A stretch of DNA of 64,000 nucleotides from Haloterrigena alkaliphila (GTDB taxonomy: Archaea; Halobacteriota; Halobacteria; Halobacteriales; Natrialbaceae). The translations under genes and the position numbers were made by a program. Within the stretch, counting starts at the first letter, position 1; every line of letters begins with the position of its first letter. The stretch spans positions 682,001 to 746,000 of the forward strand of contig NZ_CP071462.1 of NCBI RefSeq assembly GCF_017352155.2, written 5' to 3'. Of this stretch, positions 1-64,000 are shown one piece after another. A model generated the notes under the pieces. That model did not search any database, was not told the origin of the DNA, and worked only from the letters and a program-made list of their open reading frames with translations.

Positions 1-208
1 CGATCGTCCCAGCGGCCTCCATCCCGGGGACGTAGGGTGCGTCGGGACCGCCGGGGTAGACCCCGCGGCGCTGCATGATGTCCGCGAAGTTGATGCCCGC
101 CGCTTCGACCTCGATGCGGACCTCGCCCGCGTTCGGGTCCGGCAGGTCGGCGTCGACGACCTCGAGCGCGTCGCTGTCACCGTACTCGATCACTTCGATC
201 GCTTTCAT
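1..208 (-). CDS. MDR-family quinone oxidoreductase, N-terminal part
   Basis: Only the first 69 codons lie in the window; the gene runs off the left edge. The start is the ATG at 208. The visible protein opens with MKAIEVIEYGDSDALEV and continues through a GEVRIEVEAAGINFADIM stretch and YPGGPDAPYVPGME. This is the typical first beta-barrel of the medium-chain dehydrogenase/reductase superfamily, quinone oxidoreductase (QOR) branch. Family members reduce quinones or enals with NADPH. The Asn-Phe-Ala-Asp segment stands where zinc-dependent alcohol dehydrogenases carry their first zinc-binding Cys, so a zinc-free QOR-like enzyme is favoured. It is divergent from the YihY gene, with about 150 bp between the two starts. 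Confidence 0.8.
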   Translation of the reverse strand, partial: MKAIEVIEYGDSDALEVVDADLPDPNAGEVRIEVEAAGINFADIMQRRGVYPGGPDAPYVPGMEAAGTI

Positions 209-358
209 GTCGGATACGCGTAACGGTGTCGCACACATAACGGTGTCAGAACCGGATGAAACCGAGGCGGCGTTGATCGGTCCCTCGGCAGGGGGTGCAC
301 CCGAGACGGTTGCTTATGCCACCAATGGGTTCAACAGGGCAGTTGTGGTACGACGCCT

Positions 359-1135
359 ATGTCGACCGTTGGATCCGTCGTCGCGCTCGCGAGGGATCGG
401 AATCTCACGTTTCTGGCGGCGGGAATCGCCTACTACGCGTTCGTCTCGACGATCCCGCTGCTACTGCTCGCCGTGACGATCGCGTCGTTCGTCGGGGGGC
501 AGGCGCTGGCCGATCGCGTGGCCAGCATGCTCAGTCAGCAGCTTTCGTCCTCGGGGCAGCAGATGGTGTCACAGGCGCTCACCAACCCGTCCGGTCGGGC
601 GGCCGCGTCCGTGGTCGGGTTCCTCGGTGTCGTGTGGAGCGCGCTGAAACTCTTTCGCGGCCTCGATCAGGCGTTCGACGAGCTCTACGCGGACGAGATC
701 GACGCCTCGCTGCTGGGCCAGATCCGGGACGCCATCGTCGTCGTTATCGGCATCGCGCTCGCCGTCGTGCTCGTCGTCGCCGTCGGCGCCGCGCTCTCGA
801 TACTGAACCTGCAGATCCCGTTCGCTAACGTGCTCGGGTCGCTCGTGCTGATCGTCGTCCTGGCGATCGCGTTCCTGCCGATATACTACGTGCTGCCGCC
901 GGTGAGCGTATCGATCGGCGAAGTGATTCCGGGGACGATCGTCGCCGCTATCGGCTGGGTGCTGCTCCAGGTCGGGTTCCGAATCTACGCGGCCAACGCC
1001 GGCCGGTACGCGGCCTACGGCGTGATCGGCGCCGTGCTGCTGTTCGTCACGTGGCTGTACTTCGGCAGCATCGTGATACTGCTGGGCGCGGCGGTGAACG
1101 CCGTCCGCCGGGGGGCGACGACGAACACGACGTAG
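359..1135 (+). CDS. YihY/BrkB-family inner membrane protein
   Basis: A 258-residue polytopic membrane protein. It starts MSTVGSVVALARDRNLTFLA, then AGIAYYAFVSTIPLLLL, which matches the conserved N-terminal helix of the YihY/UPF0761 family (AAxLAYYxxxSLxPLLL). About six hydrophobic segments follow (near residues 25-45, 85-100, 125-150, 158-180, 190-210 and 220-245). The family was once called ribonuclease BN by mistake; its transport role is not established. The ORF ends 64 bp before proS and the two may be co-transcribed, but proS has its own TATA element. Confidence 0.85.
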   Translation: MSTVGSVVALARDRNLTFLAAGIAYYAFVSTIPLLLLAVTIASFVGGQALADRVASMLSQQLSSSGQQMVSQALTNPSGRAAASVVGFLGVVWSALKLFRGLDQAFDELYADEIDASLLGQIRDAIVVVIGIALAVVLVVAVGAALSILNLQIPFANVLGSLVLIVVLAIAFLPIYYVLPPVSVSIGEVIPGTIVAAIGWVLLQVGFRIYAANAGRYAAYGVIGAVLLFVTWLYFGSIVILLGAAVNAVRRGATTNTT

Positions 1136-1167
1136 GTGCTCGCGAGCGAGCGTCCGCCCTTCGCATG

Positions 1168-1174
1168 GTTTAAG
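1168..1174 (+). promoter_or_regulatory. TATA-like element for proS
   Basis: The sequence GTTTAAG lies about 26-31 nt before the proS ATG at 1200. That is the spacing expected for a leaderless haloarchaeal transcript. There is no Shine-Dalgarno motif between it and the ATG. Confidence 0.5.
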
Positions 1175-1199
1175 ACCGCGCTGGCTGGATGACGTACCA

Positions 1200-2681
1200 A
1201 TGAGCGACGAGAGCCAGGAACTCGGGATCACCGAGTCGAAATCGCACAAGCCCGGCGAGTGGTACGCCGAGGTCGTCCAGAAGGCCAACCTCGCGGACTA
1301 CGCCCCGATGGGCGGGTTCATCGTCACGAAGCCGCGAGGGTACGCACTGTGGGAGGGCATTCAGGACGCGCTCGACGGCTGGTTCAAGGAGACCGGCGTC
1401 GACAACGTCTACTTCCCGCTGTTCATCCCCGAGAGCTTCCTCGAGCGCGAGAAGGACATCGTCGAGGGGTTCGACCCCGAGGTCGCCTGGGTGACCCAGG
1501 GCGGCCACGAGGAACTCGAGGAGCGCCTCGCGGTGCGTCCGACGAGCGAGTCGATCATCGCGCCGTTCATGGCCGACTGGACGCGCAGCCACCGCGATCT
1601 GCCCCTCCGATTGAATCAGTGGTGTTCCGTCGTGCGCTGGGAGGCCACGGAGACCAAGCCCTTCTTCCGGACGAAGGAGTTCATGTGGCAGGAGGGCCAC
1701 ACCGCCCACGCGAGCAACGAGGGCGCGTGGGAGGAAGTCTGGACCCGGTTGGGCCAGTACGAACGCGTTTACGAGGACGTGTTGGCGATTCCGGTGCTGC
1801 GCGGCAAGAAGCCCGAACACGACAAGTTCCCCGGCGCGGACACCACGACGACCGTCGAGGCGCTGATGCCCGACGGGAAGTCGGTGCAGGGTGCGACCAG
1901 CCACAACCTCGGGCAGAGCTTCGCGGAGGCGTTCGACATCACCTTCGTCGACGAGGACGAGGAGGAACGAACCGCCTACACGACCTCGTGGGGCCTCTCG
2001 TGGCGCGCGCTCGGCGCGCTCATCATGACCCACTCCGACGACCAGGGGCTCGTGCTCCCGCCGACCATCGCCCCCACGCAGGTCGTCATCGTCCCCATCT
2101 GGCAGGAGGACACCAAGGATGACGTTCTCGAGTACTCCGAGAACATCGCCGACGAACTCGAGGACGCCGGCTTCCGCGTCGAACTCGACGACCGCGACGA
2201 GCGCAATCCCGGCTTCAAGTTCAACGAGCACGAACTCAACGGCATTCCCCTCCGACTGGAGATCGGCCCCTACGAGGTCGAAGACGAGGAGGTCACGATG
2301 GTCCACCGGCCGGACAATGAGGAGTCCGTCGAGGACCGGGAGGACATCGCCGACAGCGTCGACGACCACCTCGAGGAGATCTACGACAAACTGTACGACG
2401 CGGCCGAGGAGACCCTCGAGGAGAACGTCCGCGAGGCCCACAGCCCCGAGGACATTCTCGGGACGATCGGCAAACACGGCGGCTACGTGAAGACGCCGTG
2501 GTGTGGCGACGAAGCCTGCGAGGAGGCCATCAAGGAGAAGATCGCCGCCGAGATCGTCATGCAACCCCTCGAGGACGAGGGCGGATCGACGGCCGGCGAG
2601 GTCCCCGAACCCGAGCGCGACGAGTGTGGCGTCTGCGGCGATCCCGCCGACGAGATCGCGTACTTCGCGAAATCGTATTAG
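1200..2681 (+). CDS. proS: prolyl-tRNA synthetase (archaeal/eukaryotic type)
   Basis: A 493-residue class II aminoacyl-tRNA synthetase that charges tRNA-Pro in the cytoplasm. Class II features are in order: the motif 1 region around VDNVYFPLFIPESFL, motif 2 as RWEATETKPFFRTKEF (about 147-162) with EGHTAHA after it, and GQSFAEAFDITF near 238. The anticodon-binding domain covers about 290-390. The C-terminal domain carries four cysteines (WCGDEAC and CGVCG) and ends in Tyr, as in archaeal ProRS. Length and ending fit the short archaeal/eukaryal type with no bacterial editing insertion. The start is supported by the TATA element 26 nt upstream. Confidence 0.97.
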   Translation: MSDESQELGITESKSHKPGEWYAEVVQKANLADYAPMGGFIVTKPRGYALWEGIQDALDGWFKETGVDNVYFPLFIPESFLEREKDIVEGFDPEVAWVTQGGHEELEERLAVRPTSESIIAPFMADWTRSHRDLPLRLNQWCSVVRWEATETKPFFRTKEFMWQEGHTAHASNEGAWEEVWTRLGQYERVYEDVLAIPVLRGKKPEHDKFPGADTTTTVEALMPDGKSVQGATSHNLGQSFAEAFDITFVDEDEEERTAYTTSWGLSWRALGALIMTHSDDQGLVLPPTIAPTQVVIVPIWQEDTKDDVLEYSENIADELEDAGFRVELDDRDERNPGFKFNEHELNGIPLRLEIGPYEVEDEEVTMVHRPDNEESVEDREDIADSVDDHLEEIYDKLYDAAEETLEENVREAHSPEDILGTIGKHGGYVKTPWCGDEACEEAIKEKIAAEIVMQPLEDEGGSTAGEVPEPERDECGVCGDPADEIAYFAKSY

Positions 2682-3142
2682 GTCGGCTCGTCCCCTCACG
2701 AAATTACACGGACCGGTCGCGGCCGACCGCTGTCGTCGCGGACGTCGACGATCGACTCGTTGCTTCCGTTCGACCAGACGAATTGTGCGACACGATCCCA
2801 TTCGAACCTAACTCTTTAACCCAATATTGCTTATCGGATGCGGGAGAAAGGATAGACGTGGTGTTCACTCTGGTGGGTGAGCACTACGTGCCTCTGACAT
2901 AACTGCCCTGCTCGGGCGGCTAACCCTGCCCGCTGCAGTTTTCCGATATCCGTCGCTCGGAGAAAATTCGACACCCGAGAGACGGCCGACCGGCGGTGCA
3001 GACGGTTCGAATGCCCGGATTCGAATCGCCGTCTCCCCGATACGGAACCGGAACAATAGACCTTATATCCGATTATATGTGTCTATAATACACTTAGCCA
3101 TAATGGAACAGTCTCTTATAGCTGTTCTGGGAATGGGTTCGT
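2682..3142. other. intergenic region with gltB promoter candidates
   Basis: This 461-bp gap holds no gene I can defend. The last 85 bp are AT-rich with several TATA-like runs (around 3062-3069, 3072-3079 and 3083-3090). The best placed is CTTATA at 3115-3120, 23-28 nt before the gltB ATG, which suggests leaderless initiation. An in-frame stretch ending at 2902 looks mildly protein-like but has no credible start and overlaps proS. Confidence 0.5.
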
Positions 3143-7696
<4,554 letters not shown>

Positions 7697-7720
7697 GTCC
7701 CGTTTACAGCTGATTTCCGG

Positions 7721-7730
7721 GTTCTTTTTT
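7721..7730 (+). terminator. T-rich tract after gltB
   Basis: A GTTCTTTTTT run lies 25-34 bp after the gltB stop, in the 38-bp gap between gltB and a convergent gene. There is no clear hairpin. Archaeal termination often uses a U-tract alone. Confidence 0.4.
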
Positions 7731-7734
7731 CACC

Positions 7735-8343
7735 TTACGAACGACCCAGCGTGTGAAACTCGTCGTTCGGCCGCATCTCGGCGAACATCGCCAGCCGATT
7801 GCTCAGGTTGTAGAACGCGGTCACGGATGCGATGTCCCAGAGCGCTTCCTCGCTGAACCCGGCCTCGCGCAGCGCCTCGAGGTCGTCTCGCTCGACCTCG
7901 GTCGGTCGCTCGGTCAGCGTCACGGCGACGTCGAGCATCGTGCGGTGGGCGTCGTTGATATCGGCGGTTCGGTAGTTCGCGATCAGTTGGTCGGCCAGTT
8001 GCGGATCCTCGGCGTAGATCCGCACGAGCGCGCCGTGGGCGACGTTGCAGTAGTAGCAGTGGTTGACGCCGGAGACGGCGACGACGATCATCTCAATCTC
8101 CTCGCGTTCGAGGGCCGTATCCTCGACGAGCGCGTCGTGATAGTCGAAGAACGCGCGGAAGTGCGAGGGCTTGTACGCCATCGCCGCGAAGACGTTCGGC
8201 GTGAATCCCGCCCGCTCGGTCTCTTCTGCGATGCGCTCGCTGAGATCCTCGGGGAGGTCCTCGAGGTCGGGAACCGGAAATCGTCCCATCGCGTCGTCGT
8301 GCAGTACCGGTTCGGTTCCGCCGTCGGTCGCGTCGTTGCTCAT
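7735..8343 (-). CDS. peroxidase-related (AhpD/carboxymuconolactone decarboxylase-like) protein
   Basis: A 202-residue protein counted from the ATG at 8343; an upstream in-frame GTG at 8352 adds only three residues. The AhpD-like core holds VNHCYYCNVAHGALVR, with a CxxC pair followed by His, the redox centre of alkylhydroperoxidase D-like proteins. The following segment ending in FYNLSNRLAMF matches the peroxidase-related family of about 190-200 residues. A role in peroxide reduction is inferred from the fold; substrate and reductant are unknown. The gene converges on gltB and is followed on the same strand by no obvious partner. Confidence 0.85.
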   Translation of the reverse strand: MSNDATDGGTEPVLHDDAMGRFPVPDLEDLPEDLSERIAEETERAGFTPNVFAAMAYKPSHFRAFFDYHDALVEDTALEREEIEMIVVAVSGVNHCYYCNVAHGALVRIYAEDPQLADQLIANYRTADINDAHRTMLDVAVTLTERPTEVERDDLEALREAGFSEEALWDIASVTAFYNLSNRLAMFAEMRPNDEFHTLGRS

Positions 8344-8411
8344 AGGTACCACTCAACAGGGACGGACATAATCGTGGTGACGGTTCGCCGTCGCGGTCGG
8401 CGATCGGCCAC

Positions 8412-8831
8412 TCACTCCGAATCGAGCCGACCGCCTTCGGCAACGGCCGCGTCGCGAACCGCCGACCGGTCCGGCGCGGCGAGCAGGTGCCCCGAGCAAT
8501 CACAGTCCGAGGCCCCGAAGCCGTCCACCGGGTCGCCGGGCAGCGACGCCGCCAGTTCGCACTCCCGATCGGCGTCGGGGAACGTGATCGCGGCCTCGAG
8601 AGTCGTCTCAGGGTGTCCGAGCACGTAGTCGATATGCCAGTGGCGGGTGTCGCGCTCGCCGCGGGCGAGCTCGCGGTGCCGGTCGACGCGGGAGAAACCG
8701 CCGGGACCGAAGGCGCTCCCGACGTAGGCGTAGGTTCCCGCGTCGAACTCGCGCTCGCCCAGCGCACCGACCTCGAGCGTCGTCGCTCGCCGGAGGTCGA
8801 CGACGAGGACGTAGGTACCGCTCTGACTCAT
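8412..8831 (-). CDS. DUF123 (GIY-YIG-like) family protein
   Basis: A 139-residue protein starting at the ATG at 8831. It opens GTYVLVVDLRRATTLEVGAL and contains GTYAYVGSAFGPGG followed by RVDRHR and TRHWHIDYVL. This matches the DUF123 family, a GIY-YIG-related fold (Tyr-Val-Gly in place of the second motif). The family occurs in archaea alone or fused to endonuclease III. The cysteine-containing tail (DCDCSGHLL) may bind metal. Nuclease activity is not shown for the family. Confidence 0.85.
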   Translation of the reverse strand: MSQSGTYVLVVDLRRATTLEVGALGEREFDAGTYAYVGSAFGPGGFSRVDRHRELARGERDTRHWHIDYVLGHPETTLEAAITFPDADRECELAASLPGDPVDGFGASDCDCSGHLLAAPDRSAVRDAAVAEGGRLDSE

Positions 8832-8918
8832 ATCCGGACGTCGGGGGTCTCACGCCAAAAACCGGGTGAGTTTCGTCGATCGCGTCGACTCGAGACGGAG
8901 GGAGACGGAACCGGGCCG

Positions 8919-11198
8919 TCAGCGGTCCCGGGGACGGCCGCCGCCGCGCTCCTCGTCGTCGGCTGTCGGATCGTTCTCGTGGACGTGCCGGCGGTTACTC
9001 ATGTCACCGTCGTCCTGCTGGGTCTGCTGGCGCTCCTCGCCGCCGCCGGGGAGCCCCTGACTGGACGGGCCAACGCGGTCCGTCGTGGTGGGCTGGTCGC
9101 GCTGGCGGTTCCGGTCGCGGGTCCGGCCCGGCGAGCCGCGGGAGTCCGCGCGCCGGGACTCGCGATCGTTGGGGCTCTCGTACTCGCGGCCGAAATCCGG
9201 GTCCTCGGTCCAGTGGCCGCTCTCGGCGCGCTGCCCGTGCTGCTGGTGCTCGAGGTCGCCGCCGGACCGGTTCTCTGATCGGTGCTGATCGGGCGTGGAG
9301 CCGGTTTCGCCCTGGCCACCTCCCCCGCCCTGGCCACTGCCACCGCTCTGCTGTGCGCGCTCGCCGGCCTGAGGGCGCCCCTGCTGGTCCTCGTACTGCT
9401 GGCCCCGCTGGCCCTGACTCTGCTGGCCGAATTCCGCCCCGCTCTCGCGGGACTCTTGGCGACGTTCCTGGCCGCGCTGGAAGCCCCGCTGGCTGCCGCC
9501 CTGCGGGGAGTAGTCCTGACCCTGACCGCCATGACGGGGCAAGTCCCGCTGCTGGTCGCTGTAGCCGCGGCTCCGTCGATCCTGCTGGCCCTGTTGGTCC
9601 TGCATCTCCGTCGTGCGGCGGGGCGTTCGGTCGTTGATCCGGCGGTCGGACCCGGTCCGTTGGCCGCGTTGCTGTCCCTGCTGGCCTCGCTGTTGGTTCT
9701 GCTGGGGTTGCGATCGATCTCCCTGTTGTCGTCGTTGGCGCTGCTGCCCCCGCTGTCCCTGCTGGCCGCGTTGCTGGTACTGCTCGTGACCCTGCTGCTC
9801 GCCGCCGCGCCAACCGCGCTGATCGTCGCGGAACTGTGTTCCCTCGGCGCCTCGAGCGTGACGGGACTCGCCGCCGTACTCGAGGTTCGCCTGGTCGGTC
9901 ACGTCGGGTTCGAACTGGCTGGCGGGGCTCTGCTGTCGTTCGCGACGGGACTGCTCCTTACCGCCGTGGCGTTGGTACTCCCCCGCTCGTTCGCGGCCCT
10001 GGCCCTGCTGGCCGCGCTGGTCGTACTCCTGCGGGTCTCGCTGTGGCGGCTGCTGGCCCCGCTGACCGCGCTGCTGGCCGCCCGTTTGCCGGCGATCCTG
10101 TTGCCCGCCCATCTGCTGGCGGCCCTGCTGACCACCTTGTTGGGGACCGCCGCGATAGCCCTGCTGACCGCCCATCTGCTGCTGATTCTGTCGACCGCTC
10201 ATCTGCTGGCGACCCCGCTGACCGCCCTGCTGTCGCTCGTGGCGGGCTTCACCACCGTACTCGAGATTCGATTCCCGAATCGCGTCGGTCTCGAAGCCGC
10301 TTTGCTGGCCGGACTGCTGGCCGCCGCCGCGTCGACGCTGCTGCCCGTCGCGGTTCGTGCGTTGCGGGGTGGACTGTCGACCGCCCATCTGTTGGCGATT
10401 TTGTTGCCCGCCCATCTGCTGGCGGCCCTGCTGCCGACGCTGCTGATTACCCCGCTGACTCCCCATCTGCTGGCGGTCCTGCTGACCGCCCATCTCGTGA
10501 CGACCGTGCTGCTCGCCCACCTGCTGGCGCTGACTACGCTGATCCTGCTGTTCCTGGTAGCCGCCCTGTGGCTGGTACTGTTCGCGCTCGTGTCTGGCTT
10601 CGCCGCCGAACTGGAGGTTGGATTCTCGAATCGCGTCGGTTTCGAAGTCGCTCTGTCGATCGCGCTGCTGGCGCCCGCCGCGCTGTCCCTGTTGACCGCC
10701 GCGATTCGTCGGTTGCCTGCCGCCCTGCTGGCCACTCAGTTGCTGACGGTCCTGTCGACCCTGACCGCCCGTCTCGTGACGACCGCGCTGTCCGCCCATC
10801 TGTTGGCGGTTTTGTTGCCCGCCCATCTGTTGGTGGTTTTGCTGGCCACCCGTCTGCTGGCGGTCAGGTCGACCGCGATCGGTTCCGCCGCGTCCGGTCG
10901 CCTCGCGTCGATCCTGCTGGCCGTCACCACCCGCGGAACTGCGACCCCAGTCGGGTTCGCCGGCGGTGCCGCGGATCTCCGCTTCAGCGCTGTGCCACTC
11001 CTCGGATCCGCCTCGAGACCGGCTGTTCGCCGTCCCTTCGCCGCTTCCGCCGCGGCTGTACAGGCCGTGGAGCCAGCCGCGGTCGTCCTCGCGGTCGCCT
11101 CGTCCCGCCGTCTCCCGGTGCTGATCGCCTCGCTCGGCGTCACTCGAGCGGTCGGTACGCCGATCTCGCGGTCGGTCGCGGTCGTGTCGGTCGTTCAT
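8919..11198 (-). CDS. basic Gln/Arg/Gly-rich intrinsically disordered repeat protein
   Basis: About 759 residues from the ATG at 11198 (MNDRHDRDRPRDRR). I do not recognise the family. Nearly the whole length is low complexity with repeated units such as RQQMGGQQN, GQQGQRGQQ and QRGQQ, rich in Gln, Gly and Arg and poor in hydrophobic residues. Three copies of a distinct motif interrupt it: ETDAIRESNLQFGGEARHER (DNA about 10593-10653), ETDAIRESNLEYGGEARHER (about 10240-10305) and a variant with ANLEYGGESRHAR (about 9856-9923). A strong TATA-like element lies at 11322-11329, 26 nt from an in-frame GTG at 11300, so a 793-residue leaderless version is possible. The composition is unlike neighbouring acidic proteins. 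A disordered or condensate-forming role is only inference. The last 30 or so residues become acidic. Confidence 0.6.
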   Translation of the reverse strand: MNDRHDRDRPRDRRTDRSSDAERGDQHRETAGRGDREDDRGWLHGLYSRGGSGEGTANSRSRGGSEEWHSAEAEIRGTAGEPDWGRSSAGGDGQQDRREATGRGGTDRGRPDRQQTGGQQNHQQMGGQQNRQQMGGQRGRHETGGQGRQDRQQLSGQQGGRQPTNRGGQQGQRGGRQQRDRQSDFETDAIRESNLQFGGEARHEREQYQPQGGYQEQQDQRSQRQQVGEQHGRHEMGGQQDRQQMGSQRGNQQRRQQGRQQMGGQQNRQQMGGRQSTPQRTNRDGQQRRRGGGQQSGQQSGFETDAIRESNLEYGGEARHERQQGGQRGRQQMSGRQNQQQMGGQQGYRGGPQQGGQQGRQQMGGQQDRRQTGGQQRGQRGQQPPQRDPQEYDQRGQQGQGRERAGEYQRHGGKEQSRRERQQSPASQFEPDVTDQANLEYGGESRHARGAEGTQFRDDQRGWRGGEQQGHEQYQQRGQQGQRGQQRQRRQQGDRSQPQQNQQRGQQGQQRGQRTGSDRRINDRTPRRTTEMQDQQGQQDRRSRGYSDQQRDLPRHGGQGQDYSPQGGSQRGFQRGQERRQESRESGAEFGQQSQGQRGQQYEDQQGRPQAGERAQQSGGSGQGGGGGQGETGSTPDQHRSENRSGGDLEHQQHGQRAESGHWTEDPDFGREYESPNDRESRRADSRGSPGRTRDRNRQRDQPTTTDRVGPSSQGLPGGGEERQQTQQDDGDMSNRRHVHENDPTADDEERGGGRPRDR

Positions 11199-11321
11199 GG
11201 CTGTTGGAAACTCGGTCGTTCGGTGGTCACTCGCCCCGGTGCGGGCCGTCCGTACCGTACGCCGCCGGTCAGTATCGCGCGGATCCGGCGGCTTCGGCAC
11301 CGGGAGTTCGACTGCCCGAGC

Positions 11322-11329
11322 GGATAAAA
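11322..11329 (-). promoter_or_regulatory. TATA-like element for the Gln/Arg/Gly-rich protein
   Basis: Read on the minus strand the sequence is TTTTATCC. It lies about 26 nt before an in-frame GTG at 11300 and about 125 nt before the ATG at 11198. It supports minus-strand transcription of the repeat gene rather than its opposite-strand ORF. Confidence 0.4.
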
Positions 11330-11382
11330 GGAGAGCGTGAGTTCGCGTGCAGGCGCCGCGAGGAGTGCGCGGTGGCGGTACG

Positions 11383-12384
11383 TTAGCGCCGCTGCTGGGC
11401 GCCGCGCGGCGTCGGCGAGCCGTTGCTTGCTCGACCGGTTGCGCTGTCCACGACGGACGCGAAGAGCCCGCGGGCGGGTTCGTACTCGTAGGTAATCCAC
11501 TGTGGGAGGTAGCGAGCGCCGGTCAGCTTCCGGACGCCGAGCTGTCGAAGCCGGGTCTCGGGCTCGAGGTGGTCGGCCAGCCGCAGATCGACGATGCCGT
11601 CGAAGACGGACTCGTCCATCGTCGCGCCCTCGTCGCCGGCCGGCCACCCCGCCACGATGGGGACGTACCGTGCCTTGCAGACCGTCGCCCGGGTCTCCGC
11701 GACGAACTCGTGGATGTGATCCGTCTCGAGGCCCCGAGCGAGTTCGCCCAGCGAATCGATCGCCACCAGCCCGGTCTCGGTCATCTCGAGGTCGTCGAGC
11801 GCCGCGTTGCATTCCCGCAGAATCGGTTCGATATCGGCCGGGTCCTCGATCGGAACGATGGCGTCGGCCGCGGCCTCGCCGACGAACTCGATCCACTCGC
11901 CGCGACGCTCGCGGAAGGCGTCGCGGTCGGCGAGCCGGTGGGTGAAACAGTCGACGAGGCGGAGCCGATCGTCCTCGAGCGCCGGGAGGACGTTCCAGCC
12001 GTTCTCGAAGAAGCGCTCGAGGACCGCCGTCGGCGGCGTGGTGGCGGTGACGAGCACGGCCGGCTCGCCGCGTTCGATCCCCCGCCAGACGAGTTCGGTC
12101 AGCAGTTCGCTCCGGCGGGTTCCCGCCTCGCCCGAGACGGCGACGAACGAGTCGGCGGGCACGCCGTTAGGGATCAGCGAGTCGATCGGTTCGATGCCGG
12201 TGACGATGCGCTTGTAGGCGTTCGGATCAGGCACGGCGTCATCGTCGCCGTCGGCTTCGAGACAGGCGGTCGAACAGAACTGGCCGTCGTCGGTCTCCTG
12301 GGGGTCGCCGGGAATCGGATAGTGGCAGTGATCGCACTCGAGCGGATAGTCGGCCGATCGCTCGGCCCGCTGTTGCGAAGACAT
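11383..12384 (-). CDS. RecA/KaiC-like (HTR-like) ATPase-fold protein with N-terminal zinc finger
   Basis: A 333-residue protein from the ATG at 12384 (MSSQQRAERS). An in-frame ATG at 12447 would add 21 residues, but the acidic core starts at the later one. Residues 15-45 hold CDHC and FCSTAC, a small treble-clef-like zinc site. The remainder is a RecA-superfamily domain starting IVTGIEPIDSLIPNG. The Walker A position reads GEAGTRRSE: the usual Gly-Lys-Ser/Thr is replaced, so ATP hydrolysis is doubtful. GLVAIDSLGELARGLE fits Walker B. Haloarchaeal relatives are called HTR-like proteins and are linked to signal transduction; the function is unproven. Confidence 0.7.
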   Translation of the reverse strand: MSSQQRAERSADYPLECDHCHYPIPGDPQETDDGQFCSTACLEADGDDDAVPDPNAYKRIVTGIEPIDSLIPNGVPADSFVAVSGEAGTRRSELLTELVWRGIERGEPAVLVTATTPPTAVLERFFENGWNVLPALEDDRLRLVDCFTHRLADRDAFRERRGEWIEFVGEAAADAIVPIEDPADIEPILRECNAALDDLEMTETGLVAIDSLGELARGLETDHIHEFVAETRATVCKARYVPIVAGWPAGDEGATMDESVFDGIVDLRLADHLEPETRLRQLGVRKLTGARYLPQWITYEYEPARGLFASVVDSATGRASNGSPTPRGAQQRR

Positions 12385-12566
12385 ACTCGAAGGGGGATAC
12401 GAGAGAGGGGCCAAAAGAACCAGTTTGCCCTCCGAGTGAGTTTTCATACGGAGAGTACGTCAGCTAATCGAACGTGTACCCGCCAAGATTGGAACCGGGG
12501 GCGTTCGGGGACGCCCGTCACCGCCCGCTTCGCCAGGGTTTTCCCCGGGAGCGACGACGAACGGGT

Positions 12567-13556
12567 ATGGACAGCGCACTCGTGATCGGCGGGACGCGCT
12601 TCATCGGTCGCCACCTCGTCGAGGAGTTGCTGGAGCACTCGTACGACGTGACGATACTGAATCGCGGGACCCGCGAGAACCCCTTCGCGGACGACGACCG
12701 CGTCGACCGCGTGGAGGGCGACCGGACGAACGACTCGGCCCTCGAGGCGGCCGCGGCCACGGTCGACCCCGACGCCGTCTTCGACTGCGTGGCCTACCAC
12801 CCGAAGGACGTCCGCGCGGCCACCGGAATCTTCGCGGACTGCGAAGCCTACGTCTACGTCTCCAGCGGCGCGGCCTACGGGCGCGAGGAGATTCCCAAAC
12901 GAGAGGGCGAGACGCCCCTCGAGCCCTGTACGGCCGAGCAGGCGACCGACGACTCGATGGAGACCTACGGGAACCGCAAGGCGGAGGGCGACCGCGCGGT
13001 CTTCGCCGCGGCCGAGCAGGGAGTCAACGCGACGAGCGTTCGCCCCTGCGTCGTCTACGGTCCCCACGACTACACCGAGCGCCTCGACTGGTGGATCGAC
13101 CGCGTGAACCGGTTCGACCGCGTCGTCGTCCCCGGCGACGGGACGAACGTCTGGCACCGCGCGTACGTCGAGGACGTGGCCAGCGCCCTGCGGATCGTCG
13201 CCGAACGCGGCGAGGCCGGCGAGGCGTACAACGTGGGGGATCGACGACTGGTGACGCTCGGAGAGATGGTGGAACTGATTGCAGACGAATTCGAGACCGA
13301 CATCGAGATCGTCCACGCCGGCACGCGCGAACTCGAGGCCGGCGGCATCGAACTCGACGACTTCCCGCTCTACCGGGGATACCCGCACGTCCTCTCGACG
13401 GCGAAACTCGCCGCGCTGGGCTGGGAGTCGACGCCGCTCGAGGAGGCGATGGCCCGCTCGGTCGCCGCTCACCTCGAGAGCGACCGCGACGGGAGCGAGC
13501 GCGGCCCCGATCGGGAGGCCGAGGAGCGCGTGCTAGGGATTCTGGACACGTTCTGA
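12567..13556 (+). CDS. NAD-dependent epimerase/dehydratase (extended SDR)
   Basis: A 329-residue protein. The ATG at 12567 is chosen because MDSALVIGGTRFIGRHLVE places the Rossmann glycine motif (GGTRFIG) right at the N-terminus. The active-site region reads YVYVSSGAAYG, followed by YGNRKAEGDRA, an equivalent of the YxxxK pair. RPCVVYGPHDYTERLDWW fits nucleotide-sugar epimerases and the chloroplast RNA-binding CSP41-like group. The substrate is unknown. It is divergent from the HTR-like gene, with about 180 bp between them. Confidence 0.85.
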   Translation: MDSALVIGGTRFIGRHLVEELLEHSYDVTILNRGTRENPFADDDRVDRVEGDRTNDSALEAAAATVDPDAVFDCVAYHPKDVRAATGIFADCEAYVYVSSGAAYGREEIPKREGETPLEPCTAEQATDDSMETYGNRKAEGDRAVFAAAEQGVNATSVRPCVVYGPHDYTERLDWWIDRVNRFDRVVVPGDGTNVWHRAYVEDVASALRIVAERGEAGEAYNVGDRRLVTLGEMVELIADEFETDIEIVHAGTRELEAGGIELDDFPLYRGYPHVLSTAKLAALGWESTPLEEAMARSVAAHLESDRDGSERGPDREAEERVLGILDTF

Positions 13557-13639
13557 CTGGCCGAGCCGTGTGGCTCGCGATGCCGTTCGGCTCGATACGA
13601 CAGGAAAAACACATAGCCCGCGGGTGAGTCAGGGTGCGT

Positions 13640-14701
13640 ATGTTCGAAAAGTCGACGTGGATTCGTCTGCCGCGAAACGTCGTCGTCGGTCACGGCGTCA
13701 TCGACCGGGTCGTCGACGTCGTCGACGATCTGCACCTGCAGGGACGACCGCTGTTCGTGACCAGTCCGACGCCGAAGGAAGTCGCCGCCGACCCGATCGC
13801 CGCCGATTTCGAGGCCGCCGGCGTCGACCCCGCCGTCGTCACGGTCGAGGAAGCGACGTTCGAGGCCGTCGAGGAGGTGATCGAGACCGCCGAGGCCGAG
13901 GAGGTCTCCTATCTGGTCGGCATCGGCGGCGGCAAGGCCATCGATATCGCCAAGATGGCCAGTCACCACCTCGAGATGGGTTTTCTCTCCGTTCCGACGG
14001 CGGCGAGCCACGACGGCGTCATCAGTAATCGCGGCTCCGTCCCGGACGGCGACACCCGCCACAGCGTCGCGGCCAAGCCGCCGCTCGCGGTCGTCGCCGA
14101 CACCGAAGTGCTGGCCCAGGCGCCCTGGGAGTTGACGACCGCCGGCTGTGCCGACATCATCTCCAACTACACCGCGGTGATGGACTGGCGACTCGCAAAG
14201 CGGCTCAAAGACGTCGAGTACTCCGAGTACGCCGCCTCGCTCTCGGAGATGACCGCCGAGATTCTCGTCGACAACGCCGACCTCATTCGACCGGGACTCG
14301 AGGAGTCGGCCTGGGTCGTCAGCAAGGCGCTGATGTCCTCGGGCGTCGCGATGAGCATCGCGGACTCCTCGCGGCCCGCCAGCGGCGCCGAGCACCTCTT
14401 CTCGCATCAACTGGATCGGCTGGCGCCCGGCGCGGCGCTGCACGGCCATCAGGTCGGCGTCGGCTCGATCATGACCGCCTACCTCCACGGCGGCGAGGAC
14501 GGCATCTGGCGCGACATTCGAGACGCGCTGAACAGCATCGACGCGCCGACGACCGCCGACGAACTCGGCATCGACGACGAGACGGTTCTCGAGGCGCTGA
14601 CGACCTGTCACGCGATCCGCGATCGCTACACCATTCTGGGCGACGGGATGAACGAGCGGGCCGCGCGCGAGGTCGCGACGAAAACGCGCGTCATCTCCTG
14701 A
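13640..14701 (+). CDS. egsA: sn-glycerol-1-phosphate dehydrogenase
   Basis: A 353-residue enzyme that reduces dihydroxyacetone phosphate to sn-glycerol-1-phosphate, the backbone of archaeal membrane lipids. The start is the ATG at 13640 rather than the GTG six bases earlier. The NAD(P)-binding motif is GIGGGKAIDIAKM, with SVPTAASHDGVISNR after it. Zinc ligands are the Asp in TTAGCADIISN and the His residues of SGAEHLFSHQLD and LHGHQVGVG. Length and motifs match archaeal G1PDH closely. It is a hallmark archaeal gene. Confidence 0.97.
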   Translation: MFEKSTWIRLPRNVVVGHGVIDRVVDVVDDLHLQGRPLFVTSPTPKEVAADPIAADFEAAGVDPAVVTVEEATFEAVEEVIETAEAEEVSYLVGIGGGKAIDIAKMASHHLEMGFLSVPTAASHDGVISNRGSVPDGDTRHSVAAKPPLAVVADTEVLAQAPWELTTAGCADIISNYTAVMDWRLAKRLKDVEYSEYAASLSEMTAEILVDNADLIRPGLEESAWVVSKALMSSGVAMSIADSSRPASGAEHLFSHQLDRLAPGAALHGHQVGVGSIMTAYLHGGEDGIWRDIRDALNSIDAPTTADELGIDDETVLEALTTCHAIRDRYTILGDGMNERAAREVATKTRVIS

Positions 14702-14765
14702 CCGACGGCGTGGCGTGAGCGCGAGGCGGGAACGAACCGAGACGCCTCCGAGGCTCACCGTCGCG

Positions 14766-15587
14766 TCAGCTCAGATCCGCCCGCTCGAACTGCCAGATGC
14801 CCAGCGCGAGGGGCACGACGAGCCAGCCGACCAGCACGACGAGCATCGTCTCGCCCTGCAGGAACCAGGGGAGGTCCGGCGGGATGGTGTTGAACCCCTC
14901 GGGGAACGCGAGTGCGGTCGAGTTGACGTACGCCGCCGTCGGGCTGACCAGCGACTGGACGAAGGCGATCTGGTACATCGAGATCTCGAGTCCCGCGAGA
15001 TCGTTGGCCACGTAGTCGATGGCGAACTGGAGCGGGCCGAACACGTTCAACACGCTCGTGACGAAGAAGAAGGCGATCGATCCGCCCATCGCGCGCGACC
15101 GGGAGTCGGTCGCGGCGGAGATGCCGATCGCGACGGCGACGTAGGTCAGCGCGTACACGACCGTCAGCGCCGTCATGATCGCGAACGCGTCCATCTCGGG
15201 GTCGGGATACCACGCGAGGGTGAGCCCCCCGCCGAGCAGGAACGCGACGACGATCGAGACGGCGACGACGGACGTCCGGGTCAGGAACTTGCCGAGAACG
15301 ACGTCACGCCGCGTGTTCGGTATCGACAGCATGTACTTGATCGAGCCGGACTCGCGCTCGCCCGCGATGGCGAGATACGCCGTCACGAGCGCGATCAGGG
15401 GGATGAACATAGCGCCGACGGCGGTCAGGTTCCAGAGCGCGTTCAGGATGTTCGGCTCCTGACTGCCGTTCTGACCGAAGTACACGAGCATCGCCATGAA
15501 GAGGACGTACAGCGCGCCGACGAACCAGACGATCTTGGCCCGGCGAACGTCGAGGAAGTCCTTCTTCGCGACGTCCAGCGTACTCAT
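14766..15587 (-). CDS. ABC-2 type transporter permease
   Basis: A 273-residue membrane protein from the ATG at 15587. About six membrane segments are visible: residues 20-38, 53-72, 97-120, 130-152, 160-180 and 245-265. The segment AGERESGSIKYMLSIPNTRRDVVLGKFL is typical of NosY/ABC-2 permeases. Its ATG overlaps the stop of the upstream ATPase gene by 4 bp, so the two are translationally coupled and form one exporter. The cargo is unknown. Confidence 0.9.
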   Translation of the reverse strand: MSTLDVAKKDFLDVRRAKIVWFVGALYVLFMAMLVYFGQNGSQEPNILNALWNLTAVGAMFIPLIALVTAYLAIAGERESGSIKYMLSIPNTRRDVVLGKFLTRTSVVAVSIVVAFLLGGGLTLAWYPDPEMDAFAIMTALTVVYALTYVAVAIGISAATDSRSRAMGGSIAFFFVTSVLNVFGPLQFAIDYVANDLAGLEISMYQIAFVQSLVSPTAAYVNSTALAFPEGFNTIPPDLPWFLQGETMLVVLVGWLVVPLALGIWQFERADLS

Positions 15588-16519
15588 GCCGACACCTCCG
15601 CGGTGACGTCCTCGTCCCGCTTCCCCTTCGTGTAGGTGTTGAACAGTTGTTCGAGCGAGACGTCCTCGGAAACGATGTCGCGGACGGTCGTCACCGACGC
15701 GACGCGTTGTACCACGTCGACCTTGACCGCCGGCTCGGCGCACATCGCCGTGATCGCCCTGCCGTCGACGCTAACCGAGCGGACGCCCTCGAGGCGCTCG
15801 AGGCCGAGGTCATCGGGGACGGTCTCGACCTCGAGCGTGATCGGCGCGCCGAGGTCCAGTTCGCCCTGGAGGTCGTCGATGGTGCCGGTCGCGACCAGCC
15901 GCCCCTCGGACATGATGCCGATGCGGTCACAGACAGCCTCCACCTCGCCGAGGATGTGACTCGAGAAGAAGACCGTGGTACCCCGTTCGGCCTCTTGCCG
16001 GATGATATCGCGCATTTCCTGCATCCCTGCGGGGTCCAGCCCGGAGGACGGCTCGTCGAGGATCAGGATATCGGGATCACCGACCAAGGCCATGCCGAAG
16101 CCCAGTCGTTGCGTCATCCCCTTCGAGTAGTCGCCGGCCGGTCGGTCGCCGTCGCCGGCGAGCCCGACCCGCTCGAGGACGGAATCCGGGTCGTCATCGG
16201 CGCCCTTCGTGTCGATGACCCACTGGAGATGTTCGCGCGCGGTGAGTCGGTCGTAAACGCTCGCCCCCTCGGGGAGGACGCCGATCCGGTGGCGGATCTC
16301 GTCGCCGTCCGCCTGCGCGTCGAGGCCGAGCACCGTCGCGCTCCCCGCGGTCGGCCGAACGAAATCGAGGAGCAGGTTGATCGTCGTCGACTTCCCGGCC
16401 CCGTTCGGGCCGAGGAAGCCGAACACTTCCCCGTCCTCGACGGTGAAATCGAGGTCGTCGACGGCGAGCACCGTCTCACCGTATCGCTTGGTGAGACCGG
16501 TCGTCTGGATGGCGGTCAT
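15584..16519 (-). CDS. ABC transporter ATP-binding protein
   Basis: A 311-residue ATPase that drives the permease encoded just downstream. Walker A is GPNGAGKST near 38, the signature is YSKGMTQRLGFG near 130, Walker B is DILILDEPSSGLD near 153, and the switch His sits in SSHILGEVE. A C-terminal domain of about 90 residues follows, as in CcmA/NatA-type ATPases. The start MTAIQTTGLTKRYGE is standard. The genes overlap by 4 bp and form a two-gene operon. Confidence 0.95.
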   Translation of the reverse strand: MTAIQTTGLTKRYGETVLAVDDLDFTVEDGEVFGFLGPNGAGKSTTINLLLDFVRPTAGSATVLGLDAQADGDEIRHRIGVLPEGASVYDRLTAREHLQWVIDTKGADDDPDSVLERVGLAGDGDRPAGDYSKGMTQRLGFGMALVGDPDILILDEPSSGLDPAGMQEMRDIIRQEAERGTTVFFSSHILGEVEAVCDRIGIMSEGRLVATGTIDDLQGELDLGAPITLEVETVPDDLGLERLEGVRSVSVDGRAITAMCAEPAVKVDVVQRVASVTTVRDIVSEDVSLEQLFNTYTKGKRDEDVTAEVSA

Positions 16520-16593
16520 ACCCGGGACATCACTACCCGATTATGTATACTCTTTGAGATTCGTTCCAGTCTGAGATCGAGACCGGTGGCCGC

Positions 16594-18450
16594 TCAGACG
16601 TGCTCGTCGAGGAAGTCGGCGATCGCGGAGTAGGCTTCGATGCGGTTCTCGAGTTTCGAGAAGCCGTGCCCTTCGTCCTCGAAGATCAGTTTGCGGACGG
16701 GGACGCCCTGCGCCTCGGCCTTCTCGGCGATCTGCTCGGCCTCGCCGACGGGGACGCGCGGGTCGTTCGCGCCGTGGAGGACGAACAGCGGCGCCTCGAT
16801 GTTCTCGATGTTGTTCGTCGGCGAGATCTCCTCGAGGAACTCGCGGTCCTCCGCCAGACTGCCGTACTCGGCCTCGCGGAGTTCGCGGCGCCAGTCGCCC
16901 GTGTTTTCGAGGAAGGTGACGAAGTTGGCGATACCGACGACGTCGATCCCGGCCGCCCAGAGGTCGGGGTACTCGGTCAGCGCGGCCAGCACCATGAAGC
17001 CGCCGTAGGAGCCGCCCTTGGCGGCGATCCGGTCGGGGTCGACCGCGGGATGGTCTCGCAGCCACTCCACGCAGGCCTCGATGTCCGCGACCGAGTCCAT
17101 CCGCTTCTCGACGTCGTCGAGGGCGGCGTAGTCGGCGCCGTACCCCGCCGAGCCCCGGACGTTGGGCTCGAAGTAGGCGTACCCCCGGTCGAGGAAGTAC
17201 TGCTTGACGCTCGAGAACGACGGCCGCCGCTGGCTCTCCGGACCGCCGTGGATGTCGACGATGACGGGGACGCCGTCTCCGCTCTCGATCCCGGTCGTTC
17301 CGTCCTCGCCGTATTCGTCGGCGGCGTCGGGAAGCGTGAAGAATCCGGGAACCTCGAGCCCGTCGAAACTCTCGACGTGAACGAGATCCGAGTCGCCGAA
17401 CGATGCCGAGGGAATTCCCGCCGTGGGCGCGCTCGTCCACTGCTCGGCCTCGCCGGTCTCGATATCGACCACGAAGACGTTCGTGTTGACCGTGTCCCCG
17501 GTCGTCGACAGCGCGAAGCGCTCGGCGTCGGGGTCGAAGCTCACGCCCCCGGAGATGCCGCCGGGGAGGTCGGGTTCGGGGAACGTCTCGAACTCGGTGG
17601 GATTCTTGGGGTCGAACTCGCCGACCGTCAGGTCGGTGTAGCCCTCCGTGTTCCGGGAGTAGACGAAGCGACCGGTCTCGTCGTCCAGCGCGATGCCGCC
17701 GACGTTCCACTCGTCCCCGTCGGCGACGGTCTCGAGTTCTCGGGTTTCCAGGTCGAGATACGCGAGATAGAGCGTGTCCGCGTCGCCCTCGTCCGTCACG
17801 AGATATACGCCTTCGCCATCGGGCGCCCAGCTCGCACTCTGATACCGGACGTCGCCCTCGTGGGGCGTGAGGTGCTCGAGTTCGGGCTCGTCGGCCTCGA
17901 GATCCAGCACGTAGAGGTCCTGATCGAAGTTGGAGTAGGCCTGCGAGACCAGCAGTCGGGAGTCGTCGGGGCACCAGCCCGACAGCGAGAGCCAGCCGTC
18001 GCCCTCGTAGACGAGTTCCGCGTCGTCCCCGCGTACGTCCCGATCCTGCACGTAGATGTCGAAAACCGACTCGTCGCGGCGATTCGAGGCGAACGCGAAC
18101 CGCTCGCCGTCGTGGCTCCAGCCGCCCCAGCGGTGTTTGACGTCGGGCATCGCGGTCAGGTTCTCGATCTCGCCGGTCTCGGCCTCGAGTTTGAATAGCT
18201 GGGCGCGTTCGTTGCCGCCCTCGTCCATCCCGAAGATCAGTTCCGACCGTTCGGGCGACCACGAGGCGAAGCTCACCCGTTCGTCGTAGAAGGTCCGCTG
18301 CTCTGGCCACCCGCGGGGGTCCTCGAGCGTCCAGACCTGCGGCGTCCCGGTCGTGTTCATCAGGAACGAGAGGCGGTCTCCGTCGGGACCGAACGACGTC
18401 CCGTAGGCGCTTCGGATGTTGAGGTAGCGTTCGATCTCGTAGCTGCCCAT
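16594..18450 (-). CDS. S9-family peptidase (prolyl oligopeptidase-like)
   Basis: A 618-residue protein with an N-terminal beta-propeller (about 1-350, repeated blade-like segments such as FASWSPERSELIFG and QSASWAPDGEGVYLV) and a C-terminal alpha/beta hydrolase domain. The nucleophile is Ser481 in KGGSYGGFMVL. The catalytic Asp lies in LHGANDPRVPVGEAEQ and the His in EDEGHGFSKLENR. VDIHGGPESQRRPSF carries the oxyanion-hole HGGP motif. There is no signal peptide, so it probably acts in the cytoplasm on short peptides or acylated peptides. Confidence 0.93.
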   Translation of the reverse strand: MGSYEIERYLNIRSAYGTSFGPDGDRLSFLMNTTGTPQVWTLEDPRGWPEQRTFYDERVSFASWSPERSELIFGMDEGGNERAQLFKLEAETGEIENLTAMPDVKHRWGGWSHDGERFAFASNRRDESVFDIYVQDRDVRGDDAELVYEGDGWLSLSGWCPDDSRLLVSQAYSNFDQDLYVLDLEADEPELEHLTPHEGDVRYQSASWAPDGEGVYLVTDEGDADTLYLAYLDLETRELETVADGDEWNVGGIALDDETGRFVYSRNTEGYTDLTVGEFDPKNPTEFETFPEPDLPGGISGGVSFDPDAERFALSTTGDTVNTNVFVVDIETGEAEQWTSAPTAGIPSASFGDSDLVHVESFDGLEVPGFFTLPDAADEYGEDGTTGIESGDGVPVIVDIHGGPESQRRPSFSSVKQYFLDRGYAYFEPNVRGSAGYGADYAALDDVEKRMDSVADIEACVEWLRDHPAVDPDRIAAKGGSYGGFMVLAALTEYPDLWAAGIDVVGIANFVTFLENTGDWRRELREAEYGSLAEDREFLEEISPTNNIENIEAPLFVLHGANDPRVPVGEAEQIAEKAEAQGVPVRKLIFEDEGHGFSKLENRIEAYSAIADFLDEHV

Positions 18451-18733
18451 GGACGGGAATGACGGCTCGAGGCGGTAGTCGTTTCGGGTTTCGGCGGCGG
18501 CAACGGGGCCCGCGAGCGCCGTTCCGGGAGCCTGCGGCAGCGTGAAACGCCGTCGGTTCGCGCGACACGGTTAACCCGATCGTACAGGCCCCCAGAATCG
18601 GAAGCTTTCGGGCGGTTTCCGCCGGTCGTGACGACGCGGACGAAGGCGTCGAATCGCGATACTGTGCTACCGCGACCCATGGTGAAAATTGGTGTGCGTA
18701 ACAAAACTCCTCGAAACGGAACGGCCACGTACA

Positions 18734-19372
18734 ATGGCAGATAGTGGTCAGCGCGGCGACCAGCAGGGGGGCGTTTCGACCGCGGCAGTCTTCGTGACCG
18801 TGGCGGTCGTCCTCGTCGCGTTCGGACTGACGGTCGTGGCCGCCGGTCCGGGCCTCTCGATCGGTGACTCGGCGGACGACGACGAGGAGGCGGAATCGGT
18901 CGACATCGAGGAGACGAACAGCGAGGCACACTCGGACGAAGCAAGTGAAGACGGGACGAACGAATCCGAAGGCGAGGCGAACGAATCCGAAGGCGAGGCG
19001 AACGAATCCGACGGTGAGACGAACGAATCCGACGACGGCGAGAACTCGAGCGACGACTCGGAAGACGATCTCAACGGAACCGAGGAGGAACTCGAGGACG
19101 GGGCGGATGACGAGAACGAAACCGAGTCGGAAGACGAAGCGAACGAGGGCAACGAGAGTAACGGGGACGACGAAGCAAACGAGAGTAACGGGAGCGATGG
19201 AGACGACGAGTCTCCGGAGAGCAACGACGAAGACGACGGTACCGAGTCCGACGGGGGCGACAACGACACCCCCTCGGATCCCGGCGAAGAGAACGACAGT
19301 CCCGGCGAGGGAATCCTCGAGCGACTCACCGGGCTCTTCGACGACGTGCTTCCCTTCGGTGACGACAACTGA
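18734..19372 (+). CDS. single-pass membrane protein with long acidic Asn/Ser/Glu/Asp-rich tail
   Basis: A 212-residue protein from the ATG at 18734 (MADSGQRGDQQGG). One hydrophobic segment at about 16-38 is followed by some 150 residues of Asp, Glu, Asn and Ser with near-repeats (NESEGEA, NESEGEA, NESDGET). The tail ends in a short amphipathic piece, ILERLTGLFDDVLPFG. The N-terminus looks like a signal anchor with the tail outside the cell. Many NxS/NxT sites make N-glycosylation possible. I do not recognise a family. It stands at the left edge of the glycan locus. Confidence 0.7.
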   Translation: MADSGQRGDQQGGVSTAAVFVTVAVVLVAFGLTVVAAGPGLSIGDSADDDEEAESVDIEETNSEAHSDEASEDGTNESEGEANESEGEANESDGETNESDDGENSSDDSEDDLNGTEEELEDGADDENETESEDEANEGNESNGDDEANESNGSDGDDESPESNDEDDGTESDGGDNDTPSDPGEENDSPGEGILERLTGLFDDVLPFGDDN

Positions 19373-19626
19373 CGATCGATTCGTAACTGTATCGATGCCA
19401 TCGTTCCTCTCGGCGGCATCGTCGGGACGCCAGTTCGAGCACAGCACCGTCGTTCGCGTTCGATAGCGGTCGAAATCGGATGACAGTAACCCGTCGACCC
19501 CGCTTAGCAGTACAGATAGAGAGCGACGATAAATAGAGCCCGCAGACACTCACCGCCGATCCGTTTCCGATTCGGTTTACTCGGCTCTCAGTTCATCCGA
19601 TAGTTCGGGTCGATAGGGTCGTCGAC

Positions 19627-20718
19627 TCAGAGCGATGCATCGTATTCGACGTTGACGTTCGCCTCACCGGCCGACGAGAAATCGACGATCGATCCGTCGA
19701 ATCGGTACGCGTCTCGCTCCCCGACGCCGACGACACCGGTGACGGTTGCGCCGTCGAGCGAATCCGATTCGTCGATCGTCGCGCCGAGATACTCGGACTG
19801 ACTCACGCGGCCGTCGACCGTGAACGAGTAATTAGTGGGCCCCGACGCGTCGGTTCCATCGAACACGATCACGTGCGGAAGCGTCACGTCACCGCTGTAA
19901 TCGGCAGGATCGATCCGTTGATTCTCGAGATAGACCTGCGTGCCGCCCTCGAGGAACGTGAAATCGACCAACTCTCCTGTCAATCGGAGTCGGTGAACGC
20001 CACGTTCGATCGAGCCTTCGGCACGGCCTTCGGAGGCGACCGTCACATCGTCGCCTTCGATTACTTCGACCGACCCGTCCGACGTGAGTTGGTATTCCGA
20101 ATAGGTTCCGTTGCCGACGATCGTCACCACTTGCGACTGCTCGCCACCGTAATCGGCGGGATCGACTCGATTGCCGTTGACGTATACGCGTGCTTGTCCG
20201 GTGACAGTGAGCGTGTCCAAGTCGCCACTGAACCGGAACGCGTCCCGCCATCCGGTGAGGGATCCGGTAACGCGATTGCCGTCGATCGTATCCTCTTCGT
20301 TGATCGATGCGCCTCCATCGCGCGATTTCTCCACGGTGCCGGTGACGGTGAACTCGTACTCGCTCACGTCCGACGTCCCGATCCCGTCGAACCGAATCGT
20401 GTTCTCGAGCGACGGCTCGGACGTATCGGTACCGTCGGTTTCGCTGTCAGTTCCAGTATCGGTTTCGCTGCCGGTTTCGCCCCCGTACGCACCGATTCCG
20501 TAGCTCCCTGTCCCGTACCCGTTCGTCTCCGATGCCGAGGCGGTTCCTGCGATGAACGGGATTGCGCTCACACCGAGCAACTTGAGGACGGAGCGCCGCT
20601 CGAATCGCGATTCGAGTCCGGATCGACCGTGTGCTGCGTCGCTGTTCGACGCCGTAACCGCGTGTTCGTCATCGATTTCATCACCACTACTCGTCGAATG
20701 ATTGCCTTCGGAGACCAT
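19627..20718 (-). CDS. Tat-exported surface protein with Tyr-Gly motif and three beta-repeat domains
   Basis: A 363-residue protein. The twin-arginine signal is at 41-42 (RRSVLKLLGVSAIPFIAG, then ASA), after an unusually long 40-residue acidic N-region. A Tyr-Gly motif follows at about 66-80 (NGYGTGSYGIGAYGG), then an acidic Thr/Asp/Ser linker. The rest is three related units of about 85 residues, each starting with an xFDGxG-like strand and containing a Phe/Leu-Thr-Val core; the first two end NxxRxDPADYGG or QRIDPADYSG. The fold looks beta-rich. Function is unknown. A TATA-like AATATAA at about 20740-20747 precedes the ATG. The gene at 41190 shares the signal-plus-Tyr-Gly design. Confidence 0.75.
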   Translation of the reverse strand: MVSEGNHSTSSGDEIDDEHAVTASNSDAAHGRSGLESRFERRSVLKLLGVSAIPFIAGTASASETNGYGTGSYGIGAYGGETGSETDTGTDSETDGTDTSEPSLENTIRFDGIGTSDVSEYEFTVTGTVEKSRDGGASINEEDTIDGNRVTGSLTGWRDAFRFSGDLDTLTVTGQARVYVNGNRVDPADYGGEQSQVVTIVGNGTYSEYQLTSDGSVEVIEGDDVTVASEGRAEGSIERGVHRLRLTGELVDFTFLEGGTQVYLENQRIDPADYSGDVTLPHVIVFDGTDASGPTNYSFTVDGRVSQSEYLGATIDESDSLDGATVTGVVGVGERDAYRFDGSIVDFSSAGEANVNVEYDASL

Positions 20719-20981
20719 ATTTTGAGATATACATTCATCTTATATTGTCTTTCTATAATTCATGGTATACACATATTCATTACTTAAACGTGAGATGTAT
20801 GGTTAGCTCGTTCCGGATCGACAAATCCGGCTGTTCGCGTTCCAGAGCGAGACGAGTTGTGACCCGGCGTTCACTGGAGATAGCGAACTCCGCCAAAATA
20901 TCATAGAAACAAGAGGATCGAAACTGGTTCGGGGATCGACCGCTTTCGACGGCCGTGGTTATCGGTTCGGCCGGAAACTGA

Positions 20982-21163
20982 TCATCGAATCAGTGCGAAA
21001 GCCGAGCAAGTCGTTTCGCGGTACGGTGTCGGTCGGACAGTTCTCCCCTCCCGCTCGTACACGGTCACCGGCGAATTCGCGATCGCGATACCGGCGGAAT
21101 CGTAGCCGCGGCGCTCGAGGTGCGAGAATCCGTTCATCAACACCTCCAACGAATCAGGGATTT
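20982..21163 (-). pseudogene. decayed glmS N-terminal fragment
   Basis: Read on the minus strand, one frame open from about 21163 gives PDSLEVLMNGFSHLERRG, then YDSAGIAIANSPVTVYEREG, before drifting and stopping at 20982. This matches the glutaminase domain of glucosamine-fructose-6-phosphate aminotransferase (LxxLExRGYDSAGIA). The MCGI start with the catalytic Cys and everything after about residue 60 are missing. It sits in a 553-bp gap (20719-21271) in which I see no other gene. It is a remnant of an amino-sugar gene once present in the glycan locus. Confidence 0.7.
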
Positions 21164-21271
21164 AGCATTCGAGCGTCGCTATTGCGGCAGCTATCGACAC
21201 GATAAGTGACACCTATATGTGAAGAATTTTCAAGCGGTAATGGCTGACCCCCTCGAAGCTAATCGATCACG

Positions 21272-22294
21272 TCACTCGGTAACATCGACCGTAAGTTGTA
21301 CGTGATAGGCCGCATTCGCTGTCGACGGTTCGTTCGGAATGGAACCATCCAAGTAGACTAACCAGACGATTCGAGTATCTTGTCCCGCCATCGTGGGTTC
21401 GAATTCGTGGGTGCGCGTCCACGTTTGCCCGTGTTCGACTCGTTCTTCGAAGCGTTCGAGTTCGCGTTGTTCCTGAACGGTGATCTCGTCGCCGTTAGAC
21501 GTTACCCGTTGTTCCACTGCAACGACGGTGTACGTAACCGTCTCCTGTTCGTCGTTATCGATAGAAAGAACGACCTCACCGCTCTCACCCCGCTCCAGAT
21601 CGGTCGGGTATTCCTCGGTAACGAGTTCCCCGTCGCCGGTCTCCGTAGCGAGAGTTACTGACGAATACTGCCCGGACTGTGAGGGGCCAGCGACGGCATA
21701 GGCGACACTTCCGGAAGCGAAAATGACCGCACCGACGAGAACGAAGAGAACGAGCCCGTCTCTCGCTCGATCGAACGCACGGAGCTCGGCACGCATCGCC
21801 GCCATCCACGATCCGTACGGAATTCGAAACCGATTCGCTTCGGGAACGCTCCATCGTCTACCGATCGCCAACCCTGTCACAGCCAACGTACTAACGCTTA
21901 CGGCGAGTAGCATCGGAACGAGACGGATCCCCCACGGTGTCGCATCCAGCAGTAGCCCGATCAGTGGAACGAGCGCGATACTGGCCCCGAAGGAAAAAAC
22001 GATGCGTTCGAGCGGGGTGATCGACGCGGGCAGCGTCACGACCGAGAGGGTATCGCTCGTCGATTCGTCGGTCGTGTCCACCCGCTCGGGAAACACCGCT
22101 GCGATCGCCGCGTATCCCGGCAAAAACAGGAGAAGGACCAATCCGAGCGGAATTCGAAGCGGCGTCTCTCGGAGAATCGGTGCGAACACAGCCACGTTGA
22201 CGGCGATCGTCAGTACGACTACGCCGGCCAGATCTACGGGAATCGGGCGCCGTGCGTCGCTGCGTGACTGATCGTCGGATCCTGCCGTCCTCAT
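21272..22294 (-). CDS. DUF1616 membrane protein
   Basis: A 340-residue protein from the ATG at 22294 (MRTAGSDDQSRSD). Four to five membrane segments (about 22-40, 46-66, 95-115, 120-142 and 185-205) are followed by an extracellular beta domain of about 130 residues, GESGEVVLSIDNDEQETVTY and onward. That layout, with PLGLVLLLFLPGYA near the start, is typical of DUF1616, a family often found in archaeal glycosylation and exopolysaccharide loci. The biochemical role is unknown. Its ATG overlaps the stop of the WbqC-like gene by 4 bp, so they are coupled. Confidence 0.85.
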   Translation of the reverse strand: MRTAGSDDQSRSDARRPIPVDLAGVVVLTIAVNVAVFAPILRETPLRIPLGLVLLLFLPGYAAIAAVFPERVDTTDESTSDTLSVVTLPASITPLERIVFSFGASIALVPLIGLLLDATPWGIRLVPMLLAVSVSTLAVTGLAIGRRWSVPEANRFRIPYGSWMAAMRAELRAFDRARDGLVLFVLVGAVIFASGSVAYAVAGPSQSGQYSSVTLATETGDGELVTEEYPTDLERGESGEVVLSIDNDEQETVTYTVVAVEQRVTSNGDEITVQEQRELERFEERVEHGQTWTRTHEFEPTMAGQDTRIVWLVYLDGSIPNEPSTANAAYHVQLTVDVTE

Positions 22295-22977
22295 CCGTGT
22301 CGTATACTTGGATTCGGATTCGCTTCCACGTGCTCCCTCGGTGACGAACTCTCGAACAAGACCTCCAGACAGCACACGTTCCCGTCTTCCCACTCCGGGG
22401 TCCATTGCTGGACCGCTACATCGAGGTCGCGTCGTTCGAACGGTTCTTCCTCGAGATAGTTCTCGTACCCCGTTTCGCCGGAAATATAGGTCGATCCACC
22501 CACCGCATCGACTAACCGAGCGAGGTATTCGGACGCATCTCTCGGGCGGTCCACGTCGAGTTCGCTCGAACGGACGACCTCGGTGTCGACGTCGAATCGA
22601 TCGAACATCTCGAGTAGCGTCGGGACGGTGATCTCGACGAGTCGGAGCACCTGCCGATCGTCGACGCCTTCGTAGAACGGTTTCAGTATCTCGGCGTCCG
22701 ACCCGTACTTGTGCTGGAGCGTCCCGTAATGTTTCTCCGCGAATCGGCTCGAGGTGTCTATTTCGGCTTCGGTGAGTAGAACGTCGTCGTTCTCGTGTTT
22801 GACGGGGATGGTCAGCCACTGTTGAGATCCGAGAGAGAGTTCTGCGCGATGCTGGCGAGATCGGCGGGAGAACTCGACGTCGTCTAAGAGGACGAAGACG
22901 TCCGATTGACTCGCTCGGGCCAGATAGTGAAGGCGAGGGTAGTATCGCGGTTGATAGATAGCGACTGATTCAGGCAT
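22291..22977 (-). CDS. WbqC-family protein
   Basis: A 228-residue protein from the ATG at 22977 (MPESVAIYQPRYYPRLHYLA). The IYQPxYxPxxxYL opening, then VFVLLDDVEFSRRSRQHRAEL and WLTIPVKHE, is diagnostic for WbqC. WbqC genes occur in O-antigen and archaeal polysaccharide clusters next to sugar-modifying genes; the exact reaction is not established. It overlaps the DUF1616 gene by 4 bp and follows the PIG-L gene after about 170 bp. The three may form one operon acting on an amino sugar. Confidence 0.88.
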   Translation of the reverse strand: MPESVAIYQPRYYPRLHYLARASQSDVFVLLDDVEFSRRSRQHRAELSLGSQQWLTIPVKHENDDVLLTEAEIDTSSRFAEKHYGTLQHKYGSDAEILKPFYEGVDDRQVLRLVEITVPTLLEMFDRFDVDTEVVRSSELDVDRPRDASEYLARLVDAVGGSTYISGETGYENYLEEEPFERRDLDVAVQQWTPEWEDGNVCCLEVLFESSSPREHVEANPNPSIRHG

Positions 22978-23146
22978 ACCTACACGGGGAACAATTCGGT
23001 ACAAGAAGGGTAGAGACGCTTTCGGAGGTTAATATGCTGTGTCGAGAATCCACGAGTCATTATTGAGACGGAGTCTCACGCGACACTACCCGTCTGATTC
23101 GAGTGGCCGACCGTAACCCTGTGAATGTCGGCCGCGGTAGCAGGAG

Positions 23147-23806
23147 CTAGTGACGCTCGACTCTTGACTCCTGAAATTGGGGGAGTTCGACGGATTCATC
23201 GAGTTTATCGACGATCCGGATCACTTGAAAGGATTCGGCGTACTTCGAACTGGCCTGCTGGCCGCGGAATCGAGCCAGTCCCCGCATCGCGTCCGCTTCC
23301 AGATACTGCTTCGTCGACTGACTCTCGTGGGTCTCGATCGCCTCTATTTTCTTTTCCAGAACGGACTCCGTGAACGGTACGAAGTATTGCGGGGCGAACG
23401 AGGATCTCGTGGACGGGGATTCGTAGGCGAGGACTTCGTTCGAATTTCGTGTCGCAGCGATCGCTCCCAGCGAGGACTTCCGATGGTCCTGATGCGTATC
23501 TTCTTCCGTGTGGATATAAATTCGATCCGGTTCGGTTTCTTGCACGTGACTTTCGATCCGCTTGACAGCTTCCGATCCGTACGGAACCTGTGTATCCTGG
23601 AACCCGAGAAATCTGACGTCTTCTACGCCGAGAACGTCCGCCGCCGCGGTCGCCTCTTGCTTCCGTCGTTCCGAATCAGCGATTTCACTGCCGCTCGTCA
23701 ACAGAAGGAACGTCACTGCGTCCCCGCGCATACGATGAAGTGCGATGGCTCCTCCTGCTCCGATCTCGATATCGTCAGGATGTGCACCGATTGCAAGGAC
23801 GTTCAT
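23147..23806 (-). CDS. PIG-L family N-acetylsugar deacetylase
   Basis: A 219-residue enzyme. The metal-binding motif GAHPDDIEIGAGG (7-19) and the distal YIHTEEDTHQDHRKSS (His-x-x-His-like pair) place it in PIG-L/LmbE. Family members remove acetyl from N-acetylglucosamine-type sugars using zinc. No signal peptide, so the substrate is a cytoplasmic nucleotide sugar or lipid-linked glycan. Position beside WbqC suggests that it exposes an amine for further modification. The GC content is slightly lower than in the housekeeping part. Confidence 0.9.
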   Translation of the reverse strand: MNVLAIGAHPDDIEIGAGGAIALHRMRGDAVTFLLLTSGSEIADSERRKQEATAAADVLGVEDVRFLGFQDTQVPYGSEAVKRIESHVQETEPDRIYIHTEEDTHQDHRKSSLGAIAATRNSNEVLAYESPSTRSSFAPQYFVPFTESVLEKKIEAIETHESQSTKQYLEADAMRGLARFRGQQASSKYAESFQVIRIVDKLDESVELPQFQESRVERH

Positions 23807-24146
23807 AGACCGTCCAAAACGCCCGTACGTATAGACGGTTATTACAGTTTCCGCGATTCAGCCGTCATTTCTACAGCAGTTTCCCGCTCTAGTACCAGTA
23901 AGACGATATTTTACCGATACTTTCGTCAGATGGTTACATCCGGGAGTAATTCACATTATAAGGCGTCTTCGGGAGAACGGTACGTTTATAATTCTGAGTT
24001 AGTCTCTTAGCGACCGTTGTCAGTTCGATCGACCTCGCTCGAGATCGACGGTCGCCAACGGTGAGTTCGCGAGTAAAAGTCACGTTGGTCTGAAATCCCC
24101 ATTGAAAGGTGCCAATACTAACGACGGAAGTAACGAACTGCGACCC
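23807..24146. other. divergent promoter region
   Basis: This 340-bp AT-enriched gap separates the PIG-L gene (minus) from the beta-helix lipoprotein gene (plus). TATA-like runs are present at about 23985-23993 (GTTTATAATT) for the plus direction and near 23845 for the minus direction. I see no ORF or RNA in it. Confidence 0.4.
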
Positions 24147-25529
24147 ATGGAACGGCAGCGCGCTGGCGGCGAGAGGTCACCGTTCGCCACCAGACGCCGA
24201 TCATTACTGAGAGCGGGTGGGATGGCGGCGATGATGGCCCTTTCCGGGTGTCAGCTTCCAGGCAACTCTCCCCAACCGAACGTGACTACCCAGGTCGGAG
24301 AACGCGACTTGCTCACGGTCGGTCCCGATCAAGAGTACCAGACGATCCAGTCGGCGTACAACGACCTTCAGGAGGGCGGCGGCATTATTAGATTCACGCC
24401 GTCTTACGAGGCTGCGGACGAAACGTTCCCGATTCAGATGGATACGCGCGATCCAAATGGCTACGGGATATCGATCATTCTCGAGGGGACGGGAGGGGCG
24501 ACGATCGACGCGAGTGAAACGGACGAGAACGTCCTCGAAATCGTCGGTCCGGGCTTCGAATATCAACGAGAAATCATCCTCCGGAACTTTTCGATCGAGG
24601 GCGGAAATACCGGTATCACGCTCTACCAGTGTCCGTACAGTCGCCTGGAGAATCTGACCCTGTTTCAGTGCGGCAACCACGGCGTTCGGCTCGCCCCTTC
24701 GGACTTCGGAACCTTCGGCGTCTCGTTCGATCGCGTCGAAGCCTGGGAGTGTGGCGGAAACGGGTTTCGACTCGAACAGGACGCCTACGCGAACGCGACG
24801 ACGTTCATCGATTGCCTCGCGATGCGTTGCGGTCAAAACGACGATTCGCAAGCCGGAGTGCGGATCCACCACGCCTGTAATAGTTGGATCGGCGGCGTGA
24901 TACAGGAAAACCGCGGACACGGACTCGACGTGAGAGACGCCGAAGCCTTCTATCTCGGGAACGCGTATATCGAGTCGAACGGGCTCGACATTCCCGAAGA
25001 CGCCGTCGACGTGTACTTCGGCGAAGCGGACGGAGAGACGCCGAACATCGGTTCCGGAGTTACCGGGCTCGCGATAGACGCGTGCCGTTTCAACGGTTCG
25101 TACGAGGGACTGGACCCGGGATCGGAGCGGGAGAAAGCTGCGAGAGCAATCGAGTTGCGAAACGCGAGCAACGGGTATCTTCGTTCGTGCACGTACAAAC
25201 TGTACGACAGCGCGTTCGTCGGCGTCCGCGGCGGGTCGACGGGGTCCGACTCGAACGTAACCGATATCGATTTCTGTCCCGCGACCCACGCGGACACGCT
25301 CGAGAACCGGGATCCGACCGCGTTTATCGATTTCAACAACGGTTACAGGCTCAGGCAGAGCGGGACGATCTCGCCGCAAGATCTCGAGTCGAACGGCGTT
25401 GCGGGGCGATACGCAGGGGACGTCGCGTTACACACCGGCGAGGGGTTTCCACAGATGGTCGTCTGGAGCGGAGCCGATGAATCGTGGTACCGACCCGACG
25501 GAACGACGCTCACGGAAACGGAGTCGTGA
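24147..25529 (+). CDS. Tat-exported lipoprotein with right-handed beta-helix (pectate lyase-like)
   Basis: A 460-residue protein from the ATG at 24147. A Tat signal (TRRRSLLRAGGMAAMMA) ends in the lipobox LSGC, with Cys35 as the lipidation site. After a short linker, DQEYQTIQSAYNDLQEGGG marks the usual start of a pectate-lyase-type beta-helix, and turns such as NFSIEGGNTGITLYQCPYSR and IGGVIQENRGHGLDVRDAE continue it to about 400. Such proteins bind or cut acidic polysaccharides, but no catalytic residues can be named. The long TTG-start version has no support. It lies upstream of the flippase gene in the glycan locus. Confidence 0.85.
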   Translation: MERQRAGGERSPFATRRRSLLRAGGMAAMMALSGCQLPGNSPQPNVTTQVGERDLLTVGPDQEYQTIQSAYNDLQEGGGIIRFTPSYEAADETFPIQMDTRDPNGYGISIILEGTGGATIDASETDENVLEIVGPGFEYQREIILRNFSIEGGNTGITLYQCPYSRLENLTLFQCGNHGVRLAPSDFGTFGVSFDRVEAWECGGNGFRLEQDAYANATTFIDCLAMRCGQNDDSQAGVRIHHACNSWIGGVIQENRGHGLDVRDAEAFYLGNAYIESNGLDIPEDAVDVYFGEADGETPNIGSGVTGLAIDACRFNGSYEGLDPGSEREKAARAIELRNASNGYLRSCTYKLYDSAFVGVRGGSTGSDSNVTDIDFCPATHADTLENRDPTAFIDFNNGYRLRQSGTISPQDLESNGVAGRYAGDVALHTGEGFPQMVVWSGADESWYRPDGTTLTETES

Positions 25530-25658
25530 GACCGTTCGCCTCGTCAGACTCGCCGCGAGACGCCGGTCGAGTGACGGTGCGTCGCTGACCCGCTCGAGAT
25601 TCAGTACCGAGACGAAATCAGATGACTGCGTAATCGACACTCACAGCCCGAACTAGGT

Positions 25659-27137
25659 ATGATCGATGTCTCTACCATCCTCCGCGGATTCAAGGCCGAA
25701 CTTTCCGCCAAGTTCTTCTATTATCTGACGACCGGCATCGTCATCGTCTTTCTGACGAGACAGCTAGCTCCCGACGAATACGGTCGATTGTTCCTCGTCA
25801 TCTCGGTCCTCTCGATCGGACGCTTGTTCAGCAGCGTCGGACTCGCGAAGTCGACGGCCACGTACGTCTCGAACTACCTCGACACTGATCCGTCACAGAT
25901 CCCTCATATCGTTCGCAAATCGTTCCAGTATAATCTCATCACGATCAGTATCGTCGTGACGGCGCTGTTCGTTTCCGCGGGAACGATAGCCCATCTCTTG
26001 GACGATCCGACGCTGGAACCGCTTCTCCTCGTCGGAATCCTGTACATCGTCTGTGCGACGCTCTATAACTACTCTCGAGTAGTGTTACAGGGGTTCGAGA
26101 ATATCGCGCAGAGCTCGACGGTGTACGCGAGCGAGGGCGTCGGTCGATTGCTCTTCGTCGTCGCTCTCGTGGCCGTCGGCTACGGAACGCTCGGCGCGCT
26201 CGTCGGATACATCATGGGATTCGCTTTGTCCGCCGGCATCGGGTTAACGCTGTTGTTCTTGCGGACCAGCCGATACCCCTCCGCAGACGTGATGGAAAGC
26301 GGTCTTCCTCGCGATATCATCTCGTACAGCGTCCCGCTGACCGTGACCCGCGGCGCCTGGGTTCTCGAGCAGGACATCGATATCGTCATCGTCGGTTTCT
26401 TCCTGAACCCCGCTACGGTCGGCTTCTACACCATCGGCAAACAGGTCGTGAGATTCTGTACCGGACCCGCGTCGTCGATCGGCTTCGCCGTTGGTCCCCA
26501 GTACAGCGAGAGTACGGTTGCAGACGACGAGAGCGGTGCCGCTCGAGTATACGAAACCATGTTGGTCTCGGGCCTCCTCTTCTATCTTCCTGCTATTGCG
26601 GGACTCATCATTCTCACCGACCCGATCGTGACCACCCTTTTCGGACCCGATTACCGAGGCGCCGTTCCGATACTGCAGGTGTTTGCCGTCGGCATCGGTC
26701 TCCTCGCAGTAACGGAGATGACCGAAGATATTCTCGACTATCTCGGGAAGGCTACTGCTCGGGCGAAGATGAAAGCCGCAACATCGATCGGTAATATCGT
26801 GTTTACCGTCCTGTTCCTCCAGCTTCTCGGCGCTGTCGGAGCGGCGTTCGCAACCGTCCTGATGCAGTTCTTTTATACTGGCCTCTGCCTGTATCTCGTC
26901 GAATCGGAAATCGCTCTGCGCCAGCGGTATCTACTCGGAAAACTCGGGCACATCGGCGCGATTACGGCAGTCATGGCGGGTATTGTTGCCGGGCTATCTC
27001 GATATATTACAGGTGCCGTCTCACTCAGTGTAATCATAGCGTGCGGAGCGGTCTTGTGGGCCGCGCTGACGATCGGCAGCGGTCTCATCGACGTTCGAAC
27101 CGTCCTCGATACGTTCTCCAACAGTGGGAATGATTAG
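25659..27137 (+). CDS. polysaccharide/oligosaccharide flippase (MOP superfamily)
   Basis: A 492-residue membrane protein with about 12-14 hydrophobic segments and the typical opening LRGFKAELSAKFFYYLTTG. LxPDEYGRLFLVIS matches the conserved early motif of Wzx/RfbX proteins. It would move a lipid-linked sugar chain from the inside to the outside face of the membrane. LxQDIDIVIVGFFLNPATVGFY is the mid-protein family motif. It follows the beta-helix gene by 130 bp. Confidence 0.93.
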   Translation: MIDVSTILRGFKAELSAKFFYYLTTGIVIVFLTRQLAPDEYGRLFLVISVLSIGRLFSSVGLAKSTATYVSNYLDTDPSQIPHIVRKSFQYNLITISIVVTALFVSAGTIAHLLDDPTLEPLLLVGILYIVCATLYNYSRVVLQGFENIAQSSTVYASEGVGRLLFVVALVAVGYGTLGALVGYIMGFALSAGIGLTLLFLRTSRYPSADVMESGLPRDIISYSVPLTVTRGAWVLEQDIDIVIVGFFLNPATVGFYTIGKQVVRFCTGPASSIGFAVGPQYSESTVADDESGAARVYETMLVSGLLFYLPAIAGLIILTDPIVTTLFGPDYRGAVPILQVFAVGIGLLAVTEMTEDILDYLGKATARAKMKAATSIGNIVFTVLFLQLLGAVGAAFATVLMQFFYTGLCLYLVESEIALRQRYLLGKLGHIGAITAVMAGIVAGLSRYITGAVSLSVIIACGAVLWAALTIGSGLIDVRTVLDTFSNSGND

Positions 27138-27248
27138 CAGTATTTCTCTCACACGAGGTGACCATCCGGTTCAGCTGACTTTAGTACTATAATTTGTGAA
27201 TGGAATTTTTTCCACCCTCCATAACAAACAGAGGCAGCGCCTAGGGAC

Positions 27249-27254
27249 AGGAGG
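27249..27254 (+). promoter_or_regulatory. strong Shine-Dalgarno before the nucleotide-sugar dehydrogenase
   Basis: AGGAGG ends 5 nt before the ATG at 27260 and fits the archaeal 16S 3' end. This makes a leadered transcript likely. A TATA-like CTATAAT at about 27187-27193 lies 67 nt upstream. Confidence 0.6.
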
Positions 27255-27259
27255 AGAGC

Positions 27260-28591
27260 ATGAGTACTGTCTGTATCTTGGGACTGGGGGTCGTCGGCGT
27301 TCCGCAAACGATCGCATTCGATTCGGAGGGCCACGACGTGATCGGCTACGACATCGACGAACAGAAGATCGAGACATTGAAACAGGGACAAGATCCCAAC
27401 GAGGAGTTAGATTCCGAGCAGGTCGAACGGAGTGACGTCACGTTCACCGCCGATCCGAGCGTGATCCAGGGCGTCGATTACGTGATCATCACCGTCTCGA
27501 CGCCGATCGATGCCTGGAACCGACCCGATCTGAGTATCGTTTCCGACGCAGGAGAAACCGTTGGCGAACACCTCGAGAGGGGCACGACGGTCGTCCTCGA
27601 GTCGACGGTGTATCCCGGTGCGACTCGCGAGGTCCTGATACCCGCTATCGAACGGGGGTCAGGGTTCGACGCCGGATCGGAGTTTTCGGTCGGCTATTCT
27701 CCGGAACGCATCAGTCCGAACGTGAGCGGGTTCAAACACACTGCGAAGATCGTCAGCGGTCAGGACGAAGCCACCCGCGACGATATCGCATCCCTTTACA
27801 GGAGCGTTCTCGAGGAAGAGATCCACCTCGCGCCGACGATGGCGACGGCGGAAGCGGCGAAGTGTCTCGAAAACGTTCAACGAGACGTCAATATCGCGCT
27901 CGTAAACGAGTTCGCGATGGGATGTGGCGAACTCGACATCGAACTCGATCCCCGCGACGTACTCGAAGCGGCACAGACCAAGTGGAACTTCCATCCGTAC
28001 GAACCGGGACTGGTCGGCGGTCACTGCATCCCCGTCGACCCGTACTTCATGATCTCCCGATTCGAACGAAACGGATTCGCCCCCGAGATCATGCGACGCG
28101 CACGGAACGTGAACGACGAATACCCGCGGTTCGTCGCAGAACGGGTTATGAAGGAAATCGCCGGGACCGATCGAAGCGAATCGACGGGGCCCGAACGACC
28201 GACGGCGGACCGTAACCGTTCCGCGGCGTCCACCCGTCCGCGAGTGCTCGTTATGGGTATCGCGTACAAAGCGAACACGAACGACGTCCGGAACCCGGCA
28301 CTGGAACAAATGCTCGACGAGTTAGAACAGTACAACGCCGAACTGTTCGGCTTCGACCCGAACGTTCCGAACGAGGTAATCGAAGACCGGTTCGATATCG
28401 CTGCCATCGAGGACCCGGACTTCTCGGCGTACGACGCGCTGGTCGTGACGACGTTACACGACGAGTTCCACGATCTCCAGCCCCCGTCCCGGGAGTCGGA
28501 CGCCGATTCACCGGTTCTCGTCGACCTGACCGGCAATTTCTCGAGCGAAACCGCGCGAGACGAGTACGTAGCACCGACCTACCGCGTCTGA
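27260..28591 (+). CDS. nucleotide-sugar dehydrogenase (UDP-glucose/UDP-ManNAc type)
   Basis: A 443-residue enzyme oxidising a nucleotide sugar to its uronic acid with NAD. The N-terminal Rossmann domain opens VCILGLGVVGVPQTIAF. Central signatures are VVLESTVYPGATREVL, GYSPERISP and ATAEAAKCLENVQRDVNIAL. The catalytic cysteine is Cys256 in GGHCIPVDPYF. The C-terminal UDP-binding domain has MGIAYKANTNDVRNPALE. This group includes UDP-N-acetylmannosamine dehydrogenases (WecC-like), so the product could be an acidic amino sugar. The gene is followed after 4 bp by the GT2 gene, so they form an operon. Confidence 0.93.
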   Translation: MSTVCILGLGVVGVPQTIAFDSEGHDVIGYDIDEQKIETLKQGQDPNEELDSEQVERSDVTFTADPSVIQGVDYVIITVSTPIDAWNRPDLSIVSDAGETVGEHLERGTTVVLESTVYPGATREVLIPAIERGSGFDAGSEFSVGYSPERISPNVSGFKHTAKIVSGQDEATRDDIASLYRSVLEEEIHLAPTMATAEAAKCLENVQRDVNIALVNEFAMGCGELDIELDPRDVLEAAQTKWNFHPYEPGLVGGHCIPVDPYFMISRFERNGFAPEIMRRARNVNDEYPRFVAERVMKEIAGTDRSESTGPERPTADRNRSAASTRPRVLVMGIAYKANTNDVRNPALEQMLDELEQYNAELFGFDPNVPNEVIEDRFDIAAIEDPDFSAYDALVVTTLHDEFHDLQPPSRESDADSPVLVDLTGNFSSETARDEYVAPTYRV

Positions 28592-28595
28592 AACG

Positions 28596-29699
28596 ATGTA
28601 CGACGAACACACGATCGGCGTCGTGATTCCGGCGTACAACGAGGAAGGGCTCGTGGGAGACGTCGTTCGCGACGTCCCGACGTACGTCGATCGCATTTAC
28701 GCTATCGACGATCGTTCGACGGACGGCACGCGGGCGGAGATTACGGACGCAGCCGAACGGGACGCGACGAACTGGAGCACCGAGGACGGTTTCGGGGGAG
28801 GTAGTTCCCGGTACCGACTCGACGGCTCCGCAACGCTCTCCCGAAGCGGGGCCGGCCAAACGCGGTTCGACGCCCAGTTCGAAAACCGCGTCGAGACCGT
28901 CGAGCAGATCGGTCGCGTCGTTTCGATCCGTCACGCCGAGAACCGCGGAGCCGGTGGTGCGATCAAGACCGGCTATCTCGCCGCACTCGTCGACGACATC
29001 GACGTCGTCGCGACGATCGACGGAGACGGACAGATGGATCCGACGTATCTGGACCGATTTCTCGATCCGATCGTCGATGGACCGGCGGAGTATACGAAAG
29101 GATCGCGGTTCATGAACACCTCCTACAGGGAGGAAATGCCGCCGTTTCGGGCGTTCGGTAACGTCCTGTTGACGCTACTGACGAAGGTCGCGAGCGGGTA
29201 CTGGCGAATGACCGATCCGCAGAACGGGTACACGGCGATCTCCAACCGGGCGCTTCGAGAGATCGACGTCGGCGACCTGTTCGAGTACTACGGCTACTGC
29301 AACAGCGTTCTCGTCAGGCTGAACGCCAGCGATCTGCCGATCGCCGACGTCGATATTCCGGCCCTGTACGGCGACGAGGATAGCAACATCGAATACGCGA
29401 CGTACGTCAGGAAGGTGTCGCTGATGCTGCTCGAGAATTTCCTGTGGCGGCTGAAAACGAAGCAGGTCGACCGAGGGTTCTACCCGACTTCGGTACTGTA
29501 CGTCGTTGGCGCCGCGTCCATCGCGTTCGGCGCGTTACGAGCGATACAGACCCGCATTCTGTCGGACGATCGGTCGGTCTCGTCCGCGATGAGATCGGCG
29601 GTCGTATTCGCGACGGTCGGACTCCTGTCGGTACTGTCCGCGATCCTCTCCGAGTGGTTCGAATCACGGTCTCTGGAGTCGAAAATCGAATTCGAGTGA
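28596..29699 (+). CDS. GT2-family glycosyltransferase with C-terminal membrane helices
   Basis: A 367-residue protein. GVVIPAYNEEGLVGDVV is the GT2 start; the metal-binding DxD-like site is TIDGDGQMDP near 145, and the later QNGYTAIS matches dolichyl-phosphate mannose-type enzymes. Two hydrophobic segments end the protein (about 300-318 and 332-350). It would transfer a sugar to a lipid carrier such as dolichol phosphate. A non-conserved Ser/Gly-rich insert of about 55 residues separates the first strand region from RHAENRGAGGAIKTG. It begins 4 bp after the dehydrogenase gene. Confidence 0.92.
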   Translation: MYDEHTIGVVIPAYNEEGLVGDVVRDVPTYVDRIYAIDDRSTDGTRAEITDAAERDATNWSTEDGFGGGSSRYRLDGSATLSRSGAGQTRFDAQFENRVETVEQIGRVVSIRHAENRGAGGAIKTGYLAALVDDIDVVATIDGDGQMDPTYLDRFLDPIVDGPAEYTKGSRFMNTSYREEMPPFRAFGNVLLTLLTKVASGYWRMTDPQNGYTAISNRALREIDVGDLFEYYGYCNSVLVRLNASDLPIADVDIPALYGDEDSNIEYATYVRKVSLMLLENFLWRLKTKQVDRGFYPTSVLYVVGAASIAFGALRAIQTRILSDDRSVSSAMRSAVVFATVGLLSVLSAILSEWFESRSLESKIEFE

Positions 29700-29737
29700 G
29701 ATCGGTTTCGAAACCGCGGTGGAGATCGGCGGCCGAT

Positions 29738-31252
29738 CTACGGTCGATTACCGATCTTGAGCTGGTGGTCGTCGACGAACAGGTTCAGCTCGCTCGGTGA
29801 GGTGTAGCCGCCGCCGTAGTGGAGGACGGGTCCGGCGTACTCGTGGGCCATACTTTCGGTGGTTCGCCAGCGGAAGTTCGTTCGCTCGTAGGTGAGTTCG
29901 CCGTTGAGCCAACATCGAACGACTCCGTCGTAGTTCGCCCGTCCGTTCGACACGGAGTTCAGTTTGACGTACGTCTCGAGTTCGTGCCATTGGCCGCGAG
30001 GGACGCTGACGCCCCAGTACTCGGATTCTCCGTACGAGCCCGGCATGTCGAGGTGATAGGTGTACGTCAGCATGTCGTAGTGACCGCTGGGAAGGGAACT
30101 ATCGCCGCGCGCGTACAGGCGCGTCGACCAGCCGTTGTCTCCGGACGGATCGCCGCCGCCCGATCCGCCGCTTCCGGCCTCGGTGTTCAACCCGGCGTTC
30201 CAGATCCGGCAGTTCTCGGCGTCCCGCATCTGCCACGAGGGATCGAGATAGAACATCGCCCGCTGATAGAGTTCGTCGGGTTGACCGTAGCCGCGATCCG
30301 GCAACCGGACGTTGCAGTTGTCTCCCCAGTTTCTCCCGGCGGGAACGTACCCGCAAACCGACTGTTCGCCGCTGTTCGAGGCGTCTGCCGAGAGATCCCA
30401 GTTGTGTTGCCCGGAGCCGAATACATGATACTCGTCTCCGACCGAATTCAGCTGATCCGGATCGACGGTGATGTCGAACTCACCGAGTTCGGGTTCGTCC
30501 GCTTCGACTACGACGTCCTCGTAATGCTGGCCCGTGTACGGATGCGTCTCGGATTGACGGACGAAGTCCAGTCGGAGGTTCTGGCTACCCGTCTCCTGCA
30601 TCCAGACGGCCCAGTAGTCGCCGTCGCGACCGGTTCCGAGCGTTTCGATCGTTCCGAGTTCGTCTCCGTCGTCGTAGAGCCAGGCCTTGAGACCGTCGTC
30701 GGCGCCCCAGTAGAGGACGACGTCGTACCAACGGTCGGCCTCCAACGGTACGTTCGTCGACGTGAGCGTCCGCCACGTCGATCCGTCGGACCGATCTGCA
30801 ATACGGAACTGGTTTTGGTCCCAGTCGACGAACACGCCGTAGTTTTGGAAGACGGTCGGATCGTCGCGGCCGAATTCGAGCGACACGTACGATGCGCCCG
30901 TCCCGGAGTAGACGGCACCGCTAACGAACTCGCCGCCCCGCCGAATCGCGCCGGGGAAATCGTCCGCGCCCGCTCGAAGGGCAGACCCCGCTTCCCGGTA
31001 GGCGGACGCGCTACCGCGGAACGCGGTATCCGTGGCGGTCGCGTGACCGCTCGAACCGGTCCAGTTCGCGGCGACGCCGTCCTCGAAGTCGTCGATAAGC
31101 GCATAGTCGCTGGTTTCGTCGTCCGTCCAGACGACGCGTAACGCGTCGCCCGATCGCACGCGGACTTCGGAGACGTTCTCGAGTGCACCACCGTAGCGAG
31201 CGCGGATTTGCTCGATATCGGTGAGCGATCCGTCGAATCGTATCTTACTCAT
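29738..31252 (-). CDS. polysaccharide lyase 14-like protein with N-terminal beta domain
   Basis: A 504-residue protein. The N-terminal 45 residues (MSKIRFDGSLTDIEQIRARY) resemble the small N-terminal domains of phage-tail-like proteins. Residues 50-215 look like a concanavalin/LamG-type jelly roll (LIDDFEDG, then WYDVVLYWGADDG). Residues 270-504 resemble family PL14 (alginate/glucuronan lyases): CNVRLPDRG near 310, DNGWSTRLYARG, HELETYVKLNS and GVVRCWLNGELTYER, ending in LHYGGG. The C-terminal half is clearly related to the protein at 40106. No signal peptide is visible, which is odd for a lyase. Its start overlaps the upstream 119-residue gene by 8 bp. Enzymatic activity is inferred only. 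Confidence 0.6.
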   Translation of the reverse strand: MSKIRFDGSLTDIEQIRARYGGALENVSEVRVRSGDALRVVWTDDETSDYALIDDFEDGVAANWTGSSGHATATDTAFRGSASAYREAGSALRAGADDFPGAIRRGGEFVSGAVYSGTGASYVSLEFGRDDPTVFQNYGVFVDWDQNQFRIADRSDGSTWRTLTSTNVPLEADRWYDVVLYWGADDGLKAWLYDDGDELGTIETLGTGRDGDYWAVWMQETGSQNLRLDFVRQSETHPYTGQHYEDVVVEADEPELGEFDITVDPDQLNSVGDEYHVFGSGQHNWDLSADASNSGEQSVCGYVPAGRNWGDNCNVRLPDRGYGQPDELYQRAMFYLDPSWQMRDAENCRIWNAGLNTEAGSGGSGGGDPSGDNGWSTRLYARGDSSLPSGHYDMLTYTYHLDMPGSYGESEYWGVSVPRGQWHELETYVKLNSVSNGRANYDGVVRCWLNGELTYERTNFRWRTTESMAHEYAGPVLHYGGGYTSPSELNLFVDDHQLKIGNRP

Positions 31253-31604
31253 TATTCACGTAGAACACGATGTCACCGTCGTTCTCGGTCGGGTCGGCCG
31301 TCGAATCGTTCGTGACGTAGATGTTCCCCGGGAGCGAATCGATCGGCTCCGTCCGATTCACGACGTCGCCGTCCAGGCGGGTTCCGGTCGGCGCGCGGGT
31401 CCACTTGGATCCGTCGCCCAGATAGACGTTTCCGGTATCCGTCGCGAAGAACTTCGCCCCCGCTTTCGGCTGATAACTGTTCAGTTCGCCCTCGGAATCG
31501 CGAATTTCGACGTCGGTATCGAGCTGTTCGAAATTGCTGTTCAGAGGAAGATGCCAGTCGGTCGCACCTTTTTCGGGCGCATCGTAGTCGTGGTTGTCTG
31601 TCAT
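31245..31604 (-). CDS. small tail-fibre-head-like protein
   Basis: A 119-residue acidic protein. APEKGATDWHLPLNSNFEQL resembles the opening of tail-fibre and glycan-binding fibre proteins of viruses, and KFFATDTGNVYLGDGSKW is a typical second segment. To my knowledge the same sequence type appears as the N-terminal part of some haloarchaeal beta-helix proteins; I could not check this. It has no signal peptide. It precedes the PL14-like gene with an 8-bp overlap, so the two are co-translated and probably act together. A TATA-like TATTATAG lies near 31650. Confidence 0.65.
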   Translation of the reverse strand: MTDNHDYDAPEKGATDWHLPLNSNFEQLDTDVEIRDSEGELNSYQPKAGAKFFATDTGNVYLGDGSKWTRAPTGTRLDGDVVNRTEPIDSLPGNIYVTNDSTADPTENDGDIVFYVNNE

Positions 31605-31747
31605 CGGTTCTCAGCGTCGGTCGATCGCCATATGTTATGAACTTTCTGCTATAATATGTTGTTCGAGTATCTGTATATCTTTTATCTAGAAAAAAGTAAT
31701 GAAATCTATAATATAGGCAGCAGATATTGTTTTTCGATGAGGGTATC

Positions 31748-31755
31748 GGAAGCGC
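31748..31755. repeat. 8-bp target-site duplication, left copy
   Basis: GGAAGCGC here is repeated exactly at 32500-32507 on the other side of the insertion sequence. Confidence 0.93.
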
Positions 31756-32499
31756 GGCACTGTCTAGTTCTGTACCTCCTCAATCGGGGTCTTTCCATCG
31801 AGAGCTTGATGCGGTCTCTGATGGTTGTAGTAATGCATAAACTGTTCAAGCCACTCGCGGACGCTCGACCGACTGCCCACCCACGAATTATGGAAGCGGT
31901 CGATACGCATTTTGAGGGTGTGAAACCACTTTTCGATGAGGTTTCGGTCGGTATAGTTGACCTGACCGCTCAAACCTAATCGAGCAAGGGCAGTCCGGTA
32001 GCCGAATTGATCAACGAGAAACTCAACATCCGAGAGATCGTGTTTCTCCGCGAGTCGATGGAGAAACGCAGCCGCCGGATCGGTGCCATGCCGCCCAAAT
32101 AACGCAACATCGAGAATCAACTTTGTCTCGATGTCTATTGCAGCGTACAACCAAGACCATTCGCCGTTGATCTTGACAGCGGTTTCGTCGACAGCGACCC
32201 GCGACGGCGATGCCGTCGGCGGGTCGCGTCCGCTGTCAGCCAGCCGATGAACCCAGTTCCAAACCGCACCATGAGAGCGTTCAACGCCTAATTCAGCGAG
32301 AATCGTTGTTGTCTCCCGAAGCGAACAACCGGTCTGATGGAGGCGGACGGCGAACGCCCTGACGGGCGTCGCCGTCCGCTCGTTCTCCCAAGATTCTTCT
32401 AAATCCGCCTCATAGTTCTCGCTGAGCAGGTCTGCGAGCATCTAACCAATTCACTCAACGACCTGCTCACTTCTCAAATTGACTCAACTAGACAGTGCC
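31756..32499 (-). mobile_element. complete IS6-family insertion sequence (744 bp)
   Basis: The element is bounded by perfect 14-bp inverted repeats: GGCACTGTCTAGTT at 31756-31769 and AACTAGACAGTGCC at 32486-32499. It is flanked by an 8-bp direct repeat GGAAGCGC at 31748-31755 and 32500-32507, the target duplication size usual for IS6. One transposase gene fills it. Perfect ends and duplication point to a recent insertion. It sits in an AT-rich gap between the PL14-like unit and the FemAB-like gene and does not break a gene I can defend. Confidence 0.95.
31764..32441 (-). CDS. IS6-family transposase
   Basis: A 225-residue DDE transposase. A short helical N-terminus with a helix-turn-helix (CSLRETTTILAELGVERSH) precedes the catalytic core. 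The three acidic residues fall in SRVAVDETAVKING, EFLVDQFGYRTAL and TDRNLIEKWFHTLK. The ending YNHQRPHQALDGKTP is standard for the haloarchaeal IS6 branch. It is full length with no frameshift, and its stop codon lies inside the left inverted repeat, so the element is probably active. Confidence 0.93.
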   Translation of the reverse strand: MLADLLSENYEADLEESWENERTATPVRAFAVRLHQTGCSLRETTTILAELGVERSHGAVWNWVHRLADSGRDPPTASPSRVAVDETAVKINGEWSWLYAAIDIETKLILDVALFGRHGTDPAAAFLHRLAEKHDLSDVEFLVDQFGYRTALARLGLSGQVNYTDRNLIEKWFHTLKMRIDRFHNSWVGSRSSVREWLEQFMHYYNHQRPHQALDGKTPIEEVQN

Positions 32500-32507
32500 G
32501 GAAGCGC
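32500..32507. repeat. 8-bp target-site duplication, right copy
   Basis: GGAAGCGC directly follows the right inverted repeat and matches 31748-31755. Confidence 0.93.
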
Positions 32508-32877
32508 TATATCACGGTGCACGAATCTTTCCGAATCTGTTCCGAAGAGAGAGTATTAAAGGAAGATTCCACCAAAAGGGACAGAGTATCGGCCCATTTT
32601 CGCTCCTGTCGGCCCTCCCTTTCCTCGATACCACGATCATAACGAAGTCCACATATCTGTGCTACGATAGCATGGGCTGGGGATTCAAAACACTACCGTA
32701 CGTACCGACTATCGAAACTCCTGAAGGCGATTCCCGTTCCGTTCTCCAATCGGAAAATTTCGCCCCATACAGACGGTGTTACCGCCGGTTTCTGTCCGTA
32801 TCGTTTGATGGGGGGAGGAGCCGAAACGGTTTCAACAGAGACGTTCACCCATCGAACATCTCCGACGCTGAGGAGCG
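32508..32877. other. gap between IS and FemAB-like gene
   Basis: This stretch holds one open frame (about 130 codons from 32495 to 32887), but it is neutral to basic, rich in Ser and Arg, and unlike haloarchaeal coding sequence. I see no other gene. It probably carries the promoter of the gene at 32878. Confidence 0.4.
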
Positions 32878-33975
32878 ATGGACGTAACGGAAATCACGTC
32901 CGACGAGTGGACCGATCATCTCCCCGAGACGGGGTTCGATCCCTTCCACACGGGGGAGGCACTCGAGGTGATCGATCGGTACGCTGACGGCAACGTTCGG
33001 TTGTTCGTCGGTAAACGCGGCGAACAGCCCGTCGGTCTGTTTCCCCTCTTCGTCCGCGATGAAGGGCCACTGACGTTCGTCATGTCTCCACCACCCGGAC
33101 TCGCCGTTCCACGGCTGGGTCCGGTTTTGATGCCAACGAGTCCGAAACAGCGCAAACGGGAAAAGGCTAATCAGCGGTTCACCGAAGCCGTTCTCGAACG
33201 AATCGACGCCGCAGATCCGCTGACGGCGTTCGGAATGGTTTCTACTCCCGAATACACCGATCCTCGTCCGTATAGCTGGAACGGTCTGTACGTCGATGCT
33301 CGGTTTACGTACGCCATCGATCTCGCAGAACGAGGGGTAGAAGACGTGTTAAACGCGTTTACGAGCGATCTCCGCAGTGAGATCCGAAAGCGTAACGAAC
33401 TCGATATCGACATCACCGTAGAGGGAGGGAATGCGGCTCGACAGGTGTGTGCCGATATGAAAGAGCGTCACGCCGAACAGGGACTCTCCTATCCCACCCC
33501 GCCGTCGTTTTCTGAAGACCTCGTGGACTCCCCCGACGATCGATCTCGAGTGTACGTTGCACGCGCTCCCGACGGGAGCTATCTCAGTGGCATAACCATC
33601 CTGTATTCGAACGACGAGGCGATATTCTGGCAGGGCGGAGCGAAAGCGAACTACCAGAACGTGAGTGTAAACAGTCTCCTCCATTGGCGGATTATCGAGG
33701 ATATCCTCGACGATCCGGAATTGAAGTCGGTCGAACGCTACGACCTCGGAAATGCAGGTGTCGAACGAATCAGCGATTACAAGAGCAAATTCGACGCTCA
33801 ACTCCGATCTCACTACGAAGTCAAATCGAATCTGATGCGTCTGGCAAAGAAAGCGTATTCCGCTCAGCGTCACTTGCAAGGGACCGATCTTTCGGACATC
33901 AAAACGGCGGTACGACAACGATATAACGGTGTGTCTGAAAAGCGCCCTGAAACGTTGGCCCGATTCCGATCGTAA
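32878..33975 (+). CDS. FemAB/GNAT-fold acyltransferase-like protein
   Basis: A 365-residue protein. The layout, an N-terminal GNAT-like half with GKRGEQPVGLFPLFVRDEGP and a C-terminal half with GITILYSNDEAIFWQGGAKAN then RYDLGNAG, is that of FemAB-like (BioF2-like) proteins. Known family members transfer amino acids from aminoacyl-tRNA, or acyl groups, to amines on cell-wall glycans. The acceptor here is unknown, but the neighbourhood includes a sugar deacetylase that would create a free amine. The start is the ATG at 32878. It is on the plus strand, convergent with the ATP-grasp gene, with a 41-bp gap. Confidence 0.8.
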   Translation: MDVTEITSDEWTDHLPETGFDPFHTGEALEVIDRYADGNVRLFVGKRGEQPVGLFPLFVRDEGPLTFVMSPPPGLAVPRLGPVLMPTSPKQRKREKANQRFTEAVLERIDAADPLTAFGMVSTPEYTDPRPYSWNGLYVDARFTYAIDLAERGVEDVLNAFTSDLRSEIRKRNELDIDITVEGGNAARQVCADMKERHAEQGLSYPTPPSFSEDLVDSPDDRSRVYVARAPDGSYLSGITILYSNDEAIFWQGGAKANYQNVSVNSLLHWRIIEDILDDPELKSVERYDLGNAGVERISDYKSKFDAQLRSHYEVKSNLMRLAKKAYSAQRHLQGTDLSDIKTAVRQRYNGVSEKRPETLARFRS

Positions 33976-34016
33976 TCAGCGTGACTACCGTTTCACCCCA
34001 TCGACTACTTGACGCA

Positions 34017-35213
34017 CTACCGTGAGTGGACTGCCCTACTGGTCTCCGTTAGAACGTAGCGCAAGCCGGAGAGGAACACACGCGGATCGTCGTATCGGAG
34101 GAGATCGAAGTGCGGATCCATACAGCACGATACGAGAATTTCCAGTCCGGCCCCGAAGAGAGACGGTCGATCCACGAGTGCGGACTCTTCGTTTACGACG
34201 CTCGAGAGATAGCCGAGTTCGCCGTACAGCAGATGACTTCCGACACCGGTCTCGTATTCGGGATCGACCGAGTCCGGTCGTCCCGTCGCCAGTCGCCAGT
34301 AGTCGAGGGGGAAATCGGCACCCGCACGGACGGCACACGGAAGTGATTGCCAGAGACGGGGATTGATTTCGGTGAGTTTGAATTCGTCGGTTTCCGCGTC
34401 CCGCATATACTCGATACACGCGGGTCCGTGCCACTCGAGGTGATCCAAAAGCGTGCGGCCGACCGCCTCGAGTTCGGGAATGTCGATCGACCGACGGTAG
34501 ACCCCGCCACCGCCCGTGTAAGACTCGCCGCGGATCTGTCGATGTTGGAACGTCGTCACCGGTTCGCCGTGATCGTACAGCGCACCGAAGACGTACTCGT
34601 CCGACGAGCAGACGTACTCCTGAACGAGAGGGTCGTGATGCATTTCCTCGCGGATCGTCTCTGGATCCGGCCGTTCACCCGCATCGAGGTGTTTCACACG
34701 TTTCGCTGTCGCGAAATCGCGTTCGGAGTAGGAGTCGCAGTACTCCTCCGTGAGGACATTATACCGTGATTTGATGATTTGCTCGCTCTCCCAGTCGGTG
34801 ACTTCGTCGATGGTGTTCGTTTCCGGAACGGGCACACCGGCGTTTTGTGCGGCCTCAATCAGACGAATTCGATCGTGGACGCTTTCGATGGTTTCGAACC
34901 CCGGCGTGACGACCGTGACTTCGTCGCTGAACTCGTCGAAATATTTACTCAACAGATACGGATCGGGTGCACGGACCGGCACGATCGTTCGAACGTCGTC
35001 TCGAGCGGCGATCCGGAGAAGCGCTGCCTTGTAGCGTAAAAAATCCGATTCTGGAGAAGGGATACTGATAACCTCGTCACAGAACGTGGATGCAGTCGCG
35101 AGCGCGTTCTCGTGTTCCGAGGCCACGATCGTGTGAATTCCGCGTCGAGAGAGCGATCGGACGCACGAATAGCTCGCAGGATCATACCCCGTCGGTATGA
35201 GGACCGAATTCAC
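34017..35213 (-). CDS. ATP-grasp family carboxylate-amine ligase-like protein
   Basis: A 398-residue protein with a GTG start at 35213 (NSVLIPTGYDPASYSCVRSL). The opening is a Rossmann-like pre-ATP-grasp domain (RGIHTIVASEHENALATAS). The ATP-grasp region includes the Lys in EQIIKSRYNV, DPLVQEYVCSSDEYVFGALY, ACIEYMRDAE and LTEINPRLWQSLP, where Glu-Ile-Asn-Pro-Arg holds the metal. Such enzymes join a carboxylate to an amine via an acyl phosphate. In this locus it may attach an amino acid to a sugar amine; that is inference. Confidence 0.85.
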   Translation of the reverse strand: MNSVLIPTGYDPASYSCVRSLSRRGIHTIVASEHENALATASTFCDEVISIPSPESDFLRYKAALLRIAARDDVRTIVPVRAPDPYLLSKYFDEFSDEVTVVTPGFETIESVHDRIRLIEAAQNAGVPVPETNTIDEVTDWESEQIIKSRYNVLTEEYCDSYSERDFATAKRVKHLDAGERPDPETIREEMHHDPLVQEYVCSSDEYVFGALYDHGEPVTTFQHRQIRGESYTGGGGVYRRSIDIPELEAVGRTLLDHLEWHGPACIEYMRDAETDEFKLTEINPRLWQSLPCAVRAGADFPLDYWRLATGRPDSVDPEYETGVGSHLLYGELGYLSSVVNEESALVDRPSLFGAGLEILVSCCMDPHFDLLRYDDPRVFLSGLRYVLTETSRAVHSR

Positions 35214-35355
35214 TGATAGCTCACTTTAATACGCTATGGGTTAGCGACCATAGTTATATCTGGCCTAGTACTGGAAAATTGAAATAAATGGTGATTTAAA
35301 ATAGCAATAGTAGCCAGGAGATCGCTCGGCGACGAAACGACGGAATTCGAACTCG

Positions 35356-36084
35356 TCACGGTTTTCTCGCGATATAGTGGGGATGATGGAATCGACTCCG
35401 GAGAACGCCGTCCGGTCGCACCGTTTCGACGCTCTCGAAGCCGCAGTTTCGCAACTGCTGCTTCTGATATTCGGGGCGAATATAGTAAACGTCCGTCGGA
35501 CCGTCTTCGACCGTCGTGTCCGATTTGTACCGCGAGAAGAGCCGCTTCTTCCAGATATTGTGCGCCCAGAACTCGAGAAACTCGTAAACGCCCTCGAGGC
35601 TGAACTCTCGAATGACGTACGTGCTCAAGCGATTGTGCGTGTTGAAGATAACTGGTTTGTCCGGGCGCAACACGCGTCGAATCTCTCGGAGGACCGTGTA
35701 ACGCGTTTCTTCGGGCAAAACGGTGCTAAATCCCAGACCCAGAAACACCACGCCGTCGAAGGCTTCGTCGTCGAACGGTAACGTCGTGGCGTCGCCGACG
35801 AGAAATTGCGGTTTCGGAAACAGTGATCGGGCGCGTTCGATATACGATTCCGTGAAATCCACACCGACTACGTCGAACCCCATCCGTTCGAGGGCCGTCG
35901 TCGTTCGACCGGTTCCACAACCGAGATCGAGGATGCGGGTTCCGTCGGCCGGCAAATACCGCGTGATCGCTTCTCGTTCCTCCGGGCTCAATCCGCCCGT
36001 CGCGTCCGATGTGTAGTGTTCGAGCAATTCCTCCGAACTGAAGTACTCTTTTTGCTCTTTGAGATCGGACTGCGTGCGAGTCAT
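35356..36084 (-). CDS. class I SAM-dependent methyltransferase
   Basis: A 242-residue protein. Motif I is ILDLGCGTGRTTTALERMG (about 52-70), the next acidic strand is VVGVDFTESYIERA, then PQFLVGDATTLPFDDEAFDG and LREIRRVLRPDKPVIF. It would methylate a sugar hydroxyl or carboxyl in the glycan; some haloarchaeal N-glycans carry methylated uronic acid. The start ATG at 36084 fits. It is separated from the membrane-protein gene on its 5' side by 152 bp. Confidence 0.88.
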   Translation of the reverse strand: MTRTQSDLKEQKEYFSSEELLEHYTSDATGGLSPEEREAITRYLPADGTRILDLGCGTGRTTTALERMGFDVVGVDFTESYIERARSLFPKPQFLVGDATTLPFDDEAFDGVVFLGLGFSTVLPEETRYTVLREIRRVLRPDKPVIFNTHNRLSTYVIREFSLEGVYEFLEFWAHNIWKKRLFSRYKSDTTVEDGPTDVYYIRPEYQKQQLRNCGFESVETVRPDGVLRSRFHHPHYIARKP

Positions 36085-36236
36085 TGGTAAACTAGCCGAT
36101 TACTCGTGATGCACCGGTATATAATGCTAACGGGTGATACTGCGTGGTAGCGCGCAGTGTACGCAGCAAAGAGAGATACGCCGTGACCGGCGCTCGCGGC
36201 CTCCGGTTGCCGCTCCCGTCGGCGTTCGAACCACTG

Positions 36237-38180
36237 TTAGTCATCGGCGTACACGCTCACGCCCTCTGAATCGTAGACCCTATCACTCGACGAACGACCG
36301 TCCCATACCGGCGAATCCTGATCGGCGTACTCGAGGGACTCGTAGTACGCCGGATCCTCGACGTACTCGTCGGTGGCGTAGAACTGTAACGGGCGATCTG
36401 CAAGTTCTCCTTCTCTCACCAACAGCAGATCCTGTCCCTCGAAATGGACGTCTCCCGTTTCCGGATCGGCCTGGATGATGTTACACTCGCCGGTCGGCGA
36501 CGACGAGTAATATCGACACGTTACGTAGTCGGACATCACGTCGTCCCCGGCCGCTTCGCCGACGGCGTCGAAACTCTCCACTTCGGCTTCAGTGAAGTAG
36601 TGCGTGTAGAACTCCCGCTCGACCAGCGGATTATCGGACGCGACGAAGTCGTTCGAGACGGCGACGAACCCCGACGTGAGAAGGAGAACGACGACGAGTC
36701 CGACTTTGAGGTCGCTCGTCCCGTATCGGAACTCAGTTCGGAGGGCAGCGACGACGCCGACTGCCGCACCGATCGCGATGAACGGGGCAGTGTAGAGACT
36801 GAAGCGTAGAATGTTCAACTGCTCGCCGACCAGTAGTAGCGGCCCGGGGAACGAAACGGCGCTCAACGCGAGACTGGTCAAGAGGACCACCTTTCCGCGG
36901 AACGATATCCTCGAAACCGCGGGTCCGCGTATCACGCCGTAGAGGATGAACAGCAGGAGGAAACTGAACGGCACGTAGTTCGCCAGTTCGTGGAACGGCA
37001 TCGAGATGAATTCGCTCGCCGCTTCCGTTTCCGTCTGGCCTCCCCCTCCGATTCCGGCGATCAGTGACTCCTGGAGGACCGTCACCACTCGAGCGAGTAT
37101 ATTCGGTGCTGCGATCAGCCAGTATCCGAGCTGTATTCCGGCCAGTGCGAAGAGATGTGCCGGTCTCACGACGTATTCCTGGTCGTTCGTCATCGACGGC
37201 AGATATCGCTCGATCACGTAGTAGACGCTCAACGTAGCGATAATAAACGGGATCGTGACCGTGTGATAGACGGCGATGGCGACGGCGAAGCCGAGAAACA
37301 GAACCGCGTATCGCCACCCGGTTCGAACCAGCGCGAGCAGCGATACGACGAACAGGACGGACGCGATGCTTCGCGGAATCGCATACATGCCGCTGAAGAT
37401 CACGAACGGCTGGAGACACATGAGGAGTGCCGCTAGCAACGATACATCCTTGGTAAACCCGAAGCGTCTCGCGAGCAGGTAGACCGTCGCGATCAAGACC
37501 ATGAACGCGATACCGGACGTGAGAAACGCCAGGAAAAGCGTATCCGCCCCACCGTCGAACAGCATCGCCTCGGACGCGATGAGGACGTGCCAGAGGGGGA
37601 ACGCTTCGTATTCGCCGAACGCACCCGTGACGTGATGGACGTCCAGAAGGCTCTGGATGGAACTCTCGTGACCGAACACGTCCGTCCGGCCGAAGTAGTA
37701 GTGGTAGTTCAACGTCACGGACCAGATCAGGTTCGCCATCAGCGCCGCTATCTCGAGCAGGATAGCGCTGACTCGCGATCGAGTGAGATCCAGCCGCAAA
37801 ACCTGAATGACGATGACAGCCACCATCGCGGCCGCGACGGCATAATACGTGATGGGACGGACCGCCGTCCTCGCGAGGAGGAGGACGGAGACGCCCTGGA
37901 GGACCAGAAAGAGCGCTATCAAGAGGGCAAACTCGTGTCTCGCCGTTACCCGCGGTCGCTCCGGTTCGAACGCCGTACTGACTCCGTCGGACATCGCGTA
38001 CGCGAACGCAACGAGAACGATCGGTACCGTCGCGTATACCGAAACGATCCCGAGACTTCGGTAGCCGAGGAAAAACGACACCGCCGTTGCGATGACGGCG
38101 GCGAGCGGAAACAGGTACGCTATCGTCCGCGATAGCGACTGGTACTGTACTCGCCACGGTATCCGATACCCGGACCTCAT
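36237..38180 (-). CDS. polytopic GT-C-like membrane protein
   Basis: A 647-residue protein from the ATG at 38180 (MRSGYRIPWRVQYQS). About 12-14 membrane segments fill residues 15-520; a soluble domain of about 125 residues ends the protein outside the cell. A loop with EYEAFPLWHVLIA sits where GT-C enzymes bind substrate, and RSIASVLFVVSLLA follows. It could be a lipid-linked glycosyltransferase or a chain polymerase; I cannot decide from sequence. Its ATG overlaps the DUF354 stop by 4 bp, so the two are coupled. Confidence 0.7.
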   Translation of the reverse strand: MRSGYRIPWRVQYQSLSRTIAYLFPLAAVIATAVSFFLGYRSLGIVSVYATVPIVLVAFAYAMSDGVSTAFEPERPRVTARHEFALLIALFLVLQGVSVLLLARTAVRPITYYAVAAAMVAVIVIQVLRLDLTRSRVSAILLEIAALMANLIWSVTLNYHYYFGRTDVFGHESSIQSLLDVHHVTGAFGEYEAFPLWHVLIASEAMLFDGGADTLFLAFLTSGIAFMVLIATVYLLARRFGFTKDVSLLAALLMCLQPFVIFSGMYAIPRSIASVLFVVSLLALVRTGWRYAVLFLGFAVAIAVYHTVTIPFIIATLSVYYVIERYLPSMTNDQEYVVRPAHLFALAGIQLGYWLIAAPNILARVVTVLQESLIAGIGGGGQTETEAASEFISMPFHELANYVPFSFLLLFILYGVIRGPAVSRISFRGKVVLLTSLALSAVSFPGPLLLVGEQLNILRFSLYTAPFIAIGAAVGVVAALRTEFRYGTSDLKVGLVVVLLLTSGFVAVSNDFVASDNPLVEREFYTHYFTEAEVESFDAVGEAAGDDVMSDYVTCRYYSSSPTGECNIIQADPETGDVHFEGQDLLLVREGELADRPLQFYATDEYVEDPAYYESLEYADQDSPVWDGRSSSDRVYDSEGVSVYADD

Positions 38181-39256
38181 GAGTCGACCATTTGCTCGAT
38201 CTCTGCCAGAATGACGCTCGTAGCGTCGACTTTGTCCTCGAGAAGTCGAGCGCGACGCGTCTCCCACGTCGAATCCGGTTCGTCGAAAATTCCCCGCGCA
38301 AGCTCGAGGCTTCTTGCGGCACCGTCTTCGCTACCGAGATTGTACACCAGATCGTACCGCTCGTCGAGTTCGTTCGTGTATCCGAGATCGAGCGATCCCA
38401 CGTATATCGCGGGGGTGCCGAGAACGGCGCTCTCCGCGGCCATCGTCGGACTCTCTCCGACGAACAGCTCGGCGTAGTAGAGGAGATCGTGCATCGCATC
38501 GGGCGACACGTCGGTTCGATAGGGTTCGAGTCGAGCGGGTAGTTCCCCCTCTGCAGTGATGAGTACCTCGGCACCCATCGACTCGAGACCCTCGACCAGT
38601 GCCACCGGATCGTCGATGCCTTGCTCGCCGATATCGTGGGCAGCATCCCAAGCGACGGTCCGGAGGACGACGAACCGATCGTCCGCGTCGATATGAAGGT
38701 CCTCGAACACCGCGGGATCCGGCGTGAACCGGTTCGGATGGAGATACGCCAGTTCGTGATAGTAGGGGTACCGGACCTGCCTTCGACTGATGTCGCCGAT
38801 AAACGACGTCGCCGTGCAGATCCGATCGGCGAATGGAAGCAGGAGGCGTAACTGAAGCTTCGCGTGCTCCGTATCGAGAAATACCAGACTCTTCGATCCG
38901 GCTAACGGGGCCACGTGAGATACCGCGACGCCTTCCTGTGCGACCATGACGTCGGGATCTATTCGACGGGCCGCTTTCAGGAGTCGATACTCGTACGCGA
39001 GTTGCGAGGTGACCAGCCCTCCCTTCGACCCGTCGTAGCGCGCGAGCACCGTGTGTGGAACGTCGTAGCGTTCGAGCAGGTCGACCGCAATGTCTTTCTC
39101 GAGAACGAATACGTGAACGTCCCAGCCCCGTTCACGGAGTTCTTCGATCGCATTTCGAAAGAGGTGAACGGAAGCCGGGTGTTCGATTCCGAATACGACA
39201 GATCCCGTCGTTCCCGTGTCTTTCGTCGTCACTTCCGACGTAGTGGCCCCGCCCAT
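38177..39256 (-). CDS. DUF354 family (GT-B-like) protein
   Basis: A 359-residue protein. The opening VVFGIEHPASVHLFRNAIEE matches the DUF354 start (xxDIxHPxHVHFFxNxxxEL), and later VFLDTEHAKLQLRLLLPFAD and HPNRFTPDPAVFEDL fit. The family has the fold of GT-B glycosyltransferases such as UDP-GlcNAc epimerases. MAAESAVLGTPAIYVGSLDLGY is the donor-binding motif near 270. It occurs in archaeal polysaccharide clusters. It overlaps the GT-C-like gene by 4 bp. Confidence 0.87.
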   Translation of the reverse strand: MGGATTSEVTTKDTGTTGSVVFGIEHPASVHLFRNAIEELRERGWDVHVFVLEKDIAVDLLERYDVPHTVLARYDGSKGGLVTSQLAYEYRLLKAARRIDPDVMVAQEGVAVSHVAPLAGSKSLVFLDTEHAKLQLRLLLPFADRICTATSFIGDISRRQVRYPYYHELAYLHPNRFTPDPAVFEDLHIDADDRFVVLRTVAWDAAHDIGEQGIDDPVALVEGLESMGAEVLITAEGELPARLEPYRTDVSPDAMHDLLYYAELFVGESPTMAAESAVLGTPAIYVGSLDLGYTNELDERYDLVYNLGSEDGAARSLELARGIFDEPDSTWETRRARLLEDKVDATSVILAEIEQMVDS

Positions 39257-40105
39257 ATTTCTCGCCGAGTAGTTGTCATCGGTTCTTAGTTATGCAGAAT
39301 GTACGTTACTATTCTGATATGAAATGCGAAACTGACCTCGAGAGCGAGCGATGCGGTCCGATCATCTCGTCGCTGGTTCGGACTCAGCGTGATACAACGC
39401 AATCGATTTCGCTTCGATTCTGACGTACTCGTCTGTCCGGTATTTCGCTCCGTAGTCACCGTGAGTCCGACTGTCGACCGAATTCGAGTAATCGGGCCAC
39501 CCGGGCGTAGCGCTCTTTCCGACAGTTTCGGTTCTTCCACTGTCGTATCCGCTTACGGAGGCTTCCTCGAGCGCTCTCGGTCGACCGCGTCCGTAGGCGG
39601 TGATTCCGGCGAGCAAAACAACGACGGCGACCTCGGCTTCAGCGTCAGAAACCCGGATCGAGACGTCGTAGCATCCGGATTCGAGCCCGTTTGGTGGATC
39701 GGTCCGTTTCATCGGAACGCGGGACGCCACACCCGTCGTCACCGAAGAGGCCCGTCCCCTATTCGATGGGACTCGCCGGCGGCCCGTTGCTTCTCGACGA
39801 TCGAACGGCCTCGAGTCGGCGTCGACCAAACGGATCGCTGCGTCCATCGAGACGTCCGGGGCTTTCGAGCCAGTGTTCGACGGCTTCGATCACGCTAGTC
39901 ATACGCGATATCCCGCAGTAAAATCGTTTTACGACCCCCTCGCCGCTTCGGATACCGCACTCGTCGGATGGCCGGTCTCGTCGCGTCAACGGCGACAACC
40001 GAAGAAAAATACGGTTATAAAAATAGGATATAATTATACACTGGATTAGTTGAATGCGATTAGAAGAGAAAGTTGATGGCGGTAATACCGAATTACCGGT
40101 CCAGG
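39257..40105 (-). other. 849-bp gap with possible decayed minus-strand gene
   Basis: Reading minus from the ATG at 39902 gives MTSVIEAVEHWLESPGRLDG and stops after 47 codons at 39759. Another minus frame then stays open from 39847 to 39362 and contains a hydrophobic stretch (VAVVVLLAGITAYGRG). Haloarchaeal glycan loci contain proteins that start in a similar way (SxxEAVExWxES), so this may be one broken by a frameshift. Evidence is weak. A strong AT-rich promoter block lies at 40015-40038. Confidence 0.3.
40028..40038 (+). promoter_or_regulatory. TATA-like block before the Tat PL14-like gene
   Basis: ATATAATTATA lies 68 nt before the ATG at 40106 and 38 nt before an alternative ATG at 40076. 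A second run, TTATAA, is at 40015-40020. Confidence 0.45.
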
Positions 40106-41008
40106 ATGGAACGCGATTACTCGCGATCGAACGAAGTCAGAGAGGCGACGGGAACCGGTCGACTGGGCCGGCGATCGTATCTGAAGGCGTCCGGGACGGC
40201 GCTGGCGACACTCGGCGGACTGTTCGCCGGCGTCGGCGGAGCGACGGCGAGCAGCGAGGGCCGCACCGTCGACCTCAATTACGATGCGTGCGACGCTATA
40301 ACCGACATCTATTCGGTCGAACGGCCCGAGCGCGCACAACTCGTCGAGCAGGGAACGACCGCTTCGGAAACGACGCTAGAGCTAACCGTTCCACAAAACG
40401 AGAGCTGGGGAACGAACACCACCTTCGATCTGCCAGCCAACGGATTGGGGGAACCGACCGAACTCTATCAGTCGATTCGAATGCGGCTCGACGAAGAATT
40501 CTCGTTTCGGGAGCCGGGTGATAACTGTCGAGTCTTCAACGCTGGACTCAACTCGAAGTGGGGAACGTCGGGATCCGGAACCGACGGTCCACCCACCGGA
40601 GCCGACGGCTGGTCGTCCCGATTGTACGTCATCGACAACGGATCGCGAACTGGATCGTTCGGGCTCAACGTCTACACGTACCACATGGATCAGCAAAGCG
40701 GACCCGGAGAGGAAGAGGTACTCGAAGAGGACCTGTTTTCTCCCGGCGAATGGCACGATATCGAAACGTACGTGCGAATGAACACCGTCGACGGAACTCG
40801 GGCGAACGCGGACGGCGTCGTTCGCGTCTGGGTCGACGGCGCGAACGTCTACGATCGAGGCGACTTCAGATGGACGACGACCCCCGACCAGGGTCACCAT
40901 CGTGCCGGCCCCGTCGCTCACTGGGGCGGTCCGGAATCACCGTCGCGAAACTCGTGTGTCTATTACAAAGACCACCGACTAGTAGTCGGTTCGAATCCGC
41001 GGAACTGA
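40106..41008 (+). CDS. Tat-exported polysaccharide lyase 14-like protein
   Basis: A 300-residue protein from the ATG at 40106; an ATG at 40076 would add 10 residues. A Tat signal has Arg22-Arg23 (LGRRSYLKASG) and a likely cut after GGATAS. The mature part is a PL14-like jelly roll: WGTNTTFDLPANG, EPTELYQSIRMRL, DNCRVFNAGLNSKWG, DGWSSRLYV, HDIETYVRMNTVDGT, GVVRVWVDGANVYDRG, then VAHWGG. It aligns with the C-terminal half of the protein at 29738. The family cleaves uronic-acid polymers by beta-elimination; the substrate here may be the host glycan made by this locus. No catalytic residue can be assigned with certainty. Confidence 0.65.
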   Translation: MERDYSRSNEVREATGTGRLGRRSYLKASGTALATLGGLFAGVGGATASSEGRTVDLNYDACDAITDIYSVERPERAQLVEQGTTASETTLELTVPQNESWGTNTTFDLPANGLGEPTELYQSIRMRLDEEFSFREPGDNCRVFNAGLNSKWGTSGSGTDGPPTGADGWSSRLYVIDNGSRTGSFGLNVYTYHMDQQSGPGEEEVLEEDLFSPGEWHDIETYVRMNTVDGTRANADGVVRVWVDGANVYDRGDFRWTTTPDQGHHRAGPVAHWGGPESPSRNSCVYYKDHRLVVGSNPRN

Positions 41009-41189
41009 CCCCCGACTCTAGCTACTCTCGACCGGACGAGACTTCGAGTCGGTCCTACACCCGCTTCTCACACCGATTCGTCTCCTCGAGCGGCCCCATT
41101 TCGAATAGTGAGCGAATCTCCCCGTCTACACTTAACGGAAGAACTGGTAAAGCTCGGTCTTTATGCCGCTGTGATCGCGTGTCTGGTTC

Positions 41190-41633
41190 GTGACCAGTAA
41201 GAAGGGCAGAATAACACGTTTCTATATCAGTACGAACTCCAATTCGACTCAGGATCCGGACGAGGACGGTCAGCGTTCGGTGATCAGTCGCCGAACGTCA
41301 CTCAAATTCCTCGGCGTCGCCGCCGTCCCGGTCGCTGCACGCCAACTGTCGAATGGTGACGATTCGAGCGGCATCAACTACGGTAACGGGGAATACGGTA
41401 TCGGAGGGTACGGCGGTGAACCGGACGAACCGACGGAGAACGAGGTGACCACCGTCAATAGCGAGAATGCGGACGAATCACCGACGATTCACGAACGCGA
41501 TGTGGCGGAAGATAGTTCGTCGACTCCAGACCCCTATCACAGTAACTGGGCCGTTTTGGATCCAAACGACGCTTTCGAACGGGATCTGTCGAAGTGTTCG
41601 AACTCGATACCCGCAACGGACAGAAAAAAGTGA
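41190..41633 (+). CDS. small Tat-exported protein with Tyr-Gly motif
   Basis: A 147-residue protein with a GTG start at 41190. A Tat motif (SRRTSLKFLGVAAVPVAA, Arg34-Arg35) follows an acidic N-region. Residues 62-76 hold INYGNGEYGIGGYGG, the same design as in the protein at 19627. The remainder is acidic and Ser/Thr-rich, without the beta repeats seen there. It may be a short surface protein or the shortened relic of a longer one. No family recognised. Confidence 0.55.
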   Translation: MTSKKGRITRFYISTNSNSTQDPDEDGQRSVISRRTSLKFLGVAAVPVAARQLSNGDDSSGINYGNGEYGIGGYGGEPDEPTENEVTTVNSENADESPTIHERDVAEDSSSTPDPYHSNWAVLDPNDAFERDLSKCSNSIPATDRKK

Positions 41634-41634
41634 C

Positions 41635-41640
41635 TTTATA
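41635..41640 (+). promoter_or_regulatory. TATA element for the GT4 gene
   Basis: TTTATA lies 26-31 nt before the ATG at 41666 and directly follows the stop of the previous gene at 41633. The spacing fits a leaderless transcript, so the GT4 gene is its own unit. Confidence 0.6.
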
Positions 41641-41665
41641 GCCCGGGGGTACGTGCCGACCGAGT

Positions 41666-42727
41666 ATGCGCGTCGCGTTCGTCTCGAGCGAAACGGTCCA
41701 CCACCGCGATACCGAGACGAACCGGCGACTCCAGACGATTCTCGAGGTGCTCCGCGATCACGGGCACGACGTCCACCTCTTTTGCGCCCGGTTCTGGGAG
41801 GACGACTCGCCGGTCCTCGAGCGCGACGACGTCACCTATCACGCCGTCACCGACGATCCGGCGGCCCGTCGGTCGTTTTGTCTGCGGGTTCCGTTCGATA
41901 TGGCGGCGGCGGGCCCCGATATCGTCCACGCGAGCGCGCGGCAGCCGACAGTGCTGCTGGCGGCCGGGTGGGGTGTGCGGTTCGCGCGGGCCCCGCTGGT
42001 CGCCGAGTGGTACGGCGACGAGGATATCGGCGACGACCGGTGGACCCGTCTAGCGACGGGACGGGGCGACCGAATCGTCACGCCCTCGGAACTCGTCGCC
42101 ACGCGGGTCCGCGAACGCGGGGCCGACGGCGACCTCGTCACGACGATTCCGAATCCGATCGATTTCGACCGCATTCGGAGCGTGACGCCGGGCGACCGCG
42201 TCGACGTGGTCTACTCTCGCCGACTCGACGAGGGCGCAAACCTCGAGAGCCTGCTGCTGGCGCTGGCCGAACTTCGCGACCGCGACTGGCGGACGACCGT
42301 CGTCGGCGATGGCCCCGAGCGAGCGGCCTACGAGCGTCTCGCGAGCGACCTCCGGATCGAGGATCGGATCACCTTCGTCGGAGAGCGGTCCCTCGAGGAG
42401 CGCATCGCGGCCTACCGGGGTGCCCACGTCTTCGCTCAGACGGCCGAACGCTGCGTGTTCCCGACCGAGATGTGCTGGGGGCTGGCCGCGGGCTGTGTCG
42501 GCATCGTCGAGTACCACGCCGACTCGAGCGCCCACGAACTCGTCGAGGGCCGGGAGCGGGGCTTTCGAACGACCAGCGAGGAGGAACTCGCCGACGCCAT
42601 CCTCGAGGCCGGCGACCTCGAGTATCGGGACGTCGACGACCGCTTCGCCGACTACGATCGGTCGGCCGTCGCCGAGCGGTACCTCGAGCAGTACCGGACG
42701 CTGCAGGAGGAGTACGGCCTGCTGTAA
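41666..42727 (+). CDS. GT4-family (GT-B fold) glycosyltransferase
   Basis: A 353-residue protein. The start MRVAFVSSETVHHRDTETNR and GHDVHLFCARFWEDD fit the N-terminal Rossmann half. The donor-binding half has RIVTPSELVATRVRERG, IPNPIDFDRI, then VVGDGPERAAYERLAS. The usual E-x7-E region appears as CVFPTEMCWGLAAGCVGIVE. It transfers a sugar from a nucleotide donor inside the cell, retaining the anomeric configuration. It closes the glycan locus on the right, though its own promoter and high GC suggest it is regulated separately. Confidence 0.9.
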   Translation: MRVAFVSSETVHHRDTETNRRLQTILEVLRDHGHDVHLFCARFWEDDSPVLERDDVTYHAVTDDPAARRSFCLRVPFDMAAAGPDIVHASARQPTVLLAAGWGVRFARAPLVAEWYGDEDIGDDRWTRLATGRGDRIVTPSELVATRVRERGADGDLVTTIPNPIDFDRIRSVTPGDRVDVVYSRRLDEGANLESLLLALAELRDRDWRTTVVGDGPERAAYERLASDLRIEDRITFVGERSLEERIAAYRGAHVFAQTAERCVFPTEMCWGLAAGCVGIVEYHADSSAHELVEGRERGFRTTSEEELADAILEAGDLEYRDVDDRFADYDRSAVAERYLEQYRTLQEEYGLL

Positions 42728-42832
42728 GGAGTCGTTCGCGTCGTCCCGCCAGCCGCGCGCGCCGGTAACCGAGACCGAGCGCGGCCGGGCTCTCGAAGCC
42801 GACTCCGCCGCGGGCCCCGGCTCCTATAGGAA

Positions 42833-42841
42833 ATAATATAT
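42833..42841 (+). promoter_or_regulatory. TATA element for the HIT gene
   Basis: ATAATATAT lies 25-33 nt before the ATG at 42866, the spacing of a leaderless haloarchaeal promoter. Confidence 0.6.
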
Positions 42842-42865
42842 GTCGACCCGCACGAGTGTCGACCT

Positions 42866-43276
42866 ATGACCGACGACTGCGAGTTCTGTCGGATCGTCGA
42901 CGGCGACCGGTCGGCGCACGTGCTCGCCGCGGACGACCGAACCGTCGCGTTTCTCGACGAGAATCCGGCCGTGACGGGCCACGCGCTCGTCGTTCCGCGA
43001 GTCCACTGCGAGGAGTTGCTGACGGTCGACGACGCCACGTCGGCGGCCGTCTTCGAGACGATCCGGAATGTCGCGAACGCGCTCGAGGCGACCCTCGAGC
43101 CGGACGGCTTCAGCGTCTTCCACACCAGCGGCCCGCTGGTCGGCACCGTCGACCACGCCCACGTCCACCTCCTCCCGCGGACGACGGACGACGGCGTCTC
43201 GCTGTCGCTGACGCGGGACCGACTCGACCACGACGAGGCGGCGGCGTTGACGGATCGCGTCCGAAAAAAACTGTAA
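42866..43276 (+). CDS. HIT-family nucleotide hydrolase
   Basis: A 136-residue histidine triad protein. CEFCRIVDGDRSAHVLAADD has the paired Cys and acidic strand of the HIT N-terminus, and the catalytic triad reads DHAHVHLLPR. Family members hydrolyse adenosine phosphoramidates or diadenosine polyphosphates. The start at 42866 is supported by the TATA element. No operon partner. Confidence 0.95.
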   Translation: MTDDCEFCRIVDGDRSAHVLAADDRTVAFLDENPAVTGHALVVPRVHCEELLTVDDATSAAVFETIRNVANALEATLEPDGFSVFHTSGPLVGTVDHAHVHLLPRTTDDGVSLSLTRDRLDHDEAAALTDRVRKKL

Positions 43277-43603
43277 GAGGAGCGTTCGCGTGGTCGACCA
43301 TCGCGTTCCCGGTAGCGCCTAGCGCGATTTTTCCACTTCGGAACGGGGAATTGAGGTGCAGAGGCGCGCGCTGGCGGTCGACCGAGCGAATGCGAGGGCG
43401 ATCGGCGTCTCCGTGCGAGGGATGAGCGAGCAACGCGAGCGAATCGGCTGGGGAGGACGTGGCGATCCCCAGTTGCCACGATAGCAGGACACCGCCGTGG
43501 ATCGTTCGATCCGCACGAAGCGTCGGTCAATTCGAACACGTGCTTACCGAAGTCAGGCCGCTGGTCTCGCTCGCCTACTCTGAATGAATAACAGCAGTAC
43601 GGA
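43277..43603. other. intergenic region
   Basis: This 327-bp gap lies between the convergent HIT and trpB genes. I see no gene, RNA or repeat in it. Confidence 0.5.
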
Positions 43604-44761
43604 CTACTGCGAGAGGTCGAACTTCGACGCCGCGGTCTCCATGTCCTTGTCGCCCCGTCCCGAGAGGTTGACGAGGATCGTCTCGTGGTCGCCCTCCTCG
43701 GCCAGTTGGATCGCCCGCGCGATCGCGTGGCTGGACTCGAGCGCCGGGATGATCCCCTCGGTCTCGCTCAACTCGCGGAAGGCAGCGAGCGCTTCCTCGT
43801 CGGTGATCCCGGTGTACTCGCAGCGCCCGACCGCGCGGAACATGGCGTGTTCGGGGCCGACGCCGGGGTAGTCCAGTCCCGCGGAGACGGAGTGGACCTC
43901 GACGTCGTCGTCGAGGACGCGCGTTTTCATCCCGTGGAGGACGTCGTCCGTCCCGCTGGACAGCGGCGCGGCGTGTCTGCTCGAGTCGCTCCCCTCGCCG
44001 CCGCCCTCGGCGCCGTAGAAGTCGACCGGATCGTCGCGGAACGCGTGGAAGAGCCCGATGGCGTTCGAACCGCCGCCGACGCAGGCGACCGCGGCGTCGG
44101 GCAGCCCACCGGTGCGCTCCTGAAATTGCTCGCGAGCCTCGCGGCCGATGACGCTCTGGAAGTCCCGGACCATCCGCGGGAAGGGGTCGGGACCGACGAC
44201 GCTGCCCACCAGGTAGTGCGTGTTCTCGACGTTCTCGGCGAAGTCCTCGAGCGCGGCGTCGACGGCGTCTGCCAGTCCCTCGTCGCCGCGGGTCACCTCG
44301 TTGACCTCGGCGCCCATCAGTCGCATCCGGAAGACGTTCATCTCCTGGCGCTCGGCGTCCTTCTTCCCCATGTAGATCTCCGTCTCGAGGCCCAGCAGCG
44401 CGCCGACCATGGCGGTCGCGGTCCCGTGCTGGCCGGCGCCCGTCTCGGCGATGAGTCGATCGCGTCCGGCCCGCTTGGCCAGCAGGGCCTGGCCGAGACA
44501 GTTGTTGATCTTGTGGGCGCCGCCGTGAAGCAGGTCCTCGCGCTTGAGGTAGATCTCCGCGCCGTACCGGTCGCTCAGATTGCTCGCGTGGTAGATCGGC
44601 GTCGGCCGACCGGCGAACTCCTCGAGCAGGCCGCGCAGTTCCGACCGAAACTCCTCGGTGTCGGCGACCTCGTCGTACGCGTTCGCGAGTTGCTCGAGCG
44701 GTTCCTGCAACGAGTCGGGAACGTATCGTCCGCCGTAGCCTTCGAATGTTTCGTCGGTCAT
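43604..44761 (-). CDS. trpB: tryptophan synthase beta subunit
   Basis: A 385-residue PLP enzyme joining indole and serine to make tryptophan. The ATG at 44761 is chosen because [20 protein letters not shown] is the standard start; the 62 upstream codons read as non-coding. The PLP lysine is in [12 protein letters not shown], the substrate loop is [14 protein letters not shown], and the phosphate cup is [10 protein letters not shown]. The C-terminus has [10 protein letters not shown]. No trpA lies beside it; in many haloarchaea trpB sits in trpCBA, so this is a solitary copy within this window. Confidence 0.96.
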
Positions 44762-44859
44762 GTTTCGTGACTGGGACGCCGGCGGCAAATACGTTCCGCG
44801 CTCCGCTCGTAGTTCGTTGGGCCGGCCAGAATGGCATCTGCCGGGCGCTGGCCAGAGGT

Positions 44860-45061
44860 ACTTGGGCCCGCGCGGTCGCCGTGGGTTCGTCGGCCTCAAC
44901 GCCGACGAGTTCCCCCCGACATCGAGACCCGCGTCCGCTCCCATCACGACCTATCCGACGAGATCGGAGCCCGCAACCCCCACCTGCTGCCGGTACCGAT
45001 CGATCGGTTCGACGAGATCACCGCCGAGATTGCGGACGTGTACTCAATCAAGTTCACCTGA
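44860..45061 (+). pseudogene. possible fragment of a lost protein
   Basis: On the plus strand one frame reads [14 protein letters not shown]; after an apparent frame change, another continues [20 protein letters not shown] then ITAEIADVYSIKFT and stops at 45061. The acidic composition and ending look like a haloarchaeal protein C-terminus, but no start exists and the trpB promoter lies upstream. I do not recognise the protein. It borders the AT-rich island on its left. Confidence 0.3.
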
Positions 45062-45096
45062 CGCAGCACAAACCGAGACCGAAGATCGGCCTAGAA

Positions 45097-45543
45097 TCAT
45101 TCATTATTTCCTGAACAATCACCAGATACCCTGATATCGATGTCCCCTTGGGATTCATCTGTTCCATTGCCAACTATAATTAACACATTCACACAAGCAG
45201 AGTCGATTTCACCAAGATCTTGCTCTTCCCATTCTGACCGATTTTGATTTCCACTCCATGCATATAAAGTATAACTAGATTTTGATTCTGGTATGCCTGA
45301 TGATAATTCTCCACTTGAACTACCTCCTTCCCCAGAAGGTTCAACATTTACCGAATCCCAGTATACAGGGCCATTATCATCAATGAGTAGTACATTAATT
45401 ATGTATGTTCTTTCTCCCCTATTTAAAACAGATACTTCACCTAACCTCGTTTCCGAGGAATCATTTCTGAATAGGCATCCAGTTGAGGGAATCAGTAACG
45501 CAGATCCACATATGTGGAGTGCTTTACGGCGAGTGAAGTTCAT
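45097..45543 (-). CDS. Tat-exported lipoprotein of unknown function
   Basis: A 148-residue protein. The ATG at 45543 is preceded at 5 nt by AGGTGA, a good Shine-Dalgarno, so it is preferred over the GTG nine bases earlier. The signal MNFTRRKALHICGSALLIPS ends at the lipobox Cys23. The mature part predicts a beta-sandwich (RTYIINVLLIDDNGPVYWDS) and has a Ser/Gly-rich loop. The gene is AT-rich, unlike the housekeeping genes around it. No family recognised. Confidence 0.65.
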   Translation of the reverse strand: MNFTRRKALHICGSALLIPSTGCLFRNDSSETRLGEVSVLNRGERTYIINVLLIDDNGPVYWDSVNVEPSGEGGSSSGELSSGIPESKSSYTLYAWSGNQNRSEWEEQDLGEIDSACVNVLIIVGNGTDESQGDIDIRVSGDCSGNNE

Positions 45544-45689
45544 TGGTTTCACCTAAGGGATCTAGACTTAAGTAGGGCTATAATTTTCGGTGACCCACGA
45601 TCAGCTATATTTTCTTACTCTAGAAGCTTGTTTCTTTCTATCGGAAAATATAACCTAGAGTTATTTAATCACGTATATTAACCATTTCA

Positions 45690-46640
45690 TTATATATTTT
45701 CGATTTCGTAAATATCCTCATCGTTTTGGAGTTCGTTTGGAATTCTTTTTTCTCTTTTTTCATCCGCCGATAACTCTTTTCCTTTCTTAAACTCAGACCA
45801 ATTAATACCCCCAATTGATGCAGTAGAATAAGCCCCTGGGCCTGATGTCCCCCACCGACGCATATATGTTGGGTAGACTGTTACTGTCTCATTTGTTTCT
45901 GCAGTATATTCATCATCACAAGCAGAATCGCCAGGAGAATCGCAATTAGCAGCACCGTATTCAGTTACACTATCCAGAACAGAAATGTCGGCGGCACGAT
46001 CTGCTCTCACATAGAAGTCAACCCAATGACTTACTGCCACTTGTTGTCTATCATAGCCCCACCAGTATTCCGCCATATTATTATTCACCTCGGATGTATC
46101 GTCAAATACTGCTGTTTTTACGATATCAGCAGCAACAACACCGGCTGAAGCATATGGATTAATAGCCCCCAGGCTACCTGCTATGACACTCCATGCTACA
46201 TCTCCAGATACATCATGGTGGGGTGCGTTGCTGCTCGGTTCTGGGGCCACAAATATTTCGTCAGAGTCTGTCGCTGGATACAAGGAACCCAATATTACGT
46301 CAATTTCGACCCCATGGCCATTGATCATACCCCAACAATATTCTGAAGCACCCCTCTGAGCGTATGCAGAGACGGCCAAGTGGTACAAATACCTATCTTG
46401 AGAGTCCATCAGACTTTCAATCAGAGTCAGGTTACTAACTATTTCAGTTCGGTTTTCGGAATCTTTTGATGTAATATCATCTTCAACGCTTACCTCATTA
46501 TAATTGCTAGGGTCACCATTATTCGACCAACTAGGTTCACAATGGCTAGCACTGGCAGTTCCAGTAATACCTGTTATTGCGCCCACTGAAGTGGCCGTAG
46601 ATACTAACACTTTTCTCCGATTGGTTTTGTCTCCCATCAT
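45690..46640 (-). CDS. Tat-exported protein of unknown function in an AT-rich island
   Basis: A 316-residue protein from the ATG at 46640; alternatives lie at 46637 and 46658. The TATA-like AGTATTAA at 46669-46676 favours the later starts. The Tat motif is NRRKVLVSTATSVG with a cut after TASAS. The mature protein is acidic and has several Trp and Cys (SHCEPSW, YCWGMINGHG, NCDSPGDSACDDEY), ending in a Lys/Glu-rich tail. Paired Cys suggest disulfides. I do not recognise the family. The codon use and low GC differ from the surroundings, a sign of transfer. Confidence 0.65.
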   Translation of the reverse strand: MMGDKTNRRKVLVSTATSVGAITGITGTASASHCEPSWSNNGDPSNYNEVSVEDDITSKDSENRTEIVSNLTLIESLMDSQDRYLYHLAVSAYAQRGASEYCWGMINGHGVEIDVILGSLYPATDSDEIFVAPEPSSNAPHHDVSGDVAWSVIAGSLGAINPYASAGVVAADIVKTAVFDDTSEVNNNMAEYWWGYDRQQVAVSHWVDFYVRADRAADISVLDSVTEYGAANCDSPGDSACDDEYTAETNETVTVYPTYMRRWGTSGPGAYSTASIGGINWSEFKKGKELSADEKREKRIPNELQNDEDIYEIENI

Positions 46641-47071
46641 CGCAAATAGAATGTTCATTTCGATTTACTTAATACTTTTCCTCACTTTTTCTAGTTGAAA
46701 TTGCTGTCCTCGATATAGAGATAATAGAATTAGTTGCACGAAGATACCGCTCTATCGATTTTACTCAGTGAGTAAGACCCACAAATAATTACATTTATTG
46801 TTGAAATCCATAACAATTCTATATTTTATTTCAAAGCTTAAATAATTAAATTAACTTAGTTATTGAGTATAAGTCATACCTGAGTCATGTGAAATGCGAA
46901 GAGTAGACCAAAGATGGACAAATTGTATGGATGTCGGTCAGGGTATCAAGCAAGAAGGCCGATCGTGTTCACACCGCACGCGATTACTGCCAAGCGTCTA
47001 TTATGGAAGGCGGTAACGGGCAGACCTATTGTGAGCAACCGGACAGTTGTCCTGAATGATTAAGTTCTGGA
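46641..47071. other. AT-rich intergenic region beside nuoCD
   Basis: This stretch of about 430 bp is very AT-rich up to about 46880, then returns to higher GC. It holds only one short ORF (see 46931-47059). I see no tRNA or clear attachment site, so how the island arrived is unknown. Confidence 0.4.
46931..47059 (+). CDS. candidate small Cys-containing protein
   Basis: A 42-codon ORF begins at the ATG at 46931 and ends at 47059. The peptide includes HTARDYCQASIMEGGNGQTY followed by CEQPDSCPE. It has three cysteines and a Gly-Gly-x-Gly-Gln-Thr-Tyr motif. It has no Shine-Dalgarno. A piece of DNA at about 53815-53830 shares the GGGCAGACCTA core. It could be a true small protein, the end of a lost gene or chance. 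Confidence 0.25.
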   Translation: MSVRVSSKKADRVHTARDYCQASIMEGGNGQTYCEQPDSCPE

Positions 47072-48757
47072 TTACCGATCGACGCTGCCGAGCACGATAT
47101 CGAGACTGCCGAGCGTGGCGATCAGGTCCGCGACGTACTCGCCCTCGGACATCTCCGGCAGCGCCGAGAGGTTGTGGAAACACGGGCTGCGGATCTTGAA
47201 CCGGGCCGGCGAGTTCGAGCCGTCGGCGCGGATGTAGACCCCGAGTTCGCCCTTCGCGATCTCGACGGCGCGGTAGGTCTCGGTGCCCGCGTCCGGTTTG
47301 AGCGTCCTGGGAACGTTGCTCTGGACGGTTCGCTCGTCCTCGGGCCAGTCCTCGATGAGCTCGAGACACTGCTCGATGATCTTGGCCGACTCCTCGACTT
47401 CCTGCATCCGCACGAGGACGCGCGCGTGGTTGTCGCAGCCGTCCTCGGTGACGACGTCCCAGTCCAGGTGCTCGTAGTAGCCGTAGGGGTCGTCCCGCCG
47501 GAGGTCGTAGTCGATGCCCGAGCCGCGGGCGACTGGGCCCGTACAGCCGTAAGACTTGGCGACCTCGGGCTCGAGGACTCCGGTACCCAGCGTCCGCCGC
47601 TGGAAGATCTCGTTGCCAGTCAGCAGGGCGTGGTACTCGTCGACCTTCGCGGGGAGTTCGTCGAGGAAGTCCCGACACTTCTCGATCCACTCCTCGCGAG
47701 GCTCGGGGAGGTCCCAGGCGACCCCGCCCAGCCGGAAGTAGTAGAACATCATCCGCTGACCGGTCAGGTCCTCGAGGATGTCCTGGACGACCTCGCGGTC
47801 CCGCATGCCGTACTGGAAGATGGCGGTGAAGTCGCCGTAGACGTCCAGCGCGAACGTGGAGACCGCGAGGAAGTGGCCGAGCATCCGGCCGAACTCGACG
47901 GACATCGTCCGCAGGATCTGGGCGTACTCGGGGACCTCGATGTCGGCGATGTCCTCGATGGCGCGGGCGACCGCCCACTCGTTGGGGAGGTTCGCCGTGT
48001 AGTCCCAGCGGTCCGCGTAGGGGATGATCTGGTGGCGATAGGTTCCGTTCTGGCACATCTGTTCCTCGCAGCGGTGGAGGTAGCCGACGTCGGGGTTCAC
48101 GTCGACGACCGTCTCGCCGTCGAGGACGGTCTCGAGGTGGAGCACGCCGTGGGTCGCCGGATGGTGCGGACCGATGTTGAGGAACATCGTGTCCGACTCG
48201 TCGTCGTGGTGGTCCGGCTGGACCGGGTTGGCGTGTTCGGTGTAGCTGACGAGCTGTGGCTTCTCCTGGTCGTACTCGAGCGAGAGCGGGTGGCCCTGCC
48301 AGGTTTCGGGCAGGAGAATGCGCCGCGGATTCGGGTGGCCCTCGTACTCGATGCCGACGAGGTCGTACGCCTCGCGCTCGTGCCAGTCTGCGGTGCGGAA
48401 GACCGGTTCGGCGGTCTGGCAGACCGGATCATCCCGGGGTAACTGGACGACCAGCGTGACCTCGTGGGTGCGATTCTCGTACTTCGTCAGGTGGAGGATC
48501 GACTCGTAGCGGTCCTCGTACTCCTGTGGCGTGAGACACGAGAGGTGATCGAACCCGGCCTCGTCGCGAAGCAGCGTCAGTACCGCCTGCACGTCGTCCG
48601 GACGAATCACGAACGCGGGCGCGTTCTCGTGATCGTCCCGGCGCAGCGTGTACTCTGAGAGCAGCGACTCGAGGCGCTCCTCGTCGACGCCGCTCTCGCG
48701 GACGTGGTCGTACTCCGGGTCGATACCCTCCGGCTCTCGCTGGCGTTGGTCACTCAT
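47072..48757 (-). CDS. nuoCD: fused NADH-quinone oxidoreductase subunits C/D
   Basis: A 561-residue protein from the ATG at 48757 (MSDQRQREPEG). Residues 1 to about 170 are a NuoC domain (THEVTLVVQLPRDDP, then FRTADWHEREAYDLVGIEYE). Residues 185-561 are NuoD: GPHHPATHGVLHLE near the start, YLHRCEEQMCQN, RWDYTANLPNEW, and the ending DLIATLGSLDIVLGSVDR. NuoD lines the quinone site of complex I. None of the other subunits (A, B, H, I, J-N) flank it: an AT-rich island lies downstream and an acyltransferase gene diverges upstream. It may be an orphan paralogue. Confidence 0.93.
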   Translation of the reverse strand: MSDQRQREPEGIDPEYDHVRESGVDEERLESLLSEYTLRRDDHENAPAFVIRPDDVQAVLTLLRDEAGFDHLSCLTPQEYEDRYESILHLTKYENRTHEVTLVVQLPRDDPVCQTAEPVFRTADWHEREAYDLVGIEYEGHPNPRRILLPETWQGHPLSLEYDQEKPQLVSYTEHANPVQPDHHDDESDTMFLNIGPHHPATHGVLHLETVLDGETVVDVNPDVGYLHRCEEQMCQNGTYRHQIIPYADRWDYTANLPNEWAVARAIEDIADIEVPEYAQILRTMSVEFGRMLGHFLAVSTFALDVYGDFTAIFQYGMRDREVVQDILEDLTGQRMMFYYFRLGGVAWDLPEPREEWIEKCRDFLDELPAKVDEYHALLTGNEIFQRRTLGTGVLEPEVAKSYGCTGPVARGSGIDYDLRRDDPYGYYEHLDWDVVTEDGCDNHARVLVRMQEVEESAKIIEQCLELIEDWPEDERTVQSNVPRTLKPDAGTETYRAVEIAKGELGVYIRADGSNSPARFKIRSPCFHNLSALPEMSEGEYVADLIATLGSLDIVLGSVDR

Positions 48758-49056
48758 GGTTCCCGTGCGCCGACGAGCGGCGGGCGCGCGTGCCCGACGT
48801 ACACCCGAGACGGAATTGAGGGTTTTCCCGGATCGGGGAGACTGTCTTCGCTGCGCCAAGGAAACGATCGCCCGAGCGGGGTGCGATTCCGAGAGGTGCG
48901 ACGCGACGGCGCTCCGACGTTCTGGGACGATCCGCCAGCAGTCGCGGCCCGTTTCCGAGCCGAGCACCCCGGCGGCCCGGTGTGACTCCCGGCGAGGGCC
49001 GGCAAAGCGCCCGCACAACCGAACCCCTATGAAGTCGGCGGGCGATACCTCGGGGT

Positions 49057-49944
49057 ATGACAAAGCGGTACGTCTCGCTCCCCGACGAGGCGGAGTCCGG
49101 GATGCGCGAATTCATCGACGAGGTCGATCGACGGCTCTCGAGCGACGAGGACACCTGCTCGGTCGTCGAGGACGTCCTGATCGACCTCTCGGGCGATCGC
49201 GAGGCCTACGAGCGCTGGCGGAACGGCGCATCGGTCTCGGCGGCCGAGCGCGTCCGCCTGCAGAGCTACGACCCCTGTAACACCACCCTCGAGAGCGAGT
49301 ACTACGCCGAGAAGGACGAGGAGCGGTTCCGCCGCTCGAAGCACCTCCAGTGGCTCTGGCGACAGTTCGACAGCCTGCCGATCGCGGACAACGTCGAGTT
49401 CGCCCTGCGATTCCGCCGGATGCTCGCGGACCACCTCTTCGCCGAGTGCGGCGACGACTGCCGGTTCTTCAAGGGGATCACGTTCACCTACGGCCACAAC
49501 ATCACGATCGGCGACAACACGGTCGTCCACGACGGCGTCCACCTCGACGACCGCGGGAAACTGACCATCGGGGACCGCGTCTCCGTCTCCGACGGCGTCC
49601 ACGTCTACAGTCACGACCACGACGTCGTCGACCAGACCGCGGTCCGCAACTACCACACGATCGTCGAGGACGACGTCCGCCTCACCTACGACGCGATGGT
49701 TCGAGCAGGATGCGAGGTCGGCGAGAACGCCATCGTCGGCGCCCGCGGCATCGTCCAGCACGACATCCCCGCCCACCACATCGCCATCGGCATGCCCGCC
49801 AAGAGCGTCAAGATCAAACCGGGCTGGGAGGACGTCGCGACGCCCGTCGACGAGGCCGGCGTCAACCGACAGGAACAGCGTCGCATCGAGTACGATCTGC
49901 CCGACGACCTCGAGGCCTTCGACGAGTTCGGTCGCGACCTCTAG
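49057..49944 (+). CDS. hexapeptide-repeat (LbH) acyltransferase
   Basis: A 295-residue protein. Residues 1-140 are helical and acidic; residues 150-250 form a left-handed beta-helix with ITIGDNTVVHDGVHLDDRGK, ITFTYGHN and YSHDHDVVDQTAVR, as in maltose O-acetyltransferase-like enzymes. His173-like residues in the HSHD-type turn would be catalytic. It transfers acetyl from acetyl-CoA to a sugar hydroxyl. No partner genes are nearby; it is divergent from nuoCD. Confidence 0.88.
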   Translation: MTKRYVSLPDEAESGMREFIDEVDRRLSSDEDTCSVVEDVLIDLSGDREAYERWRNGASVSAAERVRLQSYDPCNTTLESEYYAEKDEERFRRSKHLQWLWRQFDSLPIADNVEFALRFRRMLADHLFAECGDDCRFFKGITFTYGHNITIGDNTVVHDGVHLDDRGKLTIGDRVSVSDGVHVYSHDHDVVDQTAVRNYHTIVEDDVRLTYDAMVRAGCEVGENAIVGARGIVQHDIPAHHIAIGMPAKSVKIKPGWEDVATPVDEAGVNRQEQRRIEYDLPDDLEAFDEFGRDL

Positions 49945-50060
49945 GGAGTTCGACCGTCGAATCGATCTGATCTGTCGCTCGACTTATTCGTCGTTTGACG
50001 ACTCTCTACGCGCGCTGACGCGGGGAATATCCAAGTGTCTTGAGAACAAATAGCACGGTG

Positions 50061-50390
50061 ATGGAGCTCTGGGGTTGGCTCGTCGGCTACGTGGCGCTGT
50101 TCGCCCTCCTCCACCTGTTACTGTACTACATGTACGTCAGACGCGGCGACAGCGACGGCGCGGGGTCGGCCTCGTTCGCCGACCCCGACCGCGTGAGTCC
50201 ACCCACCTCGCCCGGCCCCGACCGCTATCCGGCCGCCGTCGACGACGTCGACGACTCCGACGACCCGGAGGAGGACCACGAACTCGAGTTCGAGGGGGAA
50301 ACGATTCGCTGTCCCCACTGCGGCGTCCGCAACGAGGCCGACCAGACGTTCACCTACTGCTGGAACTGCGTCTCGTCGCTTCGACAGTGA
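50061..50390 (+). CDS. membrane-anchored zinc-ribbon protein
   Basis: A 109-residue protein from the ATG at 50061 (MELWGWLVGYVALFALLHLL). One membrane helix at about 5-27 precedes an acidic linker and a C-terminal zinc ribbon, RCPHCGVRNEADQTFTYCWN with CxxC and CxxC pairs. Small proteins of this build are common in haloarchaea; function is unknown. The start is chosen for the helix. Confidence 0.75.
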   Translation: MELWGWLVGYVALFALLHLLLYYMYVRRGDSDGAGSASFADPDRVSPPTSPGPDRYPAAVDDVDDSDDPEEDHELEFEGETIRCPHCGVRNEADQTFTYCWNCVSSLRQ

Positions 50391-50567
50391 CGGGACTCGA
50401 GGGACGTGTTCTGTCGTCAGTCCCCGCCGGGTCTCGTTCCGGCATGCCAGCAATACCGACGGTCGGTATTCCGTGGGACGGTCGCGATCCGTCCCGTATT
50501 CCGACCGGTAATGAACGATTACGCTTTTGTTCGTCAAGCACACAGGGTGAGGAGACGCCGAACAGTT

Positions 50568-50888
50568 ATGCACGAACGACGCCCCTCACACCCCGCCTCG
50601 CAGTCCCGCTCTCCATCGGTATACCGCGCAGTACACGATCCGGACGGCCCGGCGACGCTCAGTACGACCGTCGTTCACGCGCTGGCCGACTGTCTAGACG
50701 TGGACGTGACCGAGGGTCGCGTCACGCTGTACGACGCCGTCGACCCCGACGCGCTGGACGGACTCTTTCGCCCGCGTCACGACGGCCGCCGCCGGAGCGG
50801 CGGCACGCTCGCGTTTACGGTTCGCGATCACTACGTGACGGTCGGGAGCGACGGCGAAATCCTGATCGAACCGCCCGTCAGGCGGTAA
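50568..50888 (+). CDS. HalOD1 output-domain protein
   Basis: A 106-residue protein from the ATG at 50568 (MHERRPSHPASQSRSPSVY). The core LSTTVVHALADCLDVDVTEG, LYDAVDPDALDGLF and TLAFTVRDHYVTVGSDGEI matches HalOD1, a haloarchaeal output domain linked to bacterio-opsin activator-like signalling. It is a lone domain with no receiver. The upstream 54 codons of the long ORF are Arg-rich and look non-coding. Confidence 0.85.
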   Translation: MHERRPSHPASQSRSPSVYRAVHDPDGPATLSTTVVHALADCLDVDVTEGRVTLYDAVDPDALDGLFRPRHDGRRRSGGTLAFTVRDHYVTVGSDGEILIEPPVRR

Positions 50889-51010
50889 TCCACCATTTCT
50901 TCGCGAGTGTCGCCGCCCGGAGCGGCGCTGCGATCACCGGAGACTCGAGCGGAGAGTAGCGAAACGACGGCATCAGGCGGGACGGACGTCAGTACCAGAC
51001 AGGACCGACG

Positions 51011-51754
51011 TCAGGCCGACAGCGCGTCCGCGAGCGGTTCCAGGTGGTCGACGCCGACGACCGCGACGACGTCGCCCTCGCGGTCGCGGAGCGTCTCGAG
51101 GCGGTCGATCATACACTGTTCGCGCGTCTCGTCGCGGTAGGTGAGCGCGCTGTTGTCGGTCTGAACGCTGCCGAGCAGCGCCTGTACGCTGGCGACGTGC
51201 GAACGTTCGTGGGCCGCCTGTCGCTCCGGGGGGTCCTCGTGGTCGCAGTCGTACTCGATCGGGTCGTCGCAAGTGACGGTCATCGACGTCGCGTGGGTCA
51301 GCGTCGCGGCGACGCGGCAGGTCAGCGCCTCCCGGGTCGCACCGCCGAGTCCGGAGAGGACGCGACGCGCCGTCGCCGGCGAGACGCGGTCGGCGATCAG
51401 CCGCGTCACGAGCCGGCGGACGAACGACCAGTTCGGCGCGTCGATGCCGGCGACGGTCGCCTCGGGCGCCGCGCGGATGGCGGCGCTCATCTCGCCGCCG
51501 AAGCGCGGCGGCGCCTCGCCGTCGTCGCGAGCGTACGCTCGATACAGCGGGAGGGCGGCCGTCGGCAACTCGAGGGCGAGCGTGTCGGGGACGACCGATT
51601 CGAGGACGCGTTCGACGCGCGCGATGCTTGCGGGGTGGTCGTGGACGACGCCGAGAAGAATACAGTCGCCCGACGTTCCGGAGACCCGACGGCAGAACTG
51701 GGGAGTGATCCGGGGGTCGTCGAACGAGGCGGCAAAGGGAGAGGATTCGTCCAT
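51011..51754 (-). CDS. TraB/GumN-like family protein
   Basis: A 247-residue protein. ILLGVVHDHPASIARVERVL, then VPDTLALELPTAALPLYR, matches the GxxH...ExP opening of the TraB/PrgY group. The ending VVAVVGVDHLEPLADALSA carries the second conserved VVGxxH motif. The family is thought to be metal-dependent, possibly proteolytic; function in archaea is unknown. It lacks membrane segments. The gap to the next gene (51755-52018) contains a TATA-like GATTTATTG near 51914 and nothing else. Confidence 0.75.
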   Translation of the reverse strand: MDESSPFAASFDDPRITPQFCRRVSGTSGDCILLGVVHDHPASIARVERVLESVVPDTLALELPTAALPLYRAYARDDGEAPPRFGGEMSAAIRAAPEATVAGIDAPNWSFVRRLVTRLIADRVSPATARRVLSGLGGATREALTCRVAATLTHATSMTVTCDDPIEYDCDHEDPPERQAAHERSHVASVQALLGSVQTDNSALTYRDETREQCMIDRLETLRDREGDVVAVVGVDHLEPLADALSA

Positions 51755-52018
51755 GGATTGACTGGTAATACGCGACTACCGCCATAACCCTTCTGTTGGA
51801 GGCGACCGCGAGCGAGCCCCAGCCCCGGCCCGACGATGTAAGGATGCCGTACTCGAGCGGTGTCGGTCGCGCGGCCGATAACGATCACCGTGACCCCCGG
51901 AACGGTTTGGGCGATTTATTGCTCGCGCGCTCCGCGTCACGAACGAGCGGTCCGTTCGGCAGCGCGTCGAGGGGGGACGCGGACTGACCACAACGAGGCA
52001 CGAACGACCGTCCCGAAC

Positions 52019-52264
52019 ATGACCGAGCAGACGCTCACCGAAGCAGACGAGGGAAAGCGGGTCCTGAACACCGACGGGACCGAAGTCGGTCGGCTCGTAG
52101 ACGTCCACGACGGCCGCGGGTACATCGAACGCGATCCGAGTCTGACAGAGACGATCTCCGCGAAACTCGGCTGGGGGACCAGAAGCGAGGAAGCCCATCC
52201 GCTCGATGAGGGCAGCATCGAAGAGATCACCGCGGACGCGGTCCGTCTCCGCGGAACGCTCTGA
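52019..52264 (+). CDS. PRC-barrel-like small protein
   Basis: An 81-residue acidic protein from the ATG at 52019 (MTEQTLTEADEGKRVLNTDG). EVGRLVDVHDGRGYIERDPS and the later IEEITADAVRLRGTL fit a single PRC-barrel-like beta domain of the kind often seen in haloarchaeal stress genes. In-frame codons upstream of 52019 are Arg-rich and unlike coding sequence. Role unknown. Confidence 0.75.
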   Translation: MTEQTLTEADEGKRVLNTDGTEVGRLVDVHDGRGYIERDPSLTETISAKLGWGTRSEEAHPLDEGSIEEITADAVRLRGTL

Positions 52265-52538
52265 GACGGAGCGCTGGTTCGCTGACGTTTTGAATCCGGG
52301 AACGCGATGACCTTTCGAATCCGGGAACCCGAGTTTCCTCGCGCGCGAGCGTAGCCGCTCCCGGCGCTAATCACCGCTTTCGCTGTATTCACGGACGGTT
52401 TGTATCTCTAACTGGTGTACAGCGGCCCATATTCGGCATATGCCCGCGGTTTATTGTACTGAGATAATAACTAACCGCTGACAAATTTGCCCTTCATCCG
52501 CTTGAGTCTATGTCACAATTTCTCAAGCGATTCCCGAA

Positions 52539-52544
52539 AGGAGG
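52539..52544 (+). promoter_or_regulatory. strong Shine-Dalgarno for the acidic surface protein
   Basis: AGGAGG lies 5 nt before the ATG at 52550 and 8 nt before the next ATG at 52553. It decides between these starts and the longer upstream ORF. Confidence 0.65.
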
Positions 52545-52549
52545 GAGTA

Positions 52550-53689
52550 ATGATGCACACAACCGAACCGGATACGGACGACAACGGAGGCATGACTGCT
52601 GGTCAGTACGCACTGGCGGCTATTCTCGCGCTTAGTGCGATGACGTTGATGATCGGGGCGGTTCTCTATGGAACCGGTACACTCGACAGCGCGGAGTTAC
52701 CAGCGATACAGGACGGCAGCGACCGACCCGATATGCTACCGGGCACAGATGACGAGAACGAATCGGACGATCTAGACGACGACTCGAGTAATGCAGCGAC
52801 GAACGATTCTGATGGCCCTGATGATGGGTCTGACAGCGGTGACGGTGACTCGAGTAGTTCGGATGACGGAGACGATGAGAACGCAACTGACGGCGTTACA
52901 GACCCAGCCGGTGACGATTCGGATAGTGACGCGGAGGAAAACAACAGCACTGACCGGCAGTACCCGATAGACGTAGGCGACGGTGACGGCAACTCGAGCG
53001 GTGAAGACGCGAACGAGACACGCAGGGCCCCGAACGATAGCGGGAACCAGTTTGGACACGCCGCAATTGATATCGTTGACTATGACGAGACGATAGCCCC
53101 CGGAGAGACGGTCACAGTGACGGCGGAAGTGACCACCGAAGAAGACCAACGTGACGGCGTTGTTCGGTTCTTTGCCGGTGAGCCGCGAGACGAGATCGAC
53201 GCTGCTACGTTCAGTATCGACGGTGATGAAACCGCGACACTGACGTTCGAATATGTGGCTGAGGGATACGAAGACGGTGATACGTTCAACGTGAGAGTTG
53301 GGATCGACCCACGGGTTGACATCGACACTGCACAGGTGGCGGTGTCCATCGCCGACGACGGAAACTCGAGTGACGACGAGTGGACCGATGAAGAACGTGC
53401 AGAGGCGGCTGCGATGATCCGGGCATACTTCGAAGGCTATCACGAAGGAATCAACCACGCCTATGACTCGGAGGTAGAGAACGAAGCCGCGATGATTCAC
53501 CCGAACGAATCACTGACGGGTGATCCGTACGAACAAGAGCCGTGGCCACTCGAGGAGTGGGAGAGTCCGGAAGATGCTCGTGAGGACGGTATCAACCTGG
53601 GCGCGGACGAAGGCGCGCAAGCGTTTGGTGACGAGTGGGAAGAGAAACAACCCCCGGTGAATCAGAGTCAGAATCAAACGGCCGATTGA
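52550..53689 (+). CDS. membrane-anchored acidic surface protein with CARDB-like domain
   Basis: A 379-residue protein. An N-terminal membrane segment at about 18-40 (YALAAILALSAMTLMIGAVL) precedes some 110 residues rich in Asp, Ser and Asn. A beta domain at about 165-280 (GETVTVTAEVTTEED, then ATLTFEYVAEGYED) resembles CARDB-type adhesion domains. A Glu-rich helical C-terminal part follows (ERAEAAAMIRAYFEGYHEG). It is probably anchored with the bulk outside. The GC content is lower than in the flanking genes. No exact family match. Confidence 0.7.
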   Translation: MMHTTEPDTDDNGGMTAGQYALAAILALSAMTLMIGAVLYGTGTLDSAELPAIQDGSDRPDMLPGTDDENESDDLDDDSSNAATNDSDGPDDGSDSGDGDSSSSDDGDDENATDGVTDPAGDDSDSDAEENNSTDRQYPIDVGDGDGNSSGEDANETRRAPNDSGNQFGHAAIDIVDYDETIAPGETVTVTAEVTTEEDQRDGVVRFFAGEPRDEIDAATFSIDGDETATLTFEYVAEGYEDGDTFNVRVGIDPRVDIDTAQVAVSIADDGNSSDDEWTDEERAEAAAMIRAYFEGYHEGINHAYDSEVENEAAMIHPNESLTGDPYEQEPWPLEEWESPEDAREDGINLGADEGAQAFGDEWEEKQPPVNQSQNQTAD

Positions 53690-53691
53690 AC

Positions 53692-53817
53692 GTGACGATA
53701 GCCGCGCAGCGGTGTCACAGCCGCGTGCGGCCATTTCCCCGAAAGGGGTATTGCGATGAACCTAATGGGATGTGCGCGAATTACTATAACGCGATCAACG
53801 ACTTCGACGGCGGATAG
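53692..53817 (+). CDS. candidate small Cys-containing protein
   Basis: A 41-codon frame with a GTG start at 53692 gives a peptide with RKGYCDEPNGMCANYYNA and stops at 53817 inside a terminator stem. It has three cysteines. No Shine-Dalgarno. The frame directly follows the surface-protein gene. Real coding is uncertain. Confidence 0.2.
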   Translation: MTIAAQRCHSRVRPFPRKGYCDEPNGMCANYYNAINDFDGG

Positions 53818-53840
53818 GGGCAGACCTACCGCCGTTTTTT
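53807..53840 (+). terminator. hairpin plus T-run terminator
   Basis: ACGGCGG-ATAGG pairs with CCTA-CCGCCGT (one bulged base, loop of about six) and is followed by a run of six T. This is unusually bacterial-like for an archaeon and would end the transcript of the gene at 52550. Confidence 0.65.
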
Positions 53841-54009
53841 GGTATGGCGAGACGGAACGTCGCTCATGCATGTGCCGTCGTTCATCATGGTCGTCAACAC
53901 GTCGGTCGGTGATGTGCGATTCGACGGCCTGACTCGTGTGTAGTCGCTCATGGTTATGGCGACCCCGGCGACAGCGGTGACCGAGACGAAGGTCATCTCG
54001 GCAGACGGA

Positions 54010-55266
54010 TTAGACGCCAGTGCTATAACGGAGTAAACCGGCGAAGCCGCCGAAGGCGTTGTAGAGCTGTTCGCCCTTCTCGAAGTCCGTCGAGATGAAC
54101 TTGGTCTCGGTGCCCCGCTGTTCGGCGATCTCGATGAGGTGGTCGATGGCGTCCTCGCGGTCCTCGTCGGTCGCCTCGAGGTCGGTGCCGCAGTCGGTAC
54201 AGGTGTGGGTCGGCGTCGACTTCCGGCGGTCGATCACCTCGCGCTCGGTGGCGCCACACTCCGTACAGTCGTAGGTGACGACGTCCTTTCGCAGGTCCTC
54301 GCTGATGAGGAGGCGGTCGACCGCGCCCATCATCAGATTCTGGCGGGTCTGCTCGAAGCCGTAAGTCGCCTGATCGCCCGCGTTGAGTTCTTCGAAGAAG
54401 GTCTCCATCACCTTCTTGTCCTTCATCACCTCGGCGTCGGCCAGGGCGTCCTCGGCGTTGTCTACCAGGTCCTTCAGGCCGGATTCGTCGGTGTAGGCGA
54501 CGTCGAACTTGCCGAGCACCTCGTCCTGCAGTTCGTGGTGGAGGTAGTCGCCGTCGAGGAACTCGTCTTTGGTCGGCGAGGGACCGCCCACGAGGATGCC
54601 GTCGATCTCGTGGCGCTTGGGGACGAACAGGTCGTTGGCCATCCCCGCGACCTCCTGGTAGAAGTTGTCGATGGCCTCGAGTCGCAGGCGGGCGAATCGC
54701 TGGGCGGACTGGCCACCTTTGCGCTGCTTGCCGGGGACGAGCGAAGAGGCGGACTTGACGGGTTCGATGCGTTTGCCCTTCAGCCAGCCGACGTTGGCCT
54801 CGCGTCGGTCGAGGACGATCAGGCCGTAGAGGCCCTTGTCCGCCATCATCTCCTCTAGGGGCTCGGTGAGGAACTCGGAGTCGCAGTGGTAGCGGAACGA
54901 CTCGACCGGCTGGGGCGGGCTCTCGAGGACCTTCGTGACCATCTCGGTGCGACCGCCGCCGGAGTCGACCGCGCCGGAGAACAGCACCATCCCGTTCTCG
55001 GGCGGGTTCTTGTAGTACTTGAGTCGGTCCTTGATGCTCGTCAGCGCGTCCTGGACGGCCGTCCGCGTCTGTTTGGACTTGATGTTGGCCGCCTCGCTGT
55101 GTTCCTGTGTGACGTGCTGGACGACGTCACTGATCTGTCTATCCTCAGGTACGTAGATCGTTACGAGCTGCGTCCCGGAGCCGTCGAAGTCCTTGAGATC
55201 CTCGAGAACCTTCCGGAACTCGTACTTCTTCCGGTCGGATTGCTCCTGCTCGCCCTCCTGGCTCAT
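54010..55266 (-). CDS. prf1: archaeal peptide chain release factor aRF1
   Basis: A 418-residue protein recognising all three stop codons. The ATG at 55266 (MSQEGEQEQSDRKKYEF) is supported by a TATA-like AATACTTAC about 25-33 nt upstream. NIKS is at 61-64 and GGQ at 184-186 (KQRKGGQSAQRF), the hydrolysis motif. The C-terminal domain keeps four zinc-binding cysteines (YDCTECGATE, CTDCGTDLE). Length and motifs are standard for aRF1. Confidence 0.97.
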   Translation of the reverse strand: MSQEGEQEQSDRKKYEFRKVLEDLKDFDGSGTQLVTIYVPEDRQISDVVQHVTQEHSEAANIKSKQTRTAVQDALTSIKDRLKYYKNPPENGMVLFSGAVDSGGGRTEMVTKVLESPPQPVESFRYHCDSEFLTEPLEEMMADKGLYGLIVLDRREANVGWLKGKRIEPVKSASSLVPGKQRKGGQSAQRFARLRLEAIDNFYQEVAGMANDLFVPKRHEIDGILVGGPSPTKDEFLDGDYLHHELQDEVLGKFDVAYTDESGLKDLVDNAEDALADAEVMKDKKVMETFFEELNAGDQATYGFEQTRQNLMMGAVDRLLISEDLRKDVVTYDCTECGATEREVIDRRKSTPTHTCTDCGTDLEATDEDREDAIDHLIEIAEQRGTETKFISTDFEKGEQLYNAFGGFAGLLRYSTGV

Positions 55267-55450
55267 TGTCCCTAGAAAACGGGCCTGTGGGTAAGTATTC
55301 TTTGAGACGACCGCGGTATCGCGGCTCGCGGTGGGCCGTCTCCATCGAAACGGGTGTGAATGGCACGCACAGGACTCGAGCGCGCCGCGGGTCGCGAGTC
55401 GAGGTGACGTTTTAAGGTCCTCCCGTTCCACTGTCCGGACAGTATCCAGT

Positions 55451-56326
55451 ATGTCTCACGAGACGGTCTATGCTATCGCGAGCGGAAAGGGCGGCGTCGG
55501 GAAGACGACGACGACGGTCAACCTCGGCACGGCGCTGGCCGGGGCCGGCGAGCGCGTCGCCATCGTCGACGCCGACCTCGGCATGGCAAACCTCGCCGGG
55601 TTCGTCAGCCTCTCTCCAGACTCGACGACGCTCCACGACGTCCTCGCCGGCGACGCATCGGTCGACGACGCGACCTACCGCATCACCGACAACATCGTCG
55701 CCGTCCCGAGCGGAACCAGCCTCGACGAGTACGCCGACACCTCCCCGGAAGGCCTGCGCGACGTCGTCGCCGAACTCCGGGAGGAGTTCGACTACGTCTT
55801 TCTCGACGTCGGCGCCGGCGTCAGCCACGAGACAGTGCTCCCGCTGGGGCTGGCCGACGCCGTCGTCCTCGTCTCGACGCCCGAACCCGCGGCCGTCCAC
55901 GACTCGAAGAAGACCCTCGAGTTGACCGAACGCGCCGGCGGCGAGGTCGCCGGACTCGTCGTCACCCGGACTCGGCCGGAGAGCGACGTCTCCTACGAGG
56001 AGATCGCGACGCGCCTCGAGACGCCGCTGCTGGGAACGGTCCCCGAGGATCCCGCGGCCCGCGAGAGCGTCTACGCCGGAACCCCGCTGGTCGTCTACGA
56101 ACCCGACGGCCCGGCGGCCGTCGCCTACCGACGGCTCGCCGCCGACCTCACGGGTATCGACGTCCCCGCCCCGGGCGCGGAGAGCGACTCGGCGGACGGT
56201 GACGACATCGACGACGGCGACGACGGCGCCCCGGCGGACGCGGACGAAGCGGACGAAGCGGACGGGCGAGAAGCGGCGCACGACGACGTCTCGAGCGCGA
56301 TTACGGAAGCCGAAACCGATCCCTGA
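55451..56326 (+). CDS. MinD/ParA-family ATPase
   Basis: A 291-residue protein. The deviant Walker A is SGKGGVGKTTTTVNLG (11-26), the switch is IVDADLGMANLAGFV, and YVFLDVGAGVSHETV is the Walker B region. The C-terminal 60 residues are acidic and disordered. Haloarchaea have several MinD-like ATPases, one needed for placing archaella and chemosensory arrays; which one this is cannot be told. The TATA-like GTTTTAAGG at 55408-55416 lies about 35 nt upstream. Confidence 0.93.
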   Translation: MSHETVYAIASGKGGVGKTTTTVNLGTALAGAGERVAIVDADLGMANLAGFVSLSPDSTTLHDVLAGDASVDDATYRITDNIVAVPSGTSLDEYADTSPEGLRDVVAELREEFDYVFLDVGAGVSHETVLPLGLADAVVLVSTPEPAAVHDSKKTLELTERAGGEVAGLVVTRTRPESDVSYEEIATRLETPLLGTVPEDPAARESVYAGTPLVVYEPDGPAAVAYRRLAADLTGIDVPAPGAESDSADGDDIDDGDDGAPADADEADEADGREAAHDDVSSAITEAETDP

Positions 56327-56634
56327 GTCCGTTCTCGAGACGCACGCCGTCCCGTTCGCGGTTCGGTAGGCGGTTCCTGTATCGATCGGTTCCGCGGCGT
56401 GGGTGCGGTTCGCTGTCGCGTCTCGTGAGACTTTCTCTCTCGTGATAATCAGCGTATACGATCAGTCACGGGTCCCATATCGTTCGCCAGCTGAAGTGCC
56501 GATCGTCCACGAGAGGGGTCGTTAGCGGGGATTTTCGTCAGTTCGATCGAGACGATCGGCCCGAAACCGACGGTCACGGCGAGCGGACGGTAACGAGCTG
56601 ATTACTAATCAACTCCTGTACCGATGGGTCGCCC
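56327..56634. other. intergenic region
   Basis: A 308-bp gap between the MinD-like gene and a lipoprotein gene. Apart from a TATA-like GATTACTAATC about 27 nt before the lipoprotein ATG, I see nothing in it. Confidence 0.4.
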
Positions 56635-57186
56635 ATGGAGCGACGAAAGATCCTCCTCGGCAGTGGCGCAGCGCTCGCGACCGCACTCGCTGGCTGTTCG
56701 GACAGCGAGACCAGCGACGACACCCCGGATACCGACGGCGGAAACGGGTCCAACGAAACGAAAAACGGCAACGGTAACGGAAACGGGAACGGAACCGACC
56801 CCGAAGACGACACGAACGAGACCGACGAACGCAACGTCGACGACGTGCCCGGCTTCGACGGGACGAAACTCGATCTCGAGACCGACGCGGTGGAGATCAC
56901 GAAGATCGAACGCAAGGGCGACGCGGTCGACGTCGTGGCGACGTCCGAGGTCACCGACCGCGAGAAACTGTACGCGGAACTCGAGTCGTTCGCCGACGAT
57001 CACGACGAGGCGGCCGTCGACCTCGAGGCCTTCGCGGACGCGATCCACGTAGTCGAGTGGACGCTCGAACACGACGGCTCGCAGGTGGCCTCGTTCTCGG
57101 TCCACGTCTCGTGGCTCGTCGACTACCGCGAGGGCGACCTCTCGAAGGAGGAGTTCCTCGAGTACGTCAAGGACACCGCCGAGTAA
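56635..57186 (+). CDS. small lipoprotein of unknown function
   Basis: A 183-residue protein. MERRKILLGSGAALATALAG with Cys21 is a Tat-type lipoprotein signal. A Gly/Asn/Asp-rich linker (NGNGNGNGNG) separates the anchor from an alpha/beta domain of about 110 residues (EITKIERKGDAVDVVATSEV, then HVVEWTLEHDGS). The protein would sit on the outer face of the membrane. No family recognised. Confidence 0.75.
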   Translation: MERRKILLGSGAALATALAGCSDSETSDDTPDTDGGNGSNETKNGNGNGNGNGTDPEDDTNETDERNVDDVPGFDGTKLDLETDAVEITKIERKGDAVDVVATSEVTDREKLYAELESFADDHDEAAVDLEAFADAIHVVEWTLEHDGSQVASFSVHVSWLVDYREGDLSKEEFLEYVKDTAE

Positions 57187-57333
57187 CGCGATCGGGCCGT
57201 CGATACCGTCGATCCGATCGATCGACCGCGAACCGGAATTCCGATCTTTTTCGCACGGAGTCGCACTCCGGACGTCAGCCTGCAGACTACAGAGAGGGTG
57301 CAGACTGCAGAGAAAGGATGTTTTCCGGCGCTG

Positions 57334-59172
57334 CTACATCGACCGCGGAGCCTCGACGCCGAGGATCGACAGGGCGTTGGCGATCGTGTGCTTCGAGGCG
57401 GCCACGAGCGCCAGTCGCGCCTCGCGGACCGCGGGGTCGACGTCGTCGGCCAGCACCGGACACTCCCGGTAGAAGGCGTTGAACCGGTCGGCGAACTCGC
57501 GGGTGTAGGTCGCGACCCGGTGGGGTTCGAGGTCGTCGGCCGCCTCGTCGACGACCGCCGGGAACCGGCCGATCGTCTCGAGCAGGTCGCGTTCGGCGTC
57601 GGTCTCGAGCAGGTCGGCCTCGAGGGCCTCGAGTTCGACGTCCTGGGCCGCGAGGTCGGTTTCGGGGTCGAGTCCGGCTGCTCGCGGGCGCTGCCCGCTC
57701 GCATCTTCCGTGGCGCTTCGCGCCACGCTCTCCTCCAGGATGCCACAGCACCGCGCGTGGACGTACTGGACGTACGGCGCCGACTGGGCCTCGAAGTCCA
57801 GCGCCTGCTCCCACTCGAAGGTGATCGCCTTCGTCGGTTGCTTGGAGACGATGTCGTAGCGGACCGCGCCGATCCCGACCTGGTGGGCGATGCGCTCGAT
57901 GTCGTCCTCGTCCAAGTCGTCGTCGCGGATGCGGTCGTCCAGTCGGTCCTCGACCTCCTGTCGGGCGCGGTCGATCGCCTCGTCGAGCAGGTCGTCCAGG
58001 TCGACGCCCGTGCCGCGACGCGTCGACATCTTCCCCTCGGGCAGGTTGACGTAGGAGTACAGCACCTGCTGCAGTCCGTCGGTGTCGTTGCCGATCAACT
58101 CGAGCGTGGTGCGCACCTGCTTAGCCTGCAGTTTGTGGTCCTCGCCGAGTACCGTCACCGCGCGGTCGTACTCGTCGAACTTCCACTCGTGATGGGCCAG
58201 GTCCCGGGTCGCGTAGAGGGAAGTATCGTCCGAGCGCAGGAAGACGAGATTCTTGTCGATGCCGTGCTCGTCGAGTTCGAGTTGCCAGGCGTCCTCCTCG
58301 TAGACGGCTTCGTCGAGTTCCTTCAGTCGCGAGACGAGGTCGTCGGTGTCGCCGTTGCGCATGAACCGGGTCTCCTTGACGAACTCGTCGAACTCGGCGG
58401 GCAGGCGCCCGAGGCAGGCGTTCATTCCCGAGAGCACCTGATCGACGACCTCGCTGACCCGCTCGTAGGTCTCGTCGTCGCCCGCCTCGAGACCCTGCAT
58501 GATCGATTCGATCTCCGCCTCTGCTTCTTCGACCTCCTCGTCGGGGCCGTCCTCGAGGAAGGCGTTGCCCCTGCGGTAGTAGCGCACGAGGTCGTACTCG
58601 ATGCGGTCGCGTTCCGGCTCCGTCTCGAGGTCGTCCTCGTCGAAGGTCTCGTAGGCCCACGTGAAGACGGCCATCTGCCGGCCGGCGTCGTTGACGTAAT
58701 AGTGGCGGTCGACGTCGTAGCCGGCGTACTCGAGGAGGTTCGCGACGGCGTCGCCGATGATCGGATTCCGGGCGCGGCCGACGTGGACCGGCCCCGTCGG
58801 GTTCGCGCTCGTGTGCTCGACGACGACCGACGTGTCGCGGTCCTCGAGCGCCCCGTAGTCCGCGTCGGTCGCGGTCGCGAGGGTCTCCTCGAAGTAGGCC
58901 TGACTCGGCAGGAAGTTGAGGTACGGTCCCTGCGTCCGAATCTCGGCAACGTAGGTCAGGTTGTCGGCGTCGAGTTCGTCCGCGATCTGACCGGCGATCT
59001 GCGGCGGGGGAGCGCCGGCTTCACTGGCGAGTCGGAAGGCCGCGCTCGAGGCGAGGACGCTGTCGACGTCTTCCGGCGGTTCTTCGATCCCGAGGTCGTC
59101 GGTCGGGAAGTCGAGTGCGGAGAGCGCCCGCTCGAGGGCGTCCTCGACCTCCGCGCGCAAGGCAAGGAACAT
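57334..59172 (-). CDS. argS: arginyl-tRNA synthetase
   Basis: A 612-residue class I synthetase that charges tRNA-Arg. The start [17 protein letters not shown] at 59172 has a TATA-like CTTTACT about 27 nt upstream. The HIGH equivalent is HVGR at 130-133 ([15 protein letters not shown]), and KMSTR lies near 380 ([12 protein letters not shown]). The DALR anticodon-binding domain ends with [15 protein letters not shown]. Its first 43 codons and promoter region are duplicated at 61963-62124. Confidence 0.97.
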
Positions 59173-59214
59173 ACCCGCCCGTATTCAGGGCGGCAGTAAA
59201 GGAATGTCGGGTTC
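59043..59214 (-). repeat. argS 5' region, source copy of a dispersed duplication
   Basis: This stretch covers the first 43 codons of argS and about 40 bp upstream. It is repeated with a few changes and one 7-bp loss in the same orientation at 61963-62124, some 2.9 kb away. Confidence 0.85.
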
Positions 59215-59506
59215 CGCTCCGCGGTCGAGCGGGGACCAGTCGAGCGCGGACCGATCGATTGGGGGCCGGTCAGCGCAGGAATGCGGGAGCGGGTGACGGG
59301 ACTGGATAGCGCCACGACCAGTGACCAGTCACCTCTGGGATTGGTACGTAGCGGTGAGAATAAAAATACCATTTCATACGCGGAACTAGACTGATCCAGC
59401 ACAACGTTGGCCCCGACTGTGTGATGGGACACGTTCGAACGCAACGGGAACGATCAGCGATCGCGGAACGGGGAGCGAACCGGCCGATCGAGAGCGGAGG
59501 GCGCCG
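59215..59506. other. divergent promoter region
   Basis: The gap between argS and the hydrolase gene. A TATA-like GAATAAAAATACC at about 59359-59371 is a candidate for the hydrolase gene, which would leave a leader of roughly 110 nt. No other feature seen. Confidence 0.4.
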
Positions 59507-61885
59507 ATGAGCCGAGAGCCGCAACCGTCGATGGGACTCTCGCGGCGGCACCTGCTGTCGAACGCCGCCGCGACAGCCGCCGTCGGGGCGTTGTTCAGCT
59601 CGAGCGCGGCCGCCGCCAGTTCGAGCGCGAGGGCCGAGTCGGGCGTGATGCTCGAGTCGGACGAGCGATCGACGACCGGCACGGACGCCGACCACGCGGC
59701 GCGGGATATCGTCCTCGAGAGCCACGACGGGACCGAACTCGCGGCGACGGTGTTCCGGCCCGCGGGCGCGAGCGCCGACGAGCCGGTGCCGATGATTCTC
59801 CACTCGCACGGCTGGTCCGGGTCGCGAACCAGGCGGGCGGTAGCCTTCGAGACGGAACTCGATCGCGGCTTCGGCGTCCTGAGCCTCGACCAGCGCGGCC
59901 ACGGCGACTCCGGCGGCAAGGCTCACGTCCAGAACCCCGACCTCGAGGGCCGGGACGTGATGGTCGTCCTCGACTACGTCGCAGGCCTCGAGTGGGTCCG
60001 GCGCAGCGTCGACGGGAGCGGCGAGCCGATCGCGGACGATCCGATGGTCTTCGCCGTCGGCGGCAGCTACGGCGGCGCCTACCAGCTCGTGGGCGCCTTT
60101 ACCGAACGCCGCGAGCGGGGGTCGACGCGGTTCGACGCGCTGGCGCCCCAGATCACCTGGTTCGACCTCTCGGAGTCGCTGGCCCCGCAGGGGGTCACCC
60201 GCAGCACCTGGATGCTGCTCCTCTACCTGGCCGGCTTCACCATGCAGCCCGAGCACATCCACCGCGGCTTCCTCTGGGGACTCGCGACGGGGCAGTGGCC
60301 ACAGGGGGAGACGCCGGGCATCCCGGATCTCGACTCGGAGTTTCACCGCAACGGCCCCAGCGGGTTCGTCGACGACGGCATTCGCCTCGATATCCCCGTC
60401 CTGTTCGGGCAGGGCATCGACGACAACCTGTTCAACCTCAATCAGGGCTGGAAGAACCTCGAGCGCGCGCTGACCGACGACGCCCGAAAGGGAAGCGCGC
60501 TGGTTGGCTACAACGGCGGCCACGCCCTTCCGAACGTCCTCCCACCGGGATCCAGCGCCTCGGGCAACGCCTGCTCGGACGGCGGCTTCGAGGAGCGCCG
60601 GCTCCGGTTCTTCGAGGCGGTCCGCGACGGCGGCGACGCCCGCGACGTCGTCGACGCGCGCTACCAACTGACGACCATGGACGGCAGCCGGTGTATCGAA
60701 CGGGCTGTCCTCGACGAGCACGAGACCGTGGCCGTCGGCGACGCTGAGTGCGACGTCGTCGAGGTCGACGCCCTCGCGAACGCGGGCTTCAACGCGGTCG
60801 CCGACATCACCCACGACGCGGACGCCGAGGCGATCGTCGACGCGAAAGGGAGCGAACTCGAGACCCGACTCGACGGGGACGACGACGGCGTCTTCGACGG
60901 CGACGGGTTCCCCGACGGACTCCTCGACGACGAGAGCCTCCTCGGCGACGAACCGCCGCTCGAGGCGGCCGTCGGCGACCTCCTCGAGACCGACGGGACG
61001 ACGCTCACGACCGGCGTCGGCGTTCCCAAACACCTCGAGATCGGGGAGGGGCCGCTGACGGTCGCGGGGATCCCGTTCATGCGAGCGACGGTGACCACCG
61101 CCACCGGCGAGCAGCGGCTCTTCGCCGCCCTCTCGGTCGGGACGTCGCCCGCCGACGCCACGGTGGTCCAGAACAACATGATGCCGCTGCGCGAGTCGGA
61201 ACCCGTCGACGGCGCCGAGCGGGAGATCGAACTCCCCGGCGTCGCGGTCGACGTCGCCGAGGGTGAGAAACTGTTCCTCACGCTGTCGGCCGTCTCGGAT
61301 ATGTCGATCCTCCACGGGTCGCGCGTCCCCGGCGTGGTGACGCTCGAGGACATCGACGTCGACCTCCCCGTCGCGGGCGAACCGCCCGAGGACTGCGACT
61401 GTGAAGACGACGAGAACGATAGCGGCGAGGACGACGACGGCTCGGACGATGACGGATCGAACGACGATGGAGGTAACGGTGACGACGGTTCGGATGACGA
61501 CGGATCAGACGGGAGCGACGACGATGATGGATCGGACGGTGACGACGGATCGGACGGAACAGATGACGACGATGATTCTGGCGGATCCGGCGGAGGCGAC
61601 GATTCGGAGGGGAGCGACGGCGCCGATGGCACGGATGGGACGAAAAAGAAGAAGAAGAAAGGGAAGGGAGGCTCGAGCGAAGGAAGCGACGGCGAAGGGG
61701 CGAACGATACCCTCGAAAGTTCCGAGTCCGATGAGAACGGCGGCGACGAGAGTAACGGCGACAGTAGCCCCGGAGCGGGCGTTCTCGGCGCGCTCGGGAC
61801 CCTCGGCGGCGTCGGATACATGCTCTCGAGACGCCTCGAGGCCGTCGACGTCGATGCGTCGGATGCAGAACGCGACGAGTCGTAG
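59507..61885 (+). CDS. Tat-exported CocE/NonD-like hydrolase with C-terminal surface anchor
   Basis: A 792-residue protein. The Tat signal reads LSRRHLLSNAAATAAVGALF. Residues 65-390 form an alpha/beta hydrolase related to CocE/NonD and X-Pro dipeptidyl-peptidases: PMILHSHGWSGS, LDQRGHGDSGGK and Ser187 in AVGGSYGGAYQL. A second region (about 430-630) is beta-rich, like the C-terminal jelly roll of that group. A long Asp/Gly/Ser linker contains KKKKKKGKGG, and the tail SPGAGVLGALGTLGGVGYML then SRR resembles the PGF-CTERM archaeosortase signal. It is an exported esterase or peptidase held at the surface; the substrate is unknown. Confidence 0.85.
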   Translation: MSREPQPSMGLSRRHLLSNAAATAAVGALFSSSAAAASSSARAESGVMLESDERSTTGTDADHAARDIVLESHDGTELAATVFRPAGASADEPVPMILHSHGWSGSRTRRAVAFETELDRGFGVLSLDQRGHGDSGGKAHVQNPDLEGRDVMVVLDYVAGLEWVRRSVDGSGEPIADDPMVFAVGGSYGGAYQLVGAFTERRERGSTRFDALAPQITWFDLSESLAPQGVTRSTWMLLLYLAGFTMQPEHIHRGFLWGLATGQWPQGETPGIPDLDSEFHRNGPSGFVDDGIRLDIPVLFGQGIDDNLFNLNQGWKNLERALTDDARKGSALVGYNGGHALPNVLPPGSSASGNACSDGGFEERRLRFFEAVRDGGDARDVVDARYQLTTMDGSRCIERAVLDEHETVAVGDAECDVVEVDALANAGFNAVADITHDADAEAIVDAKGSELETRLDGDDDGVFDGDGFPDGLLDDESLLGDEPPLEAAVGDLLETDGTTLTTGVGVPKHLEIGEGPLTVAGIPFMRATVTTATGEQRLFAALSVGTSPADATVVQNNMMPLRESEPVDGAEREIELPGVAVDVAEGEKLFLTLSAVSDMSILHGSRVPGVVTLEDIDVDLPVAGEPPEDCDCEDDENDSGEDDDGSDDDGSNDDGGNGDDGSDDDGSDGSDDDDGSDGDDGSDGTDDDDDSGGSGGGDDSEGSDGADGTDGTKKKKKKGKGGSSEGSDGEGANDTLESSESDENGGDESNGDSSPGAGVLGALGTLGGVGYMLSRRLEAVDVDASDAERDES

Positions 61886-61904
61886 TTCGACTCCAACGCC
61901 TGCT

Positions 61905-62124
61905 TAGTCGAACTGCGCCCCGGCCTCGCGGAACCGCTCCTCGTGGACCGGTCGGAACGTCTCGCTCGAGGCGAGGACGCTGTCGACGTCTTCCGGCGGT
62001 TCTTCGATCCCGAGGTCGTCGGTCGGGAAGTCGAGTGCGGAGCGCGCCCGCTCGAGGACGTCCTCGGCCCCTCCGTGCAAGGCAAGGAGCCCGTATTCAG
62101 GGCCGAAGTACAGGATGTCGGGTT
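61905..62124 (-). pseudogene. chimeric scar: argS 5' end joined to a Nudix 3' end
   Basis: Read on the minus strand, one frame gives the argS start region without its ATG ([20 protein letters not shown]), then crosses in frame into SETFRPVHEERFREAGAQFD and stops. The second part matches the ending of the Nudix gene at 62938 (SDERFRPVHEERFREAAAVF). The DNA matches argS from about 59043 to 59214, including non-coding sequence upstream, so this is a genomic copy and not a shared domain. No start codon is left. It sits between the hydrolase gene and udk. Confidence 0.8.
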
Positions 62125-62139
62125 CGCTCGCCTTCGCCG

Positions 62140-62820
62140 TTACTCCGTCGTCGGACCCTCGAATGACAGTTCGGAGTCGGGTTCATCTCCCGGCTCGCGG
62201 CCGTCGCTGACGAGTTCGGCCTGAATCTTCTCGGTCAACAGGTCGACCGCCATTCGGTTCGCCCCTTCGGGAATGATCACGTCCGCGTTCTTCTTCGTCG
62301 GTTCGACGAACTGCTCGTGCATCGGTTTGACCGTTTCGAGGTACTGCTCGATCACCCCCTCCAGATCGCGGCCGCGCTCGAGGACGTCGCGGTCGATCCG
62401 TCGCAGGATCCGGACGTCCGCGTCGGTCATCACGTAAACGCGGAGATCCAGCATCTCGAGGATATCCTCGTCGTACAGCGAGAGGATACCCTCCAGGACG
62501 ATCACGTCCGTCGGCTCGACCGTGACGCGCTCGTCCTTGCGGTTGTGGACTTCGAAGTCGTACTGGGGCATCTCGACCGGCTGACCCATGAGCAGGGCGT
62601 CCAGTTGCTCCCGGAGGAGGTCCCACTCGAAGGCCGACGGGTGATCGTAGTTGACGTCCGCTCGCTCTTCGTACGTGAGGTGCGAGAGATCTTTGTAGTA
62701 GTTGTCGATCGGAATACGGGTGACCGCTTCGCCGACCGTCTCGGCGACGGTCCGCGCGACGGTCGTCTTTCCGGCTCCCGTCCCGCCGGCGATCCCGATA
62801 GCGAACGACGGAATGCTCAT
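62140..62820 (-). CDS. udk: uridine kinase
   Basis: A 226-residue kinase phosphorylating uridine and cytidine for pyrimidine salvage. Walker A is GIAGGTGAGKTTVART (near 9-24), the uridine-binding region has RIPIDNYYKDLSHLTYEERA and NYDHPSAFEWDLL, and IVLEGILSLYDEDI and RRIDRDVLERGRDLEGV complete the set. Length is normal. The gap to the Nudix gene is 117 bp. Confidence 0.95.
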   Translation of the reverse strand: MSIPSFAIGIAGGTGAGKTTVARTVAETVGEAVTRIPIDNYYKDLSHLTYEERADVNYDHPSAFEWDLLREQLDALLMGQPVEMPQYDFEVHNRKDERVTVEPTDVIVLEGILSLYDEDILEMLDLRVYVMTDADVRILRRIDRDVLERGRDLEGVIEQYLETVKPMHEQFVEPTKKNADVIIPEGANRMAVDLLTEKIQAELVSDGREPGDEPDSELSFEGPTTE

Positions 62821-62937
62821 CGTCCGATGGAGGGTCGGATCGCTATTGAATCCCCTGATCCCGTCTCGCGTCGGTTCCGGTCGCGGCCGTCGACGACCCG
62901 CTCCGCGCCGGATTCGAGGACCGGGGCGAGGCGACGG

Positions 62938-63474
62938 TCACTCGAAGACCGCGGCGGCCTCCCGGAACCGCTCCTCGTGGACGGGTCGGAACCGCTCGTC
63001 GGAGGCGTCGAACTCCGCCGGCGTCCGGAACCGCGCGGTCGTCGCGTCGCTGCCGGCCACCGGCTCGCCTGTGGCCTCCGCGCGGTCGGCGACGTAGTGG
63101 ACCGTGACGACGTGTTTGCCGTCCCGCGGCGCCATCGCGGACGCGCTCAGGATCTCGAGCGCCTCGGGATCGACGGCGACGCCGGTCTCCTCCTCGAGTT
63201 CGCGGACGGCGGTCTCGGGCGGCTCCTCGCCGATTTCCATGTGGCCGCCGGGGAGGGTCCACTCGCCGACGCCGGGCGGCACGCCGCGTTCGACGCAGAG
63301 CACCGCGGGGTCGGGCCGCGAGCGGTCGACGACCGCGACGCTGGCGCAGGGGACCGGATTGTGCCAGACGACGGTCTCGCAGGCCGGACAGCGCTTTCGG
63401 TCGCGGTCGTCGACGGTGGTCGTCTCGAGACGGGTTCCACAGTCGGGACAGAACGTCGGCGGTCGGCTGACCAT
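62938..63474 (-). CDS. Nudix hydrolase with N-terminal zinc ribbon
   Basis: A 178-residue protein. A zinc ribbon (FCPDCGTRL, RCPACETVVWHNP) leads into the Nudix domain, whose box is GGHMEIGEEPPETAVREL continuing to EEETGV. The layout resembles NADH pyrophosphatase-like and ADP-ribose-hydrolysing proteins of archaea. It starts 25 bp after the end of the threonine-synthase-like gene, so the two may be one transcript. Its last 18 codons recur in the scar at 61905. Confidence 0.92.
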   Translation of the reverse strand: MVSRPPTFCPDCGTRLETTTVDDRDRKRCPACETVVWHNPVPCASVAVVDRSRPDPAVLCVERGVPPGVGEWTLPGGHMEIGEEPPETAVRELEEETGVAVDPEALEILSASAMAPRDGKHVVTVHYVADRAEATGEPVAGSDATTARFRTPAEFDASDERFRPVHEERFREAAAVFE

Positions 63475-63499
63475 CTGTTCGCGTTTCGGAACCGCGTCC

Positions 63500-64000
63500 T
63501 CAAAGCGTTTTCAGTCCACTTCCGGTCAATGGGACGACGACGTCGTCGTCGGCGTCGATAACGTCCAGTTCCCGAAACTCCTCGAGCGCCGCGGGGGCGA
63601 CCGCGCAGGTGGGTTCGACGTAGAACCCGCCCCGGTGGAGTCGGTCGAGCGCGGTCTCGATGGGATCGGAGCCGAGCGCGATGGCGTCGCCGCCGGTCTC
63701 GTCGATGGCCCGGAGGATCTCGTCCTTTCGCGCGGGTTCGGCGATCTTGATCCCGTCAGCGATGTCGGTCCCCTCGCCGTCCTCGTCGGTCGTTTCGCCG
63801 CCGAGTTCGTCGACGATCGGGGCGTAGCCCGCCGCCTGCGCGCCGAGCAGGCGCGGCATCCCGTCGACGATGCCGGCCTCGTTGAGCAGCGTGAATCCCC
63901 GATAGGCTCCGAGGAACAGCGTCCCGTGGCCGATCGGAAGCACGACGGCGTCCGGAACCGACCAGCCCTGCTGGGCGGCGATCTCGAACGCGACGGTCAT
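63500..64000 (-). CDS. threonine synthase-like PLP enzyme, C-terminal part
   Basis: The gene runs off the right edge; 166 codons are visible. QGWSVPDAVVLPIGHGTLFL has the glycine-rich phosphate-binding region, and LLGAQAAGYAPIVDEL then GGFYVEPTCAVAPAALEEF and VVVPLTGSGLKTL match threonine synthase and its paralogues in haloarchaea. Such enzymes convert O-phosphohomoserine to threonine. Threonine synthase is likeliest; a dehydratase-type paralogue cannot be excluded. Confidence 0.85.
   Translation of the reverse strand: MTVAFEIAAQQGWSVPDAVVLPIGHGTLFLGAYRGFTLLNEAGIVDGMPRLLGAQAAGYAPIVDELGGETTDEDGEGTDIADGIKIAEPARKDEILRAIDETGGDAIALGSDPIETALDRLHRGGFYVEPTCAVAPAALEEFRELDVIDADDDVVVPLTGSGLKTL

Follow-up and report, generated by a model that had tools for sequence, protein, structure and literature searches.

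Haloarchaeal proteins are selected for acidity, and to our knowledge hardly any large low-complexity protein predicted to be disordered has been described in haloarchaea. In the 64-kb stretch of Haloterrigena alkaliphila DNA analyzed here (the window), the minus strand carries a long open reading frame (8919..11300) whose translation is dense in Gln, Arg and Gly. Is this frame a gene, and what kind of protein would it encode? A sequence-only reading had described the product as large, basic and disordered, with a resemblance to RGG/Q-rich condensate proteins and three copies of a conserved insert, exceptional in an acidic proteome and selected as a protein and not only as repetitive DNA.

The gene and its product

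The open reading frame was confirmed and comprises 793 codons from GTG 11300 or 759 codons from ATG 11198. Aligned with this ATG, all relatives show M[NT]D[RP], and several of them have a stop roughly 12 codons upstream of it that cuts off the extension toward the GTG. We therefore place the start at ATG 11198 and not at GTG 11300. The resulting coding sequence (8919..11198, minus strand, TGA stop) is backed by the open frame itself, by orthologues, by dN/dS values below 1 and by in-frame indels.

The 759-residue protein contains 162 Gln (21.3%), 143 Gly (18.8%) and 125 Arg (16.5%), together with 110 Asp and Glu (14.5%), a single Lys and no Cys. It has a pI of 10.5, a net charge of about +17 and a GRAVY of −2.20. 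For comparison we used 376 ORFs obtained by simple ORF calling from a sample of about 464 kb of the host genome. The Gln content of 21% lies above the sample maximum of 12.8%, and the hydrophobic fraction of 10% lies below the minimum of 22%. The net charge per residue of +0.02 is nearly balanced (sample median −0.086) and is matched or exceeded by 33 of the 376 ORFs, most of them short. The description as a large basic protein is thus not borne out, and what sets the protein apart in its acidic proteome is its Gln/Gly/Arg composition, the avoidance of Lys and the scarcity of hydrophobic residues; basicity is the weaker part. The RGG character is modest as well, with 9 RGG against 4.4 expected (z = 2.4) and 31 RG against 23.5 expected, while GQQ, QQ and QRG are more strongly enriched. 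Aromatic residues number 26 of 759, with 10 of them inside the conserved motifs described below and hence most of them outside.

An AlphaFold2 model based on 12 orthologues resulted in a mean pLDDT of 40.6; none of the residues exceeded 70, and the model is devoid of secondary structure. This uniformly low confidence supports the predicted disorder but does not prove it, because the underlying alignment is shallow and of low complexity.

Selection on the reading frame

Fifteen congeneric pairs yielded dN/dS values of 0.19–0.42 in the minus-strand frame. On DNA alignments made blind to frame, pN/pS was 0.23–0.63 in the gene frame and above 1 in the other frames, except for the antisense frame whose third positions coincide with those of the gene (0.31–0.75). 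Gaps came in multiples of three in 45 of 45 cases in four pairs of relatives and in 41 of 45 cases in two pairs involving the window copy; these counts are not independent across pairs, because the pairs share branches. The plus strand also has long frames of 516 and 681 codons. They are a by-product, because CAG, CGC and GGC codons yield no stop in the reverse complement.

Judged by these alignments, the minus-strand ORF is a real protein-coding gene under purifying selection. Loss of the frame in close relatives, which the sequence-only reading had named as grounds for refutation, did not show up: the frame persists, with its M[NT]D[RP] start, in all five other Haloterrigena congeners, and the expectation that selection acts on the protein has held up in the substitution rates, in the in-frame indels and in the mostly synonymous divergence of the insert copies.

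Conserved motifs and drifting linkers

Along the chain, short conserved blocks alternate with variable linkers (all coordinates on the minus strand). The N-terminal motif RGWLHGLYSRGG (residues 40–51; 11046..11081), with the family form RGWLHGL[FY]SRG, occurs in 72% of 36 members and has a pair identity of 0.87 where present. The second motif, here called the F-motif, has the family consensus FETDAxxExNLEYGGEARHE (in a looser form F[ET][TP][DN][AV]xxxxxL[EQ][YF]GGEAR[HR]) and is found in 1–3 copies per member. The window protein has copy 1, FETDAIRESNLQFGGEARH (residues 185–203; 10590..10646), copy 2, FETDAIRESNLEYGGEARH (residues 302–320; 10239..10295), and a variant copy 3, FEPDVTDQANLEYGGESRH (residues 429–447; 9858..9914). 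Of the three conserved inserts originally described, two are thus close copies of the form FETDAIRESNL[EQ][YF]GGEARHE, and the third is a variant. Copies 1 and 2 are 80% identical at the DNA level (13 of 66 bases differ) and only 3 of 22 residues are changed, so their divergence is mostly synonymous.

Three further blocks follow toward the C-terminus. GGSQRGFQRGQ (residues 567–577; 9468..9500), with the family form SQQGFQRGHERR, has a pair identity of 0.81. The block SGGDLEH...GHWTEDPDFGR (residues 645–671; 9186..9266) corresponds to SGGGLEYRQ..RRSEQGDWTE in the family, more generally SGGGLE[YH]..G.WT or SGGGLEY..(G)DWT. The C-terminal motif is DMSNRRHVHE (residues 732–741; 8976..9005). Pair identity is 0.63–0.87 in the motif blocks and 0.51 in the remainder. 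The YGG motif is present in 92% and GG.L[EQ][YH] in 89% of the 36 members; R[RS]H[VIS]H[ED] is present in 35 of 36, a fraction that is somewhat circular, because the presence of motifs helped to collect the members.

The linkers drift and change their length through 27-bp units. Tandem Repeats Finder located such repeats (9 residues, QQMGGQQNR-type) at 10379..10529 and further arrays at 10071–10130, 10159–10227 and 10787–10864. Across the 36 members the net charge per residue stays at +0.033 (sd 0.026), despite Gln contents of 4–26% and Arg contents of 14–27%; the Asp plus Glu content goes up with Arg (rho = 0.70) and down with Gln (rho = −0.94). The members together contain 28 Lys and 3726 Arg, compared to 1942 Lys and 8958 Arg in the genome sample. 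Linker sequence drifts while the charge balance and the choice of Arg over Lys persist. Both patterns are descriptive, with contributions from high GC content and shared ancestry.

Promoter and genomic context

An alignment of 19 upstream regions revealed a conserved element of about 30 bp, GCACGCGAACTCACGCTCnnnTTTTATCCG (11321..11350, minus strand), located about 120 nt upstream of ATG 11198; the stretch between the element and the ATG is not conserved. The element contains the TATA-like sequence TTTTATCC (11322–11329) and reads as an archaeal TATA promoter, which would place the transcription start near 11297 and give a 5' UTR of about 100 nt. No second copy was found in the genome at up to 3 mismatches, and a regulon sharing this element was rejected on that basis.

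The gene order around the locus is constant: epimerase, an optional KaiC-like gene, the disordered-protein gene, DUF123, CMD and glutamate synthase. Throughout the Natrialbaceae locus family, the disordered-protein gene occupies the slot that adjoins DUF123 and reaches up to the KaiC-like or the epimerase gene. In the window, the DUF123 gene (8412..8831, minus strand) forms the constant 3' border. The upstream neighbor (11383..12381, minus strand), syntenic but not obligate, encodes a KaiC-like RecA-superfamily protein that has a CxxC..CxxxC motif at its N-terminus and whose P-loop is degenerate (GEAGTRRS, lacking GK[ST]); this protein is conserved in 60 of 125 host-family genomes. Elsewhere in the window the G+C content falls from about 0.66 to about 0.58 (19001–42000) and to about 0.41 (45001–47000), which suggests acquired DNA in these stretches. 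No tRNA genes were found in the 64 kb.

Distribution, loss and decay

We built family profiles from the C-terminal block and from the F-motif and searched 125 host-family genomes. The gene is present in all five other Haloterrigena congeners found (including H. salina JCM 13891) as well as in Natrinema, Natronorubrum, Natronolimnohabitans and Halopiger. The F-motif profile alone, that is, a search with the conserved insert, matched 46 of the 125 genomes and 13 of 29 genera; synteny added shorter members in two more genera, for a total of about 15 Natrialbaceae genera. The window protein shows the M[NT]D[RP] start, LEYGGEAR, the GG.LE[YH]..WT block and RRHVHE near the C-terminus that characterize the family, whose 36 distinct members range in length from 256 to 759 residues. 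No paralogue of the window gene was found in the host genome. It is a single-copy chromosomal gene, and the R/G/Q protein family is specific to Natrialbaceae.

The gene is cleanly missing at five loci, among them those of Natrinema hispanicum, N. limicola and Natronorubrum sulfidifaciens, and there the KaiC-like gene runs directly into DUF123. Copies at three other loci are decayed. In these and in the copy of Natrinema gelatinilyticum the frame is shifted or interrupted by stops, and remnants of the C-terminus can still be recognized, showing at the level of sequence repeated pseudogenization. Conversely, in four genera the disordered-protein gene stands in the slot with no KaiC-like gene beside it. 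Because of this repeated loss and decay and the separate occurrence, the gene is dispensable and not tied to its KaiC-like neighbor; the phyletic pattern rules out an obligate pairing.

Two members deviate in other ways. One Haloterrigena copy has a premature stop ahead of RRHVHE and ends at 633 residues, with the N-terminal part intact and constrained. In locus L140 (5244–5732, plus strand) the same slot holds an acidic relative of 163 residues and net charge −41, its composition shifted from near-neutral to acidic; it keeps MTDR and SGGGLEHDQ...WTEDQ.

The motif beyond the family

With a 19-column core profile, LxYGGE[AS]RHxQ was also detected at unrelated loci of two other haloarchaeal families, in Gln-rich proteins of low complexity: genomes G228, G334 and G387 belong to one of these families, G410 to the other. 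G334, which was absent from the profile, was matched at E = 9.5e-7. Both there and in G228, the Gln-rich gene lies tail-to-tail with a gene for a MEDS-GAF-BAT-HTH_10 regulator (domain scan for G334). In G410 a second R/Q-rich low-complexity protein of about 305 residues (locus L176, 277–1191, minus strand) is encoded at most 7 kb from the motif-bearing one. A search of 393 genomes spread over the phylum gave no match at E ≤ 0.001 outside the host family. The proteins of the other families share a motif of 10–12 residues and a Q/R/G-rich low-complexity chain with ours; they differ in their loci, in the absence of the remaining family motifs and in Gln contents of up to about 35%; what they demonstrably have in common with ours is the motif and the kind of chain. 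From these sequences, LxYGGEARHE appears to be an element that disordered proteins of haloarchaea reuse, whether by descent or convergence.

Pfam gave no match for the window protein at E ≤ 1 or for 12 orthologues at E ≤ 0.01, and no known domain was found in Pfam, NCBIfam or PDB sequences. There was no plasmid match and no confirmed relative in viral contigs. A use of RRHVHE as a tag in other proteins was also rejected: neither of its two other DNA matches led to such a tag, and the match that could be translated in frame lies inside a thiolase-like protein. Literature searches on disorder and phase separation in haloarchaeal proteins brought up nothing on this R/G/Q family. As low-complexity disordered proteins, its members belong to a familiar broad class; the family itself is undescribed, and unusual for salt-in archaea.

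Proposed role and alternatives

Taking together the Lys-free R/Q/G chain, its almost neutral net charge and its recurring conserved motifs, we tentatively propose, at a little short of an even chance, that the protein is a multivalent, Arg-only disordered scaffold that condenses at molar salt and recruits partners through its motifs. The conserved motifs (RGWLHGLYSRG, FETDAxxExNLEYGGEARHE, SGGGLEY..DWT and RRHVHE) would act as binding or "sticker" elements; repeated motifs in a predicted disordered chain (pLDDT 40.6 from a shallow alignment) provide the multivalency of a condensate scaffold. The Q/R/G linkers would be spacers of variable length, in which the sequence drifts and bulk charge balance and the choice of Arg over Lys are kept. 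In the multimolar-salt cytoplasm the scaffold would self-associate or condense, held together by Arg/Gln contacts and not by screened ionic ones, and the repeated motifs might bring in RNA or a few folded partners, perhaps a single one. A gene that lineages can do without most plausibly serves under particular conditions or under stress.

Precedents exist in vitro. One study describes Arg-rich, as opposed to Lys-rich, chains that condense again at high salt (PMC9705477), and another describes FUS-type proteins that condense at high salt through hydrophobic and non-ionic contacts (PMC7889641). With FUS/RGG-type and Q-rich prion-like condensate proteins of eukaryotes, our protein shares a low-complexity Q/G/R chain, the preference for Arg over Lys, sparse aromatics, predicted disorder and a candidate reentrant condensation at high salt. 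In contrast to them, it shows no homology, has no RNA-recognition domain and few Tyr, is nearly neutral, carries conserved short motifs and belongs to an archaeal salt-in cytoplasm. Several points speak against condensation. So hydrophilic a chain could remain soluble, the RGG enrichment is modest, and the aromatics are few and mostly outside the motifs. The use of Arg instead of Lys could in part reflect high GC content. Absent and decayed copies and the short acidic relative in L140 are unexpected under a strict condensation role.

The main rival to this scaffold is a protectant of the hydrophilin or LEA type. Made in abundance under desiccation, dilution or starvation, the disordered chain would then serve as a filler or shield that counters aggregation and retains water, with no specific condensate or partner. 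Hydrophilins are defined by more than 6% Gly, a GRAVY below −1 and a mean hydrophilicity exceeding 1; Asn/Gln contents are highest in them, while LEA proteins prefer Lys (PMC4190154). With 18.8% Gly and a GRAVY of −2.20 the window protein lies within the first two limits, and it is Gln-rich and predicted to be disordered; linkers that drift while bulk properties stay, and a gene that is lost repeatedly, would also fit such a conditional shield. The third value depends on the scale: mean hydrophilicity is 0.81 on Hopp-Woods and 2.20 as negative Kyte-Doolittle. Like group 1 Em proteins, dehydrins and GsiB-type repeats, the protein is Gly-rich, very hydrophilic and disordered, with short conserved segments between variable linkers. 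Its linkers are longer, however, it uses Arg where LEA proteins favor Lys, and Pfam, LEA models included, gave no match. Profiles of LEA group 1 and KGG stress repeats matched neither the window protein (E ≤ 1) nor the 12 orthologues (E ≤ 0.01). The GGEAR of the family motif is similar to the KGGE[AT] core found in stress repeats, which we take as a lead only. A bulk shield needs no sharply conserved motifs. On balance we regard this role as unlikely.

Alternatively, the protein could bind RNA or other nucleic acids in the manner of RG/RGG proteins, as an RNA chaperone or ribosome-associated factor and not as a scaffold. Basic residues that are nearly all Arg, 31 RG and 9 RGG, and the near-total exclusion of Lys would suit such a binder. 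A net charge near zero, the lack of a detected folded RNA-binding domain, the modest RGG enrichment and the weak ionic attraction expected in molar KCl make it decidedly unlikely.

Very improbable is a two-gene signaling module in which the protein serves as adaptor for the adjacent KaiC-like protein. The two genes are adjacent and codirectional in all five genera named above, and the tail-to-tail arrangement with a MEDS-GAF-BAT-HTH_10 regulator in another family offers a parallel; each gene nevertheless occurs without the other, in four genera and at five loci, respectively, and the disordered-protein gene has its own conserved promoter. That the frame is a DNA-repeat or antisense by-product is hardly credible, since the tandem repeats and long antisense frames that would fit it are outweighed by frame-specific purifying selection and in-frame indels, which rule out such an artifact, and by conserved motifs, promoter and synteny.

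Returning to the proposed scaffold, a wider version is possible but doubtful, namely a haloarchaeal family of lysine-free R/G/Q scaffolds that undergo reentrant condensation at high salt and dock clients through a clade-wide LxYGGEARHE motif. If true, this would be a membraneless-compartment system fitted to a cytoplasm whose salt screens out ordinary electrostatic condensation. For the question of how disordered chains function at multimolar salt, the family offers natural, evolutionarily replicated sequences: what persists over about 15 genera can be read off, both among bulk features (exclusion of Lys, balanced charge) and among motifs, and the natural losses serve as controls. Should these proteins condense, they would provide a cellular case of reentrant behavior at high salt, a regime studied until now in vitro with FUS, PR25 and protamine.

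Follow-up and report, generated by a model that had tools for sequence, protein, structure and literature searches.

A fibre-head and lyase-fold gene pair in a haloarchaeal glycan locus: a possible surface fibre associated with Tat-exported partners

In a 64,000-nucleotide stretch of Haloterrigena alkaliphila DNA (contig NZ_CP071462.1, positions 682,001 to 746,000; hereafter the window), two overlapping genes encode a 119-aa adaptor with a fibre-type head and a 504-aa protein with a uronan-lyase fold. We tentatively favor, at a little short of even confidence, the reading that they form a composite fibre of the host cell surface that acts on glycan and is exported or docked through Tat-signalled partners carrying a short YG tag. 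This reading draws on what the sequences show in several ways, including the anatomy of the two proteins, their lack of signals, their glycan context, the fusions and split pairs found in other genomes, and the co-occurrence and adjacency of related modules with Tat-YG genes.

Results

Both genes lie on the minus strand. The adaptor (P0002), consisting of a conserved segment, a trimer-head-like domain and a beta tail, occupies 31604-31245 (ORF list, Pfam and model), and the 504-aa cargo protein (P0001) occupies 31252-29738. An 8-bp overlap, ATGAGTAA at 31245-31252 on the same strand, holds the stop of the adaptor gene and the start of the larger gene. A frame check placed both reading frames and the overlap exactly where the initial annotation had put them. 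The absence of a recognizable signal peptide, also claimed there, holds for both proteins: upstream of the start, the 504-aa frame has 1 in-frame codon before a stop and the 119-aa frame has 2, so that a signal peptide is impossible in a longer frame of either protein.

As had been proposed, the pair sits among host glycan genes, with a flippase, a UDP-glucose/GDP-mannose dehydrogenase and a GT2 (25659-29699, plus strand; Pfam) adjoining it on one side. The dehydrogenase fits a uronic-acid glycan. On the other side, Pfam identified a transposase, a GNAT protein, an ATP-grasp-like protein (weak match) and a methyltransferase, and farther away are GT4, PIG-L and a Tat-signalled beta-helix lipoprotein. 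A lipoprotein gene of that type (PF13229; 24222-25529) adjoins the flippase and shares the locus with the pair. The transposase is a DDE (IS) type at 31764-32441, on the strand of the pair and directly upstream, 159 bp from the adaptor start. Its position raises the question of whether the pair is a decayed or non-expressed remnant of transposition, which we consider very improbable in view of two intact frames of protein-like composition, the retention of conserved residues and the recurrence of the overlap or near-overlap in other split pairs. GC content is 62.1% for the pair and 62.7% for the window; the 159-bp gap between adaptor start and transposase (from 31605) is AT-rich, with 38.4% GC.

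The first 32 residues of the adaptor (31509-31604, minus strand) form a conserved segment, NHxYNTPxxGTxDWHxPLNxNFxxLD, defined from an alignment of 62 sequences in which P10, G13, W17, P20, L21, N22, N24 and F25 are invariant. This segment is partly common to phage fibre N-termini and to C-terminal modules of other proteins. Residues 33-70 (31395-31508, minus strand) correspond to a head of the Mtd_N or phage-hyaluronidase type, based on an AF2 model, VIA and PF18454. We refer to segment and head together as the DWH module, a label coined in this analysis. The description of the small protein as fibre-head-like was supported by a match to Pfam Mtd_N (PF18454; E 1.6e-4, 22.0 bits), which falls under the curated cut-off of 26.3, and by a structural search against tail fibres, in which all matches were weak. 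For residues 31-70, modeled with pLDDT block means of 86-95, the search returned Mtd (1yu0; VIA Z 4.2, rmsd 1.5 Å over 41 residues, a low Z that may reflect a common arrangement), phage hyaluronidase fibres (Z about 3) and the collagen XVIII trimerization domain (Z 4.8). Because all of these Z values are below 8, we regard them as support for a fibre-type head and not as proof. They suggest, from a single-chain model, that the adaptor would be a trimer-forming head. Searches of PHROGs and NCBIfam with the adaptor and the 504-aa protein gave no match, a PDB sequence search gave no match for the 504-aa protein and chance-level rows for the adaptor, and a head profile run against the PDB likewise gave chance-level rows. 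By eye, short adaptors have a similar tail (GDIVFYVNNE in the window, GDIWIQTE in L033, GDIWFDTSEQ in L088 and DTYIRFKTE in L124).

In the 504-aa protein, residues about 110-220 (30593-30925, minus strand) are beta-rich and probably form a jelly roll, as judged from model secondary structure of low confidence, and residues about 284-504 (29741-30403, minus strand) match a PL14/PL36/PL20-type uronan-lyase fold by profile and structure search. The protein scored just below the cut-off of 27 for PL14 PF21294 (26.9 bits, E 4.9e-6), and a profile built from it and its relatives reached PL36/PL14 lyase structures with E-values of 1.5e-9 (Aly36B) and 5e-5 (vAL-1, AkAL30). Because the model of the full protein was poor (mean pLDDT 47.6), we used only its sequence-supported lyase part, which matched PL36/PL14/PL20 structures with Z scores of 12-13.6 (13.0 for 5gmt, 12.6 for 3a0n and 13.6 for 6kzk). 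Here we presume that vAL-1, AkAL30, Aly36B and glucuronan lyase represent families PL14, PL36 and PL20. These values bear out the PL14-like domain of the initial annotation, and the jelly roll named with it would follow from the secondary structure.

The same annotation had spoken of a depolymerase, a term that is doubtful here. In the profile alignment, R349 aligns with Lys143 of Aly36B, which we take to be catalytic from the titles of mutant structures, and an Arg in place of this Lys argues against ordinary lyase activity in a protein with the PL36/PL14 fold. The protein retains S376, R378, Y397, Y399 and H400. By eye, Arg also occupies the catalytic-Lys position in the Tat-signalled PL14 paralogues of this genome; Lys is present there in three single-chain fusions of other genomes (L070, L079 and L175). 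Judging from these residues, the protein could be either a lyase that uses Arg or a uronan-binding protein. It shares the jelly-roll lyase fold and the S/R and Y-x-Y-H residues of PL14/PL36/PL20 lyases but differs from them in Arg349, in the additional head and jelly roll, and in having no signal.

The initial annotation had suggested looking for the same pair in other haloarchaea, and it recurs both as single-chain fusions and as split pairs. Fusions that unite the head with the PL14 domain occur in at least four genomes according to tblastn and the sequences themselves (L032 from Halorussus halophilus, 376 aa, at the same place as L058; L070, 376 aa; L079, 378 aa; and L175, 343 aa). Another, L028 (406 aa), is absent from the tblastn list and was recognized by eye. 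Natronosalvus amylolyticus has a split pair in the same order, with proteins of 63 and 535 aa, a 4-nt overlap and PL14 similarity of 34.6% over 217 residues in the larger protein. In N. hydrolyticus the two proteins are 63 and 540 aa; tblastn with the 504-aa protein returned nothing there at E 1e-2, yet the residues align. Adaptors are also paired with beta-helix cargos (L033, L088, L104, L116, L118 and L119). This pattern of fusion and splitting suggests that the 119-aa and 504-aa proteins form one composite protein, presumably as a physical complex.

Across the haloarchaeal class, the head was found in 104 of 391 genomes, an occurrence beyond chance, and in 18 of the 125 genomes of the source family. 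Plasmid matches (19 of 72,556 records) were all haloarchaeal, with Haloarcula hispanica and H. marismortui among them (pNG700 included), and in a draw from the phylum 14 of 294 genomes had a match, 10 within the class and 4, weak and partial, outside it. Two or more glycan genes accompanied 31 of 44 full-length DWH loci compared to 3 of 39 random 20-kb stretches; the corresponding counts were 7 of 16 for loci from family genomes, 0 of 11 for short contigs and 38 of 71 for all loci together. The gene clusters near DWH genes included GT4 (34 loci versus 2 control stretches), flippase (32 versus 1) and GT2 (29 versus 1), names that are our reading from the window and annotated members. The head was also located in 62 named loci. 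Among 62 DWH proteins, 8 carry an S74 fibre chaperone, 8 Mtd_N and 5 a beta helix, and PHROGs of tail spikes or tail fibres are matched by several. The module rides on fibre- or spike-like proteins without signals, mainly in glycan loci. Six other proteins with no visible signal, of beta-helix and unassigned types (L125-L130), carry the DWH segment at the C-terminal end, followed by coiled-coil-like heptads. A glycosidase or GH26 name first considered for L126, L129 and L130 was dropped when Pfam searches of L126 and L130 gave no family.

These results also bear on viral origin. Four protein queries run against 50,697 phage records came back empty, scans of IMG/VR yielded no confirmed relative, and four IMG/VR loci share only residues about 2-32, a segment of roughly 30 residues. 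Because the searches turned up no virus that carries the full head, the idea of a viral module as such, raised in the initial annotation, is not supported; its other suggestion, a domesticated device, fits a head that is widespread in haloarchaeal glycan loci and has no match in the phage records. A related possibility is that a haloviral tail-fibre or tailspike module, from a provirus, tailocin or injection system, entered the glycan locus and that the pair is what remains of it. The Mtd/hyaluronidase-type head, the S74 chaperones in 8 of 62 relatives, the tail-fibre PHROG matches and the gp19-like tube genes that adjoin some relatives are consistent with such an origin, but the empty phage search, the short segment shared with viral contigs, the glycan context of the loci and the absence of a sheath gene from the genome make it quite unlikely.

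Two specific versions were rejected for this genome. A diversity-generating retroelement (DGR) target was ruled out by the absence of reverse transcriptase (PF00078, 0/1; control positive, 3/14), and a contractile tail or injection system by the absence of a sheath gene (PF04984, 0/1; control positive, 3/14). A gp19 search of this genome had no match, but the control was likewise without match, so that this result carries no weight. Elsewhere, stand-alone genes similar to the T4 gp19 tail tube lie directly upstream of DWH proteins (L035:7541-9216, L097, L114, L121, L109 and L115), identified by PF06841 in L035 (E 6.5e-29) and by sequence similarity seen by eye in the other loci. At several of these loci a Tat protein with FG/YG repeats follows, and the annotated 16 kb of L035 names no sheath or baseplate gene.

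We next considered where the pair acts, using home-made text filters for Tat signals and YG tags. All five PL14 paralogues of this genome have a Tat signal, including one in the locus of the pair (40073-41008, plus strand) that serves as an internal control for the extracellular site of action. Apart from the one in this locus, three Tat-signalled PL14 paralogues lie within about 7 kb of one another at a different site in the genome (L192, C1:40000-59900). By comparison, Tat signals are absent from all 55 DWH proteins, while Tat-signalled homologues exist for 13 DWH beta-helix proteins (the best match sharing about 54-59% identity across at least 353 residues), and the two beta-helix versions stand side by side in 5 loci (44-56% identity). 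Two unrelated cargo families that otherwise leave by Tat are thus signal-less exactly when they wear the DWH module, which on sequence grounds indicates that signals on DWH proteins are replaced, not lost. Because all PL14 paralogues and the homologues of the DWH beta-helix proteins are Tat-signalled, an extracellular site of action is favored. The same data, together with fibre and tail-spike folds that are typical of extracellular action, stand against a cytosolic pair that modifies or proofreads lipid-linked uronan chains before flippase export. We judge that alternative improbable, even though the missing signal peptide and the neighboring flippase, sugar-nucleotide dehydrogenase and GT2 would suit it.

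The YG tail, a C-terminal YGxxGYGxxGYGG (for example, DEFGESGYGSHGYGG), ends the gene directly upstream of the DWH gene in 27 of 55 named loci, 25 of them with a Tat signal. The remaining loci comprise 2 Tat genes with near-variant tails, 14 upstream frames with neither feature and 12 cases with no upstream frame. By eye, many of the upstream Tat-YG proteins have a lipobox and a Ser/Thr-rich stretch. Of 391 genomes, 67 contained a strict YG DNA pattern, and all but 3 of these are DWH-positive (64 with both, 40 with DWH only, 3 with YG only and 284 with neither, ignoring genome kinship). Adding a second YG pattern changed these counts to 70, 34, 8 and 279, again ignoring kinship, so that the two patterns together miss 34 of the 104 DWH-positive genomes and pick up 8 of the 287 DWH-negative ones; a reversed-pattern control was slightly enriched too (10, 94, 11 and 276). 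Based on the 150 DWH sites listed, a DWH domain follows on the same strand, after a gap of 12-152 nt, for at least 46 of the 76 strict YG sites, and at least 62 of the 76 lie within 20 kb of a DWH site. A permissive YG filter (39 of 72 loci versus 3 of 39) includes chance matches inside beta-helix lipoproteins and was not relied on.

In this genome, a YGG-type pattern occurs at 3 sites; 2 of them are in the window, separated from the pair by 9.2 and 9.8 kb. Both belong to Tat-signalled proteins identified by pattern scan, which are candidate partners: one at 19627-20718 (minus strand) with NGYGTGSYGIGAYGG just after the signal, and one of 147 aa at 41190-41633 (plus strand) with NYGNGEYGIGGYGG in the same position. 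They are non-adjacent to the pair, and their YG sequence follows the signal instead of forming a C-terminal tail. Both Natronosalvus genomes, and G015 of the same family, encode similar Tat-YG proteins at a distance of about 14-36 kb from their pair or fusion. Among loci with a C-terminal DWH segment, L125, L126 and L127 also encode Tat proteins with C-terminal YG tails. Tiny Tat-signalled proteins of 58-62 aa consist of little beyond signal and YG tail (L092:3230-3403, with similar ones in L094, L098, L102, L105, L108 and L117). Two divergent Tat-YG genes (L229:4076-5434) belong to a genome, G115, with no DWH domain detected, and YG tags may therefore have other uses.

Such uses are central to the reading in which the pair is the same surface protein, the YG tag is operon company only, the sole role of DWH segment and head is to trimerize the fibre, and export takes another route; the tags might then serve in Tyr glycan attachment or S-layer contact, for example. 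Coiled-coil-like heptads after the DWH segment in the C-terminal modules, YG proteins in some DWH-negative genomes and the distance of 9-10 kb to the YG genes of the window all speak for it. The close spacing of YG tails and DWH domains, their co-occurrence across genomes and the mutual substitution of DWH and Tat signals on two cargo families speak against it, and we consider it unlikely, though it merits serious weight.

Discussion

The surface fibre that we tentatively favor would work as follows. A trimeric 119-aa head or adaptor would hold the 504-aa jelly-roll and uronan-lyase-fold protein, and the pair would act outside the cell, most likely on the uronic-acid-containing glycan of its locus, as a binding protein or, should Arg be able to stand in for Lys, as an enzyme that cuts or trims this glycan. 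The DWH module would substitute for an export signal: the YG tag of a Tat-exported partner would recognize the folded fibre, which would then be carried out with that partner or held by it at the surface. Such partners would be a concrete candidate for the unknown export route that the initial annotation had considered. Trimerization, the two-protein complex, YG binding, Tat hitch-hiking, substrate and activity are steps that we infer from the gene data.

In Escherichia coli, subunits without a signal are known to leave as hitch-hikers through Tat, whose substrates there are 20-70 Å wide (PMC4273604). A trimer as large as the one proposed may exceed this range. As in the hitch-hiker complexes PaoABC and HybOC, the subunit would be folded and signal-less, and in relatives its gene adjoins that of a putative Tat-signalled partner; unlike in those complexes, the link would be a short YG tag serving many unrelated cargos.

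A more general proposal is that haloarchaea possess an undescribed docking and export system, in which a phage-fibre-like DWH module at either end of glycan-active fibres and enzymes that lack signals is recognized by YGxxGYGxxGYGG on Tat-exported stalk proteins, so that these folded cargos hitch-hike and stay displayed at the surface, with the pair in the window as a split-cargo version. We regard this as possible but distinctly uncertain. A search of the open-access literature turned up no description that we recognized of the DWH module or YG tag. In its way of working, the proposed pairing would resemble cohesin-dockerin systems: a module at either end of varied glycan-active proteins would be matched by a tag on surface proteins.

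Phage proteins offer close parallels to the head. Mtd, the receptor-binding protein of a Bordetella phage, has a small beta head at the fibre N-terminus that the adaptor model resembles, but the adaptor is a host gene in a glycan locus, with a lyase-fold cargo and in a genome without reverse transcriptase. Phage hyaluronate lyases (tail fibres of the HylP2 type) similarly join a fibre-type head, here a weak match, to a polysaccharide-active part, whereas the pair is host-encoded by two genes, its cargo has a PL14/PL36 fold and no virion genes were seen.

The pair would be a variation on known parts (fibre head, lyase fold and Tat hitch-hiking); the DWH/YG pairing, were it confirmed, would be novel. 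If this pairing holds, about one-quarter of the haloarchaeal genomes sampled would carry a portable code for surface display, viral fibre parts would have been turned into host surface machinery, and many genes of haloarchaeal glycan loci that are labelled 'hypothetical' or 'tail fiber' would gain a function.
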